DNA of 64,000 bases from Bradyrhizobium sp. ORS 285 (lineage in GTDB: Bacteria; Pseudomonadota; Alphaproteobacteria; Rhizobiales; Xanthobacteraceae), in assembly GCF_900176205.1 (NCBI RefSeq), contig NZ_LT859959.1, positions 1 through 64,000 of the forward strand, written 5' to 3'. The notes beneath the pieces are model-generated. The model was not told where the DNA came from and did not search any database. It saw only the letters and a program-made list of their open reading frames with translations. Every line of letters starts with the position of its first letter. Positions within the stretch are counted from its first letter, which is position 1. This document shows, piece by piece, positions 1-64,000 of the stretch. The translations under genes were made by a program, and so were the position numbers.

Positions 1-435
1 CTGCTCGCGCTCGGCTTCTTCTCGATCTCGGGCTTTCTGCTCCAGGACGCGGCGCGTCTGGTGGGGTGGCCGCTGCCGGCATCGGCCGCGGGCGTGCTCG
101 CCGCTGTCGTCACCGTGCCGCTGTTGCGCAGCTCGACCCGTTATGTCGCGCGGCTCGTCCCGCAGGACGAAAGCTATGCCGTCGGTCTCGCTGATCTGGT
201 GGGCCGCACCGGCGAGGTCGCGGTCGGCCCGCTCGATGGCGGGCTGCCCGGTCGGGTCCGCGTCAAGGACATCCACGGCAATTGGCACACGGTCACCGCC
301 ACGGCTGCGCCCGGCTCGCCGGCGCTGCCCAAGGGGACCGCGGTTCTGCTCGTCGACCGCAAGGACGGCCGCTTTCTCGCGATCGCGGCCGCCGACGAGC
401 TCACGGACTCCCATACGTCCTCAACCCGAAAGTAG
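1..435 (+). CDS. YqiJ/NfeD-like inner-membrane protein, 5'-truncated
   Basis: The frame is open from base 1, so the start lies upstream of the window; 144 codons remain. Two hydrophobic stretches (about visible residues 1-15 and 24-41) are followed by a small soluble domain containing GRTGEVAVGPLDGGLPGRV, the pattern of the OB-fold tail of YqiJ/NfeD-type proteins. Proteins of this kind are membrane partners of flotillins. The next gene is a flotillin and starts only 5 bases after this stop, as in the E. coli yqiJ-yqiK pair, so the two are probably co-transcribed and act together in membrane organisation. Family assignment rests on the C-terminal half plus context. Confidence 0.75.
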   Translation: MLALGFFSISGFLLQDAARLVGWPLPASAAGVLAAVVTVPLLRSSTRYVARLVPQDESYAVGLADLVGRTGEVAVGPLDGGLPGRVRVKDIHGNWHTVTATAAPGSPALPKGTAVLLVDRKDGRFLAIAAADELTDSHTSSTRK

Positions 436-440
436 CTCCC

Positions 441-2150
441 ATGTTTGATCTGGTTTTGCCCGCGTCGATCGGCGTCGTGCTGCTGGTCGTTCTCGGCACG
501 GTGTTCGCCGTGCTCTATCATCGTTCCACCCGCGACGAGGCCTTCGTCCGCACCGGCATGGGCGGCAAGAAGGTCGTGCTCGACGGCGGCGCCGTCGTGC
601 TGCCGATCTTCCACTCGATCGCGCGCGTGAACTTGAAGACGTTGCGGCTGCGCGTCGAGCGTTCGAAGAAGGATTCGCTGATCACGAAGGACCGCATGCG
701 CGTCGACATCGACGCCGAGTTCTATGTGCGTGTGAAGCCGGATGTGGATTCGATCGCGCTCGCCGCGCAGACGCTAGGTGCCGTCACCAACAATGCCGAG
801 CTGCTTCGCGACCAGGTCGAGGCCAAGTTCGTCGACGGCCTGCGCTCGGTCGCAGCGACCATGGAGCTGTTGGACCTGCAGGAGAAGCGATCGGATTTCG
901 TCAAGCACGTCCAGGCGGCGGTCGAGGCCGACGTGCAGTCGAACGGGCTCGAGCTGGAATCGGTGTCGCTGACCAAGCTCGACCAGACCGACATCTCGTT
1001 CTTCAACGCCGAGAACTTTTTCGACGCCGAAGGTCTGACGCTCTTGAAGACCGTCACCGAGACGCGGCGCCGCGACCGCAACGCCATCGTCCGCGACAAC
1101 GAGGTGGCGATCGCGCAAAAGGATTTGGAGGCGCGCCAGCTCACTCTGCAGATCGAACGCACCAAGAAGGAGGCCGAGCTCAGCCAGGAGCGCGACATCG
1201 CCAACAAGACCGCGAGCACGCGCGCCGAGGTCGCGAGCGCGACGCAGACGGCGTGGCAGACTGAGGAGAACGCCCGCATCGAGGCGCAGCAGAAGATCGC
1301 CCAGCGCGAGGCCGAGGCCCTGAAGGTGCGTGAGACCGCGACCATCGAATCCAACCTCGCGATCAACCGGCGCAAGACCGACGCCGATCGCGAGATCCAG
1401 ATCGCGACGCAGGACAACGACATTCAGATCGCGACCAAGAGCAAGGAGACCTCCGAGGCCCGTGCGGTGGCCAAGGCGGCCGAAGCGCTCGCTGTTTCCG
1501 CGGAGGAAAAGGTGACCACGGCGCGCGCGATCGAGATCGCCGATCGCGAACGTCAGACCGCGGTCATGGCCGCGCGAAAGGAGGCCGAGCAGCGCTCGAC
1601 CGGCATCACGGTGGCGGCCGAGGCGGAGAAGCGCGCCGCGGTCGATCGCGGCGAGGCGGCCAAGACGCTCGCCGAAGCGGAGGCCGAGGCCAACAAGATC
1701 AAGGCCGCCGGCGTGCGCGAGATCGGCGAAGCCGAAGCCGCCGTGATCCTGTTGAAGAACGAGGCGCAGAACAAGCTCGGCAGCAACGTGATCGATTTCG
1801 AGCTCGCCAAGCAGCGCATCGCCACCATGCCGGCCGCGCTCGGCGAGATGGTGAAGCCGATCGCCAATCTGAAGGACGTCCGCATCCTGCACACCGGCGG
1901 CGCGTTCGGCGGCAACGGCAATGGTGCCGGCGGCGGCAATGTCGGCTTCGGCGAGGGCCTCGCCGGCGAGCTGCTGCGCGTGCATGCGCTCAAGCCGCTG
2001 ATCGACGAGATCCTGGTGCAGTCCGGCTTCAAGCCGGGCGACGATCCGGTGCAGGCGTTGGCGGGCATCGTGATGCCGAAGGCGGAGACGAAGACCGCGA
2101 ATGGCGCCGCCACGATCGAGCCGCTGCCGGTGTCGTCACCAGCACCGTAA
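441..2150 (+). CDS. Flotillin/YqiK-type SPFH-domain protein
   Basis: 569 residues from the ATG at 441. The frame stays open upstream to 282, but that part overlaps the previous gene and does not look like protein. An N-terminal hydrophobic anchor (about residues 2-25) is followed by an SPFH/band-7 domain (about 30-210) and a very long Ala/Glu/Lys-rich coiled coil (about 215-475) with repeated EAEA- and KAAE-like heptads. A Gly/Asn-rich linker (GGNGNGAGGGNVGFGEG) precedes a short C-terminal helix region. Flotillins oligomerise at the inner membrane and scaffold ordered membrane domains. It probably forms one operon with the truncated upstream gene. The exact cargo or role here is unknown. Confidence 0.9.
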   Translation: MFDLVLPASIGVVLLVVLGTVFAVLYHRSTRDEAFVRTGMGGKKVVLDGGAVVLPIFHSIARVNLKTLRLRVERSKKDSLITKDRMRVDIDAEFYVRVKPDVDSIALAAQTLGAVTNNAELLRDQVEAKFVDGLRSVAATMELLDLQEKRSDFVKHVQAAVEADVQSNGLELESVSLTKLDQTDISFFNAENFFDAEGLTLLKTVTETRRRDRNAIVRDNEVAIAQKDLEARQLTLQIERTKKEAELSQERDIANKTASTRAEVASATQTAWQTEENARIEAQQKIAQREAEALKVRETATIESNLAINRRKTDADREIQIATQDNDIQIATKSKETSEARAVAKAAEALAVSAEEKVTTARAIEIADRERQTAVMAARKEAEQRSTGITVAAEAEKRAAVDRGEAAKTLAEAEAEANKIKAAGVREIGEAEAAVILLKNEAQNKLGSNVIDFELAKQRIATMPAALGEMVKPIANLKDVRILHTGGAFGGNGNGAGGGNVGFGEGLAGELLRVHALKPLIDEILVQSGFKPGDDPVQALAGIVMPKAETKTANGAATIEPLPVSSPAP

Positions 2151-2599
2151 GGAGAGAGCGCGAAGGGCGTCGTCCCGGACAAGCCCGGCAACGCGATAGC
2201 GTTGGCGGGCGCCGATCCGGGACCCATACCGCGTGATCTCACTTGAGGCAGGCTCGATGTTGACGCGGCCGCGCGACAAACGCCGGACGTGATTGTGAGA
2301 ACCGGTCTGCGCGGGAAAGTCGGACCGGCGAGAACAGATCCACCGCATCTGCGGGAAAAAGTCCCCGGGGGGCTGGGGGCGGCGCTGGAGGAGCCACCGC
2401 CCCCGCCCGGCACATCACGAGTGGGGCGCTCATGAGGTGCAGTCCCTGCGCGCAACTCATACGCAGGGCCGAGTGGGGTACTGAGAAGATAGCGAGAAAC
2501 GCGCCGGATTGAAGTTACAAATCCATCACGTCGCGGTCACTCTTTTGCTACTCCCGCCACACTGCGTCCGAACAGCGCACGCGCCGTTCGCCGCGATGA
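2151..2599. other. Intergenic region with C-family repeat and GC-rich hairpin
   Basis: No credible gene is visible in these 449 bases. Positions 2168-2238 hold a copy of the palindromic repeat family that contains the CCGGGACCCATACCGCG-type string. Positions 2375-2404 form a strong GC hairpin: GGGGGCGG at 2375-2382 pairs with CCGCCCCC at 2397-2404, and TGG 2386-2388 can pair with CCA 2394-2396. No T-run follows it. The flotillin and emrB genes converge on this region, so the hairpin could help end either transcript. Confidence 0.6.
2168..2238. repeat. C-family palindromic intergenic repeat
   Basis: The block begins with GTCGTCCCGGACAAGCCC and ends with CCGGGACCCATACCGCG. Related strings recur at 10736-10862, 32954-33080, 39545-39826, 49225-49349, 53861-54015 and 60482-60568. 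The two ends are partly complementary, so the element can fold. Confidence 0.7.
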
Positions 2600-4156
2600 T
2601 CACTCCATCACGGCATGATCGGCTGGCGCCGACTGCTGACGCAGGGCGGTGCGGGTCGAACCGATCATCACCGCGAGCGGGATCGACACCAGGATGAAGG
2701 TCATCACCAGCTGGTAGTCGTGCGAGAACGCCAGGATCTGCGCCTGCACCATCACCATCGCGTCGGCCATTGCACGACCCGCATCGGTGGAGAGGTTCAG
2801 CAGCCCCGCCACGTTGGGCATCTGCAGGGCATGATTGAATGGATTGATATGCTCGACCAGGATCGCGTGGTTCCGCCGCGTGCCCTCGGTGAGCTGCGCG
2901 ATCGCAATGGAGATGCCGATCGAGCTGGCGACATTGCGCACCAGGGTCAGCATCGAGGTTCCGTCGGTGCGCAGCGCGCCCGGCAGGGTGAGGAACGCCA
3001 CCGTCGACAGCGGCACGAACACGAGGCCGAAGCCGAAGCCCTGCATGATGCTGATGGTGATGATCTCGGGCACGCCGGTCTGGTCGGTCCAGCCGGTCAT
3101 CTGGAACAGCGACAGCGCCGTCAGCGACAGCCCGACGATGATCAAGGTGCGCGCCTCGATGTAGCGCAGCATGCGCCCGACCAGCATCATCGCGACAAAG
3201 GTGCCGCAGCCGCGGGTGGCAAGCAGCACGCCGGCGGTAATGATGGGATAACCGATGACGTTCTGCAAATAGGGCGAGGACAGCGCCATGGTGGAGAACA
3301 GCACCAGGCCCATCACCGTCATGAACACGCAGCCGCCGACGAAATTACGGTCCTTGAACAGCGCGAACTGGATGAACGGCCGCTTGGTCGTCAGCGAGTG
3401 CGCCAGGAAGTAGTAGAAGCCGACGGCCGCGACGATGAACTCGATGATGATCTCGTTGCTCTCGAGCCAGCCTTGATCCTCGCCGCGGTCGAGCGCGATC
3501 TGCAGCGAGCCGATGCCGATGGCGAGCGCCATGAAGCCGAACCAGTCGAAGGTCAGCTCGGCATTCGGCTTGGTCTCCTCCATGAACGCCATCAGCCCGA
3601 GAACGGTGACCGCGCCGAACGGCAAGTTGACGAAGAACACCCAGTGCCAGGAATAGGTCTCGGTCAGCCACGCCCCCAGCGACGGTCCCATGATCGGGCC
3701 GAGCATCACGCCCATGCCCCAGATCGCCATCGCCTTGGCGCGCTCGTGCAGTGCGTAGGAGTCGAGCATCACGGCCTGCGACAGCGGCACGAGCGAGGCG
3801 CCGAACACGCCCTGCAAGAGGCGGAACAGCACCATCTGCGTGATGTCCTGGGCCAACCCGCACATCACCGAGGCGATGGTGAAGCCGGCCGAGCAGATGA
3901 TGAAGGTGCGCTTGCGGCCGAAGCGGTTGGCGATCCAGCCCACCGGCGCGGTCATGATCGCCGCCGCCACGATATAGGACGTCAGCACCCAGTTGATCTG
4001 GTCGGTCGAGGCCGACAGCGTGCCCTGCATATAGGGCAAAGCGACGTTGGCGATGGTGGTGTCGAGCGCCTGCATGATCGTCGCCGTCATGGCGCAGATC
4101 GTCACCATGTTCCGGCGGAAGCCGGGAACCGCCGATGAGGCTGCAGGCGCGCTCAT
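2600..4156 (-). CDS. emrB: DHA2-family MFS multidrug efflux transporter (EmrB type)
   Basis: 518 residues with about 14 hydrophobic segments, the size and topology of the EmrB/QacA (DHA2) drug:H+ antiporters. Signature strings include RAKAMAIWGMGVMLGP in the loop after TM4 and LQIALDRGEDQGW in the middle. It would export hydrophobic toxic compounds across the inner membrane, working with the periplasmic adaptor encoded just upstream to form a channel to the outer membrane. The adaptor stop codon lies one base before this ATG, and a MarR gene heads the operon, so expression is likely relieved when a ligand binds that regulator. Substrate cannot be told from sequence. Confidence 0.93.
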   Translation of the reverse strand: MSAPAASSAVPGFRRNMVTICAMTATIMQALDTTIANVALPYMQGTLSASTDQINWVLTSYIVAAAIMTAPVGWIANRFGRKRTFIICSAGFTIASVMCGLAQDITQMVLFRLLQGVFGASLVPLSQAVMLDSYALHERAKAMAIWGMGVMLGPIMGPSLGAWLTETYSWHWVFFVNLPFGAVTVLGLMAFMEETKPNAELTFDWFGFMALAIGIGSLQIALDRGEDQGWLESNEIIIEFIVAAVGFYYFLAHSLTTKRPFIQFALFKDRNFVGGCVFMTVMGLVLFSTMALSSPYLQNVIGYPIITAGVLLATRGCGTFVAMMLVGRMLRYIEARTLIIVGLSLTALSLFQMTGWTDQTGVPEIITISIMQGFGFGLVFVPLSTVAFLTLPGALRTDGTSMLTLVRNVASSIGISIAIAQLTEGTRRNHAILVEHINPFNHALQMPNVAGLLNLSTDAGRAMADAMVMVQAQILAFSHDYQLVMTFILVSIPLAVMIGSTRTALRQQSAPADHAVME

Positions 4157-4157
4157 G

Positions 4158-5312
4158 CTACTCGTCCTTGTTGGCCGCGTGCGCCGATCCGAACAGGCCG
4201 GCGAGCGTGCGCTCGTGGCCGGTGTCGATCGAGACGTTGACGCTCATGCCGGCCTTCAGCCTGGCGACGAACTTGTCGCTCTTGTCGAAGGTGATCCTGA
4301 CAGGCACGCGCTGCACCACCTTGACGAAATTGCCGGTCGCGTTCTGCGGCGGCAGGATCGCGAACTGCGCGCCGGTGCCCGGCGACAGCGAGCCGACCGT
4401 GCCCTTGAAGCGGTGGTTCGGGAACGCATCCACATCGAGCTCGACGGGCTGGCCGACCGCGACATAGGTGAAGTCGCTCTCCTTCGGATTGGCGTCGACC
4501 CAGGGATTGCTGACGTCGATCACCGAGAACACCGGCGTGCCGGCGGCGACGAAGCGGCCGAGCTGGATCTGGTCGACCTGGGTGGCGATGCCCGGCATCG
4601 GCGCGCGCAACGTCGTGTGGTCGAGATCGCGCTGGGCGTCCTCGAGCTTGGCCTTGGCCTGGATGTAAGGCGGGAACTGCTCCAGCGGCAGGTCGGGATT
4701 GCCGAGCAACTGAGTCTTGGCGTTGGAGAGCTGCTGCTTGATGAACTGCGCCTGTGCGCCGGCCGTCACCAGCGCATTCGCGGCATTGTCGAGATCGAGC
4801 TGCGAGCCGAAATTGTTCTTGGCGAGCGTCTGCTTGCGCTCGACGTCCTTCTGCTTGAGGTCGATGCCCTGCTGCGCCAAATCGAGCATCTGGCCATAGA
4901 TCTTGATGTTGGCGGTGAGGTTCTCATAGCTCGTGCGCGCCTGCGCCAGCGCCGCCTTGGCCTGCTCGACCGCAAGGCGATAGGGCACTGGATCGATCTC
5001 GAACAGCTCGTCGCCCTTCTGGACCTGCTGGCCTTCCTTCACGACGACCTTGATGATCTTGCCGGAGATGTCGGGCGTGATCAGCACCTTCTGCGCGCCG
5101 ACATAGGCGTCGTCGGTGGTGACGTAGCGGCCGCCATTGAGATACAGCGCGAGGCCGCCGACGGCGGCCAGCACCGGCAGCACCACCAGCAGCAGAGTGC
5201 GGCGATAGCGGCGCAGGACTCCGGGACGCGCCGGCTTTTCGGCAGCAGCAGGCGGCGCCGCGTCGGGATTGGCCTTCTGTTCGGGGGCGAGTTTCAGGGC
5301 TGGCTCAGCCAT
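4158..5312 (-). CDS. emrA: HlyD/EmrA-type membrane fusion protein
   Basis: 384 residues. A cytoplasmic Pro/Ala-rich N-terminus is followed by one membrane anchor (about residues 36-56, LLLVVLPVLAAVGGLALYL), a split biotinyl-lipoyl domain (TTDDAYVGAQKVLITPDISG and DLDHTTLRAPMPGIATQV), a central alpha-helical hairpin rich in Gln/Ala (about 115-225) and a beta-barrel domain. This is the periplasmic adaptor of an EmrAB-type tripartite pump. The start overlaps the upstream marR by 8 bases and the stop lies one base from emrB, so the three genes are a tight operon. No outer-membrane factor gene is in the window. Confidence 0.93.
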   Translation of the reverse strand: MAEPALKLAPEQKANPDAAPPAAAEKPARPGVLRRYRRTLLLVVLPVLAAVGGLALYLNGGRYVTTDDAYVGAQKVLITPDISGKIIKVVVKEGQQVQKGDELFEIDPVPYRLAVEQAKAALAQARTSYENLTANIKIYGQMLDLAQQGIDLKQKDVERKQTLAKNNFGSQLDLDNAANALVTAGAQAQFIKQQLSNAKTQLLGNPDLPLEQFPPYIQAKAKLEDAQRDLDHTTLRAPMPGIATQVDQIQLGRFVAAGTPVFSVIDVSNPWVDANPKESDFTYVAVGQPVELDVDAFPNHRFKGTVGSLSPGTGAQFAILPPQNATGNFVKVVQRVPVRITFDKSDKFVARLKAGMSVNVSIDTGHERTLAGLFGSAHAANKDE

Positions 5313-5784
5313 AGCGCTGCTCCTTTCGCTGCTCGTCGCAGAGCGACTGCAGGGCGTTTCTCACATTTTCCTTGATGGCTTCGAGATGGGTCATCAGCCG
5401 CTCGGCATCGCCGGCGCTGATGCCCTGAAGGGCGGTGTCGGTCAGCTCGGCCTTGAGAACGCCGAGCTTGGCGAGCAGCGGGCGCGCGGCCTTCTTCAGA
5501 TAGAGCCGGTTGACGCGCCGGTCGGTGTCGTCGCCGCGGCGCTCGATCAGGCCGGCCTCCGCCAGCTTGTCGATCAGCCGCGTCAGGGTGATCGGCTGCA
5601 TCTCCAGCTGCTCGGCGAGCTCGGACTGCTTCATCCCCTCGTTGCGCTCGACCTTGGCCAGCACGGCCCATTGCGCGCGGGTCATGCCGAAGCGCGCGGC
5701 CTCCTTGTCGGCATAGGCGCGCACCAGGCGCTGCAGTTCGCCGAGCGTAAACAGGAAGTTCGCGTCCGCGGAGGTGCGGCTCAT
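5305..5784 (-). CDS. MarR-family transcriptional regulator of the emrAB operon
   Basis: 159 residues with the MarR winged-helix core: MKQSELAEQLEMQPITLTRL is the helix-turn-helix and LIERRGDDTDRRVNRLYL is the wing with the usual DxRxxR-like pattern. It is first in an operon with emrA and emrB (8-base overlap with emrA), so it most likely represses the pump and itself until a toxic ligand binds. A perfect ATAAGC-AA-GCTTAT palindrome lies 63 bases upstream of its start, between it and the divergent zur-like gene, and is the natural candidate operator. The regulator-pump link is inferred from context. Confidence 0.9.
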   Translation of the reverse strand: MSRTSADANFLFTLGELQRLVRAYADKEAARFGMTRAQWAVLAKVERNEGMKQSELAEQLEMQPITLTRLIDKLAEAGLIERRGDDTDRRVNRLYLKKAARPLLAKLGVLKAELTDTALQGISAGDAERLMTHLEAIKENVRNALQSLCDEQRKEQRYG

Positions 5785-5846
5785 CGGGGTCTCGATTCGG
5801 GGAACGGAGGGAACCTAAGCTTTGGCTGTAATGAGCCTCAGATATA

Positions 5847-5860
5847 ATAAGCAAGCTTAT
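5847..5860. promoter_or_regulatory. Candidate operator palindrome between marR and the Fur-family gene
   Basis: ATAAGC and GCTTAT arms separated by AA form a perfect 6+6 inverted repeat in an unusually AT-rich patch of this GC-rich window. Size and symmetry suit a MarR dimer, and the position suits control of the marR-emrAB transcript. A Fur/Zur protein is also encoded next door, so that alternative cannot be excluded. Confidence 0.5.
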
Positions 5861-5959
5861 GAATATTTCATGTCCTTTCGAAGCGGGCCCATTCCGCGAA
5901 AATGCATGGCTCGGCCGCAGCCTTTGGCGAGCGAGGCGCGAGATGCTAGATTGCAGACA

Positions 5960-6451
5960 ATGACTCTCGCAAAACCCACCTTCCCGGCGCCCGACCACGA
6001 TCACGGCCGCTGCGCGGCCGATGCCCTCGATCATGCCGAGCGCGTCTGCGCCCAGCGCGGCCAAAAATTCACGCCGCAGCGCCGCCAGGTGCTGGAGGCG
6101 CTGCTGTCCAGCCACCGCCCGCTCGGCGCCTATGAGATCATCGAGGAACTCGCCAAGGCGGGGGCACGGCCGGCGCCGATCACGGTGTACCGCGCGCTCG
6201 AGTTCCTGATGGCCAACGGCCTGGTGCACCGCATCGAAAGCCGCAACGCCTTCCTGGCCTGCGCGCATGACCACGAGCAGACCGCGCTCGTCGCCTTCCT
6301 GATCTGCGAAAGCTGCGGCGCGGTGGGCGAAGTTCCGGCGGCACCCATCGCCGAAAGCCTCAAGAGCGCCGCGGCCGCGTCGGGGTTCCTGCCGAAGATG
6401 TCGGTGGTGGAGATCACCGGCCTGTGTGCGCACTGCCAAGCCGCGGCGTGA
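5960..6451 (+). CDS. zur: Fur-family regulator, probably zinc-responsive (Zur)
   Basis: 163 residues from the ATG at 5960; the open frame runs further upstream, but that stretch does not resemble Fur proteins. The winged helix is recognisable (RGQKFTPQRRQVLEALL, then PITVYRALEFLMANGLVHRI). Metal ligands include the HDHEQ region and two CxxC pairs, CESC and CAHC, which form the structural zinc site. An N-terminal His-rich start (PDHDHGRCAADALDH) and overall length fit the Zur branch better than Fur. It would repress zinc-uptake genes when zinc is sufficient. No zinc transporter genes are in the window. The Zur call over Fur or PerR is inference. Confidence 0.8.
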   Translation: MTLAKPTFPAPDHDHGRCAADALDHAERVCAQRGQKFTPQRRQVLEALLSSHRPLGAYEIIEELAKAGARPAPITVYRALEFLMANGLVHRIESRNAFLACAHDHEQTALVAFLICESCGAVGEVPAAPIAESLKSAAAASGFLPKMSVVEITGLCAHCQAAA

Positions 6452-6522
6452 GATCTGTCACTGCGGCGCAAGGTGTACACGTTTAACTAATCATCGTATT
6501 CGAGATTTTCGCCCGAGCGACA

Positions 6523-6662
6523 GTGCGCTCCCTCTCCCCGTCCTTCACGGGGAGAGGGTTGGGGTGAGGGGCAGCCACGCGCACCGACCGTGCGGAGAGT
6601 CCCCCTCACCCGGATTGCATCTGACGATGCAATCCGACCTCTCCCCGCAAGCGGGGCGAGGT
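6523..6662. repeat. A-family intergenic repeat (CCCTCTCCCC...GACCTCTCCCC)
   Basis: Two opposed modules: CTCCCTCTCCCCGTCC followed by its near complement GGGGAGAGGG, then CCCCTCACCCGGATTGCATC with a hairpin (GGATTGCATC/GATGCAATCC) and a second GACCTCTCCCCGC...GCGGGG module. The same architecture recurs at 9106-9333 and 15775-15908. The intergenic space here (6452-6768) holds nothing else recognisable apart from the start region of the next gene. Confidence 0.8.
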
Positions 6663-6768
6663 TGCACCGCCGCTGCGGGCCCAGTGTTCGCCTGATCTCT
6701 GCGGACGACAATCAAGCCGCATCTTCGCGGTCCAAGAAAACAAAACATCTCCGGGAGCCCCCGTCCTC

Positions 6769-7722
6769 GTGTCCGCAACGTCCCCTTCATCCGCCGCCAC
6801 CCGGCCGCTCGGCCCGGGCGCCATCGCCATCACGCTCGTGCTTTGCCTGTCCTGGGCGTTCAACCAGATCGCGATCAAGCTCGCGCTGCCCGAAGTGCCG
6901 CCGATGCTGCAGGCGACGTTCCGCTCGGCGGGCGCGCTGCCGGTGCTCCTGATCTTCGCGCAGTTGCGCGGGGTGAAGATGTTCGAGCGCGACGGCACGC
7001 TCTGGCTCGGCCTGATTGCGGGTGCGCTGTTCGGCTTCGAGTTTGTGCTGATCTACCAGGGCCTGCTGCTGACGTCGGCCTCGCGCGCCGTGGTCTTCCT
7101 CTACACCGCGCCGTTCTTCGTCGCGCTCGGCTCGTTCCGGTTCCTTGGCGAGCGGCTCGGCCCGGCGCAATGGGGCGGCCTGGCGATGAGCTTCGCCGGC
7201 GTCGCGCTCGCCATCGGCATCCCGCAGGCCAATGTCGACAGCCGCGTGCTGCTCGGCGACCTCCTGGTGGTCGGCGGCGGACTGCTGTGGGGCGTCACCA
7301 CGGTGTTCATCAAGGGCACCCGCATGCGCCTGATCGCGCCGGAGCGCGCACTCGGATACCAAGTGGCCGTCTCCGTCCCGATCATGGCCGCCGCGGCGCT
7401 GGTCGCCGGAGAGCGGATGACCCATGTTCCCAGTCCGTTCGTCCTCGGGCTGCTCGCTTATCAGGCGATCTGGGTGGTCGGCACCACGTTCACGATCTGG
7501 TTCGCGCTGATCAAGGCCTATTCGGCCAGCAAATTGTCGGCATTTACCTTCATCACCCCTTTATTCGGGGTCGTGGCGAGCTATTTCATCCTGCATGACG
7601 CCCTGACGCTGGCCTTTGGCCTGGCTGCCGTGCTTGTGATCATTGGGCTTTTTCTCGTAAACCGCCCGAACCGCGCGGTCGCCGCCGCGACTGATCCATT
7701 GCTGACCGTCACCAAAACCTGA
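6769..7722 (+). CDS. EamA/DMT-superfamily transporter
   Basis: 317 residues with about ten membrane segments arranged as two EamA repeats (about residues 15-150 and 165-300), the drug/metabolite transporter fold. The start is a GTG at 6769 preceded by GGGAG about 12 bases upstream. Typical features are the conserved Trp/Asn in TM1 ([19 protein letters not shown]) and a small-residue-rich end of the first repeat. It sits 13 bases before ispG on the same strand, so it may share a transcript with it, but no functional link is evident. Substrate unknown; most relatives export amino acids or small metabolites. Confidence 0.85.
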
Positions 7723-7735
7723 TATCCGAGCCCCC

Positions 7736-9025
<1,290 letters not shown>

Positions 9026-9105
9026 GGGCGTGGCTTAGGGGCGGCGACTCAAGCGTTGCCTTTGTTGCTACGATGATCTGAGATCGAGCCGCCGCCAAGA
9101 CGGCG

Positions 9106-9333
9106 GTGCGCTCCCTCTCCCCGTCCTTCACGGGGAGAGGGTTGGGGTGAGGGGCAGCCGCACGGGCGGTGCCGATTCCCTGCAACGAACTGAACGAAGA
9201 TATCTGCGACATATTAGTCGGCCCCGGCGGTCGTACCCGTCCGATGGACCATTGACCTGACTTCGCGCGTGCCATGCCCCTCACCCGGATTGCTGCGCAA
9301 TCCGACCTCTCCCCGCAAAGCGCGGGGAGAGGT
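9106..9333. repeat. A-family intergenic repeat, second copy
   Basis: The left module at 9106-9158 (GTGCGCTCCCTCTCCCCGTC and its complement) is nearly identical to the copy at 6523. The right module (CCCCTCACCCGGATTGCTGC...GACCTCTCCCCGC) begins about 120 bases later, so this copy carries a longer centre. It lies between ispG and the GNAT gene. From 9334 to 9557 I see no gene or clear signal other than the ribosome-binding site of the GNAT gene. Confidence 0.8.
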
Positions 9334-9557
9334 GAGAGGGCCGCAACACCTGGCGTTACAACGCTGACATGTTGCGCGGCGAGACGGTCTCATCGTCACA
9401 ACTCACCGCTGCTTGTCCCACGCTCCTCACTCTGAAACCTTTCCCCACGCGCCAATTGTCGCCTCGTCGACCGTCGCCGCCACCAGCACGATCACCCCAC
9501 CGCCCCACTGCTGCCTGCATGATCAGCACCTTGAGGCCTGCTGAAGAGGATGCCTCG

Positions 9558-10070
9558 ATGACTCTCGACGTCAGGGAAATGGAGCTCGCCGAGACCTCGC
9601 TGGTCATCGACTACTTCTATTCGTCGAGCATCGAGCAACTCGACCTGATGGGCATCGATCCGACGCGGATGCCGACGAAGCCAGTGTGGGCCGGCCTGTT
9701 CAAGACCCTCTACGATACGCCCATCATTGAGCGCGCCGCGCTGCTGCTGATCTGGCGCCTCGACGGCCGCCCCATCGGCTTCTCCAGCTGCGACCGCATC
9801 GTGTTCGGCAACCGCGCCCACGTGCACCTGCACATCACCGAGCCGGAGCTGCGCAGCCGCGGCCTCGGCACCGAATGTATCAGCCGCAGCATCGACCTGT
9901 ATTTCGATCGCCTGCGGCTCAAGCGGCTGTTCTGCGAGCCCAACGCCTACAACACCGCGCCCAACCGCACGCTGCAGAAGGCCGGCTTCCGCTACTTGAA
10001 GACCTACAAGACCGTACCCGGTCCGATGAACTATCACCAGGCGGTGACGCGATGGATGTTCGAGCGGTGA
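9558..10070 (+). CDS. GNAT-family N-acetyltransferase
   Basis: 170 residues. I chose the ATG at 9558 because GAAGAGGA lies 7 bases upstream; earlier starts give a Pro/Arg-rich leader that does not look like protein. The acetyl-CoA binding core is visible: HVHLHITEPELRSRGLGTEC contains the RxxGxG loop, followed by KRLFCEPNAYNTAPNRTLQK with the conserved Asn and a GFRYLKTYK beta strand. This suits a small-molecule or protein acetyltransferase such as the RimJ/RimL type. The acceptor is unknown. It converges on the toxin gene of the next operon. Confidence 0.85.
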   Translation: MTLDVREMELAETSLVIDYFYSSSIEQLDLMGIDPTRMPTKPVWAGLFKTLYDTPIIERAALLLIWRLDGRPIGFSSCDRIVFGNRAHVHLHITEPELRSRGLGTECISRSIDLYFDRLRLKRLFCEPNAYNTAPNRTLQKAGFRYLKTYKTVPGPMNYHQAVTRWMFER

Positions 10071-10103
10071 GGCGGATGGTCGGCTGCGCAAGAGGTGCGG
10101 CTG

Positions 10104-10391
10104 CTATTCAAGTGGCTCGTCCTGCGCGGTATGTCGGACGTGCAAGATAACGACCTCGTCGGCCGCCTGATCGATAGCATAGAAGATCCGGAAGGGATAA
10201 CGCACGACCGACAGGACCCTAACCTTTGGCTCGTCGGTGACGTGGCCCGCCCAGGGAAAGGTCGCGAGAATGGATGTCAGTCGATCAATCCGAGCGACCA
10301 CCGACGCAGCCGCCGTCGGATTGCGCTCGTGAATGTAGGAGAAGATGTCCCCGATCTCGGTCAGCGACGACTGAGACCAGCGGACTTTCAT
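10104..10391 (-). CDS. RelE/ParE-family toxin of a type II toxin-antitoxin pair
   Basis: 95 residues, the usual size. The ParE/RelE fold signature is visible: N-terminal WSQSSLTEIGDIFSYIHERN helices, VVARIDRLTSIL, PWAGHVTDEPKVRVLSVVRY and the beta strands YPFRIFYAIDQAADEVVIL. The start codon overlaps the antitoxin stop in an ATGA, so the two proteins are translationally coupled. ParE members poison gyrase and RelE members cut mRNA on the ribosome; sequence alone does not settle which applies, but the HTxxDE-like end and RYPFRIFY strand look ParE-like. Confidence 0.88.
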   Translation of the reverse strand: MKVRWSQSSLTEIGDIFSYIHERNPTAAASVVARIDRLTSILATFPWAGHVTDEPKVRVLSVVRYPFRIFYAIDQAADEVVILHVRHTAQDEPLE

Positions 10392-10618
10392 GCCCGATAG
10401 CGGTCGAAGATGGCAGCTACCGCGGCATCATCGGCGAGCTTCCGCTCTCGCATCTCTTGCAAGCCGCGGTGTACGGCTTTGCGCTCCGCATCGCTCAGGC
10501 GATACGGACCGATGTGACGTGTCTCGATATCTTCCAAGGATCGCACGAACTCGGCCTGAGCCTGCTCCGGCCAAGTCGCAACACGCTCCAGCAGCACTTC
10601 GAGAGCTTCTCGGGTCAT
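10388..10618 (-). CDS. Antitoxin of the ParE-type pair
   Basis: 76 residues from the ATG at 10618. The frame runs further upstream but that part crosses a palindromic repeat and is not protein-like. It is a small, mostly helical, charged protein (REALEVLLERVATWPEQAQA, then LSDAERKAVHRGLQEMRERK) ending in IFDRYRA. Size, place upstream of the toxin and the 4-base ATGA overlap identify it as the antitoxin. Antitoxins of this sort bind the toxin with the C-terminal half and often repress their own promoter. No obvious DNA-binding signature (ribbon-helix-helix or HTH) is clear by eye. Confidence 0.82.
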   Translation of the reverse strand: MTREALEVLLERVATWPEQAQAEFVRSLEDIETRHIGPYRLSDAERKAVHRGLQEMRERKLADDAAVAAIFDRYRA

Positions 10619-10735
10619 AGGCCGATAATAGCAGATGACGGAGGATCGCGCATCAGTCGATTGGACCGTTCGCAGCAGGGCTGAGCGCGCAACCGAGCAG
10701 GAGCGGCAGGTTTGCGAGGTCTTGCCGCACCAACG

Positions 10736-10862
10736 GTGTCGTCCCGGCCTTGAGCCGGGACCCAAAACCACCGTCGTTAGTTATCAGGCAGGCTGGAGCG
10801 GCTTTCCTTGTCATCACATCCGCCTTTGAGTATGGATCCCGGCTCAAGGCCGGGATGACGGC
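10736..10862. repeat. Inverted pair of C-family palindromic repeats
   Basis: TCCCGGCCTTGAGCCGGGA at 10742-10760 is matched by TCCCGGCTCAAGGCCGGGA at 10837-10855, in opposite orientation. Each unit is itself a hairpin (TCCCGGC/GCCGGGA). Together they can form a long cruciform. The pair lies just upstream of the toxin-antitoxin operon. Confidence 0.8.
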
Positions 10863-11169
10863 GGAGGATGTGGCCGGCGTCCGCGAATCTCAAATTGCCC
10901 GTCGCGTTACCATGTCGCACCTCGCCAGCCTTGTGTCGTCGGGCAAATCAGATCGATTCTTCCGCCCGTCCCGCCTCACTGAAGAGGGGCGCTTCGCGGT
11001 CGTCACGAACGTGGAGGTGGGATGCGGTGGACGCGGTGTGGCGCAGCGGGCCAATGGGCTCGCGGACGAACGTCATGGCGCGGACGGTCAAGTCGCATGG
11101 TCCTGACATCCCGATGCTGATGCCAAGCTGGCGGTGATGATCCGCTGGTGACGGGGGCAAGACAGCCCG
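10863..11169. other. Gene-free stretch between repeats
   Basis: Several open frames exist but none has a ribosome-binding site, recognisable domain or gene-like composition. The last part (about 10960-11160) appears to belong to the same dispersed element as the structured block that follows, because translated fragments of it resemble well-known spurious proteins from bradyrhizobial intergenic DNA. That last point is from memory and not computed. Confidence 0.45.
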
Positions 11170-11207
11170 GTCCCCGGGGAGAGTGCGAAGCAGCCGTTAA
11201 AACCATC

Positions 11208-11333
11208 GCGCAGGGAGGGCCGGGTCTTGTCCGGCTGAACCTGTGGTACCTGCCGCCTGCATTTTTTTCCGCAGGCGGGCCACGGGCCTCAGTCGGGGCC
11301 CGGCCTTCCCTGCGCCCTTTGATGGAAGAGGGC
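11208..11333 (+). repeat. Strongly folded repeated element, possible structured RNA
   Basis: A long outer stem joins 11208-11224 to 11299-11315 (CGCAGGGAGGGCCGG against CCGGCCTTCCCTGCG, with one G-T wobble). Inside it, CCGCCTGC 11253-11260 and GCAGGCGG 11271-11278 form a perfect 8-bp hairpin with a T-rich 10-base loop (ATTTTTTTCC). A third hairpin, GCCCT...AGGGC, occupies 11314-11333. I recall similar sequence in many copies in Bradyrhizobium genomes, often miscalled as protein genes. Whether it is transcribed is unknown. Confidence 0.55.
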
Positions 11334-11428
11334 GAGAGAGGATCAATGCTCGGACGCGAAAAGCGGGCGCGAGGATGATGACCTGTGTCTACACACTCAG
11401 TCGACGTATGTGTACCCCGCTCTATCCA

Positions 11429-11540
11429 CGTCATTGCGAGCCAACGGGTCCGCGCGAAGCGTGGCCCGATGACAGGCTCCGCGAAGCAATCCAGAGTCCC
11501 GCCCACCATCCTGGATTGCTTCGCTGCGCTCGCAATGACG
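11429..11540. repeat. B-family palindromic repeat (CGTCATTGCGAGC...GCTCGCAATGACG)
   Basis: CGTCATTGCGAGCC at the left end is complementary to CGCTCGCAATGACG at the right end, and inner arms GAAGCAATCCAGAG and CTGGATTGCTTCG also pair. Other copies are at 41852-41927, 53751-53828 and 58396-58507. Confidence 0.85.
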
Positions 11541-11572
11541 CGTGGAGAGATTTGTGGCCACCCACTCACGCT

Positions 11573-13180
11573 CTACAACGGCAGCTGCCCATATTCGCGG
11601 TTGGCGAGGCTCGCCTCTTCCAGATCCAGGTCGCGCTCGATGCGGCGGCGGGTTTCGTCGGTGATCTGGCCGTCGCGGAGCATGGCATGAATGGTCTTGC
11701 GCTCGACGCCGATCAGTTCGCGGGTCAGCTCGATGCCGAGCGCCGAGGCATCGTAGTCGTCGGGATTGAGCGTCTCCGGCAACTGGTTGACACGCACCTC
11801 GTGCCGCGCCCGCAGCAGCCGGACCACCTCGTCGGACAGCTTGCGGTCATTGGTCATCGTCTCCAGCGATTTCAGCGCACGGTCGAGCACCTCGCGTCGC
11901 GCGCCGATCTCCTGCTCGTGCTCGCGGACGTGCTCGGCGCGGCCGGTGCGGCCGACGCCGAGCCAGCGCACGACGACCGGCAGCGTCAGGCCGAGGCCGA
12001 TCAGGGTGAAGAAGATCACGCCGAAGGCGATGAACAGGATCTCGTCGCGATAGGGAAACGCGTCGCCGGTCGAGAGTGTCAGCGGCAGCGCCAGCGCGGT
12101 GGCGAGCGAAACCGTGCCGCGCACGCCGGTGAAGCCGATGATGAAGGTCTGCTGCCATGGCGGCAATGGATCGCGGGCGCGCAGCGACGAGCTCAGGACG
12201 CGCGGAAGAATGGTCGCCGGAAAGGTCCAGGCGAAGCGCGCGATCACGACAATGGCGACCACCAGCGCGGTCGCGATCATGATGTCGTCGAGCGGAAACA
12301 CCTTCGACTTCTCATAGATCAGCCGCATCTGGAAGCCGGTCAGCAGGAACAGCATGCCCTCGATCAGGTAGACCACGAGGTCCCAGAAGAACACGCCTTG
12401 CAGGCGGGTCGCCGAGGAGATCCAGAGCGGGCCGTTCCAGCTCATGTAGAGGCCGCAGGCGACGGTGGCGATCACGCCGGAGCCGCCGAGATGCTCGGGG
12501 ATCCAATAAGCGAGATAGGGCGTCAGCAGCGACAGCGTGATCTCGACCTGCGGATCCCTGGAGTAATGACGGGCGCGCAGCATCAGCCAGCCGACCCCAA
12601 TCCCGAAGGCAACCTCGCCAACCACGATCGCGGCAAATTCGCCCGCCGCAACGGGGAAAGAAAAAGTACCGGTCATGATCGCCGCCACGGCGAAGCGGTA
12701 GAGGATCAGCGTGGTGGCATCATTGGCGAGCCCCTCGCCCTCGAGGATCACCATCACCCGGCGCGGCAGGTGCAGCCGGCGGGCGATGGCGAGCGGGGCC
12801 ACGACATCGGGCGGCGCCACGATCGCGCCGAGCAGGAAGCCGAGGCTCCATGGCAGGCCGAGAAGAAAATGGGTCGCGACGGCCACCATCGAGGCGGTGA
12901 AGATCACGCATCCCACCGCCAGCAGCACGATCGGCCGCAGATTGCGCTTGAACTCGCGCCAGCTCATCGCGACGCTGGAGGAATAGATCAGCGGCGGCAG
13001 CACCACCAGCAGCACCAGCTCCGGCGGCAGCGCGAAGGCCGGCATTGTCGGCACGAAGGCGAGCGCGATGCCCGCGAGCATCAGCAGGATCGCCGGCGCC
13101 AGATTGGCCCGGCGCGCAATGAGCGCGGTTCCCGCCAGCACGGCCAGCAGGATCAGGAATATTTGAAAATGCTCTTCCAT
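11573..13180 (-). CDS. Na+/H+ antiporter (CPA1 family)
   Basis: 535 residues: about twelve membrane segments in the first 410 residues and a charged cytoplasmic tail. Characteristic strings are LPPLIYSSSVAMSWREFKRN, LGAIVAPPDVVAPLAIARRL (the region with the acidic transport residues of CPA1 proteins), EGEGLANDATTLILYRFAVA and GVRGTVSLATALALPLTLS. It exchanges Na+ (or K+) for protons across the inner membrane for pH and salt balance. The tail (about 420-535) is rich in Arg/Glu and probably regulatory. Downstream of SnoaL-like gene on the same strand with a 30-base gap, so the two may be co-transcribed. Confidence 0.92.
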   Translation of the reverse strand: MEEHFQIFLILLAVLAGTALIARRANLAPAILLMLAGIALAFVPTMPAFALPPELVLLVVLPPLIYSSSVAMSWREFKRNLRPIVLLAVGCVIFTASMVAVATHFLLGLPWSLGFLLGAIVAPPDVVAPLAIARRLHLPRRVMVILEGEGLANDATTLILYRFAVAAIMTGTFSFPVAAGEFAAIVVGEVAFGIGVGWLMLRARHYSRDPQVEITLSLLTPYLAYWIPEHLGGSGVIATVACGLYMSWNGPLWISSATRLQGVFFWDLVVYLIEGMLFLLTGFQMRLIYEKSKVFPLDDIMIATALVVAIVVIARFAWTFPATILPRVLSSSLRARDPLPPWQQTFIIGFTGVRGTVSLATALALPLTLSTGDAFPYRDEILFIAFGVIFFTLIGLGLTLPVVVRWLGVGRTGRAEHVREHEQEIGARREVLDRALKSLETMTNDRKLSDEVVRLLRARHEVRVNQLPETLNPDDYDASALGIELTRELIGVERKTIHAMLRDGQITDETRRRIERDLDLEEASLANREYGQLPL

Positions 13181-13210
13181 AGGGGACAGTCTGGCGCCGT
13201 TGCGCCGGGC

Positions 13211-13585
13211 TCAGTCGCGGAGGTCGTAGCGATAGGACTTCGAGACGATCTGCCAACCGTCGGCGAGCTTCATGGCGACGAGATAGTCGGTGAAGTAGCG
13301 CGGCGGCAGCTGGCAGCGCACCTTGATGAAGGCGGTCTTGTCGTCCGAACGGTCGATGGTGACGATGAAATCCTCGCGCGGCTTGCCCTCGGCCTTGGCG
13401 GAGGGACGCTTGCGCACCCAGGCCAGCCATTCCGGTACGGTCAGGATCTTCAGCTCGCCCTTCTCGACCCAGCGCAGATCGGCGGTGGGATGGAACACCG
13501 CTCCCAGCTTGTCGGCATCGCCCTCATAGAGCGCATCGAAATAGCCCTGCACGACGGCCTCGACGGTGGAACGGTCTGCGCTCAT
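13211..13585 (-). CDS. SnoaL-like / NTF2-fold protein (putative lumazine-binding type)
   Basis: 124 residues from the ATG at 13585, with AGGAG 8 bases before it. The sequence fits a small cone-shaped NTF2-like fold: N-terminal helices VEAVVQGYFDALYEGDADKL, then GAVFHPTADLRWVEKGELKI and strands ending PRYFTDYLVAMKLADGWQIV. Members of this group bind small ligands or act as isomerases, hydrolases or simple ligand carriers; no catalytic residues can be assigned here. It precedes the Na+/H+ antiporter gene. Function unknown. Confidence 0.78.
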   Translation of the reverse strand: MSADRSTVEAVVQGYFDALYEGDADKLGAVFHPTADLRWVEKGELKILTVPEWLAWVRKRPSAKAEGKPREDFIVTIDRSDDKTAFIKVRCQLPPRYFTDYLVAMKLADGWQIVSKSYRYDLRD

Positions 13586-13803
13586 GGAATGCTCCTGGAA
13601 CCCCGACAAACAAGCATCGCATTTTCGATGCAAATCGGGGCTTGGCAAGCCATGAACTGCGGCCGATGCTTCGTCGACAAAAATAACGCGGCCGCAGCGG
13701 GTTGTTCCGGCAATAAAGGTTGCGTGATGTCGGTCACAAGCCGAACGGGCCGCCGTCTGATAGGCAGAGCCGGCAGGTCTCCCAAGACTATGGGGTAAAT
13801 TCG

Positions 13804-15714
13804 ATGTCGTGGTCGGTTCGATTGGGCGGTTACATCCTGGCGGCAGCGCTGCTGGTGGTCGGCCATCCCGTGCTTGCCGAGAAGAGGGTGGCGCTGGTCA
13901 TCGGCAATTCCGCCTATCAGAACGTGCCGCAGCTGACCAACCCCGCCAATGACGGCGCGGTGATGACCCAGACCTTCAAGAATGCCGGCTTCGATGTCGT
14001 CGACTATCGGCGAGATCTCACCGCGCGGGAGACGCGACGGGCGCTGCGCGATTTCGCCGACTCCGCCCGCGATGCCGACATCGCCGTGGTCTATTATGCC
14101 GGCCACGGCATGGAGGTCGAAGGCTCGAATTACCTGATCCCGATCGATGCCCGGCTCGAGCGCGACACCGACGTCTATGACGAGACGCTGTCGCTCGACC
14201 GCATCCTGGTCGCCGTCGAGCCGGCCAAGAAGCTGCGGCTCGTCATCCTCGATGCCTGCCGCGACAACCCCTTCACCCGCAACATGCAGCGGACGGTGGC
14301 GACCCGCAGCCTCGGCCGCGGCCTTGCCAAGGTCGAGCCAACCAGCCCGAACACGCTGATCGCCTATTCGGCGAAGGCCGGCTCCACGGCGCAGGACGGT
14401 GACGGCAACAATTCCCCGTTCACCTTGGCGCTGTCGCGCCACATCGCAACGCCCGGCCTGGATGTCCGCAAGGCATTCGGCTTCGTCCGCGACGAGGTGC
14501 TGAAATCGACCAGCAATCGCCAGGAGCCGTTCGTGTATGGCTCGCTCGGCGGCGAGGATGTGCCGCTGGTGCCCGGCGTGCCGCGCGTGGTCACGCAGAT
14601 GCCGGTCACCCCGCCGCCCGCCAATCCGCAGGCTGACATCCGCCGCGACTATGAGCTCGCGATGCAGGTCGGCAACAAGGGCGCGCTGAACGCCTTCCTG
14701 GCGCAGTACCCGGATGGCTTCTATGCGAGCCTCGCCAAGCTGCAGCTCGAAAAGCTCGCGGCCGAGGAGAACCGCGCCGCCGCAGCCGAGAAGGCGCGCG
14801 TGACGGAGGCCGAGCGGGCCCGTCTTGCCGCGGAAGGCGCGCGCAAGGATACGCTCGCCAAGGCGGAAGCCGAAGCCAAGGCCGCCGAGCAGGCGCGTCT
14901 TGCGGCCGAGAAGGCCAATCAGTTGGCGCAGCAGCAGGCGGCGGAAGCGGAGCGGAAACGCCAGGAGCAGCAGCTCGCGGCGGCTGACAATCCGCGTGCC
15001 GCCACGTCTCCGGCGGCAGCTCCGCAGCAGGGGCCGCAGGTCGCGTCGCTGACGCCGGCGTCCCAGCCCGCCGATCTCACCAAGTCCGTGCAGCTCGAAT
15101 TGCGCCGCGTCGGCTGCCTCACCGAGGATGCCGATGGCGATTGGGGCTCGGCCTCGCGCCGCTCGCTGTCGCAGTTCAACCGCTATGCCGGCACCAAGCT
15201 GGACACCCAGGCCGCCTCGGCCGATGCGCTTGCTGCGATCAAGCTCAAGCAGGCGCGCGTCTGTCCGCTTGTCTGCCAGCACGGCTACAAATCCGACGGC
15301 GACCGCTGCACCCGCATCGTCTGTGCCGAGGGCTCGTTCGTGAACGACGACAATGAGTGCGAGAAGCGGCGCGAGAAGAAGCCCGTCGCCAAGCGCGACA
15401 CCAGCGACGACGAGGATCCGCCGTCGCGCCGCCGCGGCGCTCGTGCGGCGCCCGAGCCGAACATGCCGATGCCGGCGCCGAATGTCGGCGTTGGCGTCGG
15501 GATCGGTGTCGGCGGCGGCGGCCTCGGTGTCGGCATCGGAGTGGCGCCGAGCTTTACCGCTCCGAAGCCCCAGGCGCAGGCACGTCCAAAACCGTCGTCG
15601 GGCCAGATTTATTGCGACGCCTATCTCTGCCGTCCTGTCCGGCAGGGCTGCCGGCTCGAATATCGCGGCGGCGGCGGCCCCGGCGTCAACGCCACCGCCG
15701 AGGTGTGCAATTGA
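13804..15714 (+). CDS. Secreted caspase-like (peptidase C14, metacaspase-type) protein
   Basis: 636 residues from the ATG at 13804. A Sec signal peptide (about residues 1-25, ending HPVLAEK) precedes a caspase p20-like domain (about 27-245). The catalytic dyad is visible as His101 in YYAGHGMEVEG and Cys152 in LDACRDNPF. After a short linker comes an Ala/Glu/Lys coiled coil (about 310-395), a segment resembling a peptidoglycan-binding-like fold with cysteines (about 415-490), a charged stretch, a Gly/Val-rich low-complexity run (about 560-585) and a Cys-containing tail. Such export-targeted caspase-like proteins are common in rhizobia, but their substrates are unknown. Transcribed divergently from the SnoaL-like gene. 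Confidence 0.88.
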   Translation: MSWSVRLGGYILAAALLVVGHPVLAEKRVALVIGNSAYQNVPQLTNPANDGAVMTQTFKNAGFDVVDYRRDLTARETRRALRDFADSARDADIAVVYYAGHGMEVEGSNYLIPIDARLERDTDVYDETLSLDRILVAVEPAKKLRLVILDACRDNPFTRNMQRTVATRSLGRGLAKVEPTSPNTLIAYSAKAGSTAQDGDGNNSPFTLALSRHIATPGLDVRKAFGFVRDEVLKSTSNRQEPFVYGSLGGEDVPLVPGVPRVVTQMPVTPPPANPQADIRRDYELAMQVGNKGALNAFLAQYPDGFYASLAKLQLEKLAAEENRAAAAEKARVTEAERARLAAEGARKDTLAKAEAEAKAAEQARLAAEKANQLAQQQAAEAERKRQEQQLAAADNPRAATSPAAAPQQGPQVASLTPASQPADLTKSVQLELRRVGCLTEDADGDWGSASRRSLSQFNRYAGTKLDTQAASADALAAIKLKQARVCPLVCQHGYKSDGDRCTRIVCAEGSFVNDDNECEKRREKKPVAKRDTSDDEDPPSRRRGARAAPEPNMPMPAPNVGVGVGIGVGGGGLGVGIGVAPSFTAPKPQAQARPKPSSGQIYCDAYLCRPVRQGCRLEYRGGGGPGVNATAEVCN

Positions 15715-15774
15715 TGGGAGAGCAGACCAATGCCCCGGCCATGCTGATCGAGCCGAGCCATAGTCGCGATCTCA

Positions 15775-15908
15775 CTCCACCTCTCCCCGCCGGGGAGAGG
15801 TCGGCGCGCAGCGCCGGGTGAGGGGGCTTGCACGACCATCTCTCACCTGAACCCCTCACCCGGATGGCATCTGTCGATGCCATCCGACCTCTCCCTTCGG
15901 GAGAGGTG
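15775..15908. repeat. A-family intergenic repeat, third copy
   Basis: CACCTCTCCCCGCCGGGGAGAGG is a near-perfect hairpin at the left, followed by CCCCTCACCCGGATGGCATC with GGATGGCATC/GATGCCATCC pairing and GACCTCTCCCTTCGGGAGAG at the right. It sits between the convergent caspase-like and DUF1345 genes, where it could act as a bidirectional transcription stop. Confidence 0.8.
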
Positions 15909-15933
15909 CGCGGTGCCTCCCGCTGCTATCGAA

Positions 15934-16626
15934 CTAGGACGAGATCGCGCTGGCGGCGATGTTGACCATCAGCGCGACGAGGGCGGTGTTGTAGACGAAC
16001 GAGATGATGCCGTGGACGGTCGCGGTACGGCGGATCACCTTGTCGGTGATCCCGACATCGGAGACCTGGGCGGTCATGCCGATGATGAAGGAGAAGTAGA
16101 CGAAGTCCCAGTAGTCGGCGTGCTCGTCCTTGTCGCCGCTCGGGAATTGCAGGCCGCCCGGCTTGGCGCCGCGATAGTAGTCATGGGCGTAGTGTAGGGC
16201 GAAGGTCGCATGCACCGCGACCCAGGACAGCGAGACGGTCAGCAGCGAAAGCGTCAGCGCCGGGGCGTCGCGCTTGGAGGCGCCGAGCTCGAACACGATG
16301 GCGGCGATGCTGGCGAAGGCGCCGAGCGCGGTGACCAGCAGGATCACGAAGCGGCCGTCGTCCTGCATGACGGCCTTGCGGCGGATGTGCTGATGCTCGC
16401 TGCGCAGCATCATCACCGCGACCAGCACGAGATAGATCGCGGTGAAGATGTCCCAGCTGATCAGCAATCGCGTGATCAGCCGCAATGCGGACGGAAGCAG
16501 AAAGAACGAGACGGCCGCGATGCCCAGCGAGAGGAAGGTGCGCGGGCGCGCATAGATGATGCGCAATCCACGCGGCAGGCGCGCGAAGCGCGCCAGCACC
16601 GGATCGTCAGGATGAAGTCCCGTCAA
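15934..16626 (-). CDS. DUF1345 membrane protein
   Basis: 230 residues with about five hydrophobic segments. The family signature is clear: FALHYAHDYYRGAKPGGLQF, DYWDFVYFSFIIGMTAQVSD and VRRTATVHGIISFVYNTALV. DUF1345 proteins are inner-membrane proteins of unknown function. The start lies 15 bases after the stop of ispA on the same strand, so it is probably co-transcribed with that gene, though this does not by itself tie it to isoprenoids. Confidence 0.85.
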   Translation of the reverse strand: MTGLHPDDPVLARFARLPRGLRIIYARPRTFLSLGIAAVSFFLLPSALRLITRLLISWDIFTAIYLVLVAVMMLRSEHQHIRRKAVMQDDGRFVILLVTALGAFASIAAIVFELGASKRDAPALTLSLLTVSLSWVAVHATFALHYAHDYYRGAKPGGLQFPSGDKDEHADYWDFVYFSFIIGMTAQVSDVGITDKVIRRTATVHGIISFVYNTALVALMVNIAASAISS

Positions 16627-16641
16627 CCGCGCGGTCCCGGC

Positions 16642-17562
16642 TCAGCTCTTGCGCTCGGCGACGAAATGCGCGGCCGCGCGCAGCACGTCGCCCTTGGCGC
16701 CGAAGATCGACAGCGCGGCGTCGCCACGCGCGAGCAGGTCGCGGACGCGCTGCTTGGCGCCCTCGATGCCGAGTTGGGTGACGAAAGTGGTCTTGCCGAG
16801 CTCGGCGTCGGCGCCGGCCGGCTTGCCGAGCGTGGCGGCATCGCCCTCGACGTCGAGCAGGTCGTCGGCGATCTGGAAGGCCTCGCCGAGCGCGCGGCCG
16901 TAATCGTCGAGCGCCTGGTACTCGGCCGGCGAGGCCTGGCCGAGCAGGGCGCCGGCAATGCAGCCGAAGCGGAGCAGGGCGCCGGTCTTCATCTGCTGCA
17001 CACGGGCGACGTCGACCGGATCGCGATCGCCGAACCGGCCCTCGCCGGCGAGGTCGAGGATCTGGCCGCCGGCCATGCCGCCGACACCGGCGCAACGGGC
17101 GAGCGCCCGGGTCAGCGCCAAGCGGACGCCGGCGTCGGGGTGGATCTCGTCGCGGGTGATGATGTCGAAGGCGATGGTCAGCAGCGCGTCGCCGGCGAGG
17201 ATCGCGGTGGCGTCGTCATAGGCCTTGTGCAGGGTCGGACGTCCGCGGCGCAGATCGGAATTGTCCATCGCCGGCAGGTCGTCATGGATCAGGGAATAGC
17301 AGTGGATGCATTCGAGCGCCGCGCCGGCCATCAGCGCGCCGCGGCGGGGCACGCCGAACACGGCGGCGCTCTCGACCACCAGGAACGGGCGCAGCCGCTT
17401 GCCGCCGCCGAGGCTGGAATAGCGCATCGACTCGATCAGCCGCTTCGGACGGGCGATCTCGTCCGCCATCGGCGCATCCGACAGCAGCTCGCCGAGCAGC
17501 GCTTCGGTCTCCTCCGCGGTCTTGTCCAGGCGTTGGGTGAAGTCGGTGGCCGTCGCGGTCAT
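16642..17562 (-). CDS. ispA: Farnesyl diphosphate synthase (polyprenyl synthetase family)
   Basis: 306 residues. It condenses DMAPP and IPP to geranyl and then farnesyl diphosphate in the cytosol. Both aspartate-rich motifs are present: DDLPAMD (Asp94-Asp100), with an aromatic Tyr89 five residues before it, which caps chain growth at C15 in bacterial FPP synthases, and DDLLD in FQIADDLLDVEGD. KRLRPFLV and RRGRPTLH are further family marks. A geranylgeranyl synthase is the main alternative, but the Tyr at that position and the HCYSLIHDDLPAMD context favour FPP. Divergent from mtgA, upstream of the DUF1345 gene. Confidence 0.92.
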   Translation of the reverse strand: MTATATDFTQRLDKTAEETEALLGELLSDAPMADEIARPKRLIESMRYSSLGGGKRLRPFLVVESAAVFGVPRRGALMAGAALECIHCYSLIHDDLPAMDNSDLRRGRPTLHKAYDDATAILAGDALLTIAFDIITRDEIHPDAGVRLALTRALARCAGVGGMAGGQILDLAGEGRFGDRDPVDVARVQQMKTGALLRFGCIAGALLGQASPAEYQALDDYGRALGEAFQIADDLLDVEGDAATLGKPAGADAELGKTTFVTQLGIEGAKQRVRDLLARGDAALSIFGAKGDVLRAAAHFVAERKS

Positions 17563-17679
17563 TTAAGAAGAGCTCCAGGGCAAAATTCGCCGGACAATCG
17601 TTGATGGCGGCGACTTCGTCAATTGCGGGGACGGCGGCGGCTTTCGGCCGGTTAATGGCGTAAAAGATCGGGAAACCTC

Positions 17680-18420
17680 ATGGAGATGTCGGATAATCCG
17701 CCCCTCACGGCCGCCCCGAGCGCGGTCCAACCCGAGCGACGCCTGCCCTTGCGTACCGTCCGAACCATCCTCCTGGTCGTCGTGCTGGTGCTGCTGGTAC
17801 CGTACGTTCTGACGCCGTTCTATGCCGGCGGTCACCCAGTCTCGACCCTGATGCTGTGGCGGACGGTCACCGGCCAGCCGATGGAGCGGCGCTGGATCGA
17901 CCTGGCCGCGATGTCGCCGTATCTGCCGCGCTCGGTGGTGGCGGCCGAGGATGCCAAATTCTGCAGCCATCACGGCATCGACTGGAGCGCGCTGCGCGAG
18001 GTCATGGATGACGCCGAGGACGGCGACGTCAGCCGCGGCGGCTCGACGATCACCCAGCAGGTCGCCAAGAACCTGTTCCTGTGGCAGGGCCGCAGCTATG
18101 TCCGAAAGGCCCTCGAGCTGCCGCTGGCGTTGTGGATCGACCTCGTGCTGACCAAACGACGCATCCTGGAGATCTATCTCAACATCGCCGAGCTCGGCCC
18201 GTCCGGCCAGTTTGGAGTGGAAGCGGGAGCGAATTACGCCTTCAACCGTTCGGCCGCGGGCTTGGGCCCACGCGAGGCGGCCCTGATGGCCTCGATCCTG
18301 CCGAATCCGGTCCGGCGCAGCGCCCGGACGCCGGGGCCCGGGGTGCGGCGGCTGTCGGCCACGTATATGGTCCGCGCGCAGGCGTCCGCGCTTCAGACCT
18401 GTTGGGGCGATCGACGGTGA
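17680..18420 (+). CDS. mtgA: Monofunctional biosynthetic peptidoglycan transglycosylase
   Basis: 246 residues: a short cytoplasmic N-terminus, one transmembrane anchor (about residues 28-47) and a GT51 glycosyltransferase domain. Catalytic motifs are visible in [17 protein letters not shown] (catalytic Glu) and [17 protein letters not shown], followed by [10 protein letters not shown]. It polymerises lipid II into glycan strands at the outer face of the inner membrane without transpeptidase activity. Two ATGs lie 6 bases apart (17680 and 17686); I give the upstream one. rpmF follows on the same strand after 168 bases. Confidence 0.95.
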
Positions 18421-18588
18421 GTGCGGCGAGGGTGAAATTTGGCCAAAAATGCCTCAGGGAGCCCTAGCCATGCCGCAACCCATCCTCTATAAGCGCGGCC
18501 TTGATCGGCATCCGGGCTCGCCAGCTTCATGGCTGCAGCCGTCCCTTTCGCGGACGATGCCTTCCGAATACCCCTAGAGGATACCGAT

Positions 18589-18771
18589 ATGGCCGTCCCC
18601 AGAAGAAAAACTTCGCCGTCGCGCCGCGGCATGCGCCGCTCGGCTGACGCGATCAAGAAGCCGACCTATGTCGAGGACAAGGACTCCGGTGAGCTGCGTC
18701 GTCCGCACCACCTGGACCTGAAGACCGGCATGTACAAGGGCCGCCAGGTCCTGAAGAAGAAAGACGCCTGA
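18589..18771 (+). CDS. rpmF: 50S ribosomal protein L32
   Basis: 60 residues from the ATG at 18589, preceded by AGAGGA. It matches the alphaproteobacterial L32: [20 protein letters not shown] at the N-terminus and [17 protein letters not shown] at the C-terminus. This branch lacks the zinc-binding cysteines of other L32 proteins; the central segment reads [15 protein letters not shown]. It is a component of the large ribosomal subunit near the peptidyl-transferase exit region. A terminator-like hairpin follows at 18830-18860. Confidence 0.97.
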
Positions 18772-18829
18772 TTGCCCGTTCGGGTCGCTTTTCAAGCTGC
18801 CCGAATTCGGCCATCGATGGGGTTGAAAG

Positions 18830-18860
18830 CGGTCCCGCGCGAGGTGATTCGCCGGGACCG
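18830..18860 (+). terminator. Terminator-like hairpin after rpmF
   Basis: CGGTCCCG (18830-18837) and CGGGACCG (18853-18860) form a perfect 8-bp stem with a 15-base loop, followed by TTTCCGCTT. The T-run is short, so strength is uncertain. Confidence 0.5.
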
Positions 18861-18955
18861 TTTCCGCTTGTGTGCCGCGTGATCCCGTCTCGCCGTCATA
18901 GTCTTCCAATCGATTTCGTGCCGGGCCTTGTGCCCGCACCATAAGGCTCCAACCG

Positions 18956-19687
18956 ATGTCCATGGTCGGTTTCCCGCTGCTGCTGATCCCCCTGGCGATC
19001 TACAACATGATCGTCTTCCTGATGCCGGGGGTCGAGTTCGGCGAGGTGGTGCTGCGCCTGCAGCTTCCGTCCGGCGAGCTCTGGACAATCTCGCTGGGCG
19101 ACATGCTGCTGGCGCTCGGCGTGCTGCTGCTGCTGCTCGAGGTCATCAAGGCGTCCAAGCCGAACGGCAAATATCTGACCGACCACCTGCTGTCGCTGCT
19201 GGTGTTCGGCGGTGCCGCGGCCGAGTTCGCGATGTGGAAGAAGTTCGGCAACTCCACCTTCCTGCTGCTGACCCTGCTGGCGATGGTCGATTTCTTCAGC
19301 GGCATCGCGCTGCGCACCAAGCGCGCCGCCCGGGCGGTGGTTGCTGCACCTGTTCCGGTGACGCCGGCGGTGGCCGAGGAGCCTGTCGGGCATGCCGTGC
19401 CCGAGCCGGCCGAAGAGCCGATCAAGCCTGAAGAGCCGGTGACTTCAGAGGTTCATCACGTCGAAGCGCCTGCCGCTCCGCCGCCCGTGTTGGAGCCTGC
19501 CACCGACGCGGTGCCGGCGGCTGCGTCGGTCGCCGAGTCCGTGCTGCTCGATCGCTCGGTGCCCCGGCCGGCCCCCGTGCAGACGACCGGCTGGGTCGCG
19601 GAGGTCAAGGAGGCCGAGGCCGTTGCTCCGAGCGCGCCTGAGCCGCATACGGCCGAGACGCCTAAACCCGAGACTCCCAAATCCTGA
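18956..19687 (+). CDS. Hypothetical four-helix membrane protein with Pro/Ala/Glu-rich tail
   Basis: 243 residues; family not recognised. Four hydrophobic segments are visible (about residues 5-25, 46-64, 75-93 and 99-116), then a long tail (about 120-243) rich in Pro, Ala, Glu and Val with PAEEPIKPEEPV- and ETPKPETPKS-type runs. The tail is probably disordered and cytoplasmic or periplasmic. The start could be the ATG at 18956 or the one at 18962. It follows rpmF on the same strand after a terminator-like hairpin. A low-complexity tail of this kind suggests a scaffold or spacer role, but nothing more can be said. Confidence 0.75.
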   Translation: MSMVGFPLLLIPLAIYNMIVFLMPGVEFGEVVLRLQLPSGELWTISLGDMLLALGVLLLLLEVIKASKPNGKYLTDHLLSLLVFGGAAAEFAMWKKFGNSTFLLLTLLAMVDFFSGIALRTKRAARAVVAAPVPVTPAVAEEPVGHAVPEPAEEPIKPEEPVTSEVHHVEAPAAPPPVLEPATDAVPAAASVAESVLLDRSVPRPAPVQTTGWVAEVKEAEAVAPSAPEPHTAETPKPETPKS

Positions 19688-19705
19688 GGCGCAGGCTCGC
19701 GCGTT

Positions 19706-19984
19706 TCAGATGACTTCCCGAGTCCGATCGCCCGCACGCATCACCGGCCGAAGGCGTGCCGCGTAGGCGCTGTGGACATCAGCCGCCGCCGCGCGCCTGA
19801 GGGTGCGGGTCTGCGGCAAGTGCTCGGCCGTCGCGATCAGCTGGGTGACGAAGCCGGCGTCGGGACGCGCGGCGCGGATCACCGCCGCGCGCCGATCGGT
19901 GCTCCGCGTGGCCGGCAGCACCGCCAGGGAGCGGGACGCCTCGTCCGCTCCGCGTGAGCCCTCGTCCTGATCAATCGTTAACAT
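19706..19984 (-). CDS. Small conserved hypothetical protein
   Basis: 92 residues; the ATG at 19984 is preceded by GTGGGACG at a suitable spacing. The central block AARPDAGFVTQLIATAEHLP followed by QTRTLRRA recalls a short family seen widely in bradyrhizobia, with the pattern RPDAxFxxxLIATA...PQTRxxRR. No known domain, signal peptide or membrane segment is present. It converges on the four-helix membrane protein gene with an 18-base gap. Function unknown; recognition of the family is from memory. Confidence 0.6.
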   Translation of the reverse strand: MLTIDQDEGSRGADEASRSLAVLPATRSTDRRAAVIRAARPDAGFVTQLIATAEHLPQTRTLRRAAAADVHSAYAARLRPVMRAGDRTREVI

Positions 19985-20204
19985 CGTCCCACCACACCCG
20001 GCGCGCTTGTCACATTATGGGACGCCGGAGCCTTTCACCACCCGATCTCGCAAGGGCAATGCCGCGCCCGCCGAGCCGGGTCCGTCCGAGGTGAAAGATG
20101 GTTGATGCGGCCGGGACATGCTGATGTCGCGGCGACATGCTCTCCGTTAACCAGAGATGCGTAGTCTGATTTGCGAATTGCGCCGCCGCCGCTCGCAACG
20201 GTAG

Positions 20205-21959
20205 GTGGCGGCTGTCCTGCTATCGACGCCGGCGCGCGCCGGCTTGTTCCAAAACGAGGCGATCTTGACATCCGATTTGCCACAGACCTCGATGATCCTG
20301 GCCTCGCTCGGCCAAGCCGCCTTCGTCTGGGATCTGGCGAGCGACGTGATCGTCTGGAGCGATCATGTCGGCGCTGTCTTCGCCGACGTGCCGCTGCCGC
20401 AGCTCTGCAACGGCGCCGAATTCGGCAAGCTGATCGAGCCGGACCGCAACATCCGCTCCGAGGTGATGCGCCAGGCCGCGCCGCTCTACGGCGCCAGCGG
20501 CACGCCCTACCGCATCGAATACGGCGTGCGCACCCATGCCGGGGCGGCGCTGATCTGGGTCGAGGAAACCGGCTGCTGGTTCGCCGGCTCGGACGGGCGG
20601 CCATCGCGCGCCCAGGGCATCGTGCGCATCAACAACGAGCGACACGCCCGCGAGGAGCAGCTGCTCAAACTGTCGCGTCACGACCCGCTCACCGGTGAGC
20701 TGAACCGCACGCATCTGCTGGCGACCTTGGCCGAGGTGATCGAGGAGTCGCAGCGCTTCCGCTTCTCCTGCGCCTTCATGCTGGTCGGCATCGACCATCT
20801 CGCGCGCATCAACGACGCGTTCGGCTTCGACGTTGCCGATGGCGTGGTGCTCGAGGTGGCGCAGCGGATCCGCGCGCGGCTCCGAGGTGGTGATGCGCTT
20901 GGACGCTTCTCGGGCAACAAGTTCGGGCTGATCCTCAAGAACTGCACGATGGACGACATGACGATCGCCGCCGAGCGTTTCCTTGCGGCGGTGCGCGACG
21001 ACGTGGTGCCGACCAAGTCAGGTCCGGTCGCGGTTACCGCCACGATCGGCGCCGTCAGCGTGCCGCGCCATGCGCGCTCGGTCGAGGAGGCGGTCAATCG
21101 CGCCCATGAGACGCTCGACTCCGCCAAGCGGCGCCGCATCGGCTCGTTCTCGACCTGGCGGCCGAATGTCGAGCGTGACGCCCAGCGCAAGGTCAATATC
21201 CGCGTCACCGACGAGATCGTCACCGCGCTCAACGAGCGGCGCATCGTCACCGCATTCGAGCCGGTGGTGAATGCCAGTACGCTCGCACCCGCCTTCTATG
21301 AGTGCCTGGTGCGGATGCGGCAGGATGACGGCCGCGCTCTGCTGGCGCCGGATGTCGTGCCGGTCGCCGAGCGTCTCGGCCTGATCCGCCTGGTCGATCA
21401 CCGCATCCTGGAGCTCGTCGTCGCGGAGCTCGCGAGCACGCCGCACGTCACGCTGAGCCTCAACATCTCGCCGGAGACCACCATGGATCCGGACTGGTGG
21501 GCCTCGATCGAATCGATGATGCGCGCCCATCCCGGTGTCGCCGAGCGGCTGATCGTCGAGATCACCGAGACGGTCGAGATCCAGGACATCGACGATCTCC
21601 GCGGCTTCGTGACTCGGCTAAAGGATCTCGGCAGCCGGATTGCGATCGACGATTTCGGCGCGGGACACACCTCGTTCCGCAACCTGCGCAAGCTCGGCGT
21701 CGACATCGTCAAGATCGACGGCGCCTTCGTGCAGAATCTCGCGCGTTCGGCCGACGACCGCGCCTTCGTGCAGACCCTGGTCGAGCTGGCGCGACGGCTG
21801 CAGATCAAGACGGTGGCGGAATGGGTGCAGGACGAGGCGTCGGTTGCGTTATTGCGCGACTGGGGCTGCGACTACATCCAGGGTCGGGTGATCGGCCTTG
21901 CCTCGACCGACAGGCCGTGGATCGAGCACGGCAGGGCGGAGTTGCCGGCGGCGAGCTGA
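20205..21959 (+). CDS. PAS-like/GGDEF/EAL dual-domain c-di-GMP protein with degenerate GGDEF
   Basis: 584 residues from a GTG at 20205. A TTG at 20265 (after GAGG) and the ATG at 20292 are plausible alternative starts, since homology-like sequence begins near SMILASLGQAAFVWD. A PAS-like sensor (about residues 30-150) is followed by a GGDEF domain whose active site reads SGNKF, so diguanylate cyclase activity is probably lost. The EAL domain (about 345-575) keeps the essential positions: ECLVR for ExLxR, SLNIS, IVEIT, IAIDDFGAG, IVKID, AEWVQ and QGR. It is therefore most likely a c-di-GMP phosphodiesterase or sensor. Cytosolic: no membrane segment or signal peptide. Confidence 0.88.
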   Translation: MAAVLLSTPARAGLFQNEAILTSDLPQTSMILASLGQAAFVWDLASDVIVWSDHVGAVFADVPLPQLCNGAEFGKLIEPDRNIRSEVMRQAAPLYGASGTPYRIEYGVRTHAGAALIWVEETGCWFAGSDGRPSRAQGIVRINNERHAREEQLLKLSRHDPLTGELNRTHLLATLAEVIEESQRFRFSCAFMLVGIDHLARINDAFGFDVADGVVLEVAQRIRARLRGGDALGRFSGNKFGLILKNCTMDDMTIAAERFLAAVRDDVVPTKSGPVAVTATIGAVSVPRHARSVEEAVNRAHETLDSAKRRRIGSFSTWRPNVERDAQRKVNIRVTDEIVTALNERRIVTAFEPVVNASTLAPAFYECLVRMRQDDGRALLAPDVVPVAERLGLIRLVDHRILELVVAELASTPHVTLSLNISPETTMDPDWWASIESMMRAHPGVAERLIVEITETVEIQDIDDLRGFVTRLKDLGSRIAIDDFGAGHTSFRNLRKLGVDIVKIDGAFVQNLARSADDRAFVQTLVELARRLQIKTVAEWVQDEASVALLRDWGCDYIQGRVIGLASTDRPWIEHGRAELPAAS

Positions 21960-21998
21960 TCAGCCGCCGGCCTCCAATCACAGATCAAGCGGCAAGCG

Positions 21999-22595
21999 TC
22001 AGCCTTGCTGCTCGTCCTTCTTCGGCTCCGACATGCGGTCGAGCCGGTCCTGCATTTCCTTCATCTGGCGGCGCAGTTCGTCGATGTTGTCGTCGGCGGC
22101 GGCAGCAGGCTCGGCGGCCTTCTCCTCGGCGCGGACCGCACCAGGCGCGAACGGCTTGAACATCGAGAAGGTCTGCTGGAACAGCTCCATGTTGCGGCGC
22201 ACTTGCTCCTCGAGCGGCGCGAACGGCGTGCCGCTGAAGGTGTCGGCGATCTGCTTGCGAAACTTCTCCTGCTCCTTGGTCAGCGTATCGATCGACTGCT
22301 CAAGGTACTTCGGCACCACCATCTGCATGCTGTCGCCGTAGAAGCGGATCAGCTGACGCAGGAACGTCGTCGGCAGCAGGTTCTGACCGGCCTTGTTCTC
22401 CTGCTCGAAGATGATCTGCGCGAGCACTGAACGGGTGATGTCGTCACCAGTCTTGGCGTCATAGACCAGGAAGTCTTCGCCGTTCTTAACCATGGAAGCC
22501 AAGTCTTCCAGGGTTACGTATGTACTCGTCCCGGTATTGTAGAGCCGCCGGTTCGCGTATTTCTTGATCGTGGTGGGTTGGTCAGATTTCGCCAT
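21999..22595 (-). CDS. phaR: Polyhydroxyalkanoate synthesis repressor PhaR
   Basis: 198 residues from the ATG at 22595 (an ATG 12 bases earlier is possible). The N-terminal DNA-binding PHB/PHA accumulation domain is unmistakable: TIKKYANRRLYNTGTSTYVT, LEDLASMVKNGEDFLVYDAK, then TRSVLAQIIFEQE. The C-terminal half is helical and charged, ending in QMKEMQDRLDRMSEPKK. PhaR binds PHB granules and, when granules are scarce, represses phasin and PHA genes. It is divergent from phaA-phaB, which completes a PHA locus lacking the synthase phaC in this window. Confidence 0.95.
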   Translation of the reverse strand: MAKSDQPTTIKKYANRRLYNTGTSTYVTLEDLASMVKNGEDFLVYDAKTGDDITRSVLAQIIFEQENKAGQNLLPTTFLRQLIRFYGDSMQMVVPKYLEQSIDTLTKEQEKFRKQIADTFSGTPFAPLEEQVRRNMELFQQTFSMFKPFAPGAVRAEEKAAEPAAAADDNIDELRRQMKEMQDRLDRMSEPKKDEQQG

Positions 22596-24208
<1,613 letters not shown>

Positions 24209-24270
24209 AAACGCGGCACTGATTGCGAACCGTTCGGTCTCGCAATCTCCTGCAGCTCAACTAAAGATCA

Positions 24271-24303
24271 ACGCCCGGCGATCTCGCCGGGCGTTTTGTT
24301 CTT
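24271..24303 (+). terminator. Rho-independent terminator after phaA
   Basis: ACGCCCGGCG (24271-24280) and CGCCGGGCGT (24285-24294) form a perfect 10-bp stem with a 4-base loop, followed by TTTTGTTCTT. Textbook form, 62 bases after the phaA stop; it implies that phaB has its own promoter. Confidence 0.92.
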
Positions 24304-24480
24304 GATGTCCGTCAAACACGCCGCATAATCGACCACTAAAAAAACGGAGTTGAACGAGCATGGATGTCGTGGCGGCAAGCTGATTGCCGCAAGGGCGGAC
24401 ATGATCCAAAAACAACGGGTAGGTGCGTCGGCATCCAGAGGTTGTCGTCGTACGAACAGTCATCGAGGGAAGGATTCGAC

Positions 24481-25206
24481 ATGGCACGTGTGGCGTTGGT
24501 GACGGGGGGAACGCGCGGTATCGGTGCGGCGATCAGCAAGGCGCTGAAGGCGGCGGGATACAAGGTCGCGGCAAATTACGGCGGCAACGATGCCGCGGCG
24601 GAGAAGTTCAAGAGCGAGACCGAAATCCCCGTCTACAAATGGGACGTGAGCTCGTTCGAGGCGTGCTCCGAAGGAATCAAGAAGGTCGAGGCCGAGCTCG
24701 GGCCGATCGACGTGCTGATCAACAACGCCGGCATTACGCGCGATACGGCCTTCCACAAGATGTCGCTGGAGCAGTGGAGCGCCGTCATCAATACCAATCT
24801 CGGCTCGCTGTTCAACATGACCCGCCCGATCATCGAGGGCATGCGCGCGCGCAAGTTCGGCCGCATCATCAACATCTCGTCGATCAACGGCCAGAAGGGG
24901 CAGTTCGGCCAGGTCAACTACTCCGCGGCGAAAGCGGGCGACATCGGCTTCACCAAGGCGCTGGCGTTGGAGACCGCAAAGGCCGGCATCACCGTCAACG
25001 TGATCTGCCCCGGCTACATCAACACCGAGATGGTGCAGGCCGTGCCGAAGGATGTTTTGGAGAAGTCGATCCTGCCGCTGATCCCGGTCGGCCGCCTCGG
25101 CGAGCCCGAGGAGATCGCGCGCACCGTGGTGTTCCTCGCGGCCGACGAAGCCGGCGCCATCACCGGCTCGACCCTGTCCGTCAACGGCGGCCAGTACATG
25201 GCGTAA
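24481..25206 (+). CDS. phaB: Acetoacetyl-CoA reductase (NADPH)
   Basis: 241 residues from the ATG at 24481, preceded by GAGGGAAGGA. It reduces acetoacetyl-CoA to (R)-3-hydroxybutyryl-CoA, the monomer for polyhydroxybutyrate. Short-chain dehydrogenase marks are intact: TGGTRGIG nucleotide loop near the N-terminus, NNAGITRD, the catalytic Ser in INISSINGQKGQFGQ, and Tyr147-xxx-Lys151 in YSAAK. The C-terminal GSTLSVNGGQYM is typical of PhaB. It follows phaA, but a terminator separates them, so control can differ. Confidence 0.96.
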   Translation: MARVALVTGGTRGIGAAISKALKAAGYKVAANYGGNDAAAEKFKSETEIPVYKWDVSSFEACSEGIKKVEAELGPIDVLINNAGITRDTAFHKMSLEQWSAVINTNLGSLFNMTRPIIEGMRARKFGRIINISSINGQKGQFGQVNYSAAKAGDIGFTKALALETAKAGITVNVICPGYINTEMVQAVPKDVLEKSILPLIPVGRLGEPEEIARTVVFLAADEAGAITGSTLSVNGGQYMA

Positions 25207-25224
25207 GGCTGGCGTGATGTCAGC

Positions 25225-25291
25225 GGTGGCGTTGCCACCGGGCGTGATCTCCGGCTAAGACCCCGAATGCCCGCGCTCGCCGCGGGCATTC
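25225..25291 (+). terminator. Two stacked hairpins after phaB
   Basis: GGTGGC (25225-25230) and GCCACC (25234-25239) form a tight 6-bp hairpin. Then GAATGCCCGCG (25265-25275) and CGCGGGCATTC (25281-25291) form a perfect 11-bp stem with a 5-base loop, followed by ACGTCTTT. The second is the likelier transcription stop although its T-run is weak. Confidence 0.6.
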
Positions 25292-25368
25292 ACGTCTTTG
25301 CGGTTGCCCGGCGCGGGCACAGGCGTGGATGGCTGGTCGGAACCGGCCGTGATGGAGCCTGCCACCCG

Positions 25369-26241
25369 ATGTCCCAGCGCACCGCGACCTTGATCGGCCT
25401 GACCGCGATCCTGATGTGGTCGCTGCTGGCTTTGCTGACGGTGGCCACCGGCGCCATCCCCGCATTTCAGCTCGCCGCGATGACCTTTGCCGTCGGCGGC
25501 ATCGTCGGCATGCTCACCGTCTTGCAGCGGGGCCATGTGCTGCAGGTGCTGCAGCAGCCTGCGATGGCGTGGGCCGTCGGCGTCGGCGGCCTGTTCGGCT
25601 ATCACGCGCTGTATTTTCTGGCGCTGCGCTTTGCGCCACCCGCGGAAGCAGGCCTGCTGAACTATCTCTGGCCGCTGTTGATCGTGCTGTTCTCGGCGTT
25701 CCTGCCCGGCGAGCGGCTCGCTACTCATCACGTGATCGGCGCCGCGCTCGGGCTCGTCGGCACGGCGCTGTTGTTGATGGGCAATGGCGCGAGCTTCGCA
25801 GCGAGCCAGCTTCCAGGGCTCTTCGCTGCGTTCGTCGCTGCCTTCGTGTGGGCGATCTACTCGGTGCTGTCGCGTCGTTTGAAGGCAGTGCCCACCGATG
25901 CCGTTGCGGGCTTCTGTCTCGCCACCGCCGTACTTGCCGCGCTGGTCCACCTAGCCGTCGAGCGGACAGTCTGGCCTGACAGCGCGATGCAGTGGGTGGC
26001 CGTGGCCGGGCTCGGCATCGGCCCGGTCGGAGCCGCCTTCTACGCCTGGGACATCGGGATGAAGCGCGGCGACATTCGCGTGCTCGGGGCGGCATCCTAT
26101 GCGACGCCATTGTTGTCGACGGCGTTCCTGATCGTCGCCGGCTACGCCCGGCCGAGCGCTTCCATCGCTGTTGCGGCTTTGCTGATCGCGGGCGGTGGCC
26201 TCGTCGCGGCGAAGGACATGTTCCTCCTGCGCCGGCGCTGA
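25369..26241 (+). CDS. DMT-superfamily transporter, YddG-like
   Basis: 290 residues from the ATG at 25369; the frame extends upstream through a hairpin region that is not coding. About ten membrane segments in two EamA-like halves. The N-terminus (TATLIGLTAILMWSLLALLT) and the run PPAEAGLLNYLWPLLIVLFS resemble the YddG branch, which exports aromatic amino acids. The final segment ends in two Arg-Arg pairs (LLRRR), a usual cytosolic end. It follows phaB on the same strand but across strong hairpins, so it is probably independent. Substrate inferred only from branch resemblance. Confidence 0.85.
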   Translation: MSQRTATLIGLTAILMWSLLALLTVATGAIPAFQLAAMTFAVGGIVGMLTVLQRGHVLQVLQQPAMAWAVGVGGLFGYHALYFLALRFAPPAEAGLLNYLWPLLIVLFSAFLPGERLATHHVIGAALGLVGTALLLMGNGASFAASQLPGLFAAFVAAFVWAIYSVLSRRLKAVPTDAVAGFCLATAVLAALVHLAVERTVWPDSAMQWVAVAGLGIGPVGAAFYAWDIGMKRGDIRVLGAASYATPLLSTAFLIVAGYARPSASIAVAALLIAGGGLVAAKDMFLLRRR

Positions 26242-26397
26242 CGGCGCGCTTGCGCGCAGGGCCCGCTCGAAATGGCATGGCGAACGCAGGTTATCCTTGA
26301 TGTGCACTTAACCCGGGAACCGGTGGCGCCGATTGCTGGTAGCTTGCAACCGCCGGCCTGAGCCTAGCGCGGTCTGCACCTAACTCAGCCTTTACCG

Positions 26398-28452
26398 GTG
26401 CTGAGCGAGACTTTGCCCGCAATGGTGCTGACAACGGGGCGGCGGATGCCGGACGTGAAACGTTACATGGCCCGCGCGGGGGAGTTGTTCCGCGTGCCCG
26501 CCGACAATCCCGAGCTGACGCGCGCGCAATTCCAGGCCTTCTCCAAGCAGGTGCCGCTGCTCTATTTCATCCTGATCACCAACAGCCTCGCGCTCGCCTA
26601 CACCTTCCTGCCGGTGGCGCCGACATGGCTGACGGTGTCGGTCCCGGCGCTGCTGTCGACCATCACCGGCGTTCGCATGCTGTGGTGGCTGAGGCAGGGC
26701 GAAGTGCCCAGCAGCGACGCCGAGGTGCTGCGTAATCTGCGGTTCACCAACCGGATCGCCGGACCGATCGGTGCGCTGTTCGTGGTCTGGTCGTTCGCTC
26801 TGTTTCCCTATGGCGATCCGTTCGCCAAGGGACAGGTCGCGTTCTACATGGCCGTCACGGTCATCGGCATCATCTTCTGCCTGATGCATCTGCGGTCGGC
26901 GGCGCTGATCGTGACGCTGGTGGTGATCGTCCCTTACGTGATCTTCTTCATGGCGACCGGCGTTCACGCATTGCGGGCGATTGCCGTCAATCAGCTGCTC
27001 GTCTCGGGCGCGATGGTGACGGTGCTGTTCATCTATTACCGCGACTTCGCCGCGCTGGTCGCGAGCCGCAAGTCATTGTTGGCCGAGCAGGCCGCAACCC
27101 AGGCGCTCTCGGACGAGAACTTCCGGCTCGCCAATCTGGACTCGCTGACCGACCTGCCCAACCGGCGCCGCTTCTTCTCCGAGCTGACCTCCGCCTTCGC
27201 CGAGGCTGAGCGCGACGGCACGCGGCTTGCCGTCGGCATCATCGATCTCGATGGCTTCAAGCCGATCAACGACACCTATGGGCATACGGTCGGCGACCGC
27301 GTTCTGATGGAAGCCGCGCGCCGCATTCGCGATGTCTGCGAAACCCGCGGATCCCAGGTCCATCTGGCGCGCCTCGGCGGCGACGAGTTCGGCCTCATCG
27401 TCGTCGGCAATCCGACCGATGCGGATCTGCTGACGCTCGGGCGCGAGATCACCGATCTCATCAAGCTGCCCTATCAGTTCGACACCACGCATACCGGTCT
27501 GTCCTGCTCGACCGGCTTTGCGATGTATCCACGCTCGGCGATGGCGGCGGATGCACTCTATGAATGTGCTGATTATGCGCTGTACCACGCCAAGCGCCGC
27601 GCGCGCGGCCAGGCGATCATCTTCTCGACCGAGCTCGAGGCCGAGATCCGCAGCCGCAGCGTGATCGAGCATCTGCTGCGCACGGCGGATTTTGAGACTG
27701 AAATGGAGCTCGTCTACCAGCCGATCATGGATGCCACCAACGCACACACCACCGGATTCGAGGTGCTGGCGCGCTGGCACAGCCCCAAGCTGGGCGTCGT
27801 GACGCCCTCCAGCTTCATCCCGGCCGCCGAGCGGATCGGCGTGATCCGCAGCCTCACCCGCGTTCTCCTGGTGAAGGCCTTGGCGGCGGCGCGGATGTGG
27901 CCGGACGACATCCAGGTGTCGTTCAACCTCTCGGCGCATGACATCTGCTCGCCGGAGGGCATCCTGCCGCTGATCTCGATCATTCAGGCCAGCGGAGTCC
28001 CGCCGCGCCGCATCGAGTTCGAGATCACCGAGACCGCCGTGACCTTCGATTTCGCCCGCGCCGAGGAGTCGATCGCGGCGTTGAAGGCGATCGGCTGCGG
28101 TATTTCACTGGATGATTTCGGCACCGGCTATTCGTCGCTCAGCCACGTCCACCGGCTGCCGCTCGACAAGCTCAAGGTCGATCGCAGCTTCGTGCGCGAT
28201 GTCAACGCCAATCCGGTCAGCCACAAGATCATCAAGTCGCTGACCGGCCTGTGCGCCGACATGGAGATTTCCTGTGTCGTCGAAGGCGTCGAGACGCAGG
28301 AGCAGCTCGACAGCCTGCGCTGCCTCGGCGCCGACTACATCCAGGGCTATTACTTCGCCGAGCCGATGCCGGCGGACGCAGTCTTCGGCTTTCTCGCCCG
28401 CGAGCGTCAGCGTTTCGCCGAACCCGCCGGCGTCAAGGTGGCCGGCGCTTGA
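26398..28452 (+). CDS. Membrane GGDEF-EAL c-di-GMP turnover protein
   Basis: 684 residues from a GTG at 26398; ATGs at 26422 and 26446 are possible later starts. The N-terminal part (about residues 50-220) has about six membrane segments. A GGDEF domain follows with an intact active site in LARLGGDEFGLIV, then an EAL domain with FEVLARW, SFNLSAHD, EITETAV, SLDDFGTGYSS, KVDRSFV and VVEGVET all conserved. Both synthesis and breakdown of c-di-GMP look possible; which dominates cannot be told. The membrane part may sense a signal or just anchor the protein. Confidence 0.92.
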   Translation: MLSETLPAMVLTTGRRMPDVKRYMARAGELFRVPADNPELTRAQFQAFSKQVPLLYFILITNSLALAYTFLPVAPTWLTVSVPALLSTITGVRMLWWLRQGEVPSSDAEVLRNLRFTNRIAGPIGALFVVWSFALFPYGDPFAKGQVAFYMAVTVIGIIFCLMHLRSAALIVTLVVIVPYVIFFMATGVHALRAIAVNQLLVSGAMVTVLFIYYRDFAALVASRKSLLAEQAATQALSDENFRLANLDSLTDLPNRRRFFSELTSAFAEAERDGTRLAVGIIDLDGFKPINDTYGHTVGDRVLMEAARRIRDVCETRGSQVHLARLGGDEFGLIVVGNPTDADLLTLGREITDLIKLPYQFDTTHTGLSCSTGFAMYPRSAMAADALYECADYALYHAKRRARGQAIIFSTELEAEIRSRSVIEHLLRTADFETEMELVYQPIMDATNAHTTGFEVLARWHSPKLGVVTPSSFIPAAERIGVIRSLTRVLLVKALAAARMWPDDIQVSFNLSAHDICSPEGILPLISIIQASGVPPRRIEFEITETAVTFDFARAEESIAALKAIGCGISLDDFGTGYSSLSHVHRLPLDKLKVDRSFVRDVNANPVSHKIIKSLTGLCADMEISCVVEGVETQEQLDSLRCLGADYIQGYYFAEPMPADAVFGFLARERQRFAEPAGVKVAGA

Positions 28453-28453
28453 G

Positions 28454-28888
28454 CTAAACCGGCGGCTCCCAGCCGGGAGGCGCGAGCTCGAATCCGGCAA
28501 AGTCGAATCCCGGCGCGACCGTGCAGCCGACGAGAGTCCAGTCGCCGGTGCTCTCGGCCGCTTGCCAAGCGTGCGTGGGGACCACTGCCTGCGGCTGCTG
28601 GCCGGCCATGAGGTCGATGCCGAGCGTCGTCGTCTGCGGCGCCTCGCCGCTGCCAGCGATGCGCAGCAACAACGGCGCTCCCGCATAGTAGTGCCAGGTC
28701 TCGACTGCATCGACCCGGTGCCAATGCGAGCGCTCGCCGCGCGCGAGCAGGAAATAGATCAAGGTCGATGCCGCACGCCCGGACGCGTCCACCGCGCGAT
28801 CCCGAAACGTCTCGCGAAAATGTCCGCCCTCCGGGTGCGGCTGGAGACCGAGGCGCGCGATGATGTCGGCGGCGGAGAGCGCGGTCAT
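28454..28888 (-). CDS. DUF985 cupin-fold protein
   Basis: 144 residues from the ATG at 28888. DUF985 marks are clear: ARLGLQPHPEGGHFRETFRD at the start, IYFLLARGERSHWHRVDAVE, WHYYAGAPLLL, then TLVGCTVAPGFDFAGFELA near the C-terminus. Members adopt a cupin beta-barrel and are thought to bind sugars or nucleotide-sugar-like ligands, but no reaction is established. It starts 14 bases after the gloB stop on the same strand, so the two are probably one transcript. The gene almost abuts the convergent GGDEF-EAL gene. Confidence 0.9.
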   Translation of the reverse strand: MTALSAADIIARLGLQPHPEGGHFRETFRDRAVDASGRAASTLIYFLLARGERSHWHRVDAVETWHYYAGAPLLLRIAGSGEAPQTTTLGIDLMAGQQPQAVVPTHAWQAAESTGDWTLVGCTVAPGFDFAGFELAPPGWEPPV

Positions 28889-28902
28889 GGGCGTGATGCG
28901 TC

Positions 28903-29670
28903 CTACGACTTGTTCTTGCGCTCGCGCAGCTCGCCGAACACGTCCTCTGCGCTCGCACCCTTCATGCGCAGCCGGATCCCGACTGCGGGATCGTCGGCGC
29001 GAAGGAACACATTGGCCAGCTTCTCCTCGCCGAGCAGCACCGGGATGGTCGGCTGATTGGCGGCGCGCAGCCGCGTCACCTCGGCCGCGCGCGCCTTCAG
29101 CGCCTCGTTGTCCGGATCGACGGTCAGCGCGAACTTGACGTTGGAGGCGGTGTATTCGTGACCGCAATACAGCCTGAAATCGTCCGGCAGCGTGCGCAGC
29201 TTCAACAGCGAGTCCCACATCATCGGATAGGTGCCCTCGAACACGCGGCCGCAGCCGATCGAGAACAGCGTATCGGCGGCGAACACCGCCTTGTCGGCAT
29301 CGAACACGTAGGACACGTGATCGAGCGTATGGCCCGGCGTCTCCAGCACGCGCGCGAGCAACTCGCCGATCTTGACGACGTCGCCATGGGCGACGCGCAG
29401 GTCGACATTGCCGATCGCCGTGGTCTTGTCATGCGGCGCCACGACGCGGCAGCCATAGCGCTGCTTCAGCTCGGCGACCCCGCCGACATGATCGTGATGA
29501 TGATGGGTGACCAGGATGTCGGTGAGGGTCCAGCCGGCGGCCTCGAGCTGGCGCACGATCGGACCGGCTTCCGGCGCGTCGATGGAGGCGGTGGCGCCGG
29601 TCGCTGGATCGTGGATCAGGTAGCCGAAATTATCGGACAGACAGGTGAAGACGCGGATGTCAGCGGCCAT
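28903..29670 (-). CDS. gloB: Hydroxyacylglutathione hydrolase (glyoxalase II)
   Basis: 255 residues from the ATG at 29670, preceded by GGAGA. It hydrolyses S-D-lactoylglutathione to D-lactate and glutathione, completing methylglyoxal detoxification. The metallo-beta-lactamase signature THHHHDH is at residues 55-61, followed by the later metal ligands in ETPGHTLDHVSY and FAADTLFSIGCGRVFEGT, and the glutathione-binding CGHEYTASN. Length and the C-terminal helical domain are typical. Likely co-transcribed with the DUF985 gene; divergent from the methyltransferase gene. Confidence 0.95.
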   Translation of the reverse strand: MAADIRVFTCLSDNFGYLIHDPATGATASIDAPEAGPIVRQLEAAGWTLTDILVTHHHHDHVGGVAELKQRYGCRVVAPHDKTTAIGNVDLRVAHGDVVKIGELLARVLETPGHTLDHVSYVFDADKAVFAADTLFSIGCGRVFEGTYPMMWDSLLKLRTLPDDFRLYCGHEYTASNVKFALTVDPDNEALKARAAEVTRLRAANQPTIPVLLGEEKLANVFLRADDPAVGIRLRMKGASAEDVFGELRERKNKS

Positions 29671-29777
29671 GATGTCTCCGTCGGCGATACTGCCGGGCAG
29701 AGATATGGCGTTAACGCTGCAGGCGCAACGCAATATTGGGCGCGCGACCGCCCGGGTCCGCATGATACATTGACGTC

Positions 29778-30536
29778 ATGGACGTGATCGACCTGAGGAA
29801 TTTCTATTCGGGGCGCCTGGGGATCGTCGCGCGGCTCTTGATCAACCGCGGCATCCGGGCGCGCTGGCCGAGCGCAGCCGGGCAGCGTGTGCTCGGCATC
29901 GGCTATCCCACACCCTATCTCGGGCTGTTCCGCGAGGACTCCGAGCGCTGCATCGCCTTCATGCCCGCCGCGCAGGGTGTGCTGAAATGGCCGACCGCGC
30001 GGCCGACACTGGCCTCGCTGGTGGACGAGTTCTCGCTGCCGCTGCCGGACTCCGCTGTCGACCGAATCCTGATCGTGCATGCGCTGGAAATGTCCGACGA
30101 TCCGGCCGGGTTGCTGCGCGAGGTGTGGCGCGTGCTGGCGCCCGCGGGCCGCATGATCATCGTCATTCCCAACCGCCGCGGCGTCTGGACGCGGACTGAC
30201 AACACGCCGTTCGGCCACGGCCGGCCCTATTCACGCTCGCAGATCACGCAGTTGCTGCGGCAGACCTGGTTCACGCCGAGCGCCTGGGGCGAGGCGCTGT
30301 TCATGCCGCCGGTCGGCGGCTGGTTCCTGAAATCGGCAATGGCCTGGGAGCGCGTCGGAGCGGCGCTGTCGCTGCCGTTCGCCGGCGTCCATATCGTCGA
30401 GGCGACCAAGCAGGTCTATCGCGTGATCCCTGCGCGTCGCGAGCGCATCAGGCTGATCCCGCGGCTCGAGCCGGTGCTGACGCCGGCACCGTCAGCGCAG
30501 GGCTCCAACCGCGGCAGCGAGGACCGACGGGATTAG
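29778..30536 (+). CDS. SAM-dependent methyltransferase (type 11-like)
   Basis: 252 residues. The central block LIVHALEMSDDPAGLLREVW followed by RVLAPAGRMIIVIPNRRGVW is the post-motif region of class I methyltransferases. The glycine-rich SAM loop is reduced to VLGIGYPTPYLG, lacking the full GxGxG. The C-terminal part VGGWFLKSAMAWERVGAALS precedes an Arg-rich tail. It is divergent from gloB, a pairing common in this group. Substrate unknown. Confidence 0.82.
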   Translation: MDVIDLRNFYSGRLGIVARLLINRGIRARWPSAAGQRVLGIGYPTPYLGLFREDSERCIAFMPAAQGVLKWPTARPTLASLVDEFSLPLPDSAVDRILIVHALEMSDDPAGLLREVWRVLAPAGRMIIVIPNRRGVWTRTDNTPFGHGRPYSRSQITQLLRQTWFTPSAWGEALFMPPVGGWFLKSAMAWERVGAALSLPFAGVHIVEATKQVYRVIPARRERIRLIPRLEPVLTPAPSAQGSNRGSEDRRD

Positions 30537-30607
30537 TCGTGCGCCGATGAGTCCTACGCAAATAGTTTGGCGCAAATAGTCTTGCGCCGTTGCAGGGTAA
30601 AGACGGC

Positions 30608-30640
30608 ATAAAAAAAGCGGGCGGGCTCATGGCCCGCCCG
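30608..30640 (-). terminator. Rho-independent terminator after the DUF4167 gene
   Basis: On the minus strand, CGGGCGGGC (30640-30632) pairs with GCCCGCCCG (30626-30618) around a 5-base loop, followed by a T-run (a run of A on the + strand at 30610-30616). Perfect 9-bp stem about 26 bases after the DUF4167 stop; it also faces the end of the convergent methyltransferase gene. Confidence 0.93.
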
Positions 30641-30665
30641 TGTGGTCAAAGCGCAATCGTCAGCG

Positions 30666-31505
30666 TCATTCGCCGGGATTGATATCCTCGCTCGGCACCG
30701 GCGCAGCAGCGGCGGCTTCCGCACGGGGACCATGCGGCCGGCGGCGGCGACGGGGGTAACGCTCGGCGCCGCCTTCGAACGCGGCGGGCGCATTGGCGAT
30801 CTGCGGCTGCGGGCCGGTGATGAAGGATGGCAGTCGATCGACCCCGCTGTCGGCCACGACGGGCTGCGGCTGCGGCTGATACTGGGCGGGCTGCGGACGT
30901 TCGCGCTGCTCGCGCTCGCGGTGCTCCTGCGGCTCGCGCTGTTCACGCGGCTCGCGATGCTCCCGGGCCTCTCTCGGCTCACGATGCTCGCGGGGCTGAC
31001 GGTGCTCGCGGGCTTCGCGATGCTCGCGCGGCTGCTGCTGATCGCGCTGATAGGGCTGCTGGTTATCGCCACGCTCGCGCTGGCCGCCGTCACGGTCGCG
31101 CATGAACGGCTGGGCTTGGGGTTGCGGCTGAACGAAGCCCGGCTCCTGGCCGAAATGCGAGAAGCTCTCGCCGTCATCATCGAGATCGTCGACGGTCAGA
31201 TCGTCGGCTGCGCGCGGCTGCGGCTGGTTCTGGCGGAACTGCTCCTGGGCCGCGGCAATCAGGCGGAAATAGTGCTCGGCGTGCTGGTAGTAATTCTCGG
31301 CGGCAACGGGGTCGCCCGAGGAGCGGGCGTCACGGGCAAGCTGGACGTATTTTTCGGCCACATGGGAGGCAGTGCCACGGATCTTGATGTCCGGCCCGTT
31401 GGACTCGAACACCCTGGTCAGAGGATTCTGGCCGCGTCGGTTATTATTGTTGTTGTTACCGTTGTTGCGGTTGCGCATCCGCTTGTTGTTTTGACCGTTT
31501 CTCAT
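30666..31505 (-). CDS. DUF4167 protein with charged repeat region
   Basis: 279 residues. The DUF4167 domain fills the first ~95 residues: an Asn/Arg-rich start (MRNGQNNKRMRNRNNGNNNN), then NPLTRVFESNGPDIKIRGTA, SHVAEKYVQLARDARSSGDP and AENYYQHAEHYFRLI. After that comes a long, probably disordered region with dozens of Arg-Glu/His-Arg-Glu repeats (REHREPREAREHREP-like) and Gln-rich stretches. Basic, Asn-rich ends of this type suggest RNA or ribosome association, in line with its place after prfA-prmC, but that is inference. A strong terminator ends the unit. Confidence 0.9.
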   Translation of the reverse strand: MRNGQNNKRMRNRNNGNNNNNNRRGQNPLTRVFESNGPDIKIRGTASHVAEKYVQLARDARSSGDPVAAENYYQHAEHYFRLIAAAQEQFRQNQPQPRAADDLTVDDLDDDGESFSHFGQEPGFVQPQPQAQPFMRDRDGGQRERGDNQQPYQRDQQQPREHREAREHRQPREHREPREAREHREPREQREPQEHREREQRERPQPAQYQPQPQPVVADSGVDRLPSFITGPQPQIANAPAAFEGGAERYPRRRRRPHGPRAEAAAAAPVPSEDINPGE

Positions 31506-32047
31506 GTCCTGCCTTTATTCCAACCCTGCGTTAGGAGCACTGATTGTCAGAGCATTGATTGTCATCAGAATACCGATGCCGTATTGAAATACCGTGCCGT
31601 GGCCCGGGCGCGTGGCGCGCGGTCCAGTCCGGTCGATGCCGGTTCCGACATGCCAGTTCCGACCCATGCCGATGTGATCGACAGCCGATTCGCTCGACAA
31701 AAGCGCGTTCAACACGCGTTCCCCACCCACCGGCTCGTTCGGCCGGCGAACCACGTCATTCAGCCAGTCAGGACGAGGTTCGCCACGACCGACCCAGTTT
31801 GCTTCGCGTAAGACCTCAAGTGCAAAGTCAGGCTTTCGTTCGCTTTGCAGTCGTAGGCTGCGCAGCCATCCGGCTCTCGCGCTCAACAGATCTGCGTTCT
31901 GGAACCAATCGCCCGGCGCGGCTCTGTGTCATCTGTCCGCGGCGGTGTTCCGTGAATACCGCTCAGCGGGGCCTGCGCCGATGCTATGGAGGGAACGTAG
32001 TCGCTCCCAAGCGATATTCCAAGAGCTTTTTCTGGATCGGCGCGCCT
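31506..32047. other. Unexplained intergenic region between prmC and DUF4167
   Basis: 542 bases without a supported gene. A frame at 31515-31886 on the minus strand is open for 123 codons but has no recognisable domain, no clear ribosome-binding site, and lower GC than its neighbours. The region lies upstream of the DUF4167 start and must contain its promoter if it is not read from prmC. I see no repeat of the families found elsewhere in the window. Confidence 0.5.
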
Positions 32048-32935
32048 TTACCGGAGCTTTTTTAGGCCCATGACCGCCCGTGGAACACCGGCCAAATCGG
32101 CCCTCGTGGCTGTCGAATCGTGCGTCAGACCGGCCTCCCTCATCAACTGGACAACGTCGGCGCTCTGATCGTGTCCAACCTCCACGATGACAGCGCCGCC
32201 GGGGTGCAGCAGGTGTGCAGCCTGCGGGATCAGCGCGCGATAGGCGTCGAGCCCGTCACCGCCGCCATCCAGCGCGCGGAAAGGATCGTGGCTGCGCACC
32301 TCGACGGCAAGATCGCTGATGTCGGTCGAGCGAATGTAAGGCGGGTTCGATACGATCAGGTCGAACGGCGGCGCGAGCGCGGTCGCATAGGAGCAGCCGA
32401 CGAAGGCGGTGCGGTCGTCCAGCCCCAGCGCGCGCGCATTCGCCCGTGCCGTCATGAGCGCGGGGATGCTGATGTCGGTGCCGACGCCGAAAGCCTGCGG
32501 CAGCTCGGACAAGAGCGCCAGCAGGATGGCGCCGGAGCCGGTGCCGAGATCGGCGATGCGCAAACGTCGCGTCAACGCGCCGCCGGCCGCGAGATGTTGC
32601 AGTGCCAGCTCGACCACCGTCTCGGTGTCCGGCCGCGGCACCAGCGTGTCGGCCGACAGCCGCAGCGGCAGGCCCCAGAACTCCTTGGCTCCGAGGATCC
32701 GAGCCACCGGCTCGCCGGCCAGGCGGCGCTGCGCCAGCGCGTCGATCTGCGCCACCTCCGCAGCGGAGAGCGGGCGGCTGCCCTGCGTGACGATGCCGGT
32801 GAGGTCGAGCTGCAGCGCGTGCCCGACCAGCAGCCGCGCGTCCAGTTCGGGCGAATCAACTCCCGCAGCAGCAAGCCGCGCCGCCAGCGCGCGGCGGGCC
32901 GCATCGATGGTTGCGCCGGCGACGATCTCCGTCAT
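32048..32935 (-). CDS. prmC: Peptide chain release factor N5-glutamine methyltransferase
   Basis: 295 residues from the ATG at 32935; a GTG 18 bases upstream is also possible. PrmC methylates the Gln of the GGQ motif of release factors 1 and 2, which raises termination efficiency. The SAM-binding loop DLGTGSGAI (129-137) and the NPPY substrate motif (197-200) are intact, and the N-terminal helical domain for release-factor docking is present (LAAAGVDSPELDARLLVGHA). Its substrate gene prfA is immediately upstream, separated by about 200 bases that hold a repeat. Confidence 0.95.
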   Translation of the reverse strand: MTEIVAGATIDAARRALAARLAAAGVDSPELDARLLVGHALQLDLTGIVTQGSRPLSAAEVAQIDALAQRRLAGEPVARILGAKEFWGLPLRLSADTLVPRPDTETVVELALQHLAAGGALTRRLRIADLGTGSGAILLALLSELPQAFGVGTDISIPALMTARANARALGLDDRTAFVGCSYATALAPPFDLIVSNPPYIRSTDISDLAVEVRSHDPFRALDGGGDGLDAYRALIPQAAHLLHPGGAVIVEVGHDQSADVVQLMREAGLTHDSTATRADLAGVPRAVMGLKKLR

Positions 32936-32953
32936 CGCGAAGGCTCTCTCCAC

Positions 32954-33080
32954 GGGTCATCCCCGCGAAAGCGGGGATCCATACGCCGTGCAAGTGCGGG
33001 ACGGGCGGTCGGAGTGACCTTCTGCGACAACCACGAAAGCCGGTGGTTATGGGTCCCGACGTTCGCCGGGACGACACCGT
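32954..33080. repeat. Two C-family palindromic repeats between prfA and prmC
   Basis: Left unit: GGTCATCCCCGCGAAAGCGG followed by GGATCCAT. Right unit: CCGGTGGTTATGGGTCCCGA followed by CGTTCGCCGGGACGACACC. Both are self-complementary. They interrupt what is otherwise a close prfA-prmC pair. Confidence 0.75.
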
Positions 33081-33131
33081 TTGTGTCGAGGCAGGATCGC
33101 AGCATCGCCTCTCGCAATGCGCGGGCGCTCA

Positions 33132-34217
33132 TCACGCCGCAGCGCCCTGCGCGGCGAGCTGCGCGGCCTGATGCTCCGTCGTCAGCGCGTCGATCAGCTC
33201 GCCCAGCGCTTCGCCGGCGATCACCTGCGGCAGCTTGTAGAGCGTCAGGTTGATGCGGTGGTCGGTGACGCGCCCCTGCGGGAAATTATAGGTGCGGATG
33301 CGCTCGGAGCGGTCGCCGGAGCCGACCTTCTCCTTGCGCTCGGCGGAGCGCGCGGCGTCGACCTTCTGCCGCTCGGCATCGTAGATGCGCGAGCGCAGGA
33401 TGTTCATCGCCGACGCGCGGTTCTTATGCTGCGAGCGGCTGTCCTGCATCATCACCACGATCCCGGTGGGAATGTGCGTGATGCGGATCGCTGATTCCGT
33501 CTTGTTGACGTGCTGGCCGCCGGCGCCTTGCGCGCGCATGGTCTCGATGCGCAGATCGTCCTGCTTGATGTCGACATCGACGTCCTCGACCTCGGGCAGC
33601 ACGGCCACGGTCGCAGCCGAGGTGTGGATGCGGCCCTGCGTCTCGGTGTCGGGCACGCGCTGCACGCGATGCACGCCGGATTCGAATTTCAGCTTGGCGA
33701 AGGCGCCGCGGCCCTGCACCTCCGCAATGATTTCCTTGTAGCCGCCGACGGTGCCCTCGGACGCCGCGATCACCTCGACCTTCCAGCCCTGCAAGCTCGC
33801 GAAGCGCTCATACATCCGGAACAGGTCGCCGGCGAACAGCGAGGCCTCGTCGCCGCCGGTGCCGGCGCGGATTTCGAGCACGACGTTACGGTCGTCCATC
33901 GCGTCCTTCGGCAGCAGCGCGACGCGGATCTTCTGCTCCAGCTCACCGCGGCGCGCGATCAGCTCGTCGCGCTCGGTCTCCGCCATCGCCCGCATCTCGG
34001 CATCGGTCTCGGGATCGGCGATCAGCGCCTCGGTGTCGGCGAGTTCTTTGACGCCTGCACGATAGGCCTTCACCGCCTCGATCAGCGGATTGAGCTCGGC
34101 GAGCTCGCGGGTGATCTGCACGTAGCGGTCGGAATTGACCTGGCCGAGCAGCTCCGCCTCGAGCGAGGCGTGGTGCGCCAATAGAACGTCCAGTTTGGCT
34201 TCGGGGAGCGACGACAT
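33132..34217 (-). CDS. prfA: Peptide chain release factor 1
   Basis: 361 residues from the ATG at 34217, the standard RF1 length; the longer open frame upstream overlaps ptsP on the same strand and is not coding. It recognises UAA and UAG stop codons through the PxT motif (Pro189-Asp-Thr191 in [10 protein letters not shown]) and triggers hydrolysis through Gly-Gly-Gln at 233-235 in [13 protein letters not shown]. An N-terminal helical domain and the C-terminal [20 protein letters not shown] region are normal. With prmC downstream it forms a functional pair. Confidence 0.97.
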
Positions 34218-34260
34218 GATGCAATCTGATCTGGAAACAAACGATACGGACGGAAGACGC

Positions 34261-34280
34261 GCGGGCCGTGGCTGGCCCGC
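34261..34280 (-). other. Hairpin at the end of ptsP
   Basis: GCGGGCC (34261-34267) and GGCCCGC (34274-34280) form a 7-bp stem with a 6-base loop that reaches into the ptsP stop codon. There is no T-run, so it is more likely an attenuating or processing hairpin between ptsP and prfA than a terminator. Confidence 0.4.
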
Positions 34281-36547
34281 TACAGCGCGAGGCCTTCGCT
34301 CTCGGCGAACTCGGTCAGCTTCTGCCGCATCGAGAAGCTGCCGGCCGGTGCGGCGAGCCACTCGGCCATCTTCGCCTCGGCCTTGGCGGCGTCGAGCTCC
34401 AGGATCATCGCCTTGACCGGGCCGTGCGCGGTCGCCGACAGCGACAGCGAGCGGTAGCCGAGCGCGATCAGCGCCAGCGCGCCGATCGGCTTGGAGGCCA
34501 TCTCGCCGCACAGCGACACCGAGCGCTTGGCGGCCTTGGCCTTGCACACGATCTCCCGCAGCGCGCGCAGGATCGGCGTCGACAGCGTGTCGAAGCGCTC
34601 GGAGACCTTGGCGTTGCCGCGGTCGACGGCGAACAGGAACTGGAACAGATCGTTGGAGCCGACCGAGATGAAATCGACCTTCGAGAGCAGCTCGTCGAGC
34701 TGATACAGCAGCGCCGGCACTTCGAGCATGGTGCCGATGTCGACGCGCTCCGGCAGCGTGTGGCCATGCTGGCGCAGATAAGTCAGCTCGCGCTCGACGA
34801 TCGCCTTGGCGGTGTCGAACTCGGCGACCTCCGAGATCATCGGGAACATGATGCGCAGCGAGCGGCCGCCGCCGGCGCGTAGCAGCGCGCGGATCTGGCC
34901 GCGCAGCAAGCCTGGACGATCGAGCCCGAGTCGGATCGCGCGCCAGCCGAGCGCGGGATTCTCCTCGATCACGGTCTCCATGTAGGGCAAGGCCTTGTCG
35001 CCGCCGATGTCGAGTGTGCGGAACGTGACAGGCTTGCTGCCCGCCGCGTCGAGCACCGTGCGATACAGCGCGAGCTGATCGCTGGAGCGGGGCAGGCTGG
35101 CAGAGACCATGAACTGCAGTTCGGTGCGGAACAGGCCGATGCCGGCGCTGCCGGTGTCCTCGATATGCGGCAGGTCGATGACGAGGCCGGCATTGATCAT
35201 CAGCTCGACCGGCTGGCCGTCCTTGGTCTTGCACGGCTTGTTGCGCAGCTCGCTGTACTGCGCTTGACGGCGGGCGCGGAAGCGCACCCGCTCGGCATAG
35301 GCGGATTCGATCTCGGCCGACGGCCGCACATAGATCGAGCCGGAGGTGCCGTCGACGATGATGGCGTCGCCGGGATCGGCGATGCCGGGCGCGTTCGGCA
35401 CCTCGCCGACGGCGGGAATGCCGAGCGCGCGGGCGACGATCGCGACATGCGAGTTGGCGGTGCCTTCCTCCAGCACCAGGCCGCGCAGCCGCTTGCGGTC
35501 GTAGTCGAGCAGCGCCGCCGGGCCCATCGCACGCGCGATCAGGATGGCGTTGTCGGGCAGGTGATCGCGGCTCGGGGCATGGTCCTGGCCGACCAGCTGG
35601 CGCAGAAGGCGGTAGCCGAGATCCTCGAGATCGTGCAGCCGCTCGCGCAAATACGGATCGGTCGAGCGCAGCATGCGGGCGCGGGTGTCGGACTGGACGC
35701 GCTCGACGGCAGCTTCGGCCGTGAGGCCGGTGGCGACGGCTTCGTGCAGCTTGTGCGACCAGCCCTGGTCGTTGGCGAACATCCGGTACGCTTCGAGCAC
35801 CTCGCGATGCTCGCCGCCATCGGCGACGTCGCCGCGCTCCAGCATGCGGTCGAGATCGGCGCGCAGCTTCACCAGCGCTGCGTCAAGCCGCTTGATCTCC
35901 TTCGGCAGGTCCTCGGCGATGTAGTTGTTGACGACGACGCGCGGCTCGTGGAGCACGACATGGCCGAGCGCGATGCCGTCCGACAGCACCGCGCCGTTCT
36001 TGTGGATGGAGTGCCGCACCGCCGGCTCGGCGCCGGGCTGCGCCAGCGCCGCGAGCTCGCCCGAGGCGATCATCTCGGCGAGCACCATCGCGGTGGTCTG
36101 CAGCGCCTCGACCTCTTCCTCGACATAGGTGCGCTTGGCGCGGTTCTGCACCACCAGCACGCCGAGCGTGTTGCCGGCGCGCAGGATCGGCACGCCGAGG
36201 AAGGAATGGTAGATTTCTTCGCCGGTCTCCGGGCGATAGGAGAAGGCCGGGTGGCTGTGCGCGTCGCTCAGATTGAGCGGGGTGGCCTCGCTGGCGACGA
36301 GGCCGACCAGGCCCTCATGCGCGCTCATGACCGTGATGTGGACGGCGTCGCGGTTCAGACCCTCAGTGGCGTAGAGTTCGAGCGTGTTGTCGACGCGCAG
36401 CACATAGACCGAGCAGACCTCCGCGACCATGTTGGCCGCGATCAGCACCACGATCTTGTCGAGCCGCTCCTGTGCCGAGACCTGCTCCGCCATGGTCTCG
36501 CGAAGCCGTCTGAGCAGGACGCGGGGGCCTCCCGACGTGCTTCGCAT
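34280..36547 (-). CDS. ptsP: Phosphoenolpyruvate-protein phosphotransferase PtsP (enzyme I-Ntr)
   Basis: 755 residues from the ATG at 36547. An N-terminal GAF domain (about residues 25-165; [20 protein letters not shown]) precedes the enzyme I module. The phosphorylated His lies in [15 protein letters not shown]; the PEP-binding barrel shows [25 protein letters not shown] and [18 protein letters not shown]. This is the first enzyme of the nitrogen phosphotransferase system, passing phosphate from PEP to NPr and then EIIA-Ntr, and the GAF domain senses glutamine/oxoglutarate in relatives. lysC is upstream and prfA downstream on the same strand. Confidence 0.96.
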
Positions 36548-36848
36548 GTGGCACAATCCCCCTTCCTGGGGCCAGACCGGCACGCGGCCGAACTGGCGCT
36601 AAACTCGCGAAATCGAACAGCTTTCTTGATTCGCTACCTTCGCACGTCGAGGATGCCAGGTCGAATCAGGACAACCATCACTGGAGCACAGTTCGCGGCA
36701 GCCATCCTGCGAGGCGTATAGCGAATTAGGGCTTGTTTTGCCAAGCAAAACGCCTGCCACCGGCGGCGGCGTCAACGGCTTTCGCGCACGTCTGCGCGAT
36801 GTCCCGCTGTTACAGAACGGGACATCGCCGCAGCAGGGGAGATTTTTC
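36548..36848. other. lysC-ptsP spacer with inverted repeat at 36796-36828
   Basis: 301 bases without a gene. GCGATGTCCCG (36796-36806) and CGGGACATCGC (36818-36828) form a perfect 11-bp stem 21 bases after the lysC stop. The 11-base loop itself contains CTGT-T-ACAG. On the minus strand no T-run follows, so it is not a classical terminator. The rest of the spacer, with an AT-richer patch near 36600-36720, is presumably the ptsP promoter region. Confidence 0.6.
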
Positions 36849-38105
36849 CTAGGCCTGGTCCAGTCCGTAGAGCGTATGCAGCGTCCGGACGGCCAGCTCG
36901 GTATAGGCGGCGTCGATCAGCACCGAGAACTTGATCTCGGAGGTGGTGATCGCGCGGATGTTGATGTTGCGGGCGGCGAGCGCCGCAAAGCCCTTGGCGG
37001 CGACGCCGGCGTGGCTGCGCATGCCCGAGCCGATCACCGAGACCTTGGCGACGTCGGTCGCAGTATCCATGCGCTGGTAGCCGATCTTGTCCTTGGCTGC
37101 CGTGATGGTCTCACGGGCCCGGTTATAGTCGGTTGCCGGCACGGTGAAGGTCAGGTCGGTGGTCTTGCCGTCCTCGGAGACGTTCTGGACGATCATGTCG
37201 ACGTTGATGTTGGCATCCGCCAGCGGCCCGAAGATCGAGGCCGCGATGCCCGGCTTGTCCTCGATCTGGCGCACCGAGATCTGGGCCTCGTCCTTGGAGA
37301 AGGCGATGCCGGTCACGACGTGGTTTTCCATGATTTGTTCCTCGCTGCAGATCAGCGTCCCCGGCGGCTGGTTGGCGTGCGGGTCGATATCCTCGGGCTT
37401 GTCGAATGAGGAGCGGACGAAGATCGGCATGTTGTGGACCATGCCCAGTTCCACCGAGCGGACCTGCAGCACCTTGGCGCCCTGGGACGCCAATTCCAGC
37501 ATGTCCTCGAAGGCGATCTTGTCGAGCCGCTTGGCCTTCGGCACCACGCGGGGGTCGGTGGTGTAGACGCCGTCGACGTCGGTATAGATATCGCAGCGGT
37601 CGGCCTTGATCGCGGCGGCGATCGCCACGGCGGAGGTATCCGAGCCGCCGCGGCCCAGCGTGGTGATTCGCCCGGTTTCGGCATTGATGCCCTGGAAGCC
37701 GGCGACGACTGCGACCTCCTTGCGCTCCTGGAACCGCTTGATCAGCTCGGAGCCGTCGATGTCGACGATTCGCGCTGACGCATGGGCGTCGCTCGTCTTG
37801 ATCGGGATCTGCCAGCCCTGCCAGGAGCGGGCCTGGATGCCCATGCTCTGCAGCACGATCGCCAGCAGGCCGGATGTGACCTGCTCGCCCGAGGCCACGA
37901 CGGCGTCGTATTCGCGCGCGTCATGCATCGGCGAGGCTTCGGTGCACCAGGCCACCAGCTCGTTGGTCTTGCCGGACATCGCCGAGACGACGACGGCGAC
38001 CTCATGACCGGCATCCACCTCGCGCTTGACGTGGCGCGCGACGTTGCGGATGCGGTCGATGTTGGCGACGGATGTGCCGCCGAATTTCAGCACGAGGCGA
38101 CCCAT
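36849..38105 (-). CDS. lysC: Aspartate kinase
   Basis: 418 residues. It phosphorylates aspartate, the entry to lysine, threonine, methionine and diaminopimelate synthesis. The kinase core is marked by LVLKFGGTSVANIDRIRNVA, VVSAMSGKTNELV and TLGRGGSDTSAVAIAAAIKA. Two ACT domains follow (about residues 265-415), containing GIAFSKDEAQISVRQIEDKP and SVIGSGMRSHAGVAAKGFAA, the sites for end-product inhibition. Length fits the monofunctional LysC class. It is upstream of ptsP on the same strand and divergent from the PH-domain gene. Confidence 0.96.
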   Translation of the reverse strand: MGRLVLKFGGTSVANIDRIRNVARHVKREVDAGHEVAVVVSAMSGKTNELVAWCTEASPMHDAREYDAVVASGEQVTSGLLAIVLQSMGIQARSWQGWQIPIKTSDAHASARIVDIDGSELIKRFQERKEVAVVAGFQGINAETGRITTLGRGGSDTSAVAIAAAIKADRCDIYTDVDGVYTTDPRVVPKAKRLDKIAFEDMLELASQGAKVLQVRSVELGMVHNMPIFVRSSFDKPEDIDPHANQPPGTLICSEEQIMENHVVTGIAFSKDEAQISVRQIEDKPGIAASIFGPLADANINVDMIVQNVSEDGKTTDLTFTVPATDYNRARETITAAKDKIGYQRMDTATDVAKVSVIGSGMRSHAGVAAKGFAALAARNINIRAITTSEIKFSVLIDAAYTELAVRTLHTLYGLDQA

Positions 38106-38251
38106 GACGACGCGCTCATTCCCATCAGGAGGATAAGTTGACCGGCTCGCGCGGAAACCGGAGGCGCGCCAGCCGAAACGCGCGTATACATAGCGGCGCG
38201 GCTGGGGGCAAGACGGTTCCTTGTGGTGATGGAGTGGGGTAGAGGACTGGC

Positions 38252-38719
38252 ATGGCGCGTTACATCGACGAAATCCTGCAACCCGGCGAGAAGGTGCTGT
38301 ATTCGACCAATGCGCACTGGATGTTCTACCTGCCGGCGATCGGGGCCTGGATCGTCGTGTTTGGATTGCTCGTCCTCTCCCGCATGACGGTGAACGACAA
38401 CCTCGTGATGCTGTGTCTGGCGACCGCCGCCGTGATTGCGGTGGTGTCGTTGTATTGGACGGTCCGGGCCTGGTTCCATCGCCTGACCACCGAGACCGAC
38501 GTCACCAACCGCCGCGTGGTCCACAAGACCGGTTTCATTCGCCGCCGCACCTTCGAGATGGCGCTCGACAAGGTCGAGAGCGTCGACGTCAATCAGACCA
38601 TCATGGGACGCATTCTCAATTACGGCGACGTCACCATTTTGGGCGTGGGCGAAGGCAAGGAAACCATTTCGACCATCGCGGAGCCGCTGGCATTCCGCAA
38701 CGCCATCACGGCGCGTTAG
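38252..38719 (+). CDS. Bacterial PH-domain membrane protein
   Basis: 155 residues. Two membrane segments (about 26-44 and 50-70) precede a bacterial pleckstrin-homology-like domain: WFHRLTTETDVTNRRVVHKT, GFIRRRTFEMALDKVESVDV and NYGDVTILGVGEGKETI. Proteins of this YdbS/bPH2 type are of unknown role, often linked to envelope stress. It is followed by ubiG 41 bases later on the same strand and is divergent from lysC. Confidence 0.88.
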   Translation: MARYIDEILQPGEKVLYSTNAHWMFYLPAIGAWIVVFGLLVLSRMTVNDNLVMLCLATAAVIAVVSLYWTVRAWFHRLTTETDVTNRRVVHKTGFIRRRTFEMALDKVESVDVNQTIMGRILNYGDVTILGVGEGKETISTIAEPLAFRNAITAR

Positions 38720-38760
38720 CGCCCCCGTCGCGTCCAGCTTCGATAATTGAGTAGTCAACG

Positions 38761-39531
38761 ATGACAATGCCTCAGGATTCCCGCAGCAGCCCTGTTTCTT
38801 CCGGCTCGACCGTCGATCCCGCGGAGATCGCAAAATTCTCCAAACTGTCCGAGACCTGGTGGGACCCCAAGGGCAAGATGGCGCCCTTGCACAAGATCAA
38901 TCCGCTGCGCCTGACCTACATCCGCGATGCCGCCTGCCGGAAGTTCGAGCGCAACGCCAAGAGCCTGAACTGCCTGTCGGGCCTGCGCATGCTCGACATC
39001 GGCTGCGGCGCCGGCCTGCTGTGTGAGCCGTTCACGCGGCTCGGCGCGCAGGTCGTCGGCGTCGATCCCTCCGCCAGCAACATCGCCGCCGCGAAGCTGC
39101 ATGCGGAGAAAGGCCATCTGTCGATCGACTACCGCTGCACCACGATCGAGGAGATGGACCCGCGCGAGCGCTTCGACATCGTGCTGGCCATGGAAGTGGT
39201 CGAGCACGTCACCGATGTCGGCGCCTTCCTCGGCCGCTGCGCCGCGGTGCTGAAGCCGGGCGGCCTGATGGTGGTCTCGACCCTGAACCGCAACTGGAAG
39301 AGCTTCGCGCTCGCCATCGTCGGCGCCGAATACGTCCTGCGCTGGTTGCCGCGCGGCACGCATGAATGGAGCAAGTTCGTCACCCCCGACGAGCTGACGA
39401 AGTACCTGCTCGACAACCGCCTTGTCATTACCGAGCAGAGCGGCGTCGTCTACAGCCCCTTCGCCGACCGCTGGAGCCTGTCGGGTGACATGGATGTGAA
39501 CTACATGATGGTCGCGGAGCAGATGGTGTAG
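38761..39531 (+). CDS. ubiG: Ubiquinone biosynthesis O-methyltransferase
   Basis: 256 residues. UbiG catalyses both O-methylations in ubiquinone synthesis. It shows the alphaproteobacterial UbiG N-terminus (IAKFSKLSETWWDPKGKMAP, then LHKINPLRLTYIRD), the SAM loop LDIGCGAGLL, and VVEHVTDVGAFLGRCAAVLK with KPGGLMVVSTLNRNWKS. The start ATG is at 38761; a second ATG two codons later is possible. It follows the PH-domain gene and is probably co-transcribed. Confidence 0.96.
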   Translation: MTMPQDSRSSPVSSGSTVDPAEIAKFSKLSETWWDPKGKMAPLHKINPLRLTYIRDAACRKFERNAKSLNCLSGLRMLDIGCGAGLLCEPFTRLGAQVVGVDPSASNIAAAKLHAEKGHLSIDYRCTTIEEMDPRERFDIVLAMEVVEHVTDVGAFLGRCAAVLKPGGLMVVSTLNRNWKSFALAIVGAEYVLRWLPRGTHEWSKFVTPDELTKYLLDNRLVITEQSGVVYSPFADRWSLSGDMDVNYMMVAEQMV

Positions 39532-39544
39532 CGGGGCCTCCCGT

Positions 39545-39826
39545 AGCCCCGCCTGTCGCCTCACAACCGGTGTCGTCCCTGCGAACGCAGGGACCCATAA
39601 CCCCGGGCGTCGATTGGGGCGCGATCGTTTCAACGCGTAGCCTGCCCCAAGACAGATCACGCGGTATGGGTCCCGGGTCGGCGCCCGCTGCCGCTTCGCG
39701 TCACCGGGCTTGCCCGGGACGACAGCCGTTTTCACTCTCACCAGTTTCTCCTCGGCGTCGCTGGTTTAGCCCGCCTGTCGCCTTACAACCGGTGTCGTCC
39801 CTGCGAACGCAGGGACCCATAACCCC
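39545..39826. repeat. Direct pair of C-family repeats (about 60 bp each)
   Basis: Copy one (39545-39604) and copy two (39768-39826) agree at nearly every base, sharing GCCTGTCGCC, ACAACCGGTGTCGTCCCTGC and GAACGCAGGGACCCATAACC. Between them is another unit with TATGGGTCCCGGGTCGGCGC and GGCTTGCCCGGGACGACAG. A third copy in the opposite direction is at 40271-40311. Confidence 0.85.
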
Positions 39827-39847
39827 AGGGAGGGGTTTGGGGCACGC

Positions 39848-39952
39848 TAAAGCATGATCCGGAAAAGTGCGCAGCGGTTTTCCGAAAAGATCATGCGCAA
39901 ACAATGACCTAAAGCGCGATGACGATTCATCCTGATCTCATCGCACTTTAGG
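39848..39952. repeat. E-family repeat overlapping the GIY-YIG stop
   Basis: Two nested hairpins. GCATGATC (39852-39859) pairs with GATCATGC (39889-39896), extended by CGGAAAA/TTTTCCG. Then CCTAAAGCGCGATGA (39908-39922) pairs with TCATCGCACTTTAGG (39938-39952) with one mismatch. The GIY-YIG stop codon lies inside the last arm. This AAAGCATGATCCGGAAAAG string is common between rhizobial genes, by recollection. Confidence 0.75.
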
Positions 39953-40229
39953 AGATCAGGTCGCTGAGGTCGCGCCATTCAAGATTGTCGCGCTCTATCA
40001 GTTCGATCTTCCAGTCGCGCTTCCAGCGTTTCAGTTGTTTCTCTCGATTAATCGCTTCTTGGGCCGCCGCGTAGGTTTCGACGTAGACGAGGCGAAAAAC
40101 GCCGTACTTCTTGACGAAATCCGAGCCGTGACCGTTGCGATGCTGCTGTAGCCGCGTCCGGATCGAGTTGGTCACGCCGATATACAGCGTGCCGTGACGG
40201 CCGCTCGCGAGAATATAGACGTAGTACAT
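39948..40229 (-). CDS. GIY-YIG family endonuclease-like protein
   Basis: 93 residues, a stand-alone GIY-YIG domain. The signature reads MYYVYILASGRHGTLYIGVT (YVY...YIG), followed by the catalytic Arg region IRTRLQQHRNG and the Glu in TYAAAQEAINREKQLKRWKR. Single-domain proteins of the YhbQ/UPF0213 sort are widespread and multi-copy in rhizobia; their cellular role is unsettled. The gene is surrounded by palindromic repeats on both sides, with opposed copies at 39768-39826 and 40271-40311, and its stop lies within another repeat. Confidence 0.9.
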   Translation of the reverse strand: MYYVYILASGRHGTLYIGVTNSIRTRLQQHRNGHGSDFVKKYGVFRLVYVETYAAAQEAINREKQLKRWKRDWKIELIERDNLEWRDLSDLIS

Positions 40230-40270
40230 CGCCGCGCCGTCGCGTGGATGGACCGCCTAACGCAATTGAA

Positions 40271-40311
40271 GCCGGTGGTTATGGGTCCCTGCGTTCGCAG
40301 GGACGACACCG
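40271..40311. repeat. C-family repeat, inverted copy upstream of the GIY-YIG gene
   Basis: GCCGGTGGTTATGGGTCCCT and GCGTTCGCAGGGACGACACC are the reverse complement of the core of the copies at 39545 and 39768. The GIY-YIG gene therefore lies between opposed copies. Confidence 0.8.
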
Positions 40312-40468
40312 ATCGTATCTCGCGAGCTTACCACACAGGAAACAAGAAGGTCTCGTCTTTCGCCGCAAGCTGCAAGCCTGACATGCGGCTGCGGCGCCGC
40401 ATGGGCTGTTGACCCGGCGCGCCGCGCTGGTCACGGTGGCCGGCCTTCACAGCCGCTCCCGTGTCCCC

Positions 40469-41368
40469 ATGCTCTCCATCACCTCACTCTGGATCCCCTT
40501 CACGCTCGTCGCCGCCGCAGGCCAAGTCGCGCGCAATGCGATGCAGCGGTCGCTGACGGCCAAGCTCGGGACTTGGGGCGCGACCAATATCCGCTTCCTG
40601 TTCGGTTTCCCGTTCTCGCTGGTGTTCCTGACGGTCGTGCTGCTGGCCACCGGGGATCATCTGCCCTGGCCGCCGGCTTCGTTCTGGCCGTGGCTGCTGC
40701 TCGGCGCGCTCAGCCAGATCATTGCGACCGGGCTGATGCTGTTGGCGATGACCGATCGTTCCTTCGTGGTCACGACGGCCTATCTGAAGACCGAGGCCAT
40801 CCAGACCGCGATCTTCGGCTTCATCTTCCTCGGCGATCCGCTGTCGCTGCCGAAGCTCGTTGCGATCCTGATCGCCACGATCGGCGTTGTCATCACCGCG
40901 CTGAGGCCCGGCGGCGAGAAGAGCTTTGCCGAGTTGAAACCGACCGTGACGGGGCTGGTCGCGGCGGCCGCATTCGCGCTGTCTGCCGTCGGCTTCCGCG
41001 GCGCTATCATTACGGTCGAAGGGGTCTCCTTCGTCACGGCGGCGTCCTACACGCTGGTCTGGGGCCTGTTCGTGCAGACGGCGATCCTCACCGTCTACCT
41101 GCTGGCGCGTGCGCCGGACATCCTGCGGGGCATTCTGTCGCTGTGGCGGCCGTCGATGATGGCTGGCTTTGTCGGCGCCTTCGCCTCGCAATTCTGGTTC
41201 CTGGCGTTTGCGCTGACCGCGGCGGCGAACGTCCGCACGCTGGCGCTGATCGAGGTGCTGTTCGCGCAGGGCGTCTCGTACTACTCGTTCAAGCAGCCGG
41301 TCTCGCTGCGCGAGATCTGCGGCATCGCGCTGATCGTGGCGGGTGTGGCGCTGCTGATTGCGGTCTAG
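40469..41368 (+). CDS. DMT-superfamily transporter (EamA-like)
   Basis: 299 residues from the ATG at 40469; the frame is open earlier but that leader is not hydrophobic or conserved-looking. About ten membrane segments: WIPFTLVAAAGQVARNAMQR at the N-terminus, FLFGFPFSLVFLTVVLLATG, then a second EamA half starting near FAELKPTVTGLVAAAAFALS. The stop directly abuts that of the convergent small EamA gene. Substrate unknown. Confidence 0.85.
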   Translation: MLSITSLWIPFTLVAAAGQVARNAMQRSLTAKLGTWGATNIRFLFGFPFSLVFLTVVLLATGDHLPWPPASFWPWLLLGALSQIIATGLMLLAMTDRSFVVTTAYLKTEAIQTAIFGFIFLGDPLSLPKLVAILIATIGVVITALRPGGEKSFAELKPTVTGLVAAAAFALSAVGFRGAIITVEGVSFVTAASYTLVWGLFVQTAILTVYLLARAPDILRGILSLWRPSMMAGFVGAFASQFWFLAFALTAAANVRTLALIEVLFAQGVSYYSFKQPVSLREICGIALIVAGVALLIAV

Positions 41369-41806
41369 TCAGCCCTTGATCGCGATCAGCACGGCGCCGC
41401 AGGCGATCAGCGCGATGCCGATCCAGCCCTGCAGGCTCGGACGCTCGCCGAGGAAGATCACGCCGAACAAGGCGACGAGCACGACGCTGAGCTTGTCGAT
41501 CGGCGCGACCAGCGTTGCCGGTCCGAACTTCAGGGCGCGGAAGTAGCACAGCCACGACGCGCCGGTGCCGAGCGCCGAGAGAGTCAGGAAGATCCAGCTC
41601 TTGGTGGAGATCGGGCCCGGAGTTGTGAGCTGGCCGGTCGCGAACAGGATCAGGGCCAATGTCACGAGCACGATGGCGGTGCGGATCAGCGTAGCGAGAT
41701 CGGAATTGAGGCCCTCCACGCCGACCTTGGCGAAGATGGCGGTCAGGGCCGCAAAGAACGCCGAGAGCAGAGCCCAGAGCTGCCAGGAGGAGGAGAGGGG
41801 GGACAT
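41369..41806 (-). CDS. Half-length EamA transporter protein
   Basis: 145 residues with about five membrane segments, a single EamA repeat where most family members have two. I chose the ATG at 41806 because GGGAG is 6 bases before it; the ATG at 41812 would leave no spacing. Marks: LSAFFAALTAIFAKVGVEGL, CYFRALKFGPATLVAPIDKL and FLGERPSLQGWIGIALIACG, ending in AVLIAIKG. Such half-size proteins work as dimers, as in the small multidrug-resistance relatives. The sequence is complete at both ends, so it is not a truncated gene. Confidence 0.88.
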   Translation of the reverse strand: MSPLSSSWQLWALLSAFFAALTAIFAKVGVEGLNSDLATLIRTAIVLVTLALILFATGQLTTPGPISTKSWIFLTLSALGTGASWLCYFRALKFGPATLVAPIDKLSVVLVALFGVIFLGERPSLQGWIGIALIACGAVLIAIKG

Positions 41807-41851
41807 CGTCATCTCCCGGAGGAAGGTCGCAGTTCAGGCCAAGATGTTTCA

Positions 41852-41927
41852 ACCGTCATTGCGAGCGCAGCGAAGCAATCCAGGGCTGCGCGCGGGATTC
41901 TGGATGGCTTCGCTGCGCTCGCAATGA
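41852..41927. repeat. B-family palindromic repeat, second copy
   Basis: CGTCATTGCGAGCGCAGCGA with GAAGCAATCC on the left pairs with GGATGGCTTCGCTGCGCTCG and CAATGACG on the right. It is a shorter copy, upstream of the half-length EamA gene and downstream of the DUF1178 gene. Confidence 0.85.
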
Positions 41928-41989
41928 CGGAGAATGCCGAGATCACACCCGCCTCACCGGCAGCGAGAGCTATTGACGAGCTTCGCTGG

Positions 41990-42472
41990 TCAATTCCGAT
42001 CGTCCGGCAGCACCGGGATCGGGGCGACCTCGATGCCTTCCTCGATCAGCTCGCGGGCTTCGTCGAGCGAGGCCTCGCCATAGATCGGCCGGTGCTCGGT
42101 CTCGCCGTAATGCATCTTGCGCGCTTCGGTCGGGAAGCGCTCGCCGACATCGTCGGCGTTCTTGACGATATGGTCGCGCAGCTCCTTGAGCTTGGCGCGC
42201 AGCTCGCGCTCCTGCGCCATCAGCAGCGAGGTCGGTCCGGGCGGAATGACCTCCTGCGCCGGCACCGGCGCAGGAGCGGCGGGCACGGGCGCCACCTCGC
42301 GGCCCTTCTTGCTGACGATGCGCGGCGCCATGATCGCTTTCTCGACTTTGGTCGAGCCGCAGGTCGGGCATTCCACCAGCTTGCGCTTCACCTGGGAGTC
42401 GTAGGCCGAGGAGCTCTGAAACCAGCTTTCGAACGTGTGGTCACGCTCGCAGCGCAACGCGTAGCGGATCAT
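41990..42472 (-). CDS. DUF1178 zinc-ribbon-like protein
   Basis: 160 residues. The family start MIRYALRCERDHTFESWFQS is followed by a zinc-ribbon-like CPTCG (with an upstream Cys8 in the CERDH segment), KVEKAIMAPRI and a Pro/Ala-rich linker. The C-terminal half is MHYGETEHRPIYGEASLDEA, strongly conserved in DUF1178. Function unknown; gene context with nitrilase and glutaredoxin is common in alphaproteobacteria. Its start overlaps the nitrilase stop in an ATGA, indicating coupled translation. Confidence 0.92.
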   Translation of the reverse strand: MIRYALRCERDHTFESWFQSSSAYDSQVKRKLVECPTCGSTKVEKAIMAPRIVSKKGREVAPVPAAPAPVPAQEVIPPGPTSLLMAQERELRAKLKELRDHIVKNADDVGERFPTEARKMHYGETEHRPIYGEASLDEARELIEEGIEVAPIPVLPDDRN

Positions 42473-43347
42473 GCCGAGCCCCGCACGAGGTGCAGATAGT
42501 CCGGTCCGCCCTTGGGATCGGCGATGCCGAAGCGGCGGCCGTGCTGCAGCGAGGGGATGGTCTGGCGCACGCTCTCGACCCTGGAGGGATCGATCTTGGC
42601 GACGATCACGCCGGGCTCGACGCCGCCCTCGGCGAGGATCTCGCCCCAGGGATCGATGATCAGCGAATGGCCAAACGTTTCGCGCTTGTTCTCGTGCAGG
42701 CCGCATTGGGCGGCGGCGAACACGAAGCAGCCGGTCTCGATGGCACGGGCGCGCAGCAAGGTGTGCCAATGCGCCTCGCCGGTCTTGCGGGTGAACGCCG
42801 AAGGCACACTTATGAACGACGCGCCGCTCTCGGCGAGCGCGCGATACAGCGCCGGGAAACGGACGTCATAGCAGATCGTCAGACCCAGCCGGCCCCACGG
42901 CAGATCGGAGATCACCGCCGTCTCGCCCGGCTGGTAGTTGGCCGACTCGCGGTAGCTCTCGCCGCCAGGCAGGTCGATGTCGAACATATGGATCTTGTCG
43001 TAGCTCGCCAGCACGTTGCCATCCGGCCCGATCAGGAACGAGCGGTTCACGGCCTTCTCAGGTGAGAAGCGCAGCGCCAGTGAACCGATATGCAGATGGA
43101 TGTTCAGCTCCTTGGCGAGCGCGCGATAGGCCTTGAGCGAGGGATCGTCCTCCTCGCTCTTGAGCTGCTCGAACAGCGCCGTCCGGTTGAGCTGCATCAT
43201 GTTGCTCACTTCCGGCGTCTGGACGTATTGCGCGCCTTGGGCGACCGCTTCCCGGATCAGCCTGGTGCCCTGCTCGAGGCTTGGCTCGGGCAGGAGCGAG
43301 GTGCGCATCTGCACCATGGCGGCGGTAAAGCTGCGGTCGTTGCTCAT
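42469..43347 (-). CDS. Carbon-nitrogen hydrolase (nitrilase superfamily, Nit-like)
   Basis: 292 residues. The Glu-Lys-Cys triad is visible: Glu in YVQTPEVSNMM, Lys in SYDKIHMFDIDLP and Cys in GLTICYDVRFPALYRA. The C-terminal part contains WHTLLRARAIETGCFVFAAA and ETFGHSLIIDPWGEILAEG. This subgroup contains Nit1/Nit2-like amidases, which repair deaminated glutathione or hydrolyse omega-amides; the neighbouring glutaredoxin fits a thiol-repair role, but the reaction is inferred. ATGA overlaps join it to grxC upstream and DUF1178 downstream. Confidence 0.93.
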   Translation of the reverse strand: MSNDRSFTAAMVQMRTSLLPEPSLEQGTRLIREAVAQGAQYVQTPEVSNMMQLNRTALFEQLKSEEDDPSLKAYRALAKELNIHLHIGSLALRFSPEKAVNRSFLIGPDGNVLASYDKIHMFDIDLPGGESYRESANYQPGETAVISDLPWGRLGLTICYDVRFPALYRALAESGASFISVPSAFTRKTGEAHWHTLLRARAIETGCFVFAAAQCGLHENKRETFGHSLIIDPWGEILAEGGVEPGVIVAKIDPSRVESVRQTIPSLQHGRRFGIADPKGGPDYLHLVRGSA

Positions 43348-43619
43348 GATGTTGCCTTGTCTCCGGCCAGCATGGCGTCGAGCCTGCCCTCGCGATCGAG
43401 TGCGTAGAGGTCGTCACAGCCGCCGACATGGGTCTTGCCGATGAAGATCTGCGGGAAGGTCGAGCCGGGGCCGACGCGATCATACATCTGCTGCCGGACA
43501 TCAGGATCCTTGCCCGCATCGTATTCGGTAAAGGGAACGTTCTTGCGGGTCAGGAGCGATTTGGCGGCCGTGCAGTAGCCGCACCCCGGACGGGTATAGA
43601 TTTCAATCGCAGCGGTCAT
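43344..43619 (-). CDS. grxC: Glutaredoxin 3 (dithiol)
   Basis: 91 residues. The dithiol active site CGYC is at residues 13-16 (YTRPGCGYC), the cis-Pro strand reads STFPQIFIG, and the glutathione-binding GGCDDLYAL follows. It uses glutathione to reduce disulfides and mixed disulfides in the cytosol. It lies between comF and the nitrilase gene, with an ATGA overlap to the latter. Confidence 0.95.
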   Translation of the reverse strand: MTAAIEIYTRPGCGYCTAAKSLLTRKNVPFTEYDAGKDPDVRQQMYDRVGPGSTFPQIFIGKTHVGGCDDLYALDREGRLDAMLAGDKATS

Positions 43620-43649
43620 GTCGCGCTCAGCTGTTACGGAAGTGAGAGA

Positions 43650-44453
43650 TTATATGGGAGCGCGAGGGGCATCGACAACCCGGGCGAAGACCAGCACGCT
43701 GACCTCCGCCGCCTTGGCGCGCAGCAGCGCGCGGGCACAGGCATCCACCGTCGCGCCCGTGGTCAGGACGTCGTCGACGAGCACGACGCGCCGCCCCTGC
43801 ACGTCATGCAGGCGGTCTGAGGATACCTGGAATGCGCCCTGCACATTGCTGGCGCGCTGGGCGCGAGACAGGCCGACCTGCTGCTCGGTGGCGCGGACCC
43901 GGCGCAGCGTATCGCCGCTCATTCGGACGCCGCTCGCGCGGGCGACCACCCGGGCCAGAGCGCCGGACTGGTTATAGCGACGGGAAAAGCCGCGCCGCCA
44001 ATGCAGCGGTACGGGCAGCACGAGGTCGGCATCGGCCAGCAGTTCGCGGCCGGCGCGGGCCATCCAGCGGCCCATGATCGGCGCCAGATCGGTGCGGTCC
44101 TGATATTTCAGCTGATGCACCAAGGTGCGCGCGACCTCGTCATAGCGCACCGCGGCCCGGGCGCGGGCATAGGCCGGCGGCCCCGCGATCGCCTCCATGG
44201 ACAGCAATTCGGGGCCGGGATCATAGACGAAGGGAATCCCGAGCTTCGGGCAATAGGGCCGCTCGATGAAGGACAATTTGCCCCAGCACGTCGCGCAGAC
44301 GCCTTCGCCGTCGACCGGCTCGCGGCAGGCGATGCACAGGGTCGGCAAGGCGATGTCGAGCGCCAGCTTGGCCAGATGGCCGCAGGCGCCGCGCGCGGCG
44401 TTGGCGGCGGCGCGGAGTTGCCCGATGCTGATTGGAGCAAAGCTGAGGCCCAT
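43650..44453 (-). CDS. comF: ComF family protein (phosphoribosyltransferase fold)
   Basis: 267 residues. An N-terminal zinc-ribbon-like region has two Cys pairs (LPTLCIAC and GVCATC) and a third Cys in ERPYCPKLG. The C-terminal phosphoribosyltransferase domain ends in GRRVVLVDDVLTTGATVDAC, the PRPP loop. ComF proteins are associated with DNA uptake in competent bacteria and DNA repair, but most alphaproteobacterial copies are untested. First gene of the comF-grxC-nitrilase-DUF1178 run and divergent from the methyltransferase gene with 78 bases between. Confidence 0.9.
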   Translation of the reverse strand: MGLSFAPISIGQLRAAANAARGACGHLAKLALDIALPTLCIACREPVDGEGVCATCWGKLSFIERPYCPKLGIPFVYDPGPELLSMEAIAGPPAYARARAAVRYDEVARTLVHQLKYQDRTDLAPIMGRWMARAGRELLADADLVLPVPLHWRRGFSRRYNQSGALARVVARASGVRMSGDTLRRVRATEQQVGLSRAQRASNVQGAFQVSSDRLHDVQGRRVVLVDDVLTTGATVDACARALLRAKAAEVSVLVFARVVDAPRAPI

Positions 44454-44531
44454 GTGTTGAGGCTAGCCGCGCGGCCTGTCCGGCTCAAGCGGCGCATTGC
44501 CCGTCCTCAAGGAACGGCGTAACCAGCCGCA

Positions 44532-45380
44532 ATGACCCAACCCGCCAGCGCTCCCATTTTGTTCGATCGACGCCTGCTTGCGCTCAGGCAGCAGCGGGCT
44601 GCGAGGGCACCGGAGACCTTCTTGCTCGAGCGCGTCGCGGAGGATCTCGCAGATCGCCTTGCCGCGGTGAACCGCTCCTTCACGGATGCCGCCGATGTGT
44701 GGACGCCGGGCGTGGGCCTGGCGCCGCATCTGATCGGGCGCATCGCGCAGCCGCTGCATCTGGCTCCGCCCGATACTGCTGACGAAACGCTGTCGCTCGC
44801 GCCGCAATCGCTGGATCTCGTGCTGTCGGCGCTCGCGTTCCAGTTCGTCAACGACCTCCCCGGCCTGCTGGTGCAGATCCGTCGCGCCTTGCGGCCCGAT
44901 GGTCTGTTGCTGGCGGCAATGATCGGCGGCGACACTCTGACCGAGCTCAGGCAATCGTTCGCGGCGGCCGAGGCTGAATGCGAGGGCGGCGTGTCGCCGC
45001 GGGTCGCGCCGTTTGCCGATCTGCGCGACGTCGGCGGTCTGCTGCAGCGGGCCGGTTTTGCGCTGCCGGTGACGGATGTCGATCGCGTCGTGGTCCGCTA
45101 TGCCAGCGCGTTCGGGCTGATGCAGGATCTCCGCCGCATGGGCGCGGCCAACAGCCTGGTCGAGCGCCGCCGCACGCCCCTGCGCCGCGCCACTTTGCTG
45201 CGCATGGCCGAAATCTACGCCGAGCGTTTTGCCGATCCCGACGGCCGCCTCCGCGCCACCTTCGACATCATCTGGATCTCCGGCTGGGCGCCGCACGACA
45301 GCCAGCAGAAGCCGCTGAAGCCGGGATCCGCGACCGCGAGCCTGGAGGCGGCGGTGAGGCGTGCTCCGCGCGAGGAATGA
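44532..45380 (+). CDS. SAM methyltransferase (NDUFAF5/BioC-like)
   Basis: 282 residues. The start APILFDRRLLALRQQRAARA is characteristic of the bacterial relatives of mitochondrial NDUFAF5. The SAM-domain part reads LAPQSLDLVLSALAFQFVND followed by LRRALRPDGLLLAAMIGGDT, but the first glycine-rich loop is poorly preserved. Human NDUFAF5 hydroxylates an Arg of complex I; whether the bacterial protein does the same is unknown. Divergent from comF. Confidence 0.85.
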   Translation: MTQPASAPILFDRRLLALRQQRAARAPETFLLERVAEDLADRLAAVNRSFTDAADVWTPGVGLAPHLIGRIAQPLHLAPPDTADETLSLAPQSLDLVLSALAFQFVNDLPGLLVQIRRALRPDGLLLAAMIGGDTLTELRQSFAAAEAECEGGVSPRVAPFADLRDVGGLLQRAGFALPVTDVDRVVVRYASAFGLMQDLRRMGAANSLVERRRTPLRRATLLRMAEIYAERFADPDGRLRATFDIIWISGWAPHDSQQKPLKPGSATASLEAAVRRAPREE

Positions 45381-45387
45381 TACCGCT

Positions 45388-45470
45388 CGTCATCGCCGGG
45401 CTTGACCCGGCGATCCATCCTCTTCGCAAGATGATTGATGCGTGGGTCAAGCCCTCGCATGAAGGGTCAC
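45388..45470. repeat. Palindromic repeat between methyltransferase and mutT
   Basis: CGTCATCGCCGGGCTTGACC and CGGCGATCCATCC, followed 30 bases on by TGGGTCAAGCCC. Related in style to the C-family but with its own core. It lies between convergent genes. Confidence 0.65.
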
Positions 45471-45487
45471 GGTAAGGCGCCGCCTTG

Positions 45488-45898
45488 CTACATCAACAAA
45501 TCGATCAAATGAGGCAACAGCGGAATGTCCGCCGGCGGCATCGGATAGTCGCGCAGTTTGTTCGGTCGCACCCACGCCAGTTGCTGGCCCTCGCGTGCGG
45601 TCACGACCCCTTCCCAGCGCCGGCAGATGTACAGCGGCATCAGCAGGTGGAACGTCTCGTAAGCGTGGCTCGCAAAGGTCAACGGCGCCAGACACGCCTC
45701 GCGCACGGCGATGCCGAGCTCCTCGTCGAGTTCGCGGATCAGGCTCGCCTCCGGACGCTCGCCGGGCTCGAGCTTGCCGCCGGGAAATTCCCAGAGGCCG
45801 GCGAGCGTCTTGCCGGGCGGGCGCTGCGCCAGCAGCACGCGGTTGTCGGTGTCGACGAGGGCGCAGGCGACCACGAGGGTGAGTTTCAAGTCGGGCAT
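45488..45898 (-). CDS. mutT: Nudix hydrolase, MutT type (8-oxo-dGTP diphosphatase)
   Basis: 136 residues from the ATG at 45898; the frame upstream is open but not coding. The Nudix box is complete: GGKLEPGERPEASLIRELDE then ELG, matching GX5EX7REUXEEXGU. VVACALVDTDNRVLLAQRPP and LAGLWEFPGG are typical of MutT. It would hydrolyse oxidised nucleotides before they enter DNA. It ends convergently with the methyltransferase gene. In many relatives mutT follows argJ; here two opposite-strand genes separate them. Confidence 0.93.
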   Translation of the reverse strand: MPDLKLTLVVACALVDTDNRVLLAQRPPGKTLAGLWEFPGGKLEPGERPEASLIRELDEELGIAVREACLAPLTFASHAYETFHLLMPLYICRRWEGVVTAREGQQLAWVRPNKLRDYPMPPADIPLLPHLIDLLM

Positions 45899-46084
45899 GA
45901 TCCGGTCGGTGTTCGGCGCCCGCGCTCGCCGAATTCGACGAGCCGGCGGCGCCTGTTGAGGGATTGTTAACCTAGGCCGTTTCGAGCCGTGATTCCACGA
46001 TTGAAATAAGCCGACCTTAACGGGCTGACGCGTATTTTCACGGGTGTCCACCGTGACATCCTCATGGTTCGTTAGGCATCCTTC

Positions 46085-47425
46085 ATGCGAATTCTCTCCA
46101 GCCTCCTCGCCAGCCTGCTCGCTCGTTTGCGTCGCGACGTCAGCGGCAATGTCGCGGTGACGTTCGCCATCGTCTGCGTTCCCGTGATCACCGCCGTCGG
46201 CTGCGGCGTCGACTACAGCCGCAACAACCAGATGCGCGCCAAGCTGCAGTCCGCGGTGGACGCGGCCTCGGTCGGCGCGGTGTCGCGGACATCGCCGGCC
46301 TTCATCGCGGCAGGATCGATGAGCGGCGACGGCCCGATCGCCGTCGGCAACGATGATGCGCGCAAGATCTTCAACGGCAACATGTCCGGCACGACCGGCT
46401 ACACGCTGAACAGCCTCACGCCTGACGTGAAGAAGGCCGGCTCGGTGGTGACCGCCACGGTGTCGTTCACGGCCACCGTGCCGACCATGTTCATGAGCAT
46501 CGTCGGCTTCAAGACCATGACCTTGCAAGGCTCGTCGACGGCGAAGGCGTCGATGCCTAAATACATCGACTTCTACCTGCTGCTCGACAATTCACCATCG
46601 ATGGGTGTCGCGGCGACGCCCGACGACGTGACCAAGATGGTCAACAACACTTCGGACAAGTGCGCCTTCGCCTGCCACGACTACAACGATTCAAACAACT
46701 ATTATAACCTCGCGAAGAAGCTCGGGGTGACCACGCGAATCGACGTGCTGCGCAGCGCCACCCAGCAGCTGATGGACAAGGCCACGTCCACGCAGACCTA
46801 TCCCAATCAGTTCCGCATGGCGCTCTACGATTTCGGCGCGGCGTCGAAGACGATCGGCCTGCGCTCTCTGTTCGCGCTGTCGGCCAATCTGTCGAGCGCC
46901 AAGACCGCCGCCGGAAATATCGACCTGATGGGCGTCTACGGCAACAACGACGCCTATACGGCCGACAAGGATACGCCGTTCTCGACCGTCTTCCCGGCCA
47001 TCAACAACGAGATCTCGACGCCCGGCGACGGCACCACGGGCTCGCCGCTGAAATATCTGTTCTTCGTCTCCGACGGCGTCGCCGACGAAAGCAATGCCGC
47101 CTGCCTGAAGGCCAAGGCGAGCGGCAACCGCTGCCAGTCGCCGCTCAACCCTGCGCTCTGCACCACGCTGAAGAACCGCGGCATCAAGATCGCGGTGCTC
47201 TACACCACCTATCTGCAGCTGCCGACCAACAGCTGGTACATGAGCTGGATCGATCCCTTCAACAAGGGCCCGTTCGGTCCGTCGCCAAACAGCGAGATTG
47301 CACAGAACATGCAAGCTTGCGCGTCCGAGGGATACTACACCGAGGTGTCTCCCACCCAGGGAATCGCCGAAGCATTGAGGAAGCTGTTCGACCGGGCAGT
47401 GGCCGATGCGCGTATTGCGAGTTGA
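46085..47425 (+). CDS. TadE/TadG-like pilus-assembly protein with VWA domain
   Basis: 446 residues. The N-terminus fits TadG-type proteins: basic residues, then SGNVAVTFAIVCVPVITAVG as a membrane anchor (about residues 20-40) and VDYSRNNQMRAKLQSAVDAA. The rest is extracytoplasmic. A von Willebrand A-like domain follows (about 158-446) with the metal site Asp168-x-Ser170-x-Ser172 in LLLDNSPSMG and FFVSDGVADES later. Several paired cysteines suggest disulfides. No other Tad/Flp pilus genes are in the window, so it is an orphan. Some AT-rich codons (AACAACTATTATAACC region) contrast with neighbours. Confidence 0.85.
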   Translation: MRILSSLLASLLARLRRDVSGNVAVTFAIVCVPVITAVGCGVDYSRNNQMRAKLQSAVDAASVGAVSRTSPAFIAAGSMSGDGPIAVGNDDARKIFNGNMSGTTGYTLNSLTPDVKKAGSVVTATVSFTATVPTMFMSIVGFKTMTLQGSSTAKASMPKYIDFYLLLDNSPSMGVAATPDDVTKMVNNTSDKCAFACHDYNDSNNYYNLAKKLGVTTRIDVLRSATQQLMDKATSTQTYPNQFRMALYDFGAASKTIGLRSLFALSANLSSAKTAAGNIDLMGVYGNNDAYTADKDTPFSTVFPAINNEISTPGDGTTGSPLKYLFFVSDGVADESNAACLKAKASGNRCQSPLNPALCTTLKNRGIKIAVLYTTYLQLPTNSWYMSWIDPFNKGPFGPSPNSEIAQNMQACASEGYYTEVSPTQGIAEALRKLFDRAVADARIAS

Positions 47426-47510
47426 TCAAAACCCATTTGCAATCCAAAGTAACTATTGATCCCCGGCGCACGTTCAGGTGAACTCGACTGAGTTCCATGC
47501 ACGGGCGGAG

Positions 47511-47888
47511 ATGATCGTGATCAAGGTTGCAGCAATGTCTTGCGTCATGCTGACTGGACTTTGCAGTCCGAGTCTGGCGATGAACTGCTGGGGACCCACG
47601 GTGAGCACACTAGGCAACCAAACGGTCCAGGGCCAGATGTTCGTAGTGGCGGGCAAGCGCTGCGCCATGAAATTGCGGATGTCGCACGGTCCAATGTTGA
47701 ACGCGCAGGTCCTGGAGCAGCCGAGTCATGGATCTGCTACCGTGCGCGGTCTGCAGGTGATCTACAGTCCGCGCGCCGGCTACATCGGAGAGGATCGGTT
47801 CGTCTATGCGTGGAAGGGGCTCGATCCCCTGAACCGACCACGAACGAACACGGTCGAGATGCGCGTCCAGGTCAGCCAAAAACTCTAG
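47511..47888 (+). CDS. Secreted hypothetical protein with Ig-like domain
   Basis: 125 residues from the ATG at 47511; a GTG two codons later has better spacing to the GGAG at 47507-47510, and a GTG at 47478 is also open. A signal peptide (VAAMSCVMLTGLCSPSLA) precedes a short domain with HGSATVRGLQVIYSPRAGYI then GEDRFVYAW, the pattern of bacterial Ig-like (cadherin-like tandem) modules. It follows the TadG-like gene on the same strand by 85 bases, and may belong with it as a surface protein. Function unknown. Confidence 0.72.
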   Translation: MIVIKVAAMSCVMLTGLCSPSLAMNCWGPTVSTLGNQTVQGQMFVVAGKRCAMKLRMSHGPMLNAQVLEQPSHGSATVRGLQVIYSPRAGYIGEDRFVYAWKGLDPLNRPRTNTVEMRVQVSQKL

Positions 47889-47896
47889 AGCCCCGC

Positions 47897-49138
47897 TCAG
47901 GACCGATAGTCGCCGTTGATCGCGACATACTCCTTGGTGAGGTCGCAGGTCAGCACGCGGTCGCGGCCCTTGCCGAGCCCGAGTGCGACCTTGATCTGGA
48001 TGGTCTGCGCCTTCATGGCCTCGGAGACCTCGGTCTCGTCGTAGGACGGATCGCGCGCGCCTTTTGAGGCCACGCGGATGCCGTTGAAGGAGATCGAGAG
48101 CTTGTCGCGATCGGCCGGCTCGCCGGCCTTGCCGACGGCCATGACGACGCGGCCCCAATTGGCGTCCTCGCCGGCGATCGCCGTCTTCACCAGCGGCGAG
48201 TTGGCGATCGACATCGCGATCTTGCGCGCCGACGGCTTGCTCTTGGCGCCCTCGACGATGATCTCGACCAGCTTGCGCGCGCCTTCGCCGTCGCGCGCGA
48301 CCTGCTCGGCGAGGTCGGCGAGCACGGCGTTGAACGCCTTCACGAAGGCCTTGGCGTTGGGATCGCTGATCTTGCTGATCTTCGTCGCGCCCTTGGCTGC
48401 GGCCGCGCCGGTGGCGAAGGCCAACAGCGTGTCGGAGGTCGAGGTGTCGCCGTCGATCGTCACTGCGTTGAAGGTGTCCTCGACGCCGGCCTTGAGCAGT
48501 GCCTGCAGCGCGGGCGCGGTGATCGGCGCGTCGGTGAAGATGAAGGACAGCATCGTCGCCATGTCCGGCGCGATCATGCCGGCGCCCTTGGCCATGCCGT
48601 TGATCGTCACCTTGGTCTTGCCGAGCTTGACGGTCGCCGTCGCGACCTTCGGGAAGGTGTCGGTGGTCATGATGGCGCGCGCGGCGCCCATCCAGTCCTC
48701 GGGCGCTGCCGTGCCGGCGAGGCCTTCGAGCACGCCGTCGAACTTGGTGGCGTCGAGCGGCTCGCCGATCACGCCGGTCGAGGCCAGGAAGATCTCGTCC
48801 TGCTTGCAGCCGACGGCCTTGGCGGCGATCGCAGCGGTCAGCGCCGTCGACTGCTTGCCGGTCTTGCCGGTAAAGGCATTGGCGTTGCCGGAATTGACCA
48901 CCAGCGCGCGCGCCTTGCCGCCCTTCAGCTTGGCGCGACACCATTCGACAGGGGCCGACGGGCATTTGGACTTGGTGAAGACGCCAGCCACGGTCGTGCC
49001 GGGATCGAGCAGCGCCAGCAGCACGTCGGTGCGGTTCTTGTAGCGGATGCCGGCCGCGGCAGTCGCGAGCCTGACGCCGGCCAATGCCGGCATATCGGGG
49101 ACTTCGGTCGGGGCGAGCGGGGAGACGGCAGAGGACAT
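47897..49138 (-). CDS. argJ: Bifunctional ornithine acetyltransferase / N-acetylglutamate synthase
   Basis: 413 residues. ArgJ moves the acetyl group from acetylornithine to glutamate in the cyclic arginine pathway. Self-cleavage occurs before the Thr of the [11 protein letters not shown] segment, giving alpha and beta chains. Other marks: [37 protein letters not shown] and [15 protein letters not shown] [14 protein letters not shown]. The C-terminus ends in [17 protein letters not shown], as is usual. Downstream of ppiC on the same strand, with a repeat between. Confidence 0.97.
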
Positions 49139-49224
49139 CGCAGTGGCTTCCGGCAGGATTGGCGGGAAGCGCTCTGTATCATCTCAGTTGGTGTTGTGGG
49201 AGTGGATGTGTCCACATCCTCAAC

Positions 49225-49349
49225 TGTCATCCCGGCGAACGCCGGGATCCATAACCACAGGGTCCAGTGGTGAGCCGTGGTACTATCCGCGTGCCCATGT
49301 CAGACATCACGCGGTATGGGTCCCGGCGCGGAGGCCGGGACGACACCTT
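49225..49349. repeat. Composite C-family repeat between argJ and ppiC
   Basis: ACTGTCATCCCGGCGAACGC followed by CGGGATCCATAACCACAGG, then, after a spacer, ATCACGCGGTATGGGTCCCG and GGCCGGGACGACACC. The same composite, with the same left half, appears at 53861-54015. Confidence 0.8.
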
Positions 49350-49393
49350 TATGACGCGCGTGTGTCGCGTCTCAAACGAAGCGGCTTGACCGC

Positions 49394-50293
49394 TTACTTC
49401 TTCGCCGGCTCGGCCGGCTTCGCATCGGCCGGCTTGGCGGCGTCGGCGGCCGGCTTGTCCAGGCGCTCGATCTTCGCGGCTTCGCGCAGCTTGCTGACGT
49501 AGTCGGCCTGGGCCTTGCGGGTCACGTAGGTCTCGATCTGGCTCTTGACCTGATCGAATTCCGGCGGCTTGCGGTTGCGCTTCTCTTCGACCTTGATGAT
49601 GTGCCAGCCGAACTGGGTCTTCACCGGATCGGAGATCTTGCCCGGCTCCATGCTGAACGCGACGTTGGCGAATTCCGGGACCATCTGCTCCTTGGTGAAG
49701 AAGCCGAGATCGCCGCCATCCGAGGCGCCCGGATCCTTCGACTTCTTCTTGGCGAGCTCGGCGAAATCGGCGCCCTTGGCGAGCTCGGCCTTGACCGCCT
49801 TGGCCTCGTCCTCGGTCTCGACCAGGATGTGGCGCGCATGCACCTCCTGCTCGCCGCCGATCTGCTTGGAGGCTTCCTCGTAGACCTTCTTCATCGCGTC
49901 CGGCGTGGTCGCGGCCTTGCCCTCGCTGGCGAGCAGGCTGTCCATCAGCAGGCGGTTGCGGGTGAAGGCGAGGCGCTTCTTGAAGTCCTCGCTATCGGCG
50001 ACCTTCTTGTCCTCGGCGGCCTTGGAGACGAGCTTCATGTCGATCAGGAACGACAGCACGTTGTCGTCCTTGGTCGCCGGGTCCATCTGGGCGAGGCTCG
50101 GCCCGAGCTCCTCTTCGGCGAGCGCGACGTCGCTCTTGCGGATCTCGGCGCCGTTCACCTTGGCCAGCACCGGGTTGGCATCGTCGGCGGCGCGCGCGGG
50201 GGCGACCAGCAGGGACAATGCGAGACTGCCGGCGAGAGCGGTGGCAAGGCCGAAGCGCAGGCCGGTTTTCGTAACCGGGAACGACGTGGTCAT
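49394..50293 (-). CDS. Periplasmic peptidylprolyl isomerase (PpiC/parvulin type)
   Basis: 299 residues. A signal peptide (about 1-35, ending VAPARAADD) is followed by an N-terminal SurA-like helical domain (VNGAEIRKSDVALAEEELGP) and a parvulin domain: EVHARHILVETEDEAKAVKA, GDLGFFTKEQMVPEFANVAF and VKTQFGWHIIKVEEKRNRKP. It probably folds secreted and outer-membrane proteins. The tail is Ala/Lys/Pro-rich (KPADAKPAEPAKK). It is divergent from secA, an arrangement that fits a shared secretion context. Confidence 0.93.
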   Translation of the reverse strand: MTTSFPVTKTGLRFGLATALAGSLALSLLVAPARAADDANPVLAKVNGAEIRKSDVALAEEELGPSLAQMDPATKDDNVLSFLIDMKLVSKAAEDKKVADSEDFKKRLAFTRNRLLMDSLLASEGKAATTPDAMKKVYEEASKQIGGEQEVHARHILVETEDEAKAVKAELAKGADFAELAKKKSKDPGASDGGDLGFFTKEQMVPEFANVAFSMEPGKISDPVKTQFGWHIIKVEEKRNRKPPEFDQVKSQIETYVTRKAQADYVSKLREAAKIERLDKPAADAAKPADAKPAEPAKK

Positions 50294-50685
50294 GGAAAAT
50301 CCTTGTTCTGAAGAGGGGCTCGAGGGGCGTTACCTCTGGGCGGCGGGGACACTCGCCCAATCGCGGTGCCTTGGCAACGCGAAAAGTCTGTCAATTTCGT
50401 GAAATCGGCGACAGGTTAAGGGCGGATGTCCTGCTGTCGGGCGCCGTTGACAACGTTCCCCCCCAGCCATATCTCTGCCCGGTCGCTACAAGGGCGATAG
50501 CGCTTATTTTGCTGCGTTTTTGGCCGTTGACCCCTGGTTTGCTCGTCTCCCGCTCATCTGGCGGCCGCCTCCTTGGCGCCGAAGTCGAGCTTGGCGCGTG
50601 TGCTGCGGTGCATTACGCCGGGAACAGCAAACCCAAACCATGAGTTACGGCTGCAACGCAGACCCACAGAGGCAGGATTTCAGCA
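50294..50685. other. ppiC-secA divergent promoter region
   Basis: 392 bases without a gene. The + strand carries a good sigma70-like promoter (separate entry) about 210 bases before secA. Between that promoter and secA the sequence includes AT-richer strings (CTTATTTTGCTGCGTTTTTG at about 50503-50522) and no obvious strong hairpin. Confidence 0.55.
50447..50475 (+). promoter_or_regulatory. Candidate sigma70 promoter for secA
   Basis: TTGACA at 50447-50452, then exactly 17 bases, then TATCTC at 50470-50475. The -35 is consensus and the -10 close to the form used by rhizobial housekeeping promoters. Transcription would begin near 50482 and leave a leader of roughly 200 bases. Confidence 0.5.
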
Positions 50686-53538
50686 ATGATCGGCGCGCTC
50701 GCCCGTAAGCTTTTCGGCTCCGCCAACGACCGTCGCGTCAAGGGCTACCAGTCCCGTGTCAGCGCCATCAACGCCCTGGAGCCGGAGCTCGCCAAGCTGA
50801 CCGACGAGCAGCTCAAGGCGCGCACCGAGGAATTCAAGAAGCAGCTCGCCGACGGCAAGACGCTGGACGATCTGCTGGTGCCGGCGTTCGCCACCGTCCG
50901 TGAGGCCTCGAAGCGCACGCTCGGCCAGCGCCATTTCGACGTGCAGCTGATCGGCGGCATGGTGCTGCATGAGGGCGACATCGCCGAGATGAAGACCGGC
51001 GAAGGCAAGACGCTGGTCGCGACCTTGGCGGTCTACCTCAACGCGCTCGCCGGCAAGGGCGTCCACGTCGTGACGGTGAATGATTACCTTGCCCGCCGCG
51101 ACGCCGGCTGGATGAGCCAGATCTACGGCTTCCTCGGCTTGACCACCGGTGTGATCGTGCACGGCCTCGACGATGCCGAGCGCAAGGCCGCCTATGCCTG
51201 CGACATCACCTACGGCACCAACAACGAATACGGCTTCGATTATCTCCGCGACAACATGAAGTACCGGCTGGAGGAAATGGTCCAGCGCGGGCACTTCTTC
51301 GCGATCGTCGACGAAGTGGACTCGATCCTGATCGACGAGGCCCGCACGCCGCTGATCATCTCGGGCCCGCTCGACGACCGCTCCGAGTTCTACAACACCA
51401 TCGACACCTTCGTGCCGAAGCTCGACAAGTCCGACTACGAGGTCGACGAGAAGCAGCGCACGGTGACCTTGACCGAAGCCGGCATGGAGAAGATCGAGAC
51501 GCTGCTGCGCGACGCTGGCCAGCTCAAGGGCGACTCGCTGTACGACGTCGAGAACGTCTCCGTCGTGCACCACATCAACCAGGCGCTGCGCGCGCACACG
51601 CTGTTCACGCGCGACAAGGACTACATCGTCCGCGACGGCGAGGTCGTGATCATCGACGAGTTCACCGGCCGCATGATGCCTGGCCGGCGTTATTCGGAAG
51701 GCCTGCACCAGGCGCTCGAAGCCAAGGAGCACCAGCCGGTGCAGCCCGAGAACCAGACGCTGGCCTCGATCACGTTCCAGAACTACTTCCGCATGTATTC
51801 CAAGCTCGCCGGCATGACCGGCACGGCGGCCACCGAGGCCGACGAGCTGTTCGACATCTATAAGCTCGAAGTGCTGGAGATTCCGACCAATCTGCCGGTC
51901 GCCCGTCTCGACGAGGACGACGAGGTCTATCGCACCCAGCAGGAGAAATACGCCGCCATTCTCGCCGAGATCGAGCGCGCCAATGCGCGCCTGCAGCCGG
52001 TGCTGGTCGGCACGGCCTCGATCGAGAAGTCCGAGGTGCTGGCCGCCTATCTCAAGCAGCACGGCTACAAGCAGATCGATTTCGGCAGCGAGCGCGCGCT
52101 GGACAAGCTCTACGCGGCGGCCCGCGCCGGTAAGCCGGCCAAGCTGTTCGCGGTGCTGAACGCGCGCTTCCACGAGCAGGAGGCCTACATCGTGGCCGAG
52201 GCCGGCGTGCCCGGCGCGATCACGATCGCGACCAACATGGCCGGCCGCGGCACCGACATCAAACTGGGCGGCTCCCTGGAGATGCGCATCCAGCAGGAGA
52301 CCGTCGGAATCACCGACGAGGCCGAGAAGGCCGCCAAGATCGAGCAGATCAAGGCCGACATCGCCCGCTTCCGCGAGATCGTGCTGAAGGCCGAGGAGAC
52401 CGTCGAGATCGAGCCGGCCAAGGGCTCAAAGCCGGCGAAGACCGTGACCAAGCCCGGCGGCCTCTACATCATCGGCTCCGAGCGCCACGAATCCCGCCGC
52501 ATTGACAACCAGCTGCGCGGCCGCTCCGGCCGCCAGGGCGATCCCGGCCGCTCGAAGTTCTTCCTGTCGCTGGAAGACGATCTGATGCGGATCTTCGGGT
52601 CAGACCGGCTCGACAGCATGCTGACCCGCCTCGGCCTGAAGGAAGGCGAGGCCATCATCCATCCCTGGATCAACAAGGCGCTGGAGAAGGCGCAGCAGAA
52701 GGTCGAGGCCCGCAACTTCGACATCCGCAAGAACCTGCTCAAGTTCGACAACGTCCAGAACGACCAGCGCAAGGTGATCTTCGACCAGCGCGTCGAGCTG
52801 ATGCAGGATGAGAGCGTGGTCGAGACCATCACCGACATGCGCCACGCCTTCATCGACGATCTCGTCGCCAAGCACGTGCCCGAGCATGCCTATGCCGAGC
52901 AGTGGGACGTCGTTGGCCTGAAGGACGAGCTGAAGCGCGTGCTCGATCTCGACCTGCCGGTCGAGGACTGGGCCAAGGAAGAGGGCATCGCCGACGAGGA
53001 GCTGCTCAAGCGCATCGAGACCCAGGCCGACGAGCGCATGGCCGCCAAGGTCGCGCAATGGGGCCCCGACGTGATGCGCTACGTCGAGAAGACGATCCTG
53101 CTGCAGACGCTGGATCATCTCTGGCGCGAGCATCTGGTGATGCTCGACCATCTGCGCCAGGTCATCGGCCTGCGCGGCTACGGCCAGCGCGATCCGTTGC
53201 AGGAGTACAAGTCGGAAGCCTTCACGCTGTTCGAAGCGATGATCGCTCACTTGCGCGAGGCGGTCACCGCGCAGCTGATGCGCGTCGAGATCGTGCCGCC
53301 CGAGGAGCAGCAGCCGGTGCTGCCGCCGATGCAGGCGCACCACGCCGATCCGACCACCGGTGAGGACGAGATGGCCTTCGCCAACGTCTCCCTGGTGCCG
53401 TCCTCCGGCGCTGCGCCGGTCCCGGCCGAAGCGCGCAATCCGAACGACCCCACGACGTGGGGCAAGGTCGGCCGCAACGAGGACTGCCCCTGCGGGTCAG
53501 GCAAGAAGTACAAGCACTGCCACGGCCGCTACGCGTAA
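50686..53538 (+). CDS. secA: Preprotein translocase ATPase SecA
   Basis: 950 residues, full length for the alphaproteobacterial protein. SecA drives preproteins through SecYEG using ATP. Walker A is at 102-109 (MKTGEGKT), the Walker B-like region reads [18 protein letters not shown], and motif [17 protein letters not shown] marks the second RecA fold. [18 protein letters not shown] and the helical scaffold follow. The C-terminal zinc tail [16 protein letters not shown], which binds SecB and lipids, is intact. It starts with ATG at 50686; the 5' neighbour ppiC is divergent. Confidence 0.98.
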
Positions 53539-53562
53539 GCGCAGCCGGGCTCTTTGTAGCTG

Positions 53563-53703
53563 CTGTAGGGTGGGCAAAGCAGCCGCCGCAAGGCCGCAGC
53601 GTGCCCACCGTCGATCGCCAACCTCGCAGCAAGTTGGTGGGCACGGCGCCACGACGACCGTGTTCGCGGGAAGATCAGCGGCCCGCCTTTGCCCACCCTA
53701 CGG
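53563..53703. repeat. D-family long palindromic repeat (GTAGGGTGGGCAAAGC)
   Basis: GCTGTAGGGTGGGCAAAG at the left pairs with CTTTGCCCACCCTACGGC at the right, and internal GTGCCCACC/GGTGGGCAC blocks add a second stem. A related element is at 58218-58380. Confidence 0.85.
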
Positions 53704-53750
53704 CAGCTGCGTTCGCAGGAACGACACCGAGGGTGGATCAGGCAGCTAAT

Positions 53751-53828
53751 CGTCAATGCGAGCGTCAGCGAAGCAATCCAGAGTCCCGCCCACGCCCCTG
53801 GATTGCTTCGCTGACGCTCGCAATGACG
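53751..53828. repeat. B-family palindromic repeat, third copy
   Basis: CGTCAATGCGAGCGTCAGCG at the left and CGCTGACGCTCGCAATGACG at the right are almost fully complementary around GAAGCAATCC/GGATTGCTTC arms. Confidence 0.85.
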
Positions 53829-53860
53829 TTGTTGGCCGAGCTGCGCGCCAAAACCACCGC

Positions 53861-54015
53861 TGTCATCCCGGCGAACGCCGGGATCCATAACCACAGGATG
53901 GTGTGGTGACGCAGGCTGGTCGCTCCAGCGTGCCTGCCCATGTTTGCCGCGGAGTATGGGTCCCGGGTCGGCGCACATCGGCGCGATGCGCCGAGGTGCT
54001 TGCCCGGGACGACAG
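53861..54015. repeat. Composite C-family repeat after secA
   Basis: TGTCATCCCGGCGAACGCCG with GGATCCATAACCACAGG, spacer, then GAGTATGGGTCCCGGGTCGG and GCTTGCCCGGGACGACAG. Same build as 49225-49349. Together with the D and B copies, the 504 bases from secA to the next gene are almost entirely repeats. Confidence 0.8.
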
Positions 54016-54042
54016 CGAGGGTGGGTCAGGCCGCCTTGGTTT

Positions 54043-55341
54043 TCATGCAGCCTTGGCTGCGTCGACCTGTGCGCCTTCCGCAATCGTCCGCGGCGCCGTG
54101 TTGAGCTGCTCGATCGCAAAGCCCGCGGCCTTCTTGTAGTTGGCCATGAACGCATCGCGCTCCGCGGGCGACACCACCTCGTCAATGTCCGTGAACTTGC
54201 CGCCGCAGCGCTCGTCGACCAGATTGAGCAACCCGAACGGCCCCGCGCCGCGATTGCGCAGGATGACCGCCGAAATTGGCCCGCACAGCTTCTCGTCATA
54301 CGCCGCCAGCGCCGCCGGCGTCACGCCGTGGGCCAGCAGCATGGTGCCGAGCATGCGGGCGTCGACGATCGCCTGGCTCGCGCCGTTGCTGCCGGTCGGA
54401 TACATCGCATGCGCGGCGTCGCCCATCAGCGCGACGGGGCCGTCCACCCAGGTGGAGACCGGATCGCGGTCGATCATCGGGTTCTCATAGGCGCCGTCGG
54501 CGCCGGCGATCAGCGCGGGGACGTCGAGCCAGTCGTAGGTCCAGCCGGCGAAATGATGCGCGAACTCGCTCACCGGGACTTGGCGGAACCAGCCGGTCTG
54601 CTTCCAGCCCTCGGTGTTGTCCATCGTGACTTCCGCGATCCAGTTGATCAGCGCCAGTCCCGTTTTCGGATCGGGATGCGAGATCGGATAGACCACGACG
54701 CGGTGGCGATGGGTGCCGAGCCCAACGAAGGACGATCCGGTGCGCATCGGCTTCGCCCAGGTCACCCCGCGCCACATCACCGCGCCGCCCCAATGGATCG
54801 GCGGCTGGTTGGGGTGCATCTGCGCGCGTACTGCCGAATGGATGCCGTCGGCGCCGATCAGCAGCCGTCCGCGCTGCTCGGACCGCGAGCCATCGGGATG
54901 CTCGATGCGCGCCGTCACCGTGCCGTCCGCGTTCTTCTCATAGCCGCTTACGCGGCTGCCGAGCCGCACCGTCTGGGCGCCTGCACGCTGCACCAGCCGG
55001 CCGTACAGCAGCATATGCAGCTTGCCGCGATGCACGGCATATTGCGGCCAGTTGTAGCCGGCGAGCAGGCCGCGCGGCTCGGAATAGATGTCGTTACCGT
55101 TCAGCCCGACCAGCGCCCATTCCTTCGCAGGCACGCCGACCTGGTCGAGATCATCAGGCCCGATGCCGAGGTCATAGAGCTCGCGCACCGCATTGGGCTG
55201 CAGGTTGATGCCGACCCCGAGCGGCCGCATCTCGCGCACGCTCTCATAGACCACGCAGGGCACGCCGATCTGCTGCAGGGTGAGCGCGGTCGCGAGGCCA
55301 CCAATGCCGCCGCCGGCGATGAGGACAGGGAAGTCGGTCAT
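54043..55341 (-). CDS. FAD-dependent aromatic hydroxylase-like monooxygenase
   Basis: 432 residues from the ATG at 55341. The FAD-binding N-terminus is LIAGGGIGGLATALTLQQIG (GxGxxG), then RLLIGADGIHSAVRAQ (DG motif) and the second flavin site GPVALMGDAAHAMYPTGSNG followed by ASQAIVDARML. It belongs to the salicylate/hydroxybenzoate hydroxylase-like group, with NAD(P)H as electron source. The MVWR region lacks strong substrate clues. An Ala/Lys-rich end (AQVDAAKAA) closes the protein. It is not in an obvious operon, and the substrate cannot be told. Confidence 0.9.
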   Translation of the reverse strand: MTDFPVLIAGGGIGGLATALTLQQIGVPCVVYESVREMRPLGVGINLQPNAVRELYDLGIGPDDLDQVGVPAKEWALVGLNGNDIYSEPRGLLAGYNWPQYAVHRGKLHMLLYGRLVQRAGAQTVRLGSRVSGYEKNADGTVTARIEHPDGSRSEQRGRLLIGADGIHSAVRAQMHPNQPPIHWGGAVMWRGVTWAKPMRTGSSFVGLGTHRHRVVVYPISHPDPKTGLALINWIAEVTMDNTEGWKQTGWFRQVPVSEFAHHFAGWTYDWLDVPALIAGADGAYENPMIDRDPVSTWVDGPVALMGDAAHAMYPTGSNGASQAIVDARMLGTMLLAHGVTPAALAAYDEKLCGPISAVILRNRGAGPFGLLNLVDERCGGKFTDIDEVVSPAERDAFMANYKKAAGFAIEQLNTAPRTIAEGAQVDAAKAA

Positions 55342-55554
55342 GAGCAGGTCCGTCGCACGTAGACTCGAAAGCAGAACTCGAAAGCAGGTCAAGGGAATGC
55401 ATGCACGGCGCTCGCTGCGCGTGCGGATCGCCTCCCCTTCGATCCCCGGCCAGCTTGTCGGCTGGTCTGATGGTTAAGGCCTAGTTCAGAAGGCCAGCGG
55501 AGACAAGGGGGATGGGCTGCTCGCAATCCTTCGGTAGCTTGGTTCCATCCGCAT

Positions 55555-56048
55555 TCACGCTGATTGTTCAATCGCGAGATCACGCCGCAGCTGTCTGGTC
55601 ATGAAAAGGCTGAGCGGATCGGCTCTGTATGGGCCAAAAGGCCCGCAATCCTGATAGCCGAAGCTGCGATAGAGCTGGATCGCCTGCGGCTGTCTGATGC
55701 CGACTTCGAGACTGATGCGGTCGATCCCGCGGGTTCGGGCTTCGTCTTCCAGAGCCGTGACCAGCTTGCGTCCGAGCCCGCAGCCGCGTGCCGCTTCGCG
55801 CACGAACAGCCGCTTGATCTCAGCATGTCCCGGAGCAATCGGCCGAAGGGTGACGGAGCCGAGCAGCGATCCGTCGCGCCGCGCGCCGAGAACGACGACT
55901 CCGTTCGCCGAGAGTGCTTTGGTGCCGACAGGGTGCCGCTTTTGAGCAGGATAAAGCGTTTGCAGATAGCCGTCGCCTCCACCATCAGGGCGGCCACGTC
56001 AGGCTGGCCTGCATCTTCGACCGCGATGGTGATGTCGGTTTCGTTCAT
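55555..56048 (-). pseudogene. GNAT-family acetyltransferase broken by a one-base frameshift
   Basis: The N-terminal part MNETDITIAVEDAGQPDVAA to VEAT is read from 56048 in one frame. The rest, from GYLQTLYPAQKRHPVGTKAL through IKRLFVREAARGCGLGRKLV to the stop at 55555, is read in the -1-shifted frame. The two join at about 55972 if one base is restored in the CGACGGC stretch, giving about 164 residues with the full GNAT core (RGCGLGRKL acetyl-CoA loop). It could be a true decayed gene or a sequencing error; the flanking protein sequence shows no other damage. Confidence 0.8.
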
Positions 56049-56126
56049 CTGGACAGAACCGAACGGAGCGCACCTTGGCGCCATGATGTCAGAACGTCAC
56101 CGTCGCGATCAAATGCCGGACAGGCT

Positions 56127-58046
56127 TCACTCCATCACCACCTCGTGCCGGATCACGAACGGCGCCAGCAGCGTATGGACCTCGTTCTCGATCGCCTCGC
56201 GTTGCTCCGCCGGCACGTTGCGGAGGGTGACCGTGGCGAGGCTGCCATGGCTGCCGTGGGCGCCGACCTTGACGCTGCAATCGACGCCGCGGCCGGTCAG
56301 TTGCGACAGCACCTTGGCAAACACGCGCGTCGCGGCGTCCCAGCGCAGCTGCGGCTTGAACACCTTGCCCACGCCGGTCACCGGCATCGGATCGATCGGG
56401 ATGATCTGCACCGGCACTGCGGCGCGCTCCGGCGTGCGCGCGCGCACCCAATCCTCGAGTTCGCCGGGCTGCACGGAGGCACCCGGCTTCAGCTGCACAT
56501 AGCCGATCGGCAGCTCGCCCGCGTAGGCGTCGGGCTGGCCGACCACCGCGGCGAAGCCGACGGCGGGGTGCTGGAACAGGATCTCCTCGATCGGCGCCGG
56601 GTCGATGTTGTGGCCACCGCGGATGACGAGGTCCTTGGCGCGACCGGTGATCCACAGGAAGCCGTCGGCATCGAGACGGCCGAGATCGCCGGAATTCACC
56701 CAATGGCCGTCGACGAAGGCGCCCTTGTTGTGAGCGTCATCAAGATAGCCGGAGAACACGCCAGGCCCGGCCATGATGACCACGCCGATCTCGTCCACGG
56801 CACAGTCGCGCTCGTAGCGGCCGTCGGCATCGAGCTTGACGATGCGCACCTTGGCGTAGGGCAGCGGCAGGCCGACCGAGCCGAGGCGGATCGGCTGGTC
56901 CGCATAGGCCATGGTGTGGACGCTCGCGGTCTCGGTCATGCCGTAGACCTCGAGCACGGGCAGTCTCAGCTTGTCCATGATCGCCTGGCCGACGGCGACC
57001 GGAATCGCAGAGCCGCCGCCGGCCGCATATCGCAGGCTGGAGATATCGGCGCTGCCTTGGGGCACCGCCAGGGTTGCCGCGAGCACCGTCGGCACGCTCG
57101 ACAGCGTCTCCGGCTTGAACCGCTCGACCAGGCCCCAGATGTTGCGCACGGCATTCGGATTGCGCCAGCCCGCGCCGGAGAGCACCACGAGGCTGCCGCC
57201 CGCGGACAGCGTCTGCAACGCCTGCGTCAGCGAGCCGCCGACATGAAACAGCGGCATGCCGAACAGCAGCGTACCGCCGGGCTTCGCCTTCAGGAGAAGG
57301 TTGACGCCCCACGCCTGATAAACCTGGTTGCCATGGCTGTGCCGCACCAGCTTCGGCGTACCGGTGGTGCCGCCGGTGTGGAAATAGGCCGCGGTGTCGC
57401 CGGCCTTGATCCGCCGGCCGCTGACGAGGTGATCGCCAGGCTGCGGCTTGATCAAGTCGTTGAAGGCGTGGATGCCGTTGGCCGGATCACCACCGCCACC
57501 ATAGACCTGCACGATTGCCTTGAGGTGTTTCAGGCTGCCGCGCACCTTCTCGACCTTCTGCCAAATGTCGGTGCCGGGCAGGGGGCCGAGCGCCACCAGC
57601 ACCTTGGTCTTGGCGGCGTCGAGAATCTCGGCGATCTGGTGCGGCTCGAGCAGCGGATTGACCGGGTTGGCGATGCCCGCGGCTTCCGCGCCGAACAGCG
57701 TGACGAACGCTTCGGGCACCAGAGGCAGCATGAAGCTGACGACGTCGTCGGGGCCGACGCCGAGCGCATGAAACATGTTCGCGGCCTGCGTCACCTTCGC
57801 AATGAAATCGCGATAGGTGATGACGACCGGCGTATCGGCGGGATCGGCATTCTGCAGAAACTGGATCGCCGGCGCATCCGGATTCGCAGACGCCCCGCAT
57901 TTCAGCGCCTCGTAGGTGCTCTCAGCGGCGATGCGTTCGCCGTAAGGCGTCTGCTCGAAGGCGCGGATGTCAGCCGTGCTGGCGAATGTCGGATAATCGC
58001 TGCCGATGGCGCGATCGAGCAGATGAATGCCCTTGGGAATACCCAT
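56127..58046 (-). CDS. Acyl-CoA synthetase / AMP-dependent ligase
   Basis: 639 residues. It activates a carboxylic acid with ATP and CoA via an acyl-adenylate. The AMP-binding motif AYFHTGGTTGTPKLVRHSHG, the acceptor loop YGMTETASVHTM, the hinge-region DLGRLDADGFLWITGRAKD and the C-terminal catalytic Lys region (MPVTGVGKVFKPQLRWDA) are all present. The N-terminus (IPKGIHLLDRAIGSDYPTFA) is extended relative to short-chain enzymes and resembles the bradyrhizobial FadD-like group. Substrate (fatty, aromatic or dicarboxylic acid) cannot be assigned. A MarR gene lies 500 bases upstream on the same strand. Confidence 0.92.
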   Translation of the reverse strand: MGIPKGIHLLDRAIGSDYPTFASTADIRAFEQTPYGERIAAESTYEALKCGASANPDAPAIQFLQNADPADTPVVITYRDFIAKVTQAANMFHALGVGPDDVVSFMLPLVPEAFVTLFGAEAAGIANPVNPLLEPHQIAEILDAAKTKVLVALGPLPGTDIWQKVEKVRGSLKHLKAIVQVYGGGGDPANGIHAFNDLIKPQPGDHLVSGRRIKAGDTAAYFHTGGTTGTPKLVRHSHGNQVYQAWGVNLLLKAKPGGTLLFGMPLFHVGGSLTQALQTLSAGGSLVVLSGAGWRNPNAVRNIWGLVERFKPETLSSVPTVLAATLAVPQGSADISSLRYAAGGGSAIPVAVGQAIMDKLRLPVLEVYGMTETASVHTMAYADQPIRLGSVGLPLPYAKVRIVKLDADGRYERDCAVDEIGVVIMAGPGVFSGYLDDAHNKGAFVDGHWVNSGDLGRLDADGFLWITGRAKDLVIRGGHNIDPAPIEEILFQHPAVGFAAVVGQPDAYAGELPIGYVQLKPGASVQPGELEDWVRARTPERAAVPVQIIPIDPMPVTGVGKVFKPQLRWDAATRVFAKVLSQLTGRGVDCSVKVGAHGSHGSLATVTLRNVPAEQREAIENEVHTLLAPFVIRHEVVME

Positions 58047-58217
58047 GGCCTGTCCTCCCAGTGTCGTGTCCTCGTCCGGCCTGATTCAGCCGGTGATCGC
58101 GCGCGGGCTCTGTGGCCCGTTCGTCGCGATCGTCAAAAGACAGGATGAGGGAGAATCCGTCTTGCGTCTATCCCGGCTTTGCCGGGCAGGCGAACCCATT
58201 TGCCGCAGCCGCACTGC

Positions 58218-58380
58218 CGTAGGGTGGGCTAAGGCGCGTCCACCGGTGCTGCTCCGCGCCATTCAGCTGACGCGCCGTGCCCACCGTCGATCAACGCGCG
58301 AGCTCCGCAATGGTGGGCACGTCGCGCGCGCCAGTCTTTACATCACAGCCGCCGCGGGCGCGCCTTTGCCCACCCTACGG
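58218..58380. repeat. D-family long palindromic repeat, second copy
   Basis: CGTAGGGTGGGCTAAGGCGC at the left and GCGCCTTTGCCCACCCTACG at the right pair over most of their length, with inner CGTGCCCACC and GGTGGGCACG blocks. It lies upstream of the acyl-CoA synthetase gene. Confidence 0.85.
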
Positions 58381-58395
58381 CCCCCGCCGCTTCCG

Positions 58396-58507
58396 CGTCA
58401 TTGCGAGCGTAGCGAAGCAATCCAGGGCCCCGCCTACCATGCTGGATTGCTTCGAGGAGCCGGTCATCGGGCCGCGCTTCGCGCGGACCCGTTGGCTCGC
58501 AATGACG
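58396..58507. repeat. B-family palindromic repeat, fourth copy
   Basis: CGTCATTGCGAGCGTAGCGA on the left and GGCTCGCAATGACG on the right are complementary; the centre contains GGTCATCGGGCCGCGCTTCG, shared in reverse orientation with the copy at 11429-11540. Confidence 0.85.
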
Positions 58508-58558
58508 GGAGGATAGAGCTCGGAACTGAATGTCCGCAGCGTCGCAGCAAGGCAATGC

Positions 58559-59002
58559 TCAGCTCGCCGCGTCGATCAAATTTTCCAGCAGCCGCTTCAG
58601 CTCACCCGTGGCCTTGTCGCCGTAGTTCTCCAGGATGTGCGCCTCCTGGCTGGCGGCGAGCGAGTTCAGGCGCTTGCACAGCGCCTTGCCGCGGTCGCTG
58701 ATGAACATCAGCACCTTGCGGCGATCGTGGGCGTCCTGGCGGCGGTAGACCAGCGAGTCCGACACCATGCGGTCGATCATCTTGGTCAGGGTCGGATGGT
58801 TCAGCAGCACGGCCTCGGCGAGGTCGCCCATCGAATGCCCCTCGCCGTCGGAGAGCACCTTCAGGATGCGCCACTGTTCGACGGGTACGCCCTCCGTGCT
58901 CAGGCGCGATTCCAGCTGCCGGTTGATCTCCCGGTTGGCCTGCGCGAGCAGATAAGCGAGATGTTCGGTGAGAGGCGTGTTGGGATTTGGCGATTTGGCC
59001 AC
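58559..59002 (-). CDS. MarR-family transcriptional regulator
   Basis: 147 residues from the GTG at 59002. An ATG at 59068 is in frame, but it would start inside the inverted repeats and the predicted promoter (-35 TTGAAT, -10 CATATA), so the GTG is preferred. The winged helix is clear: SMGDLAEAVLLNHPTLTKMI and DRMVSDSLVYRRQDAHDRRK, then VLMFISDRGKALCKRL. Gene neighbours suggest control of acid activation (acyl-CoA synthetase) or of the divergent AmiC-like receptor gene. The likely effector is an aromatic or acyl-CoA compound by analogy with BadR/CouR-type regulators. Confidence 0.85.
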   Translation of the reverse strand: MAKSPNPNTPLTEHLAYLLAQANREINRQLESRLSTEGVPVEQWRILKVLSDGEGHSMGDLAEAVLLNHPTLTKMIDRMVSDSLVYRRQDAHDRRKVLMFISDRGKALCKRLNSLAASQEAHILENYGDKATGELKRLLENLIDAAS

Positions 59003-59045
59003 GATGAACTTCGCTTGCGGTCCCGATTTGAATGATTGTCCGGCA

Positions 59046-59099
59046 GTTGCTGCCCGATCTATATGCATTCGAATTCTTGAACATTCAACATTTTCGAAT
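59046..59099 (-). promoter_or_regulatory. Promoter and nested operator-like palindromes of the MarR gene
   Basis: On the minus strand, TTGAAT (59088-59083), 17 bases, then CATATA (59065-59060) is a good promoter. Two inverted repeats overlap it: TTGAA-CA-TTCAA at 59077-59088, covering the -35, and ATTCGAA (59067-59073) with TTCGAAT (59093-59099), which brackets it. Binding there would block RNA polymerase and could reach the divergent gene at 59188. Confidence 0.55.
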
Positions 59100-59187
59100 A
59101 GGATATTTGCCGAACGCGTGCTGATTTTGACGGCGTGAGACCACAGGCCCACACTGGGCCCCTCACGGCCGCGGCCAAGGAGTGGGT

Positions 59188-60369
59188 GTGCTCTCGACGG
59201 GATCTGTCACGGCCGGGCACTGCAGCCTGCCGCCCTCCCTGCTGTTCAGGAGCCCGCCCAAGCGGGTTGGCCTGCCGGCGCTCGCTCCCTTCGATCCCGA
59301 TCGCTTTGCGCGGCGCGGCCGCCACAACAAGCTGCGCATCGGCAACTTCATCACCTTCTCCGGCTCGCCCGGAATCTGGGGGCCGGCGGCGACCAACAGC
59401 GCGCTGCTTGCGGTGTCCGAGATCAATCGCTGCGGCGGCATCCTCGGCCGCGAGATCGAATTGTCGTTCTACGATTCCGGCGGTCCGGTCGAGGAGGTGG
59501 TCGCGCGCGCCAGGGACGCGCTCGATTTCGACGACATCGACGTCGTGATGGGCTCGCATATCAGCGCCGTCCGGCTGGCGCTGCGCCGGCTGACGCGCGG
59601 CCGTATCCCTTATGTGTATACGCCCGTCTATGAAGGCGGTGAGCGCACGCCGGGCGTGATGGCGATCGGCGAGACGCCGCACAGCCAGACCCGGCCTGCG
59701 ATCCATTGGCTGGCGGAGAACAAGGGCGCCAAGCGCTGGTACCTGATCGGCAGCGACTATGTCTGGCCGTGGCAGTCGCACCGCTCCACCAAGACCTACA
59801 TCACCGAGGCCGGCGGCCAGGTGGTCGGCGAGGAATTCGTCCCCGTCGGCGAGGATGATCACGAGGCGCATCTGGCGCGCATCCGTGCCGCGCGTCCCGA
59901 CGTGGTGCTGATCTCGCTGATCGGCACCGACAGCATCACCTTCAATCGCGCGTTCAGCGAATCCGGCCTCGCCGCGACGACGTTGCGGCTTGCCGGCGCG
60001 GTCGACGAGACCGTGCTGCTCGGCATCGGTGCCGACAACACCGAGAACCTCTATTCCGCGTCCGGCTATTTCAGCTGTATCGGCTCCAAGGCCAATGACG
60101 ACTTCATGAGTCGCTACAGCGCTATGTTCGGCACTGAGGCGCCGCCGGTCGGGTCGGTCGGCCAGTCGAACTATGAAGGTCTGCGTTTCCTAAAAGCCGC
60201 CGCCGAGCGCGCCGGCGCGCTGTCGCTGCGTCCGCTCGCCACCACCGGCCGCAACATCGTCTATTCCGGCCCCCGCGGCGACGTCGCCATCCGCCACGGC
60301 CGCGCCAGCATGGCCATGCACCTCGCCGAAGCCGACGGGCTGGATTTCAGGATCCTCCGCACGTTCTGA
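59188..60369 (+). CDS. AmiC-like periplasmic-binding-protein-fold receptor
   Basis: 393 residues from the GTG at 59188, chosen for AAGGAG at 59177-59182 (5-base spacing). Peripla_BP_5/Type I fold: KLRIGNFITFSGSPGIWGPA starts the core, then ALLAVSEINRCGGILGREIE, VVMGSHISAVRLALRRLTRG, KRWYLIGSDYVWPWQSHRST and VVGEEFVPVGEDDHEAHLAR. This matches AmiC and the FmdD/UrtA amide/urea-binding group. No signal peptide is seen: the first 40 residues are Pro/Arg-rich, not hydrophobic, so it may be a cytosolic sensor like Pseudomonas AmiC. No AmiR or ABC transporter genes are nearby. Confidence 0.85.
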   Translation: MLSTGSVTAGHCSLPPSLLFRSPPKRVGLPALAPFDPDRFARRGRHNKLRIGNFITFSGSPGIWGPAATNSALLAVSEINRCGGILGREIELSFYDSGGPVEEVVARARDALDFDDIDVVMGSHISAVRLALRRLTRGRIPYVYTPVYEGGERTPGVMAIGETPHSQTRPAIHWLAENKGAKRWYLIGSDYVWPWQSHRSTKTYITEAGGQVVGEEFVPVGEDDHEAHLARIRAARPDVVLISLIGTDSITFNRAFSESGLAATTLRLAGAVDETVLLGIGADNTENLYSASGYFSCIGSKANDDFMSRYSAMFGTEAPPVGSVGQSNYEGLRFLKAAAERAGALSLRPLATTGRNIVYSGPRGDVAIRHGRASMAMHLAEADGLDFRILRTF

Positions 60370-60481
60370 GCAATGTAAGCTGCAGGATCGGACGCGCGCC
60401 GCGTCCCGTGGCTCCACCCTCCCCTCCAGGCAGGGCTATCGCACGTGACGACTGCAGTTTTGTGCTCGTCTCTCACCACGT

Positions 60482-60568
60482 CGTCATGGCCGGGCTTGTC
60501 CCGGCCATCCACGTCGTCCGGCATGCTGAGGACCACGTAGATGCCCGGGACAAGCCCGGGCATGACGG
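60482..60568. repeat. C-family-like inverted repeat
   Basis: CGTCATGGCCGGGCTTGTCC at the left pairs with GGACAAGCCCGGGCATGACG at the right, both flanked by self-complementary GGCCGGG/CCCGGGC parts. It fills most of the space between the AmiC-like gene and the convergent GGDEF-EAL gene. Confidence 0.8.
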
Positions 60569-60655
60569 AGTAACCCATGTGCAGGATTGCTCGCCGCGGC
60601 AGCTCCGCATCTCCATATGCGAGAGCCCCACTCCAGGTGAGGGTGGCACCTGCAT

Positions 60656-62728
60656 TCACGCAGCTGCGGCGTTCTTGGCCAGCGCTTCCGCGACAACGGC
60701 CGGCGCGTCCCCCACCTCGCGGATCATCCGGCTGATCGCCTCATGCGGCATCGGCTTGCCGAACAGGAAGCCCTGCACGCTGGTGCAGCCTTCCTCGCGC
60801 AGGAAGGCGAGGTGCTGCTCAGTCTCGACGCCCTCGGCCAGCACGGGGATGTTGAGGCTGCGGCCGAGCAGCAACGTCGCCTTGACGATGGCCGCCGCAT
60901 GCACGCTGGTCTCGACCGACTGGATGAAGCTCTTGTCGACCTTGATCTTGTCGAACGGAAACACTTGCAACGTCGAGAGCGACGAATAGCCGGTGCCGAA
61001 ATCGTCCATCGCCACGGTGACGCCGATCGCCTTCAGCGCCTGCATCACCTGCAGCGCGTGCTGGCGGTCGGCGATGATGCCGGTTTCGGTCAACTCGATC
61101 TCCAGCCGCTCCGGCGCCAGACCCGTCTCGCGCAGCACCTCGGCGACGCGCTTCGGCAGATCATGGTTGAGCTGCATCGGCGCGACGTTGACCGCGACCT
61201 TGAACGGCTGGCTCCAACTCGCCGCTGTCGCGCAGGCGGTGCGCAGCACCCAGTCGCCGATATCGACGATCAGCCCCGTCTGCTCGGCCATCGGGATGAA
61301 ATCGTTCGGCGGCACGCGGCCCTTGACCGGATGGTTCCAGCGCAACAGCGCCTCGAAGCCGATGATCTCGCCGCTCTGCGTGTCGTTCTGCACCTGGTAG
61401 TGCAGCTCGAACTCGTTGCGCACCAGCGCGCGCTTCAGGTCGATCGCAAGCTCGGCGCGGCGCCGGCTGGCCTCGTCCATCGACGGCTCGTAGGTGCAGA
61501 TCTTGCCCTGGCCGAGGCTCTTGGCGCGATACATCGCGAGATCGGCGCGGGTGAGCAATTCGTCCGAGCTGAGGCCATGCTCGGGATAGAGCGCGATGCC
61601 GATGCTGCAGCCAACGGAGAGGCTGCGCTCTTCCCACTCGACCGGCGTCAGCACCAGCATGCGCATGCGCTCGGCGAACTTGGCGGCCTCCGCGCGGGCG
61701 AAGATCTCGGCTTTCACGGCCACGAATTCGTCGCCGCCGATCCGTGCCAGGAACTCATTGGGCTGCAACGTCGCGGCGATGCGCTGGGCGATCGCGGTCA
61801 GCACTGCGTCACCAGCGGCATGTCCGTGCGCGTCGTTGATGTCCTTGAAGCGGTCGAGGTCGATCGCGAGCACGACGAGATGCGCAGTCTCGTCGCCCTC
61901 GGTCAGCAGCGGCGCGAGCCGCTGGCCGAGACCGTTGCGGTTCGGCAGGCCGGTCAGCGGGTCCTGCAGCGCCAGCTGCCGATAGCCTTCCACCGCCTCC
62001 TGCGCCGCCTGCATATCGATCATGTAGGCCGACGCCGCCATCGCCATGATCAGGCCGATGCCGGTGACGATGCTGATCAGCATTACGCTGTCGGACAGCG
62101 CCTGTGCCGGCGCATCGGCTCCGGCCATCGGCGCCAAGGTCAGCGCCGCCATGCCGGTGAAATGCAGGCTGAGGATCGCGAGCACCATCGCGAGCGAGCC
62201 GCCGTACTTGCAGAACCGCGTGACCGGGCGCGCGATCCGGTTGGCCGCGACCGCCCCGAAGCCCATCGCCAGCACCAGCGAGAGCAAGATCGCCGGTGCA
62301 TGCCAGGTCCTGACGCCGTCGAGATTGAGCGCGCTCATGCCGGTGTAGTGCATGGCGGCGATGCCGAAGCCAAACACGGCGCCGCCGATCTCGATCAGCG
62401 GGCCGCGCTGCGTGCGCGTGGTGATGAAGAAGCCGAGCCAGGAGAACGCGACCGCGAGGCCGAGCGAGGCGAAGGTCAGGCCGGCTTCGAAGGAGCGGCT
62501 GCCGGGTGCGTCATAGCCGAGGATCGCGGCGAAATGCGTCGTCCACACCGTGCCGCCGGCGACGAGGCCCGCGAGAAACAGCAGATGAAAGCGGCGCAAT
62601 CCCGTGTTGCGGCGAACCCGGGCGAGCAGACGCATCGACAGGATGGAGCCGAGCACGCAGACCAGCAGCGCGGCGGCGACGTAGCGGAGATCGTGATCGG
62701 CAGGCAGGCAGGACAGGATGGTCAACAT
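60656..62728 (-). CDS. MHYT-GGDEF-EAL membrane c-di-GMP protein
   Basis: 690 residues from the ATG at 62728. The N-terminal half (about residues 10-240) has seven membrane segments carrying three MHYT-type motifs: VWTTHFAAIL, AAMHYTGMSAL and LSLHFTGMAAL, a fold thought to bind a metal and sense gases such as O2, CO or NO. A GGDEF domain with intact LARIGGDEFVAVK and an EAL domain with FEALLRWNHP, VAVNVAP, LTETGII, AMDDFGTGYSS, IKVDKSF and LAEGVET follow. Both activities look possible. It is located between the AmiC-like gene and gcd. Confidence 0.94.
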   Translation of the reverse strand: MLTILSCLPADHDLRYVAAALLVCVLGSILSMRLLARVRRNTGLRRFHLLFLAGLVAGGTVWTTHFAAILGYDAPGSRSFEAGLTFASLGLAVAFSWLGFFITTRTQRGPLIEIGGAVFGFGIAAMHYTGMSALNLDGVRTWHAPAILLSLVLAMGFGAVAANRIARPVTRFCKYGGSLAMVLAILSLHFTGMAALTLAPMAGADAPAQALSDSVMLISIVTGIGLIMAMAASAYMIDMQAAQEAVEGYRQLALQDPLTGLPNRNGLGQRLAPLLTEGDETAHLVVLAIDLDRFKDINDAHGHAAGDAVLTAIAQRIAATLQPNEFLARIGGDEFVAVKAEIFARAEAAKFAERMRMLVLTPVEWEERSLSVGCSIGIALYPEHGLSSDELLTRADLAMYRAKSLGQGKICTYEPSMDEASRRRAELAIDLKRALVRNEFELHYQVQNDTQSGEIIGFEALLRWNHPVKGRVPPNDFIPMAEQTGLIVDIGDWVLRTACATAASWSQPFKVAVNVAPMQLNHDLPKRVAEVLRETGLAPERLEIELTETGIIADRQHALQVMQALKAIGVTVAMDDFGTGYSSLSTLQVFPFDKIKVDKSFIQSVETSVHAAAIVKATLLLGRSLNIPVLAEGVETEQHLAFLREEGCTSVQGFLFGKPMPHEAISRMIREVGDAPAVVAEALAKNAAAA

Positions 62729-62974
62729 CGGCAATGAACCCTTACGCAGGCCAGCTACGAACCGGGGCGGCCTGCGTTTTGGCGCACGGGATTCGCGGTT
62801 AGCAAAGCGTCAATGCGGGCAGAAAATCTTGGCCCGCGCCGAGTCATGCACAAGGTTTCGAAGCCGACGATTAAGGCGCGCGTGCCGTGGGCCGAGCTCC
62901 TCCGAGGAACCCCGGACATCGTGAGCAAATGTCCAACGGGTCGCCTCACTCTGCGCAGAGCTGGAACCTGCGAC

Positions 62975-64000
62975 CTACTTGCTCGCGACATTGCCCGGTA
63001 GCGCATAGGCGCGAACATAATCGCCGAGCTTGGTGCCGAACGAGCCGTGTCCGCCATCGACCGTGACGACATATTGCCTGCCGCCCACTTCGTAGGTCAT
63101 CGGCGTCGATTGCCCGCCGGCCGGCAGCCGGTCCTGCCACAGCATGCGGCCGTCCTTGATGTCGAAGGCGCGGATGTAGTCGTCCATCGTGCCCGACAGG
63201 AACGCGACGCCGCCCGCCGTCACCATCGGGCCGCCGAGCATCGGCACGCCCAGCTTGAACGGCAGCGGCAGCGGCGCCTGGTCGCGAATGGTGCCGACGC
63301 GGTGCTGCCAGACGATCTGGTTGGTCTTGAGGTCGATCGCGGCGAGGCTGCCCCAGGGCGGCGCCATGCAGGGGATGCCGAGCGGCGACAGGAAGATGCC
63401 GAGGTCGACGCCATAGGGCGTGCCGTACATCGGCTGCACGCCGAGCTCGGTGCCCGGCGGATGCGCGGAATTCGGCGCGGCCGGATTGTCCTTGCCGCGC
63501 GGCACCAGCCGCGACACGAACGGGATCGATTGCGGATTGGCGATGGCGATCTTCCGGACGGGATCGATGGCGATGCCGCCCCATTCGAACATGCCGAAAT
63601 CGCCGGGATAGACCAGCGTGCCCTGCTCGGAGGGCGGGGTGAACGGCCCCTCGTAGCGCAACCGCTTGAACTTGATGCGGCAGGCGAGCTGATCGAACAT
63701 CGTCGCGCCCCACATCTGCGCGCCAGTGAGGTCCTTGCGCGGACGGAAGCTCAGCTCCGAGAACGGTTGCGTCGGTGACAGCCGGTCGCCGGGAGCTGCG
63801 CCTTGCGGCACGGGCTTCTCCGGCGCCGGAACTAACAGGTGCCCATCGCGGCGGTCGAGCACGAAGATGTTGCCGGTCTTGGCCGGCACGTAGATCGCCG
63901 GCACCACGCCGTCTTGGCCTGGCATGTCGACCAGGCTCGGCTGCGACGGCATGTCCATGTCCCAGAGATCGTGATGCACGTTCTGGAACGACCAGCGCAG
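62975..64000 (-). CDS. gcd: PQQ-dependent glucose dehydrogenase, 5'-truncated
   Basis: The frame is open to the window edge, so only the C-terminal 341 residues are present. It is the quinoprotein membrane glucose dehydrogenase type: FQNVHHDLWDMDMPSQPSLV, IYVPAKTGNIFVLDRRDGHL, then APPWGSLAAIDLKTNQIVWQ, MLGGPMVTAGGVAFLSGTMD and QYVVTVDGGHGSFGTKLGDY. These belong to the eight-bladed propeller that holds PQQ in the periplasm. It oxidises glucose to gluconolactone and feeds electrons to ubiquinone. The membrane-anchored N-terminus lies outside the window. Separated by 246 bases from the MHYT gene, with no other gene between. Confidence 0.95.
   Translation of the reverse strand: MRWSFQNVHHDLWDMDMPSQPSLVDMPGQDGVVPAIYVPAKTGNIFVLDRRDGHLLVPAPEKPVPQGAAPGDRLSPTQPFSELSFRPRKDLTGAQMWGATMFDQLACRIKFKRLRYEGPFTPPSEQGTLVYPGDFGMFEWGGIAIDPVRKIAIANPQSIPFVSRLVPRGKDNPAAPNSAHPPGTELGVQPMYGTPYGVDLGIFLSPLGIPCMAPPWGSLAAIDLKTNQIVWQHRVGTIRDQAPLPLPFKLGVPMLGGPMVTAGGVAFLSGTMDDYIRAFDIKDGRMLWQDRLPAGGQSTPMTYEVGGRQYVVTVDGGHGSFGTKLGDYVRAYALPGNVASK

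Follow-up and report, generated by a model that had tools for sequence, protein, structure and literature searches.

A hairpin in the stretch of the Bradyrhizobium sp. ORS 285 chromosome analysed here (64,000 nucleotides, referred to as the window) probably belongs to the 3' part of a structured RNA gene, one of a large family. The element is no mobile repeat in decay: where tested, it is selected in place at the RNA level, and the members of the family are most likely independent RNA genes at inherited, oriented positions.

The boundaries of the element (approximately 10965–11393) were set by aligning 30 copies found with blastn together with their flanks. Copy L007, in which the 5' part is non-homologous, was excluded, and the alignment of the remaining 29 full copies (A1) was folded with RNAalifold into a consensus of 96 pairs in 14 helices. 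Coordinates in the window are as follows.

10906–10964, + strand: promoter-like upstream region, partly conserved (ortholog identity and consensus scan)
10931–10936 and 10955–10960, + strand: best sigma70-like site, TTGTGT and GATTCT with a spacer of 18, a weak consensus match
10937–10951, + strand: motif CGTCGGGCAAATCAG, where an IS1182-family element has inserted in other copies
10965–11393, + strand: whole structured element, window copy, 429 nt (29-copy alignment; profile match 10966–11391)
10969–11022, + strand: helix H1 (10969–10976/11015–11022) enclosing H2 (10988–10991/11001–11004) (consensus fold, covariation)
11024–11209, + strand: multibranch domain, H3–H9 (consensus fold, covariation)
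11024–11030/11203–11209, + strand: H3, closing the multibranch domain, GCGGTGG...CCATCGC
11031–11036/11078–11083, + strand: H4, multibranch domain
11093–11104/11177–11188, + strand: H5, multibranch domain
11105–11110/11119–11124, + strand: H6, multibranch domain
11127–11132/11144–11149, + strand: H7, multibranch domain
11152–11158/11165–11176, + strand: H8-9, multibranch domain
11081–11214, + strand: core used for covariance model R1 (window copy 138.6 bits)
11210–11313, + strand: long hairpin of the first-pass annotation, H10–H13 (fold, inverted repeat, covariation)
11210–11226/11297–11313, + strand: H10, long hairpin
11230–11236/11291–11296, + strand: H11, long hairpin
11240–11247/11279–11286, + strand: H12, long hairpin
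11253–11260/11271–11278, + strand: H13, long hairpin, with a T-rich loop at 11261–11270
11312–11335, + strand: short hairpin with a variable loop, CGCCCT...AGGGCG, seen in the sequence and in copies, absent from the consensus structure
11349–11352/11370–11373, + strand: terminal hairpin H14 (consensus fold, covariation)

The zone of high identity between orthologs spans about 10931–11381, flanked by shoulders that reach about 10906 and 11406. REP-like palindromes of other kinds flank the window copy (10730–10865 and 11430–11545), and by eye several kinds of similar palindromes lie 3' of many copies in genome G216. At 10104–10650 the element is adjoined by frames that presumably resemble a toxin-antitoxin pair.

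The first-pass annotation had placed a folded element at 11208–11333. The hairpin it described is real, but that interval covers just the 3' third of the approximately 430-nt element. The closing stem is a 17-nt inverted repeat (11208–11224 with 11299–11315) that is 94% complementary and contains a single G-T pair, the inner hairpin is a perfect 8-bp match of CCGCCTGC with GCAGGCGG (11253–11260 with 11271–11278) around the T-rich loop ATTTTTTTCC, and the additional 3' hairpin can be seen by eye at about 11312–11335. What had gone unnoticed are extra pairs that bridge the outer stem and the inner hairpin, a bigger fold 5' of the hairpin (10965–11210) and more structure 3' of it (to 11393). The + strand of 11190–11350 folds at -97 kcal/mol (z -6.4) and the - strand at -79.1 kcal/mol (z -4.0), and for each strand none of 200 shuffles was as good. 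The remark that the sequence is often miscalled as protein held in a mild form: six proteins match at E ≤ 0.001, the window's own frame included, two of them named as hypothetical proteins (Bradyrhizobium sp. ORS 375; B. oligotrophicum) and one more as 'hypothetical protein'. A protein-coding reading of the element was rejected; the 76-aa frame has no NCBIfam match.

The repetition of the sequence, stated in that annotation, is borne out by the genome itself. A blastn search with 161 bases of the hairpin found at least 40 places in the 7.80-Mb single-contig genome (40 of 147 candidates scored). Searching with covariance model R1 (150 candidates scored) gave 134 strong copies at 78–143 bits, the next match scoring 34 bits, and this set includes 40/40 of the blastn places. 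In order to exclude an effect of preselection, 860 kb were searched whole: R1 recovered the identical 17 copies above 100 bits and the 34-bit relic, the remainder being noise at 17 bits or less. The whole-element profile found the same 17 copies and one relic in these 860 kb, plus the 5' piece of an insertion-split copy 1.4 kb from the copy at 70330; with this profile the long hairpin also gives weak matches on the opposite strand of copies. All 17 copies are intergenic by a crude gene call, with two of the estimated edges overlapping a called gene by about 30 bases. Seventeen intact copies to one relic is unlike a decaying repeat. The suggestion that the hairpin is the remains of a mobile repeat is thus unsupported as it was stated, since copies are near-intact, many positions are common to related species and the element is conserved in place; the element may nevertheless have been mobile in the past.

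Covariation across copies was compared with shuffled alignments and with structures in which pairing partners were slid. In A1, 96.6% of cells are paired, compared to 38–45% with slid partners, and 212 cells carry two-sided changes, compared to 67 in shuffles; 35 of the 96 pairs have such changes. Four of five covariation measures beat all 500 shuffles, while the fifth, the count of further pair types, was weakly above them (reached by 18/500). Because the A1 structure was derived from A1's own sequences, covariation in this alignment is not independent evidence by itself. Alignment A3 comprises 79 copies from ORS 285, other Bradyrhizobium and other genera, fitted to the model. Of the cells that belong to its 27 core pairs 95.0% are paired, compared to 37–52% in slid controls, and 291 cells show two-sided changes, compared to 77 after shuffling; the count of pair types is again weakly above shuffles (reached by 5/500). 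The test for compensatory change that had been proposed for the hairpin therefore came out in favour of RNA, two-sided changes being present across copies.

A single wobble pair had been taken as a hint that the stem is held at the RNA level, and this argument holds more broadly, as the helices contain more G-U than A-C, even in a structure chosen with G-U forbidden (+ strand, G-U 14, A-C 4). Pairs predicted on both strands gave G-U 15 and A-C 2, and a symmetric search for covarying pairs, which includes pairs outside the structure, gave 32 against 12. The count on the RNAalifold structure itself (G-U 376, A-C 21) was discarded as a strand test, being biased by the folding rules. The + strand folds lower than the - strand in 29/29 copies, which are related (means -231 and -200 kcal/mol). 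Single-copy folds, the G-U excess and the scarcity of A-C in orthologs (see below) agree, and point to + strand RNA.

Copies at the same place in related genomes allow selection to be followed locus by locus. Forty copies with their flanks were taken from B. aeschynomenes and BTAi1, and 24 same-locus pairs were identified with those ORS 285 copies for which flank sequence had been extracted, 11 via both flanks (the window copy among them) and 13 via one; flank matches to related genes at 67–73% identity were discarded by eye. None of the 40 was seen with flanks matching an element-free stretch of ORS 285. In 18 of the 24 pairs the element is 0.90–0.96 identical to the ORS 285 copy at the same place, which is also its closest relative. 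At the other six loci (L355, L357, L371, L377, L378 and L392) another ORS 285 copy is closer or equally close, and replacement or gene conversion between dispersed copies therefore occurs; this process may contribute to maintenance of the fold.

The base-pair test was done on the 18 pairs, which represent 16 ORS 285 loci (two loci used twice), excluding the six replaced-type pairs, and the structure was taken solely from ORS 285 copies. Among 144 standard base pairs that differ, 103 were kept by a single change, 27 by a double change, two became A-C and 12 were otherwise broken. Neutral change simulated under an identical substitution spectrum gave approximately 60 single kept, 2 double kept, 37 A-C and 82 otherwise broken, so that 130/144 changed pairs still pair, compared to about 62/181 under neutrality (119 broken). 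The kept share fell from 90% to 43–63% when partners were slid by 1–3 columns, and 21 doubles are left after dropping one pair that holds six of them. Paired columns have diverged by 5.6% and unpaired columns by 16.6%. An identity profile of 16 pairs in 25-nt bins (8 of the 24 pairs left out) gave 0.82–0.99 in 16 of the 18 bins that span -150 to +300 relative to the start of the core, the two lower bins lying at the variable stem (0.70) and near the short 3' hairpin (0.79). Flank identity is 0.53–0.65 upstream of -200 and 0.60–0.84 downstream, where it climbs toward the next gene. At the compared loci the element is a conserved island between diverging flanks. These comparisons of sequence show that base pairing has been selected in place at 16 ORS 285 loci, on the + strand and at the RNA level, and that this selection acted after ORS 285 had diverged from B. 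aeschynomenes and BTAi1. An uncharacterised structured RNA, one of the two identities that had been suggested for the hairpin, is strongly supported by the covariation, by base-pair selection in orthologous copies and by the lack of any Rfam match.

Positions can also be lost, and may be gained. The empty site that was read closely, opposite ORS 285 131746, is in BTAi1 a deletion from which the element's 3' end survives. Over the 400 kb opposite ORS 285 0–460 kb, where ORS 285 has eight copies, BTAi1 carries a single one. Out of 30 copies in the more distant G216, two match a flank of an ORS 285 copy, on one side each, and the flank of another (L147) matches an ORS 285 stretch without a copy; so few common positions point to gain or loss. 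At the antiporter locus of the window the element is absent in 29/29 other sampled species. A recent insertion at this locus was at first taken as proven, and was rejected as such since B. aeschynomenes carries the element there, so that either gain or loss would account for the pattern. In one locus that lacks the element (L129), a stretch 67% alike to 10104–10650 lies about 10 bases from the antiporter gene.

Conservation among orthologs extends, in part, over about 50 bases upstream of H1. The best sigma70-like scores in this region average 11.4, compared to 10.5 for shuffled sequence, and the -10 end lies 111–130 bases before the core in 22/42 ORS 285 copies. This modest match is suggestive of a candidate promoter upstream of the element. 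Each copy is quite likely its own predicted transcription unit, whose promoter would lie immediately before H1 and whose end would fall within or close to a neighbouring REP-like hairpin; such hairpins are, by eye, frequent 3' of the element. The downstream gene faces the element in 73/109 cases (copies of ORS 285, G216 and B. aeschynomenes/BTAi1, the loci being partly shared). The upstream neighbour has no fixed orientation (22 opposite and 15 same among ORS 285 copies), and inspection by eye of eight gene-called loci from other genera showed no constant neighbour gene.

The 5' edge of the element is also the site of an insertion sequence. ORS 285 has nine near-identical copies of an IS1182-family IS (NCBIfam IS1182, DDE transposase; e.g. 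at L210, L211 and L212), eight of which sit at the 5' edge of an element, 181–195 bases 5' of the core; the remaining copy follows one of these in tandem. The eight are oriented both ways relative to the element (three same, five opposite), and in the three junctions read the insertion point is the motif CGTCGGGCAAATCAG. Terminal inverted repeats in common with an autonomous IS, together with a target duplication, would mark a MITE of a DDE insertion sequence; the IS seen here carries inverted ends of its own and breaks off at the element's 5' edge, the boundaries of the element being approximate. A diverged relative of the IS lies at the 5' side of one G216 copy. We considered the IS as an autonomous transposase partner and rejected this, as three IS copies do not differ at a single base while the elements beside them do (over the first 300 columns they agree in 52–77 of 100). 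Identical ISs beside differing elements, at the edge in 8/9 cases and in both orientations, indicate that the IS targets the element and does not carry it. An IS with such a target could be used for mapping the element. A separate query, L089:4945–6145, matches 178/265 genomes, often several times, with two places in ORS 285, and is probably also an IS.

The copies are not scattered at random along the ORS 285 chromosome. Gaps between them average 58 kb with a CV of 0.75, compared to 0.99 for random placement (p 0.0004), and gaps below 5 kb, of which about 12 would be expected, are absent. G216 is likewise under-dispersed (CV 0.71, p 0.005), and G253 is not evenly spaced (CV 1.04). Spacing depends on orientation: median ORS 285 gaps are 20.7 kb for convergent, 59.4 kb for direct and 78.0 kb for divergent neighbours, and the 20 gaps below 20 kb comprise 16 convergent, 4 direct and 0 divergent, a result matched by 0/20000 strand permutations. 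The mean divergent gap exceeds the convergent one in G216 (p 0.004) and G253 (p 0.007) too, although the close-pair test alone is not significant in G216 (3 gaps below 20 kb, p 0.11). In G311, sorted by hand, 8 convergent gaps of 17–201 kb compare with 8 divergent gaps of 81–464 kb (U = 5 of 64). When each ORS 285 element is projected 6–16 kb upstream, the CV of gaps below 180 kb, otherwise 0.54, drops to about 0.46, and none of 2000 strand shuffles went below 0.50; the same control gave p 0.04 in G216 and p 0.08 in G253. Recombination between close copies, considered as a cause of the spacing, would not distinguish convergent from divergent pairs.

Part of the effect could come from the replication halves where strands follow them, as in G253. 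Copies are co-oriented with replication in G253 (30/37) and G216 (39/54, or 38 with a midpoint cut), less surely in G730 (8/10) and G035 (13/17 at the midpoint, 14/17 with a cut chosen by eye), and are not in G194 (10/17), G311 (15/35) or ORS 285 (72/134); the halves assume that the contig start is the origin, and were counted by hand except in G216. This inconsistency counts against our preferred reading of the element, that of a family of structured RNA genes that are possibly chromosome-associated (see below). A 382-kb gap of ORS 285 free of elements contains low-G+C DNA that is probably acquired: five of six 20-kb samples at 1.16–1.38 Mb have 58–59% G+C and one 63.7%, compared to 65% in reference stretches. 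The stretch at 6.54–6.56 Mb, within a large element-free gap, is similarly low (58–61% over both stretches, compared to 65%), and both are probably acquired islands. Around the 17 copies of the 860 kb, no oriented 7-mer rose above the null, and gene direction shows a weak trend.

The element is nearly universal in the genus and sparse outside it. Matches were found in 250/257 Bradyrhizobium genomes (12 candidates scored each), in 48/198 genomes of a family-level sample (16 candidates scored each), 11 of the 48 within the genus and 10/47 genera represented, and in 9/297 genomes of an order-level sample (10 candidates scored each), all nine within the genus. Named contigs among the pattern matches listed are mostly Bradyrhizobium, and also Afipia, Rhodopseudomonas and unplaced alphaproteobacterial MAGs. 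One pattern match (L317) is on a contig titled Candidatus Acidiferrales MAG and may reflect a binning error or transfer. With 12 candidates each and stricter filters, seven Bradyrhizobium genomes gave no match (G303, G325, G328, G342, G390, G433 and G513); they are candidates for complete loss and would be useful for tracing a co-lost partner gene. Copy numbers with 150 candidates scored are 134 in ORS 285, 131 in B. aeschynomenes 83002, 67 in BTAi1, 65 in B. erythrophlei GAS478, 54 in G216, 37 in G253, 35 in G311, 17 each in G035 and G194, 3 in an Afipia MAG and 1–10 in ten others. Given a range from 0 to 134, the element seems dispensable in some species. Where there is a single copy a chromosome-wide array is impossible, which again counts against the preferred reading. 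The window copy had no blastn match on 72,556 plasmid records or 50,697 phage records.

By analogy with a nucleoid-associated RNA, the transcript would be a chromosome-associated RNA that works where it is made or close by, and every oriented copy would serve tens of kb of chromosome, mostly upstream of itself. We put this forward tentatively, as possible rather than probable; a local territory would account for an influence of position, orientation and spacing beyond that of dosage, and territories that extend upstream for tens of kb would let two copies converge closely while forcing divergent copies far apart. A more specific and more doubtful form is a directional chromosome-organising RNA, in which oriented landmark genes every ~60 kb would have upstream territories and form an RNA-coded counterpart of oriented boundary elements. 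We regard as similarly doubtful a trans-acting RNA that is multicopy for dosage, for example one that binds or sequesters a protein, with place and spacing secondary. It agrees with a core fold that is unchanged from 1 to 134 copies, with the promoter-like region and with the lack of a constant neighbour in the loci of other genera inspected by eye, but it predicts neither orientation-dependent spacing nor stable positions.

A long-lived population of mobile elements that are non-autonomous and REPIN-like, in which the fold is kept for self-copying (e.g. through an RNA intermediate) and not for a local job, is in our view unlikely. Differences between species in copy number and subfamilies would follow from it, as would the 6/24 shared loci with another or an equally close subfamily, the antiporter locus lacking the element in all 29 other sampled species and the G216 copy beside sequence that is copy-free in ORS 285. 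Against this, orthologous copies remain in place with their base pairs kept, intact copies outnumber relics 17 to 1, the closely read empty site is a deletion, plasmid and phage records lack blastn matches to the window copy and no copy was detected in the 382-kb gap with its low-G+C DNA. Quite improbable is a cis-acting RNA of neighbouring genes, be it a terminator, a 3'-UTR stabiliser or an insulator between converging genes: the frequent converging downstream gene and the REP-like hairpins 3' of the element speak for it, but a 430-nt multibranch fold with conserved loops exceeds what a terminator needs, the upstream neighbour is not fixed in orientation and the element has a promoter-like region of its own. 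Position and orientation are best matched by a chromosome-associated RNA, the variable copy number by a dosage RNA and the replacements by a REPIN-like population. If the family is one of RNA genes as proposed, ~58 kb of the chromosome (134 x ~430 nt) would be devoted to a single large structured RNA, an unusually abundant RNA gene family for a bacterium, present across nearly the whole genus, not in Rfam and sometimes annotated as protein. Its orientation-dependent spacing would offer a direct test of RNA genes as long-range chromosomal landmarks.

A covarying structured RNA would belong in a library such as Rfam, and the element matches no family there. With the 4227 models of Rfam 15, nothing in the window reached the gathering score, and 19 related loci gave no match at that score except for one neighbouring tRNA, the weak matches being far below it; group I and group II intron models had no match at E ≤ 10 in 10880–11420. 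A riboswitch or leader would have a constant 5' UTR placement before genes of related function, while here, judged by gene direction, the downstream gene is co-directional in only 36/109. As expected of a structured non-coding RNA, pairs are kept by compensatory change beyond neutral expectation. Searches of open-access literature for the element and for Bradyrhizobium repeats turned up no description of it, the nearest paper (PMC5082802) covering other, short palindromes; we regard the element as new because of this and the lack of an Rfam match.

The IS1182-family IS at the 5' edge uses the element as target, not cargo. REPINs are non-autonomous mobile DNA associated with a RAYT (tyrosine transposase). 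REPs are described as palindromes of 20–40 bp and REPINs as inverted pairs of these, mobile DNA whose doublets are random in extragenic space (PMC3733652, PMC3116915), and the consensus sequences printed for Br-REP1 and Br-REP2 of B. japonicum are short palindromes (PMC5082802). The element resembles them as a dispersed, intergenic, folding repeat of which hundreds of copies are possible, and REP-like palindromes also surround it. It differs in being a unit of 429 nt with 14 helices, in its compensatory changes at fixed loci and in its placement, which is orientation-dependent in ORS 285, G216, G253 and G311 and under-dispersed in ORS 285 and G216, not in G253. The naRNA4 of E. coli, which derives from REP325, is reported as HU-bound and as affecting nucleoid condensation (PMC6907758). 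Both would be RNAs of a repeated extragenic element, and we propose naRNA4 solely as a possible functional analogue, a nucleoid-associated RNA.
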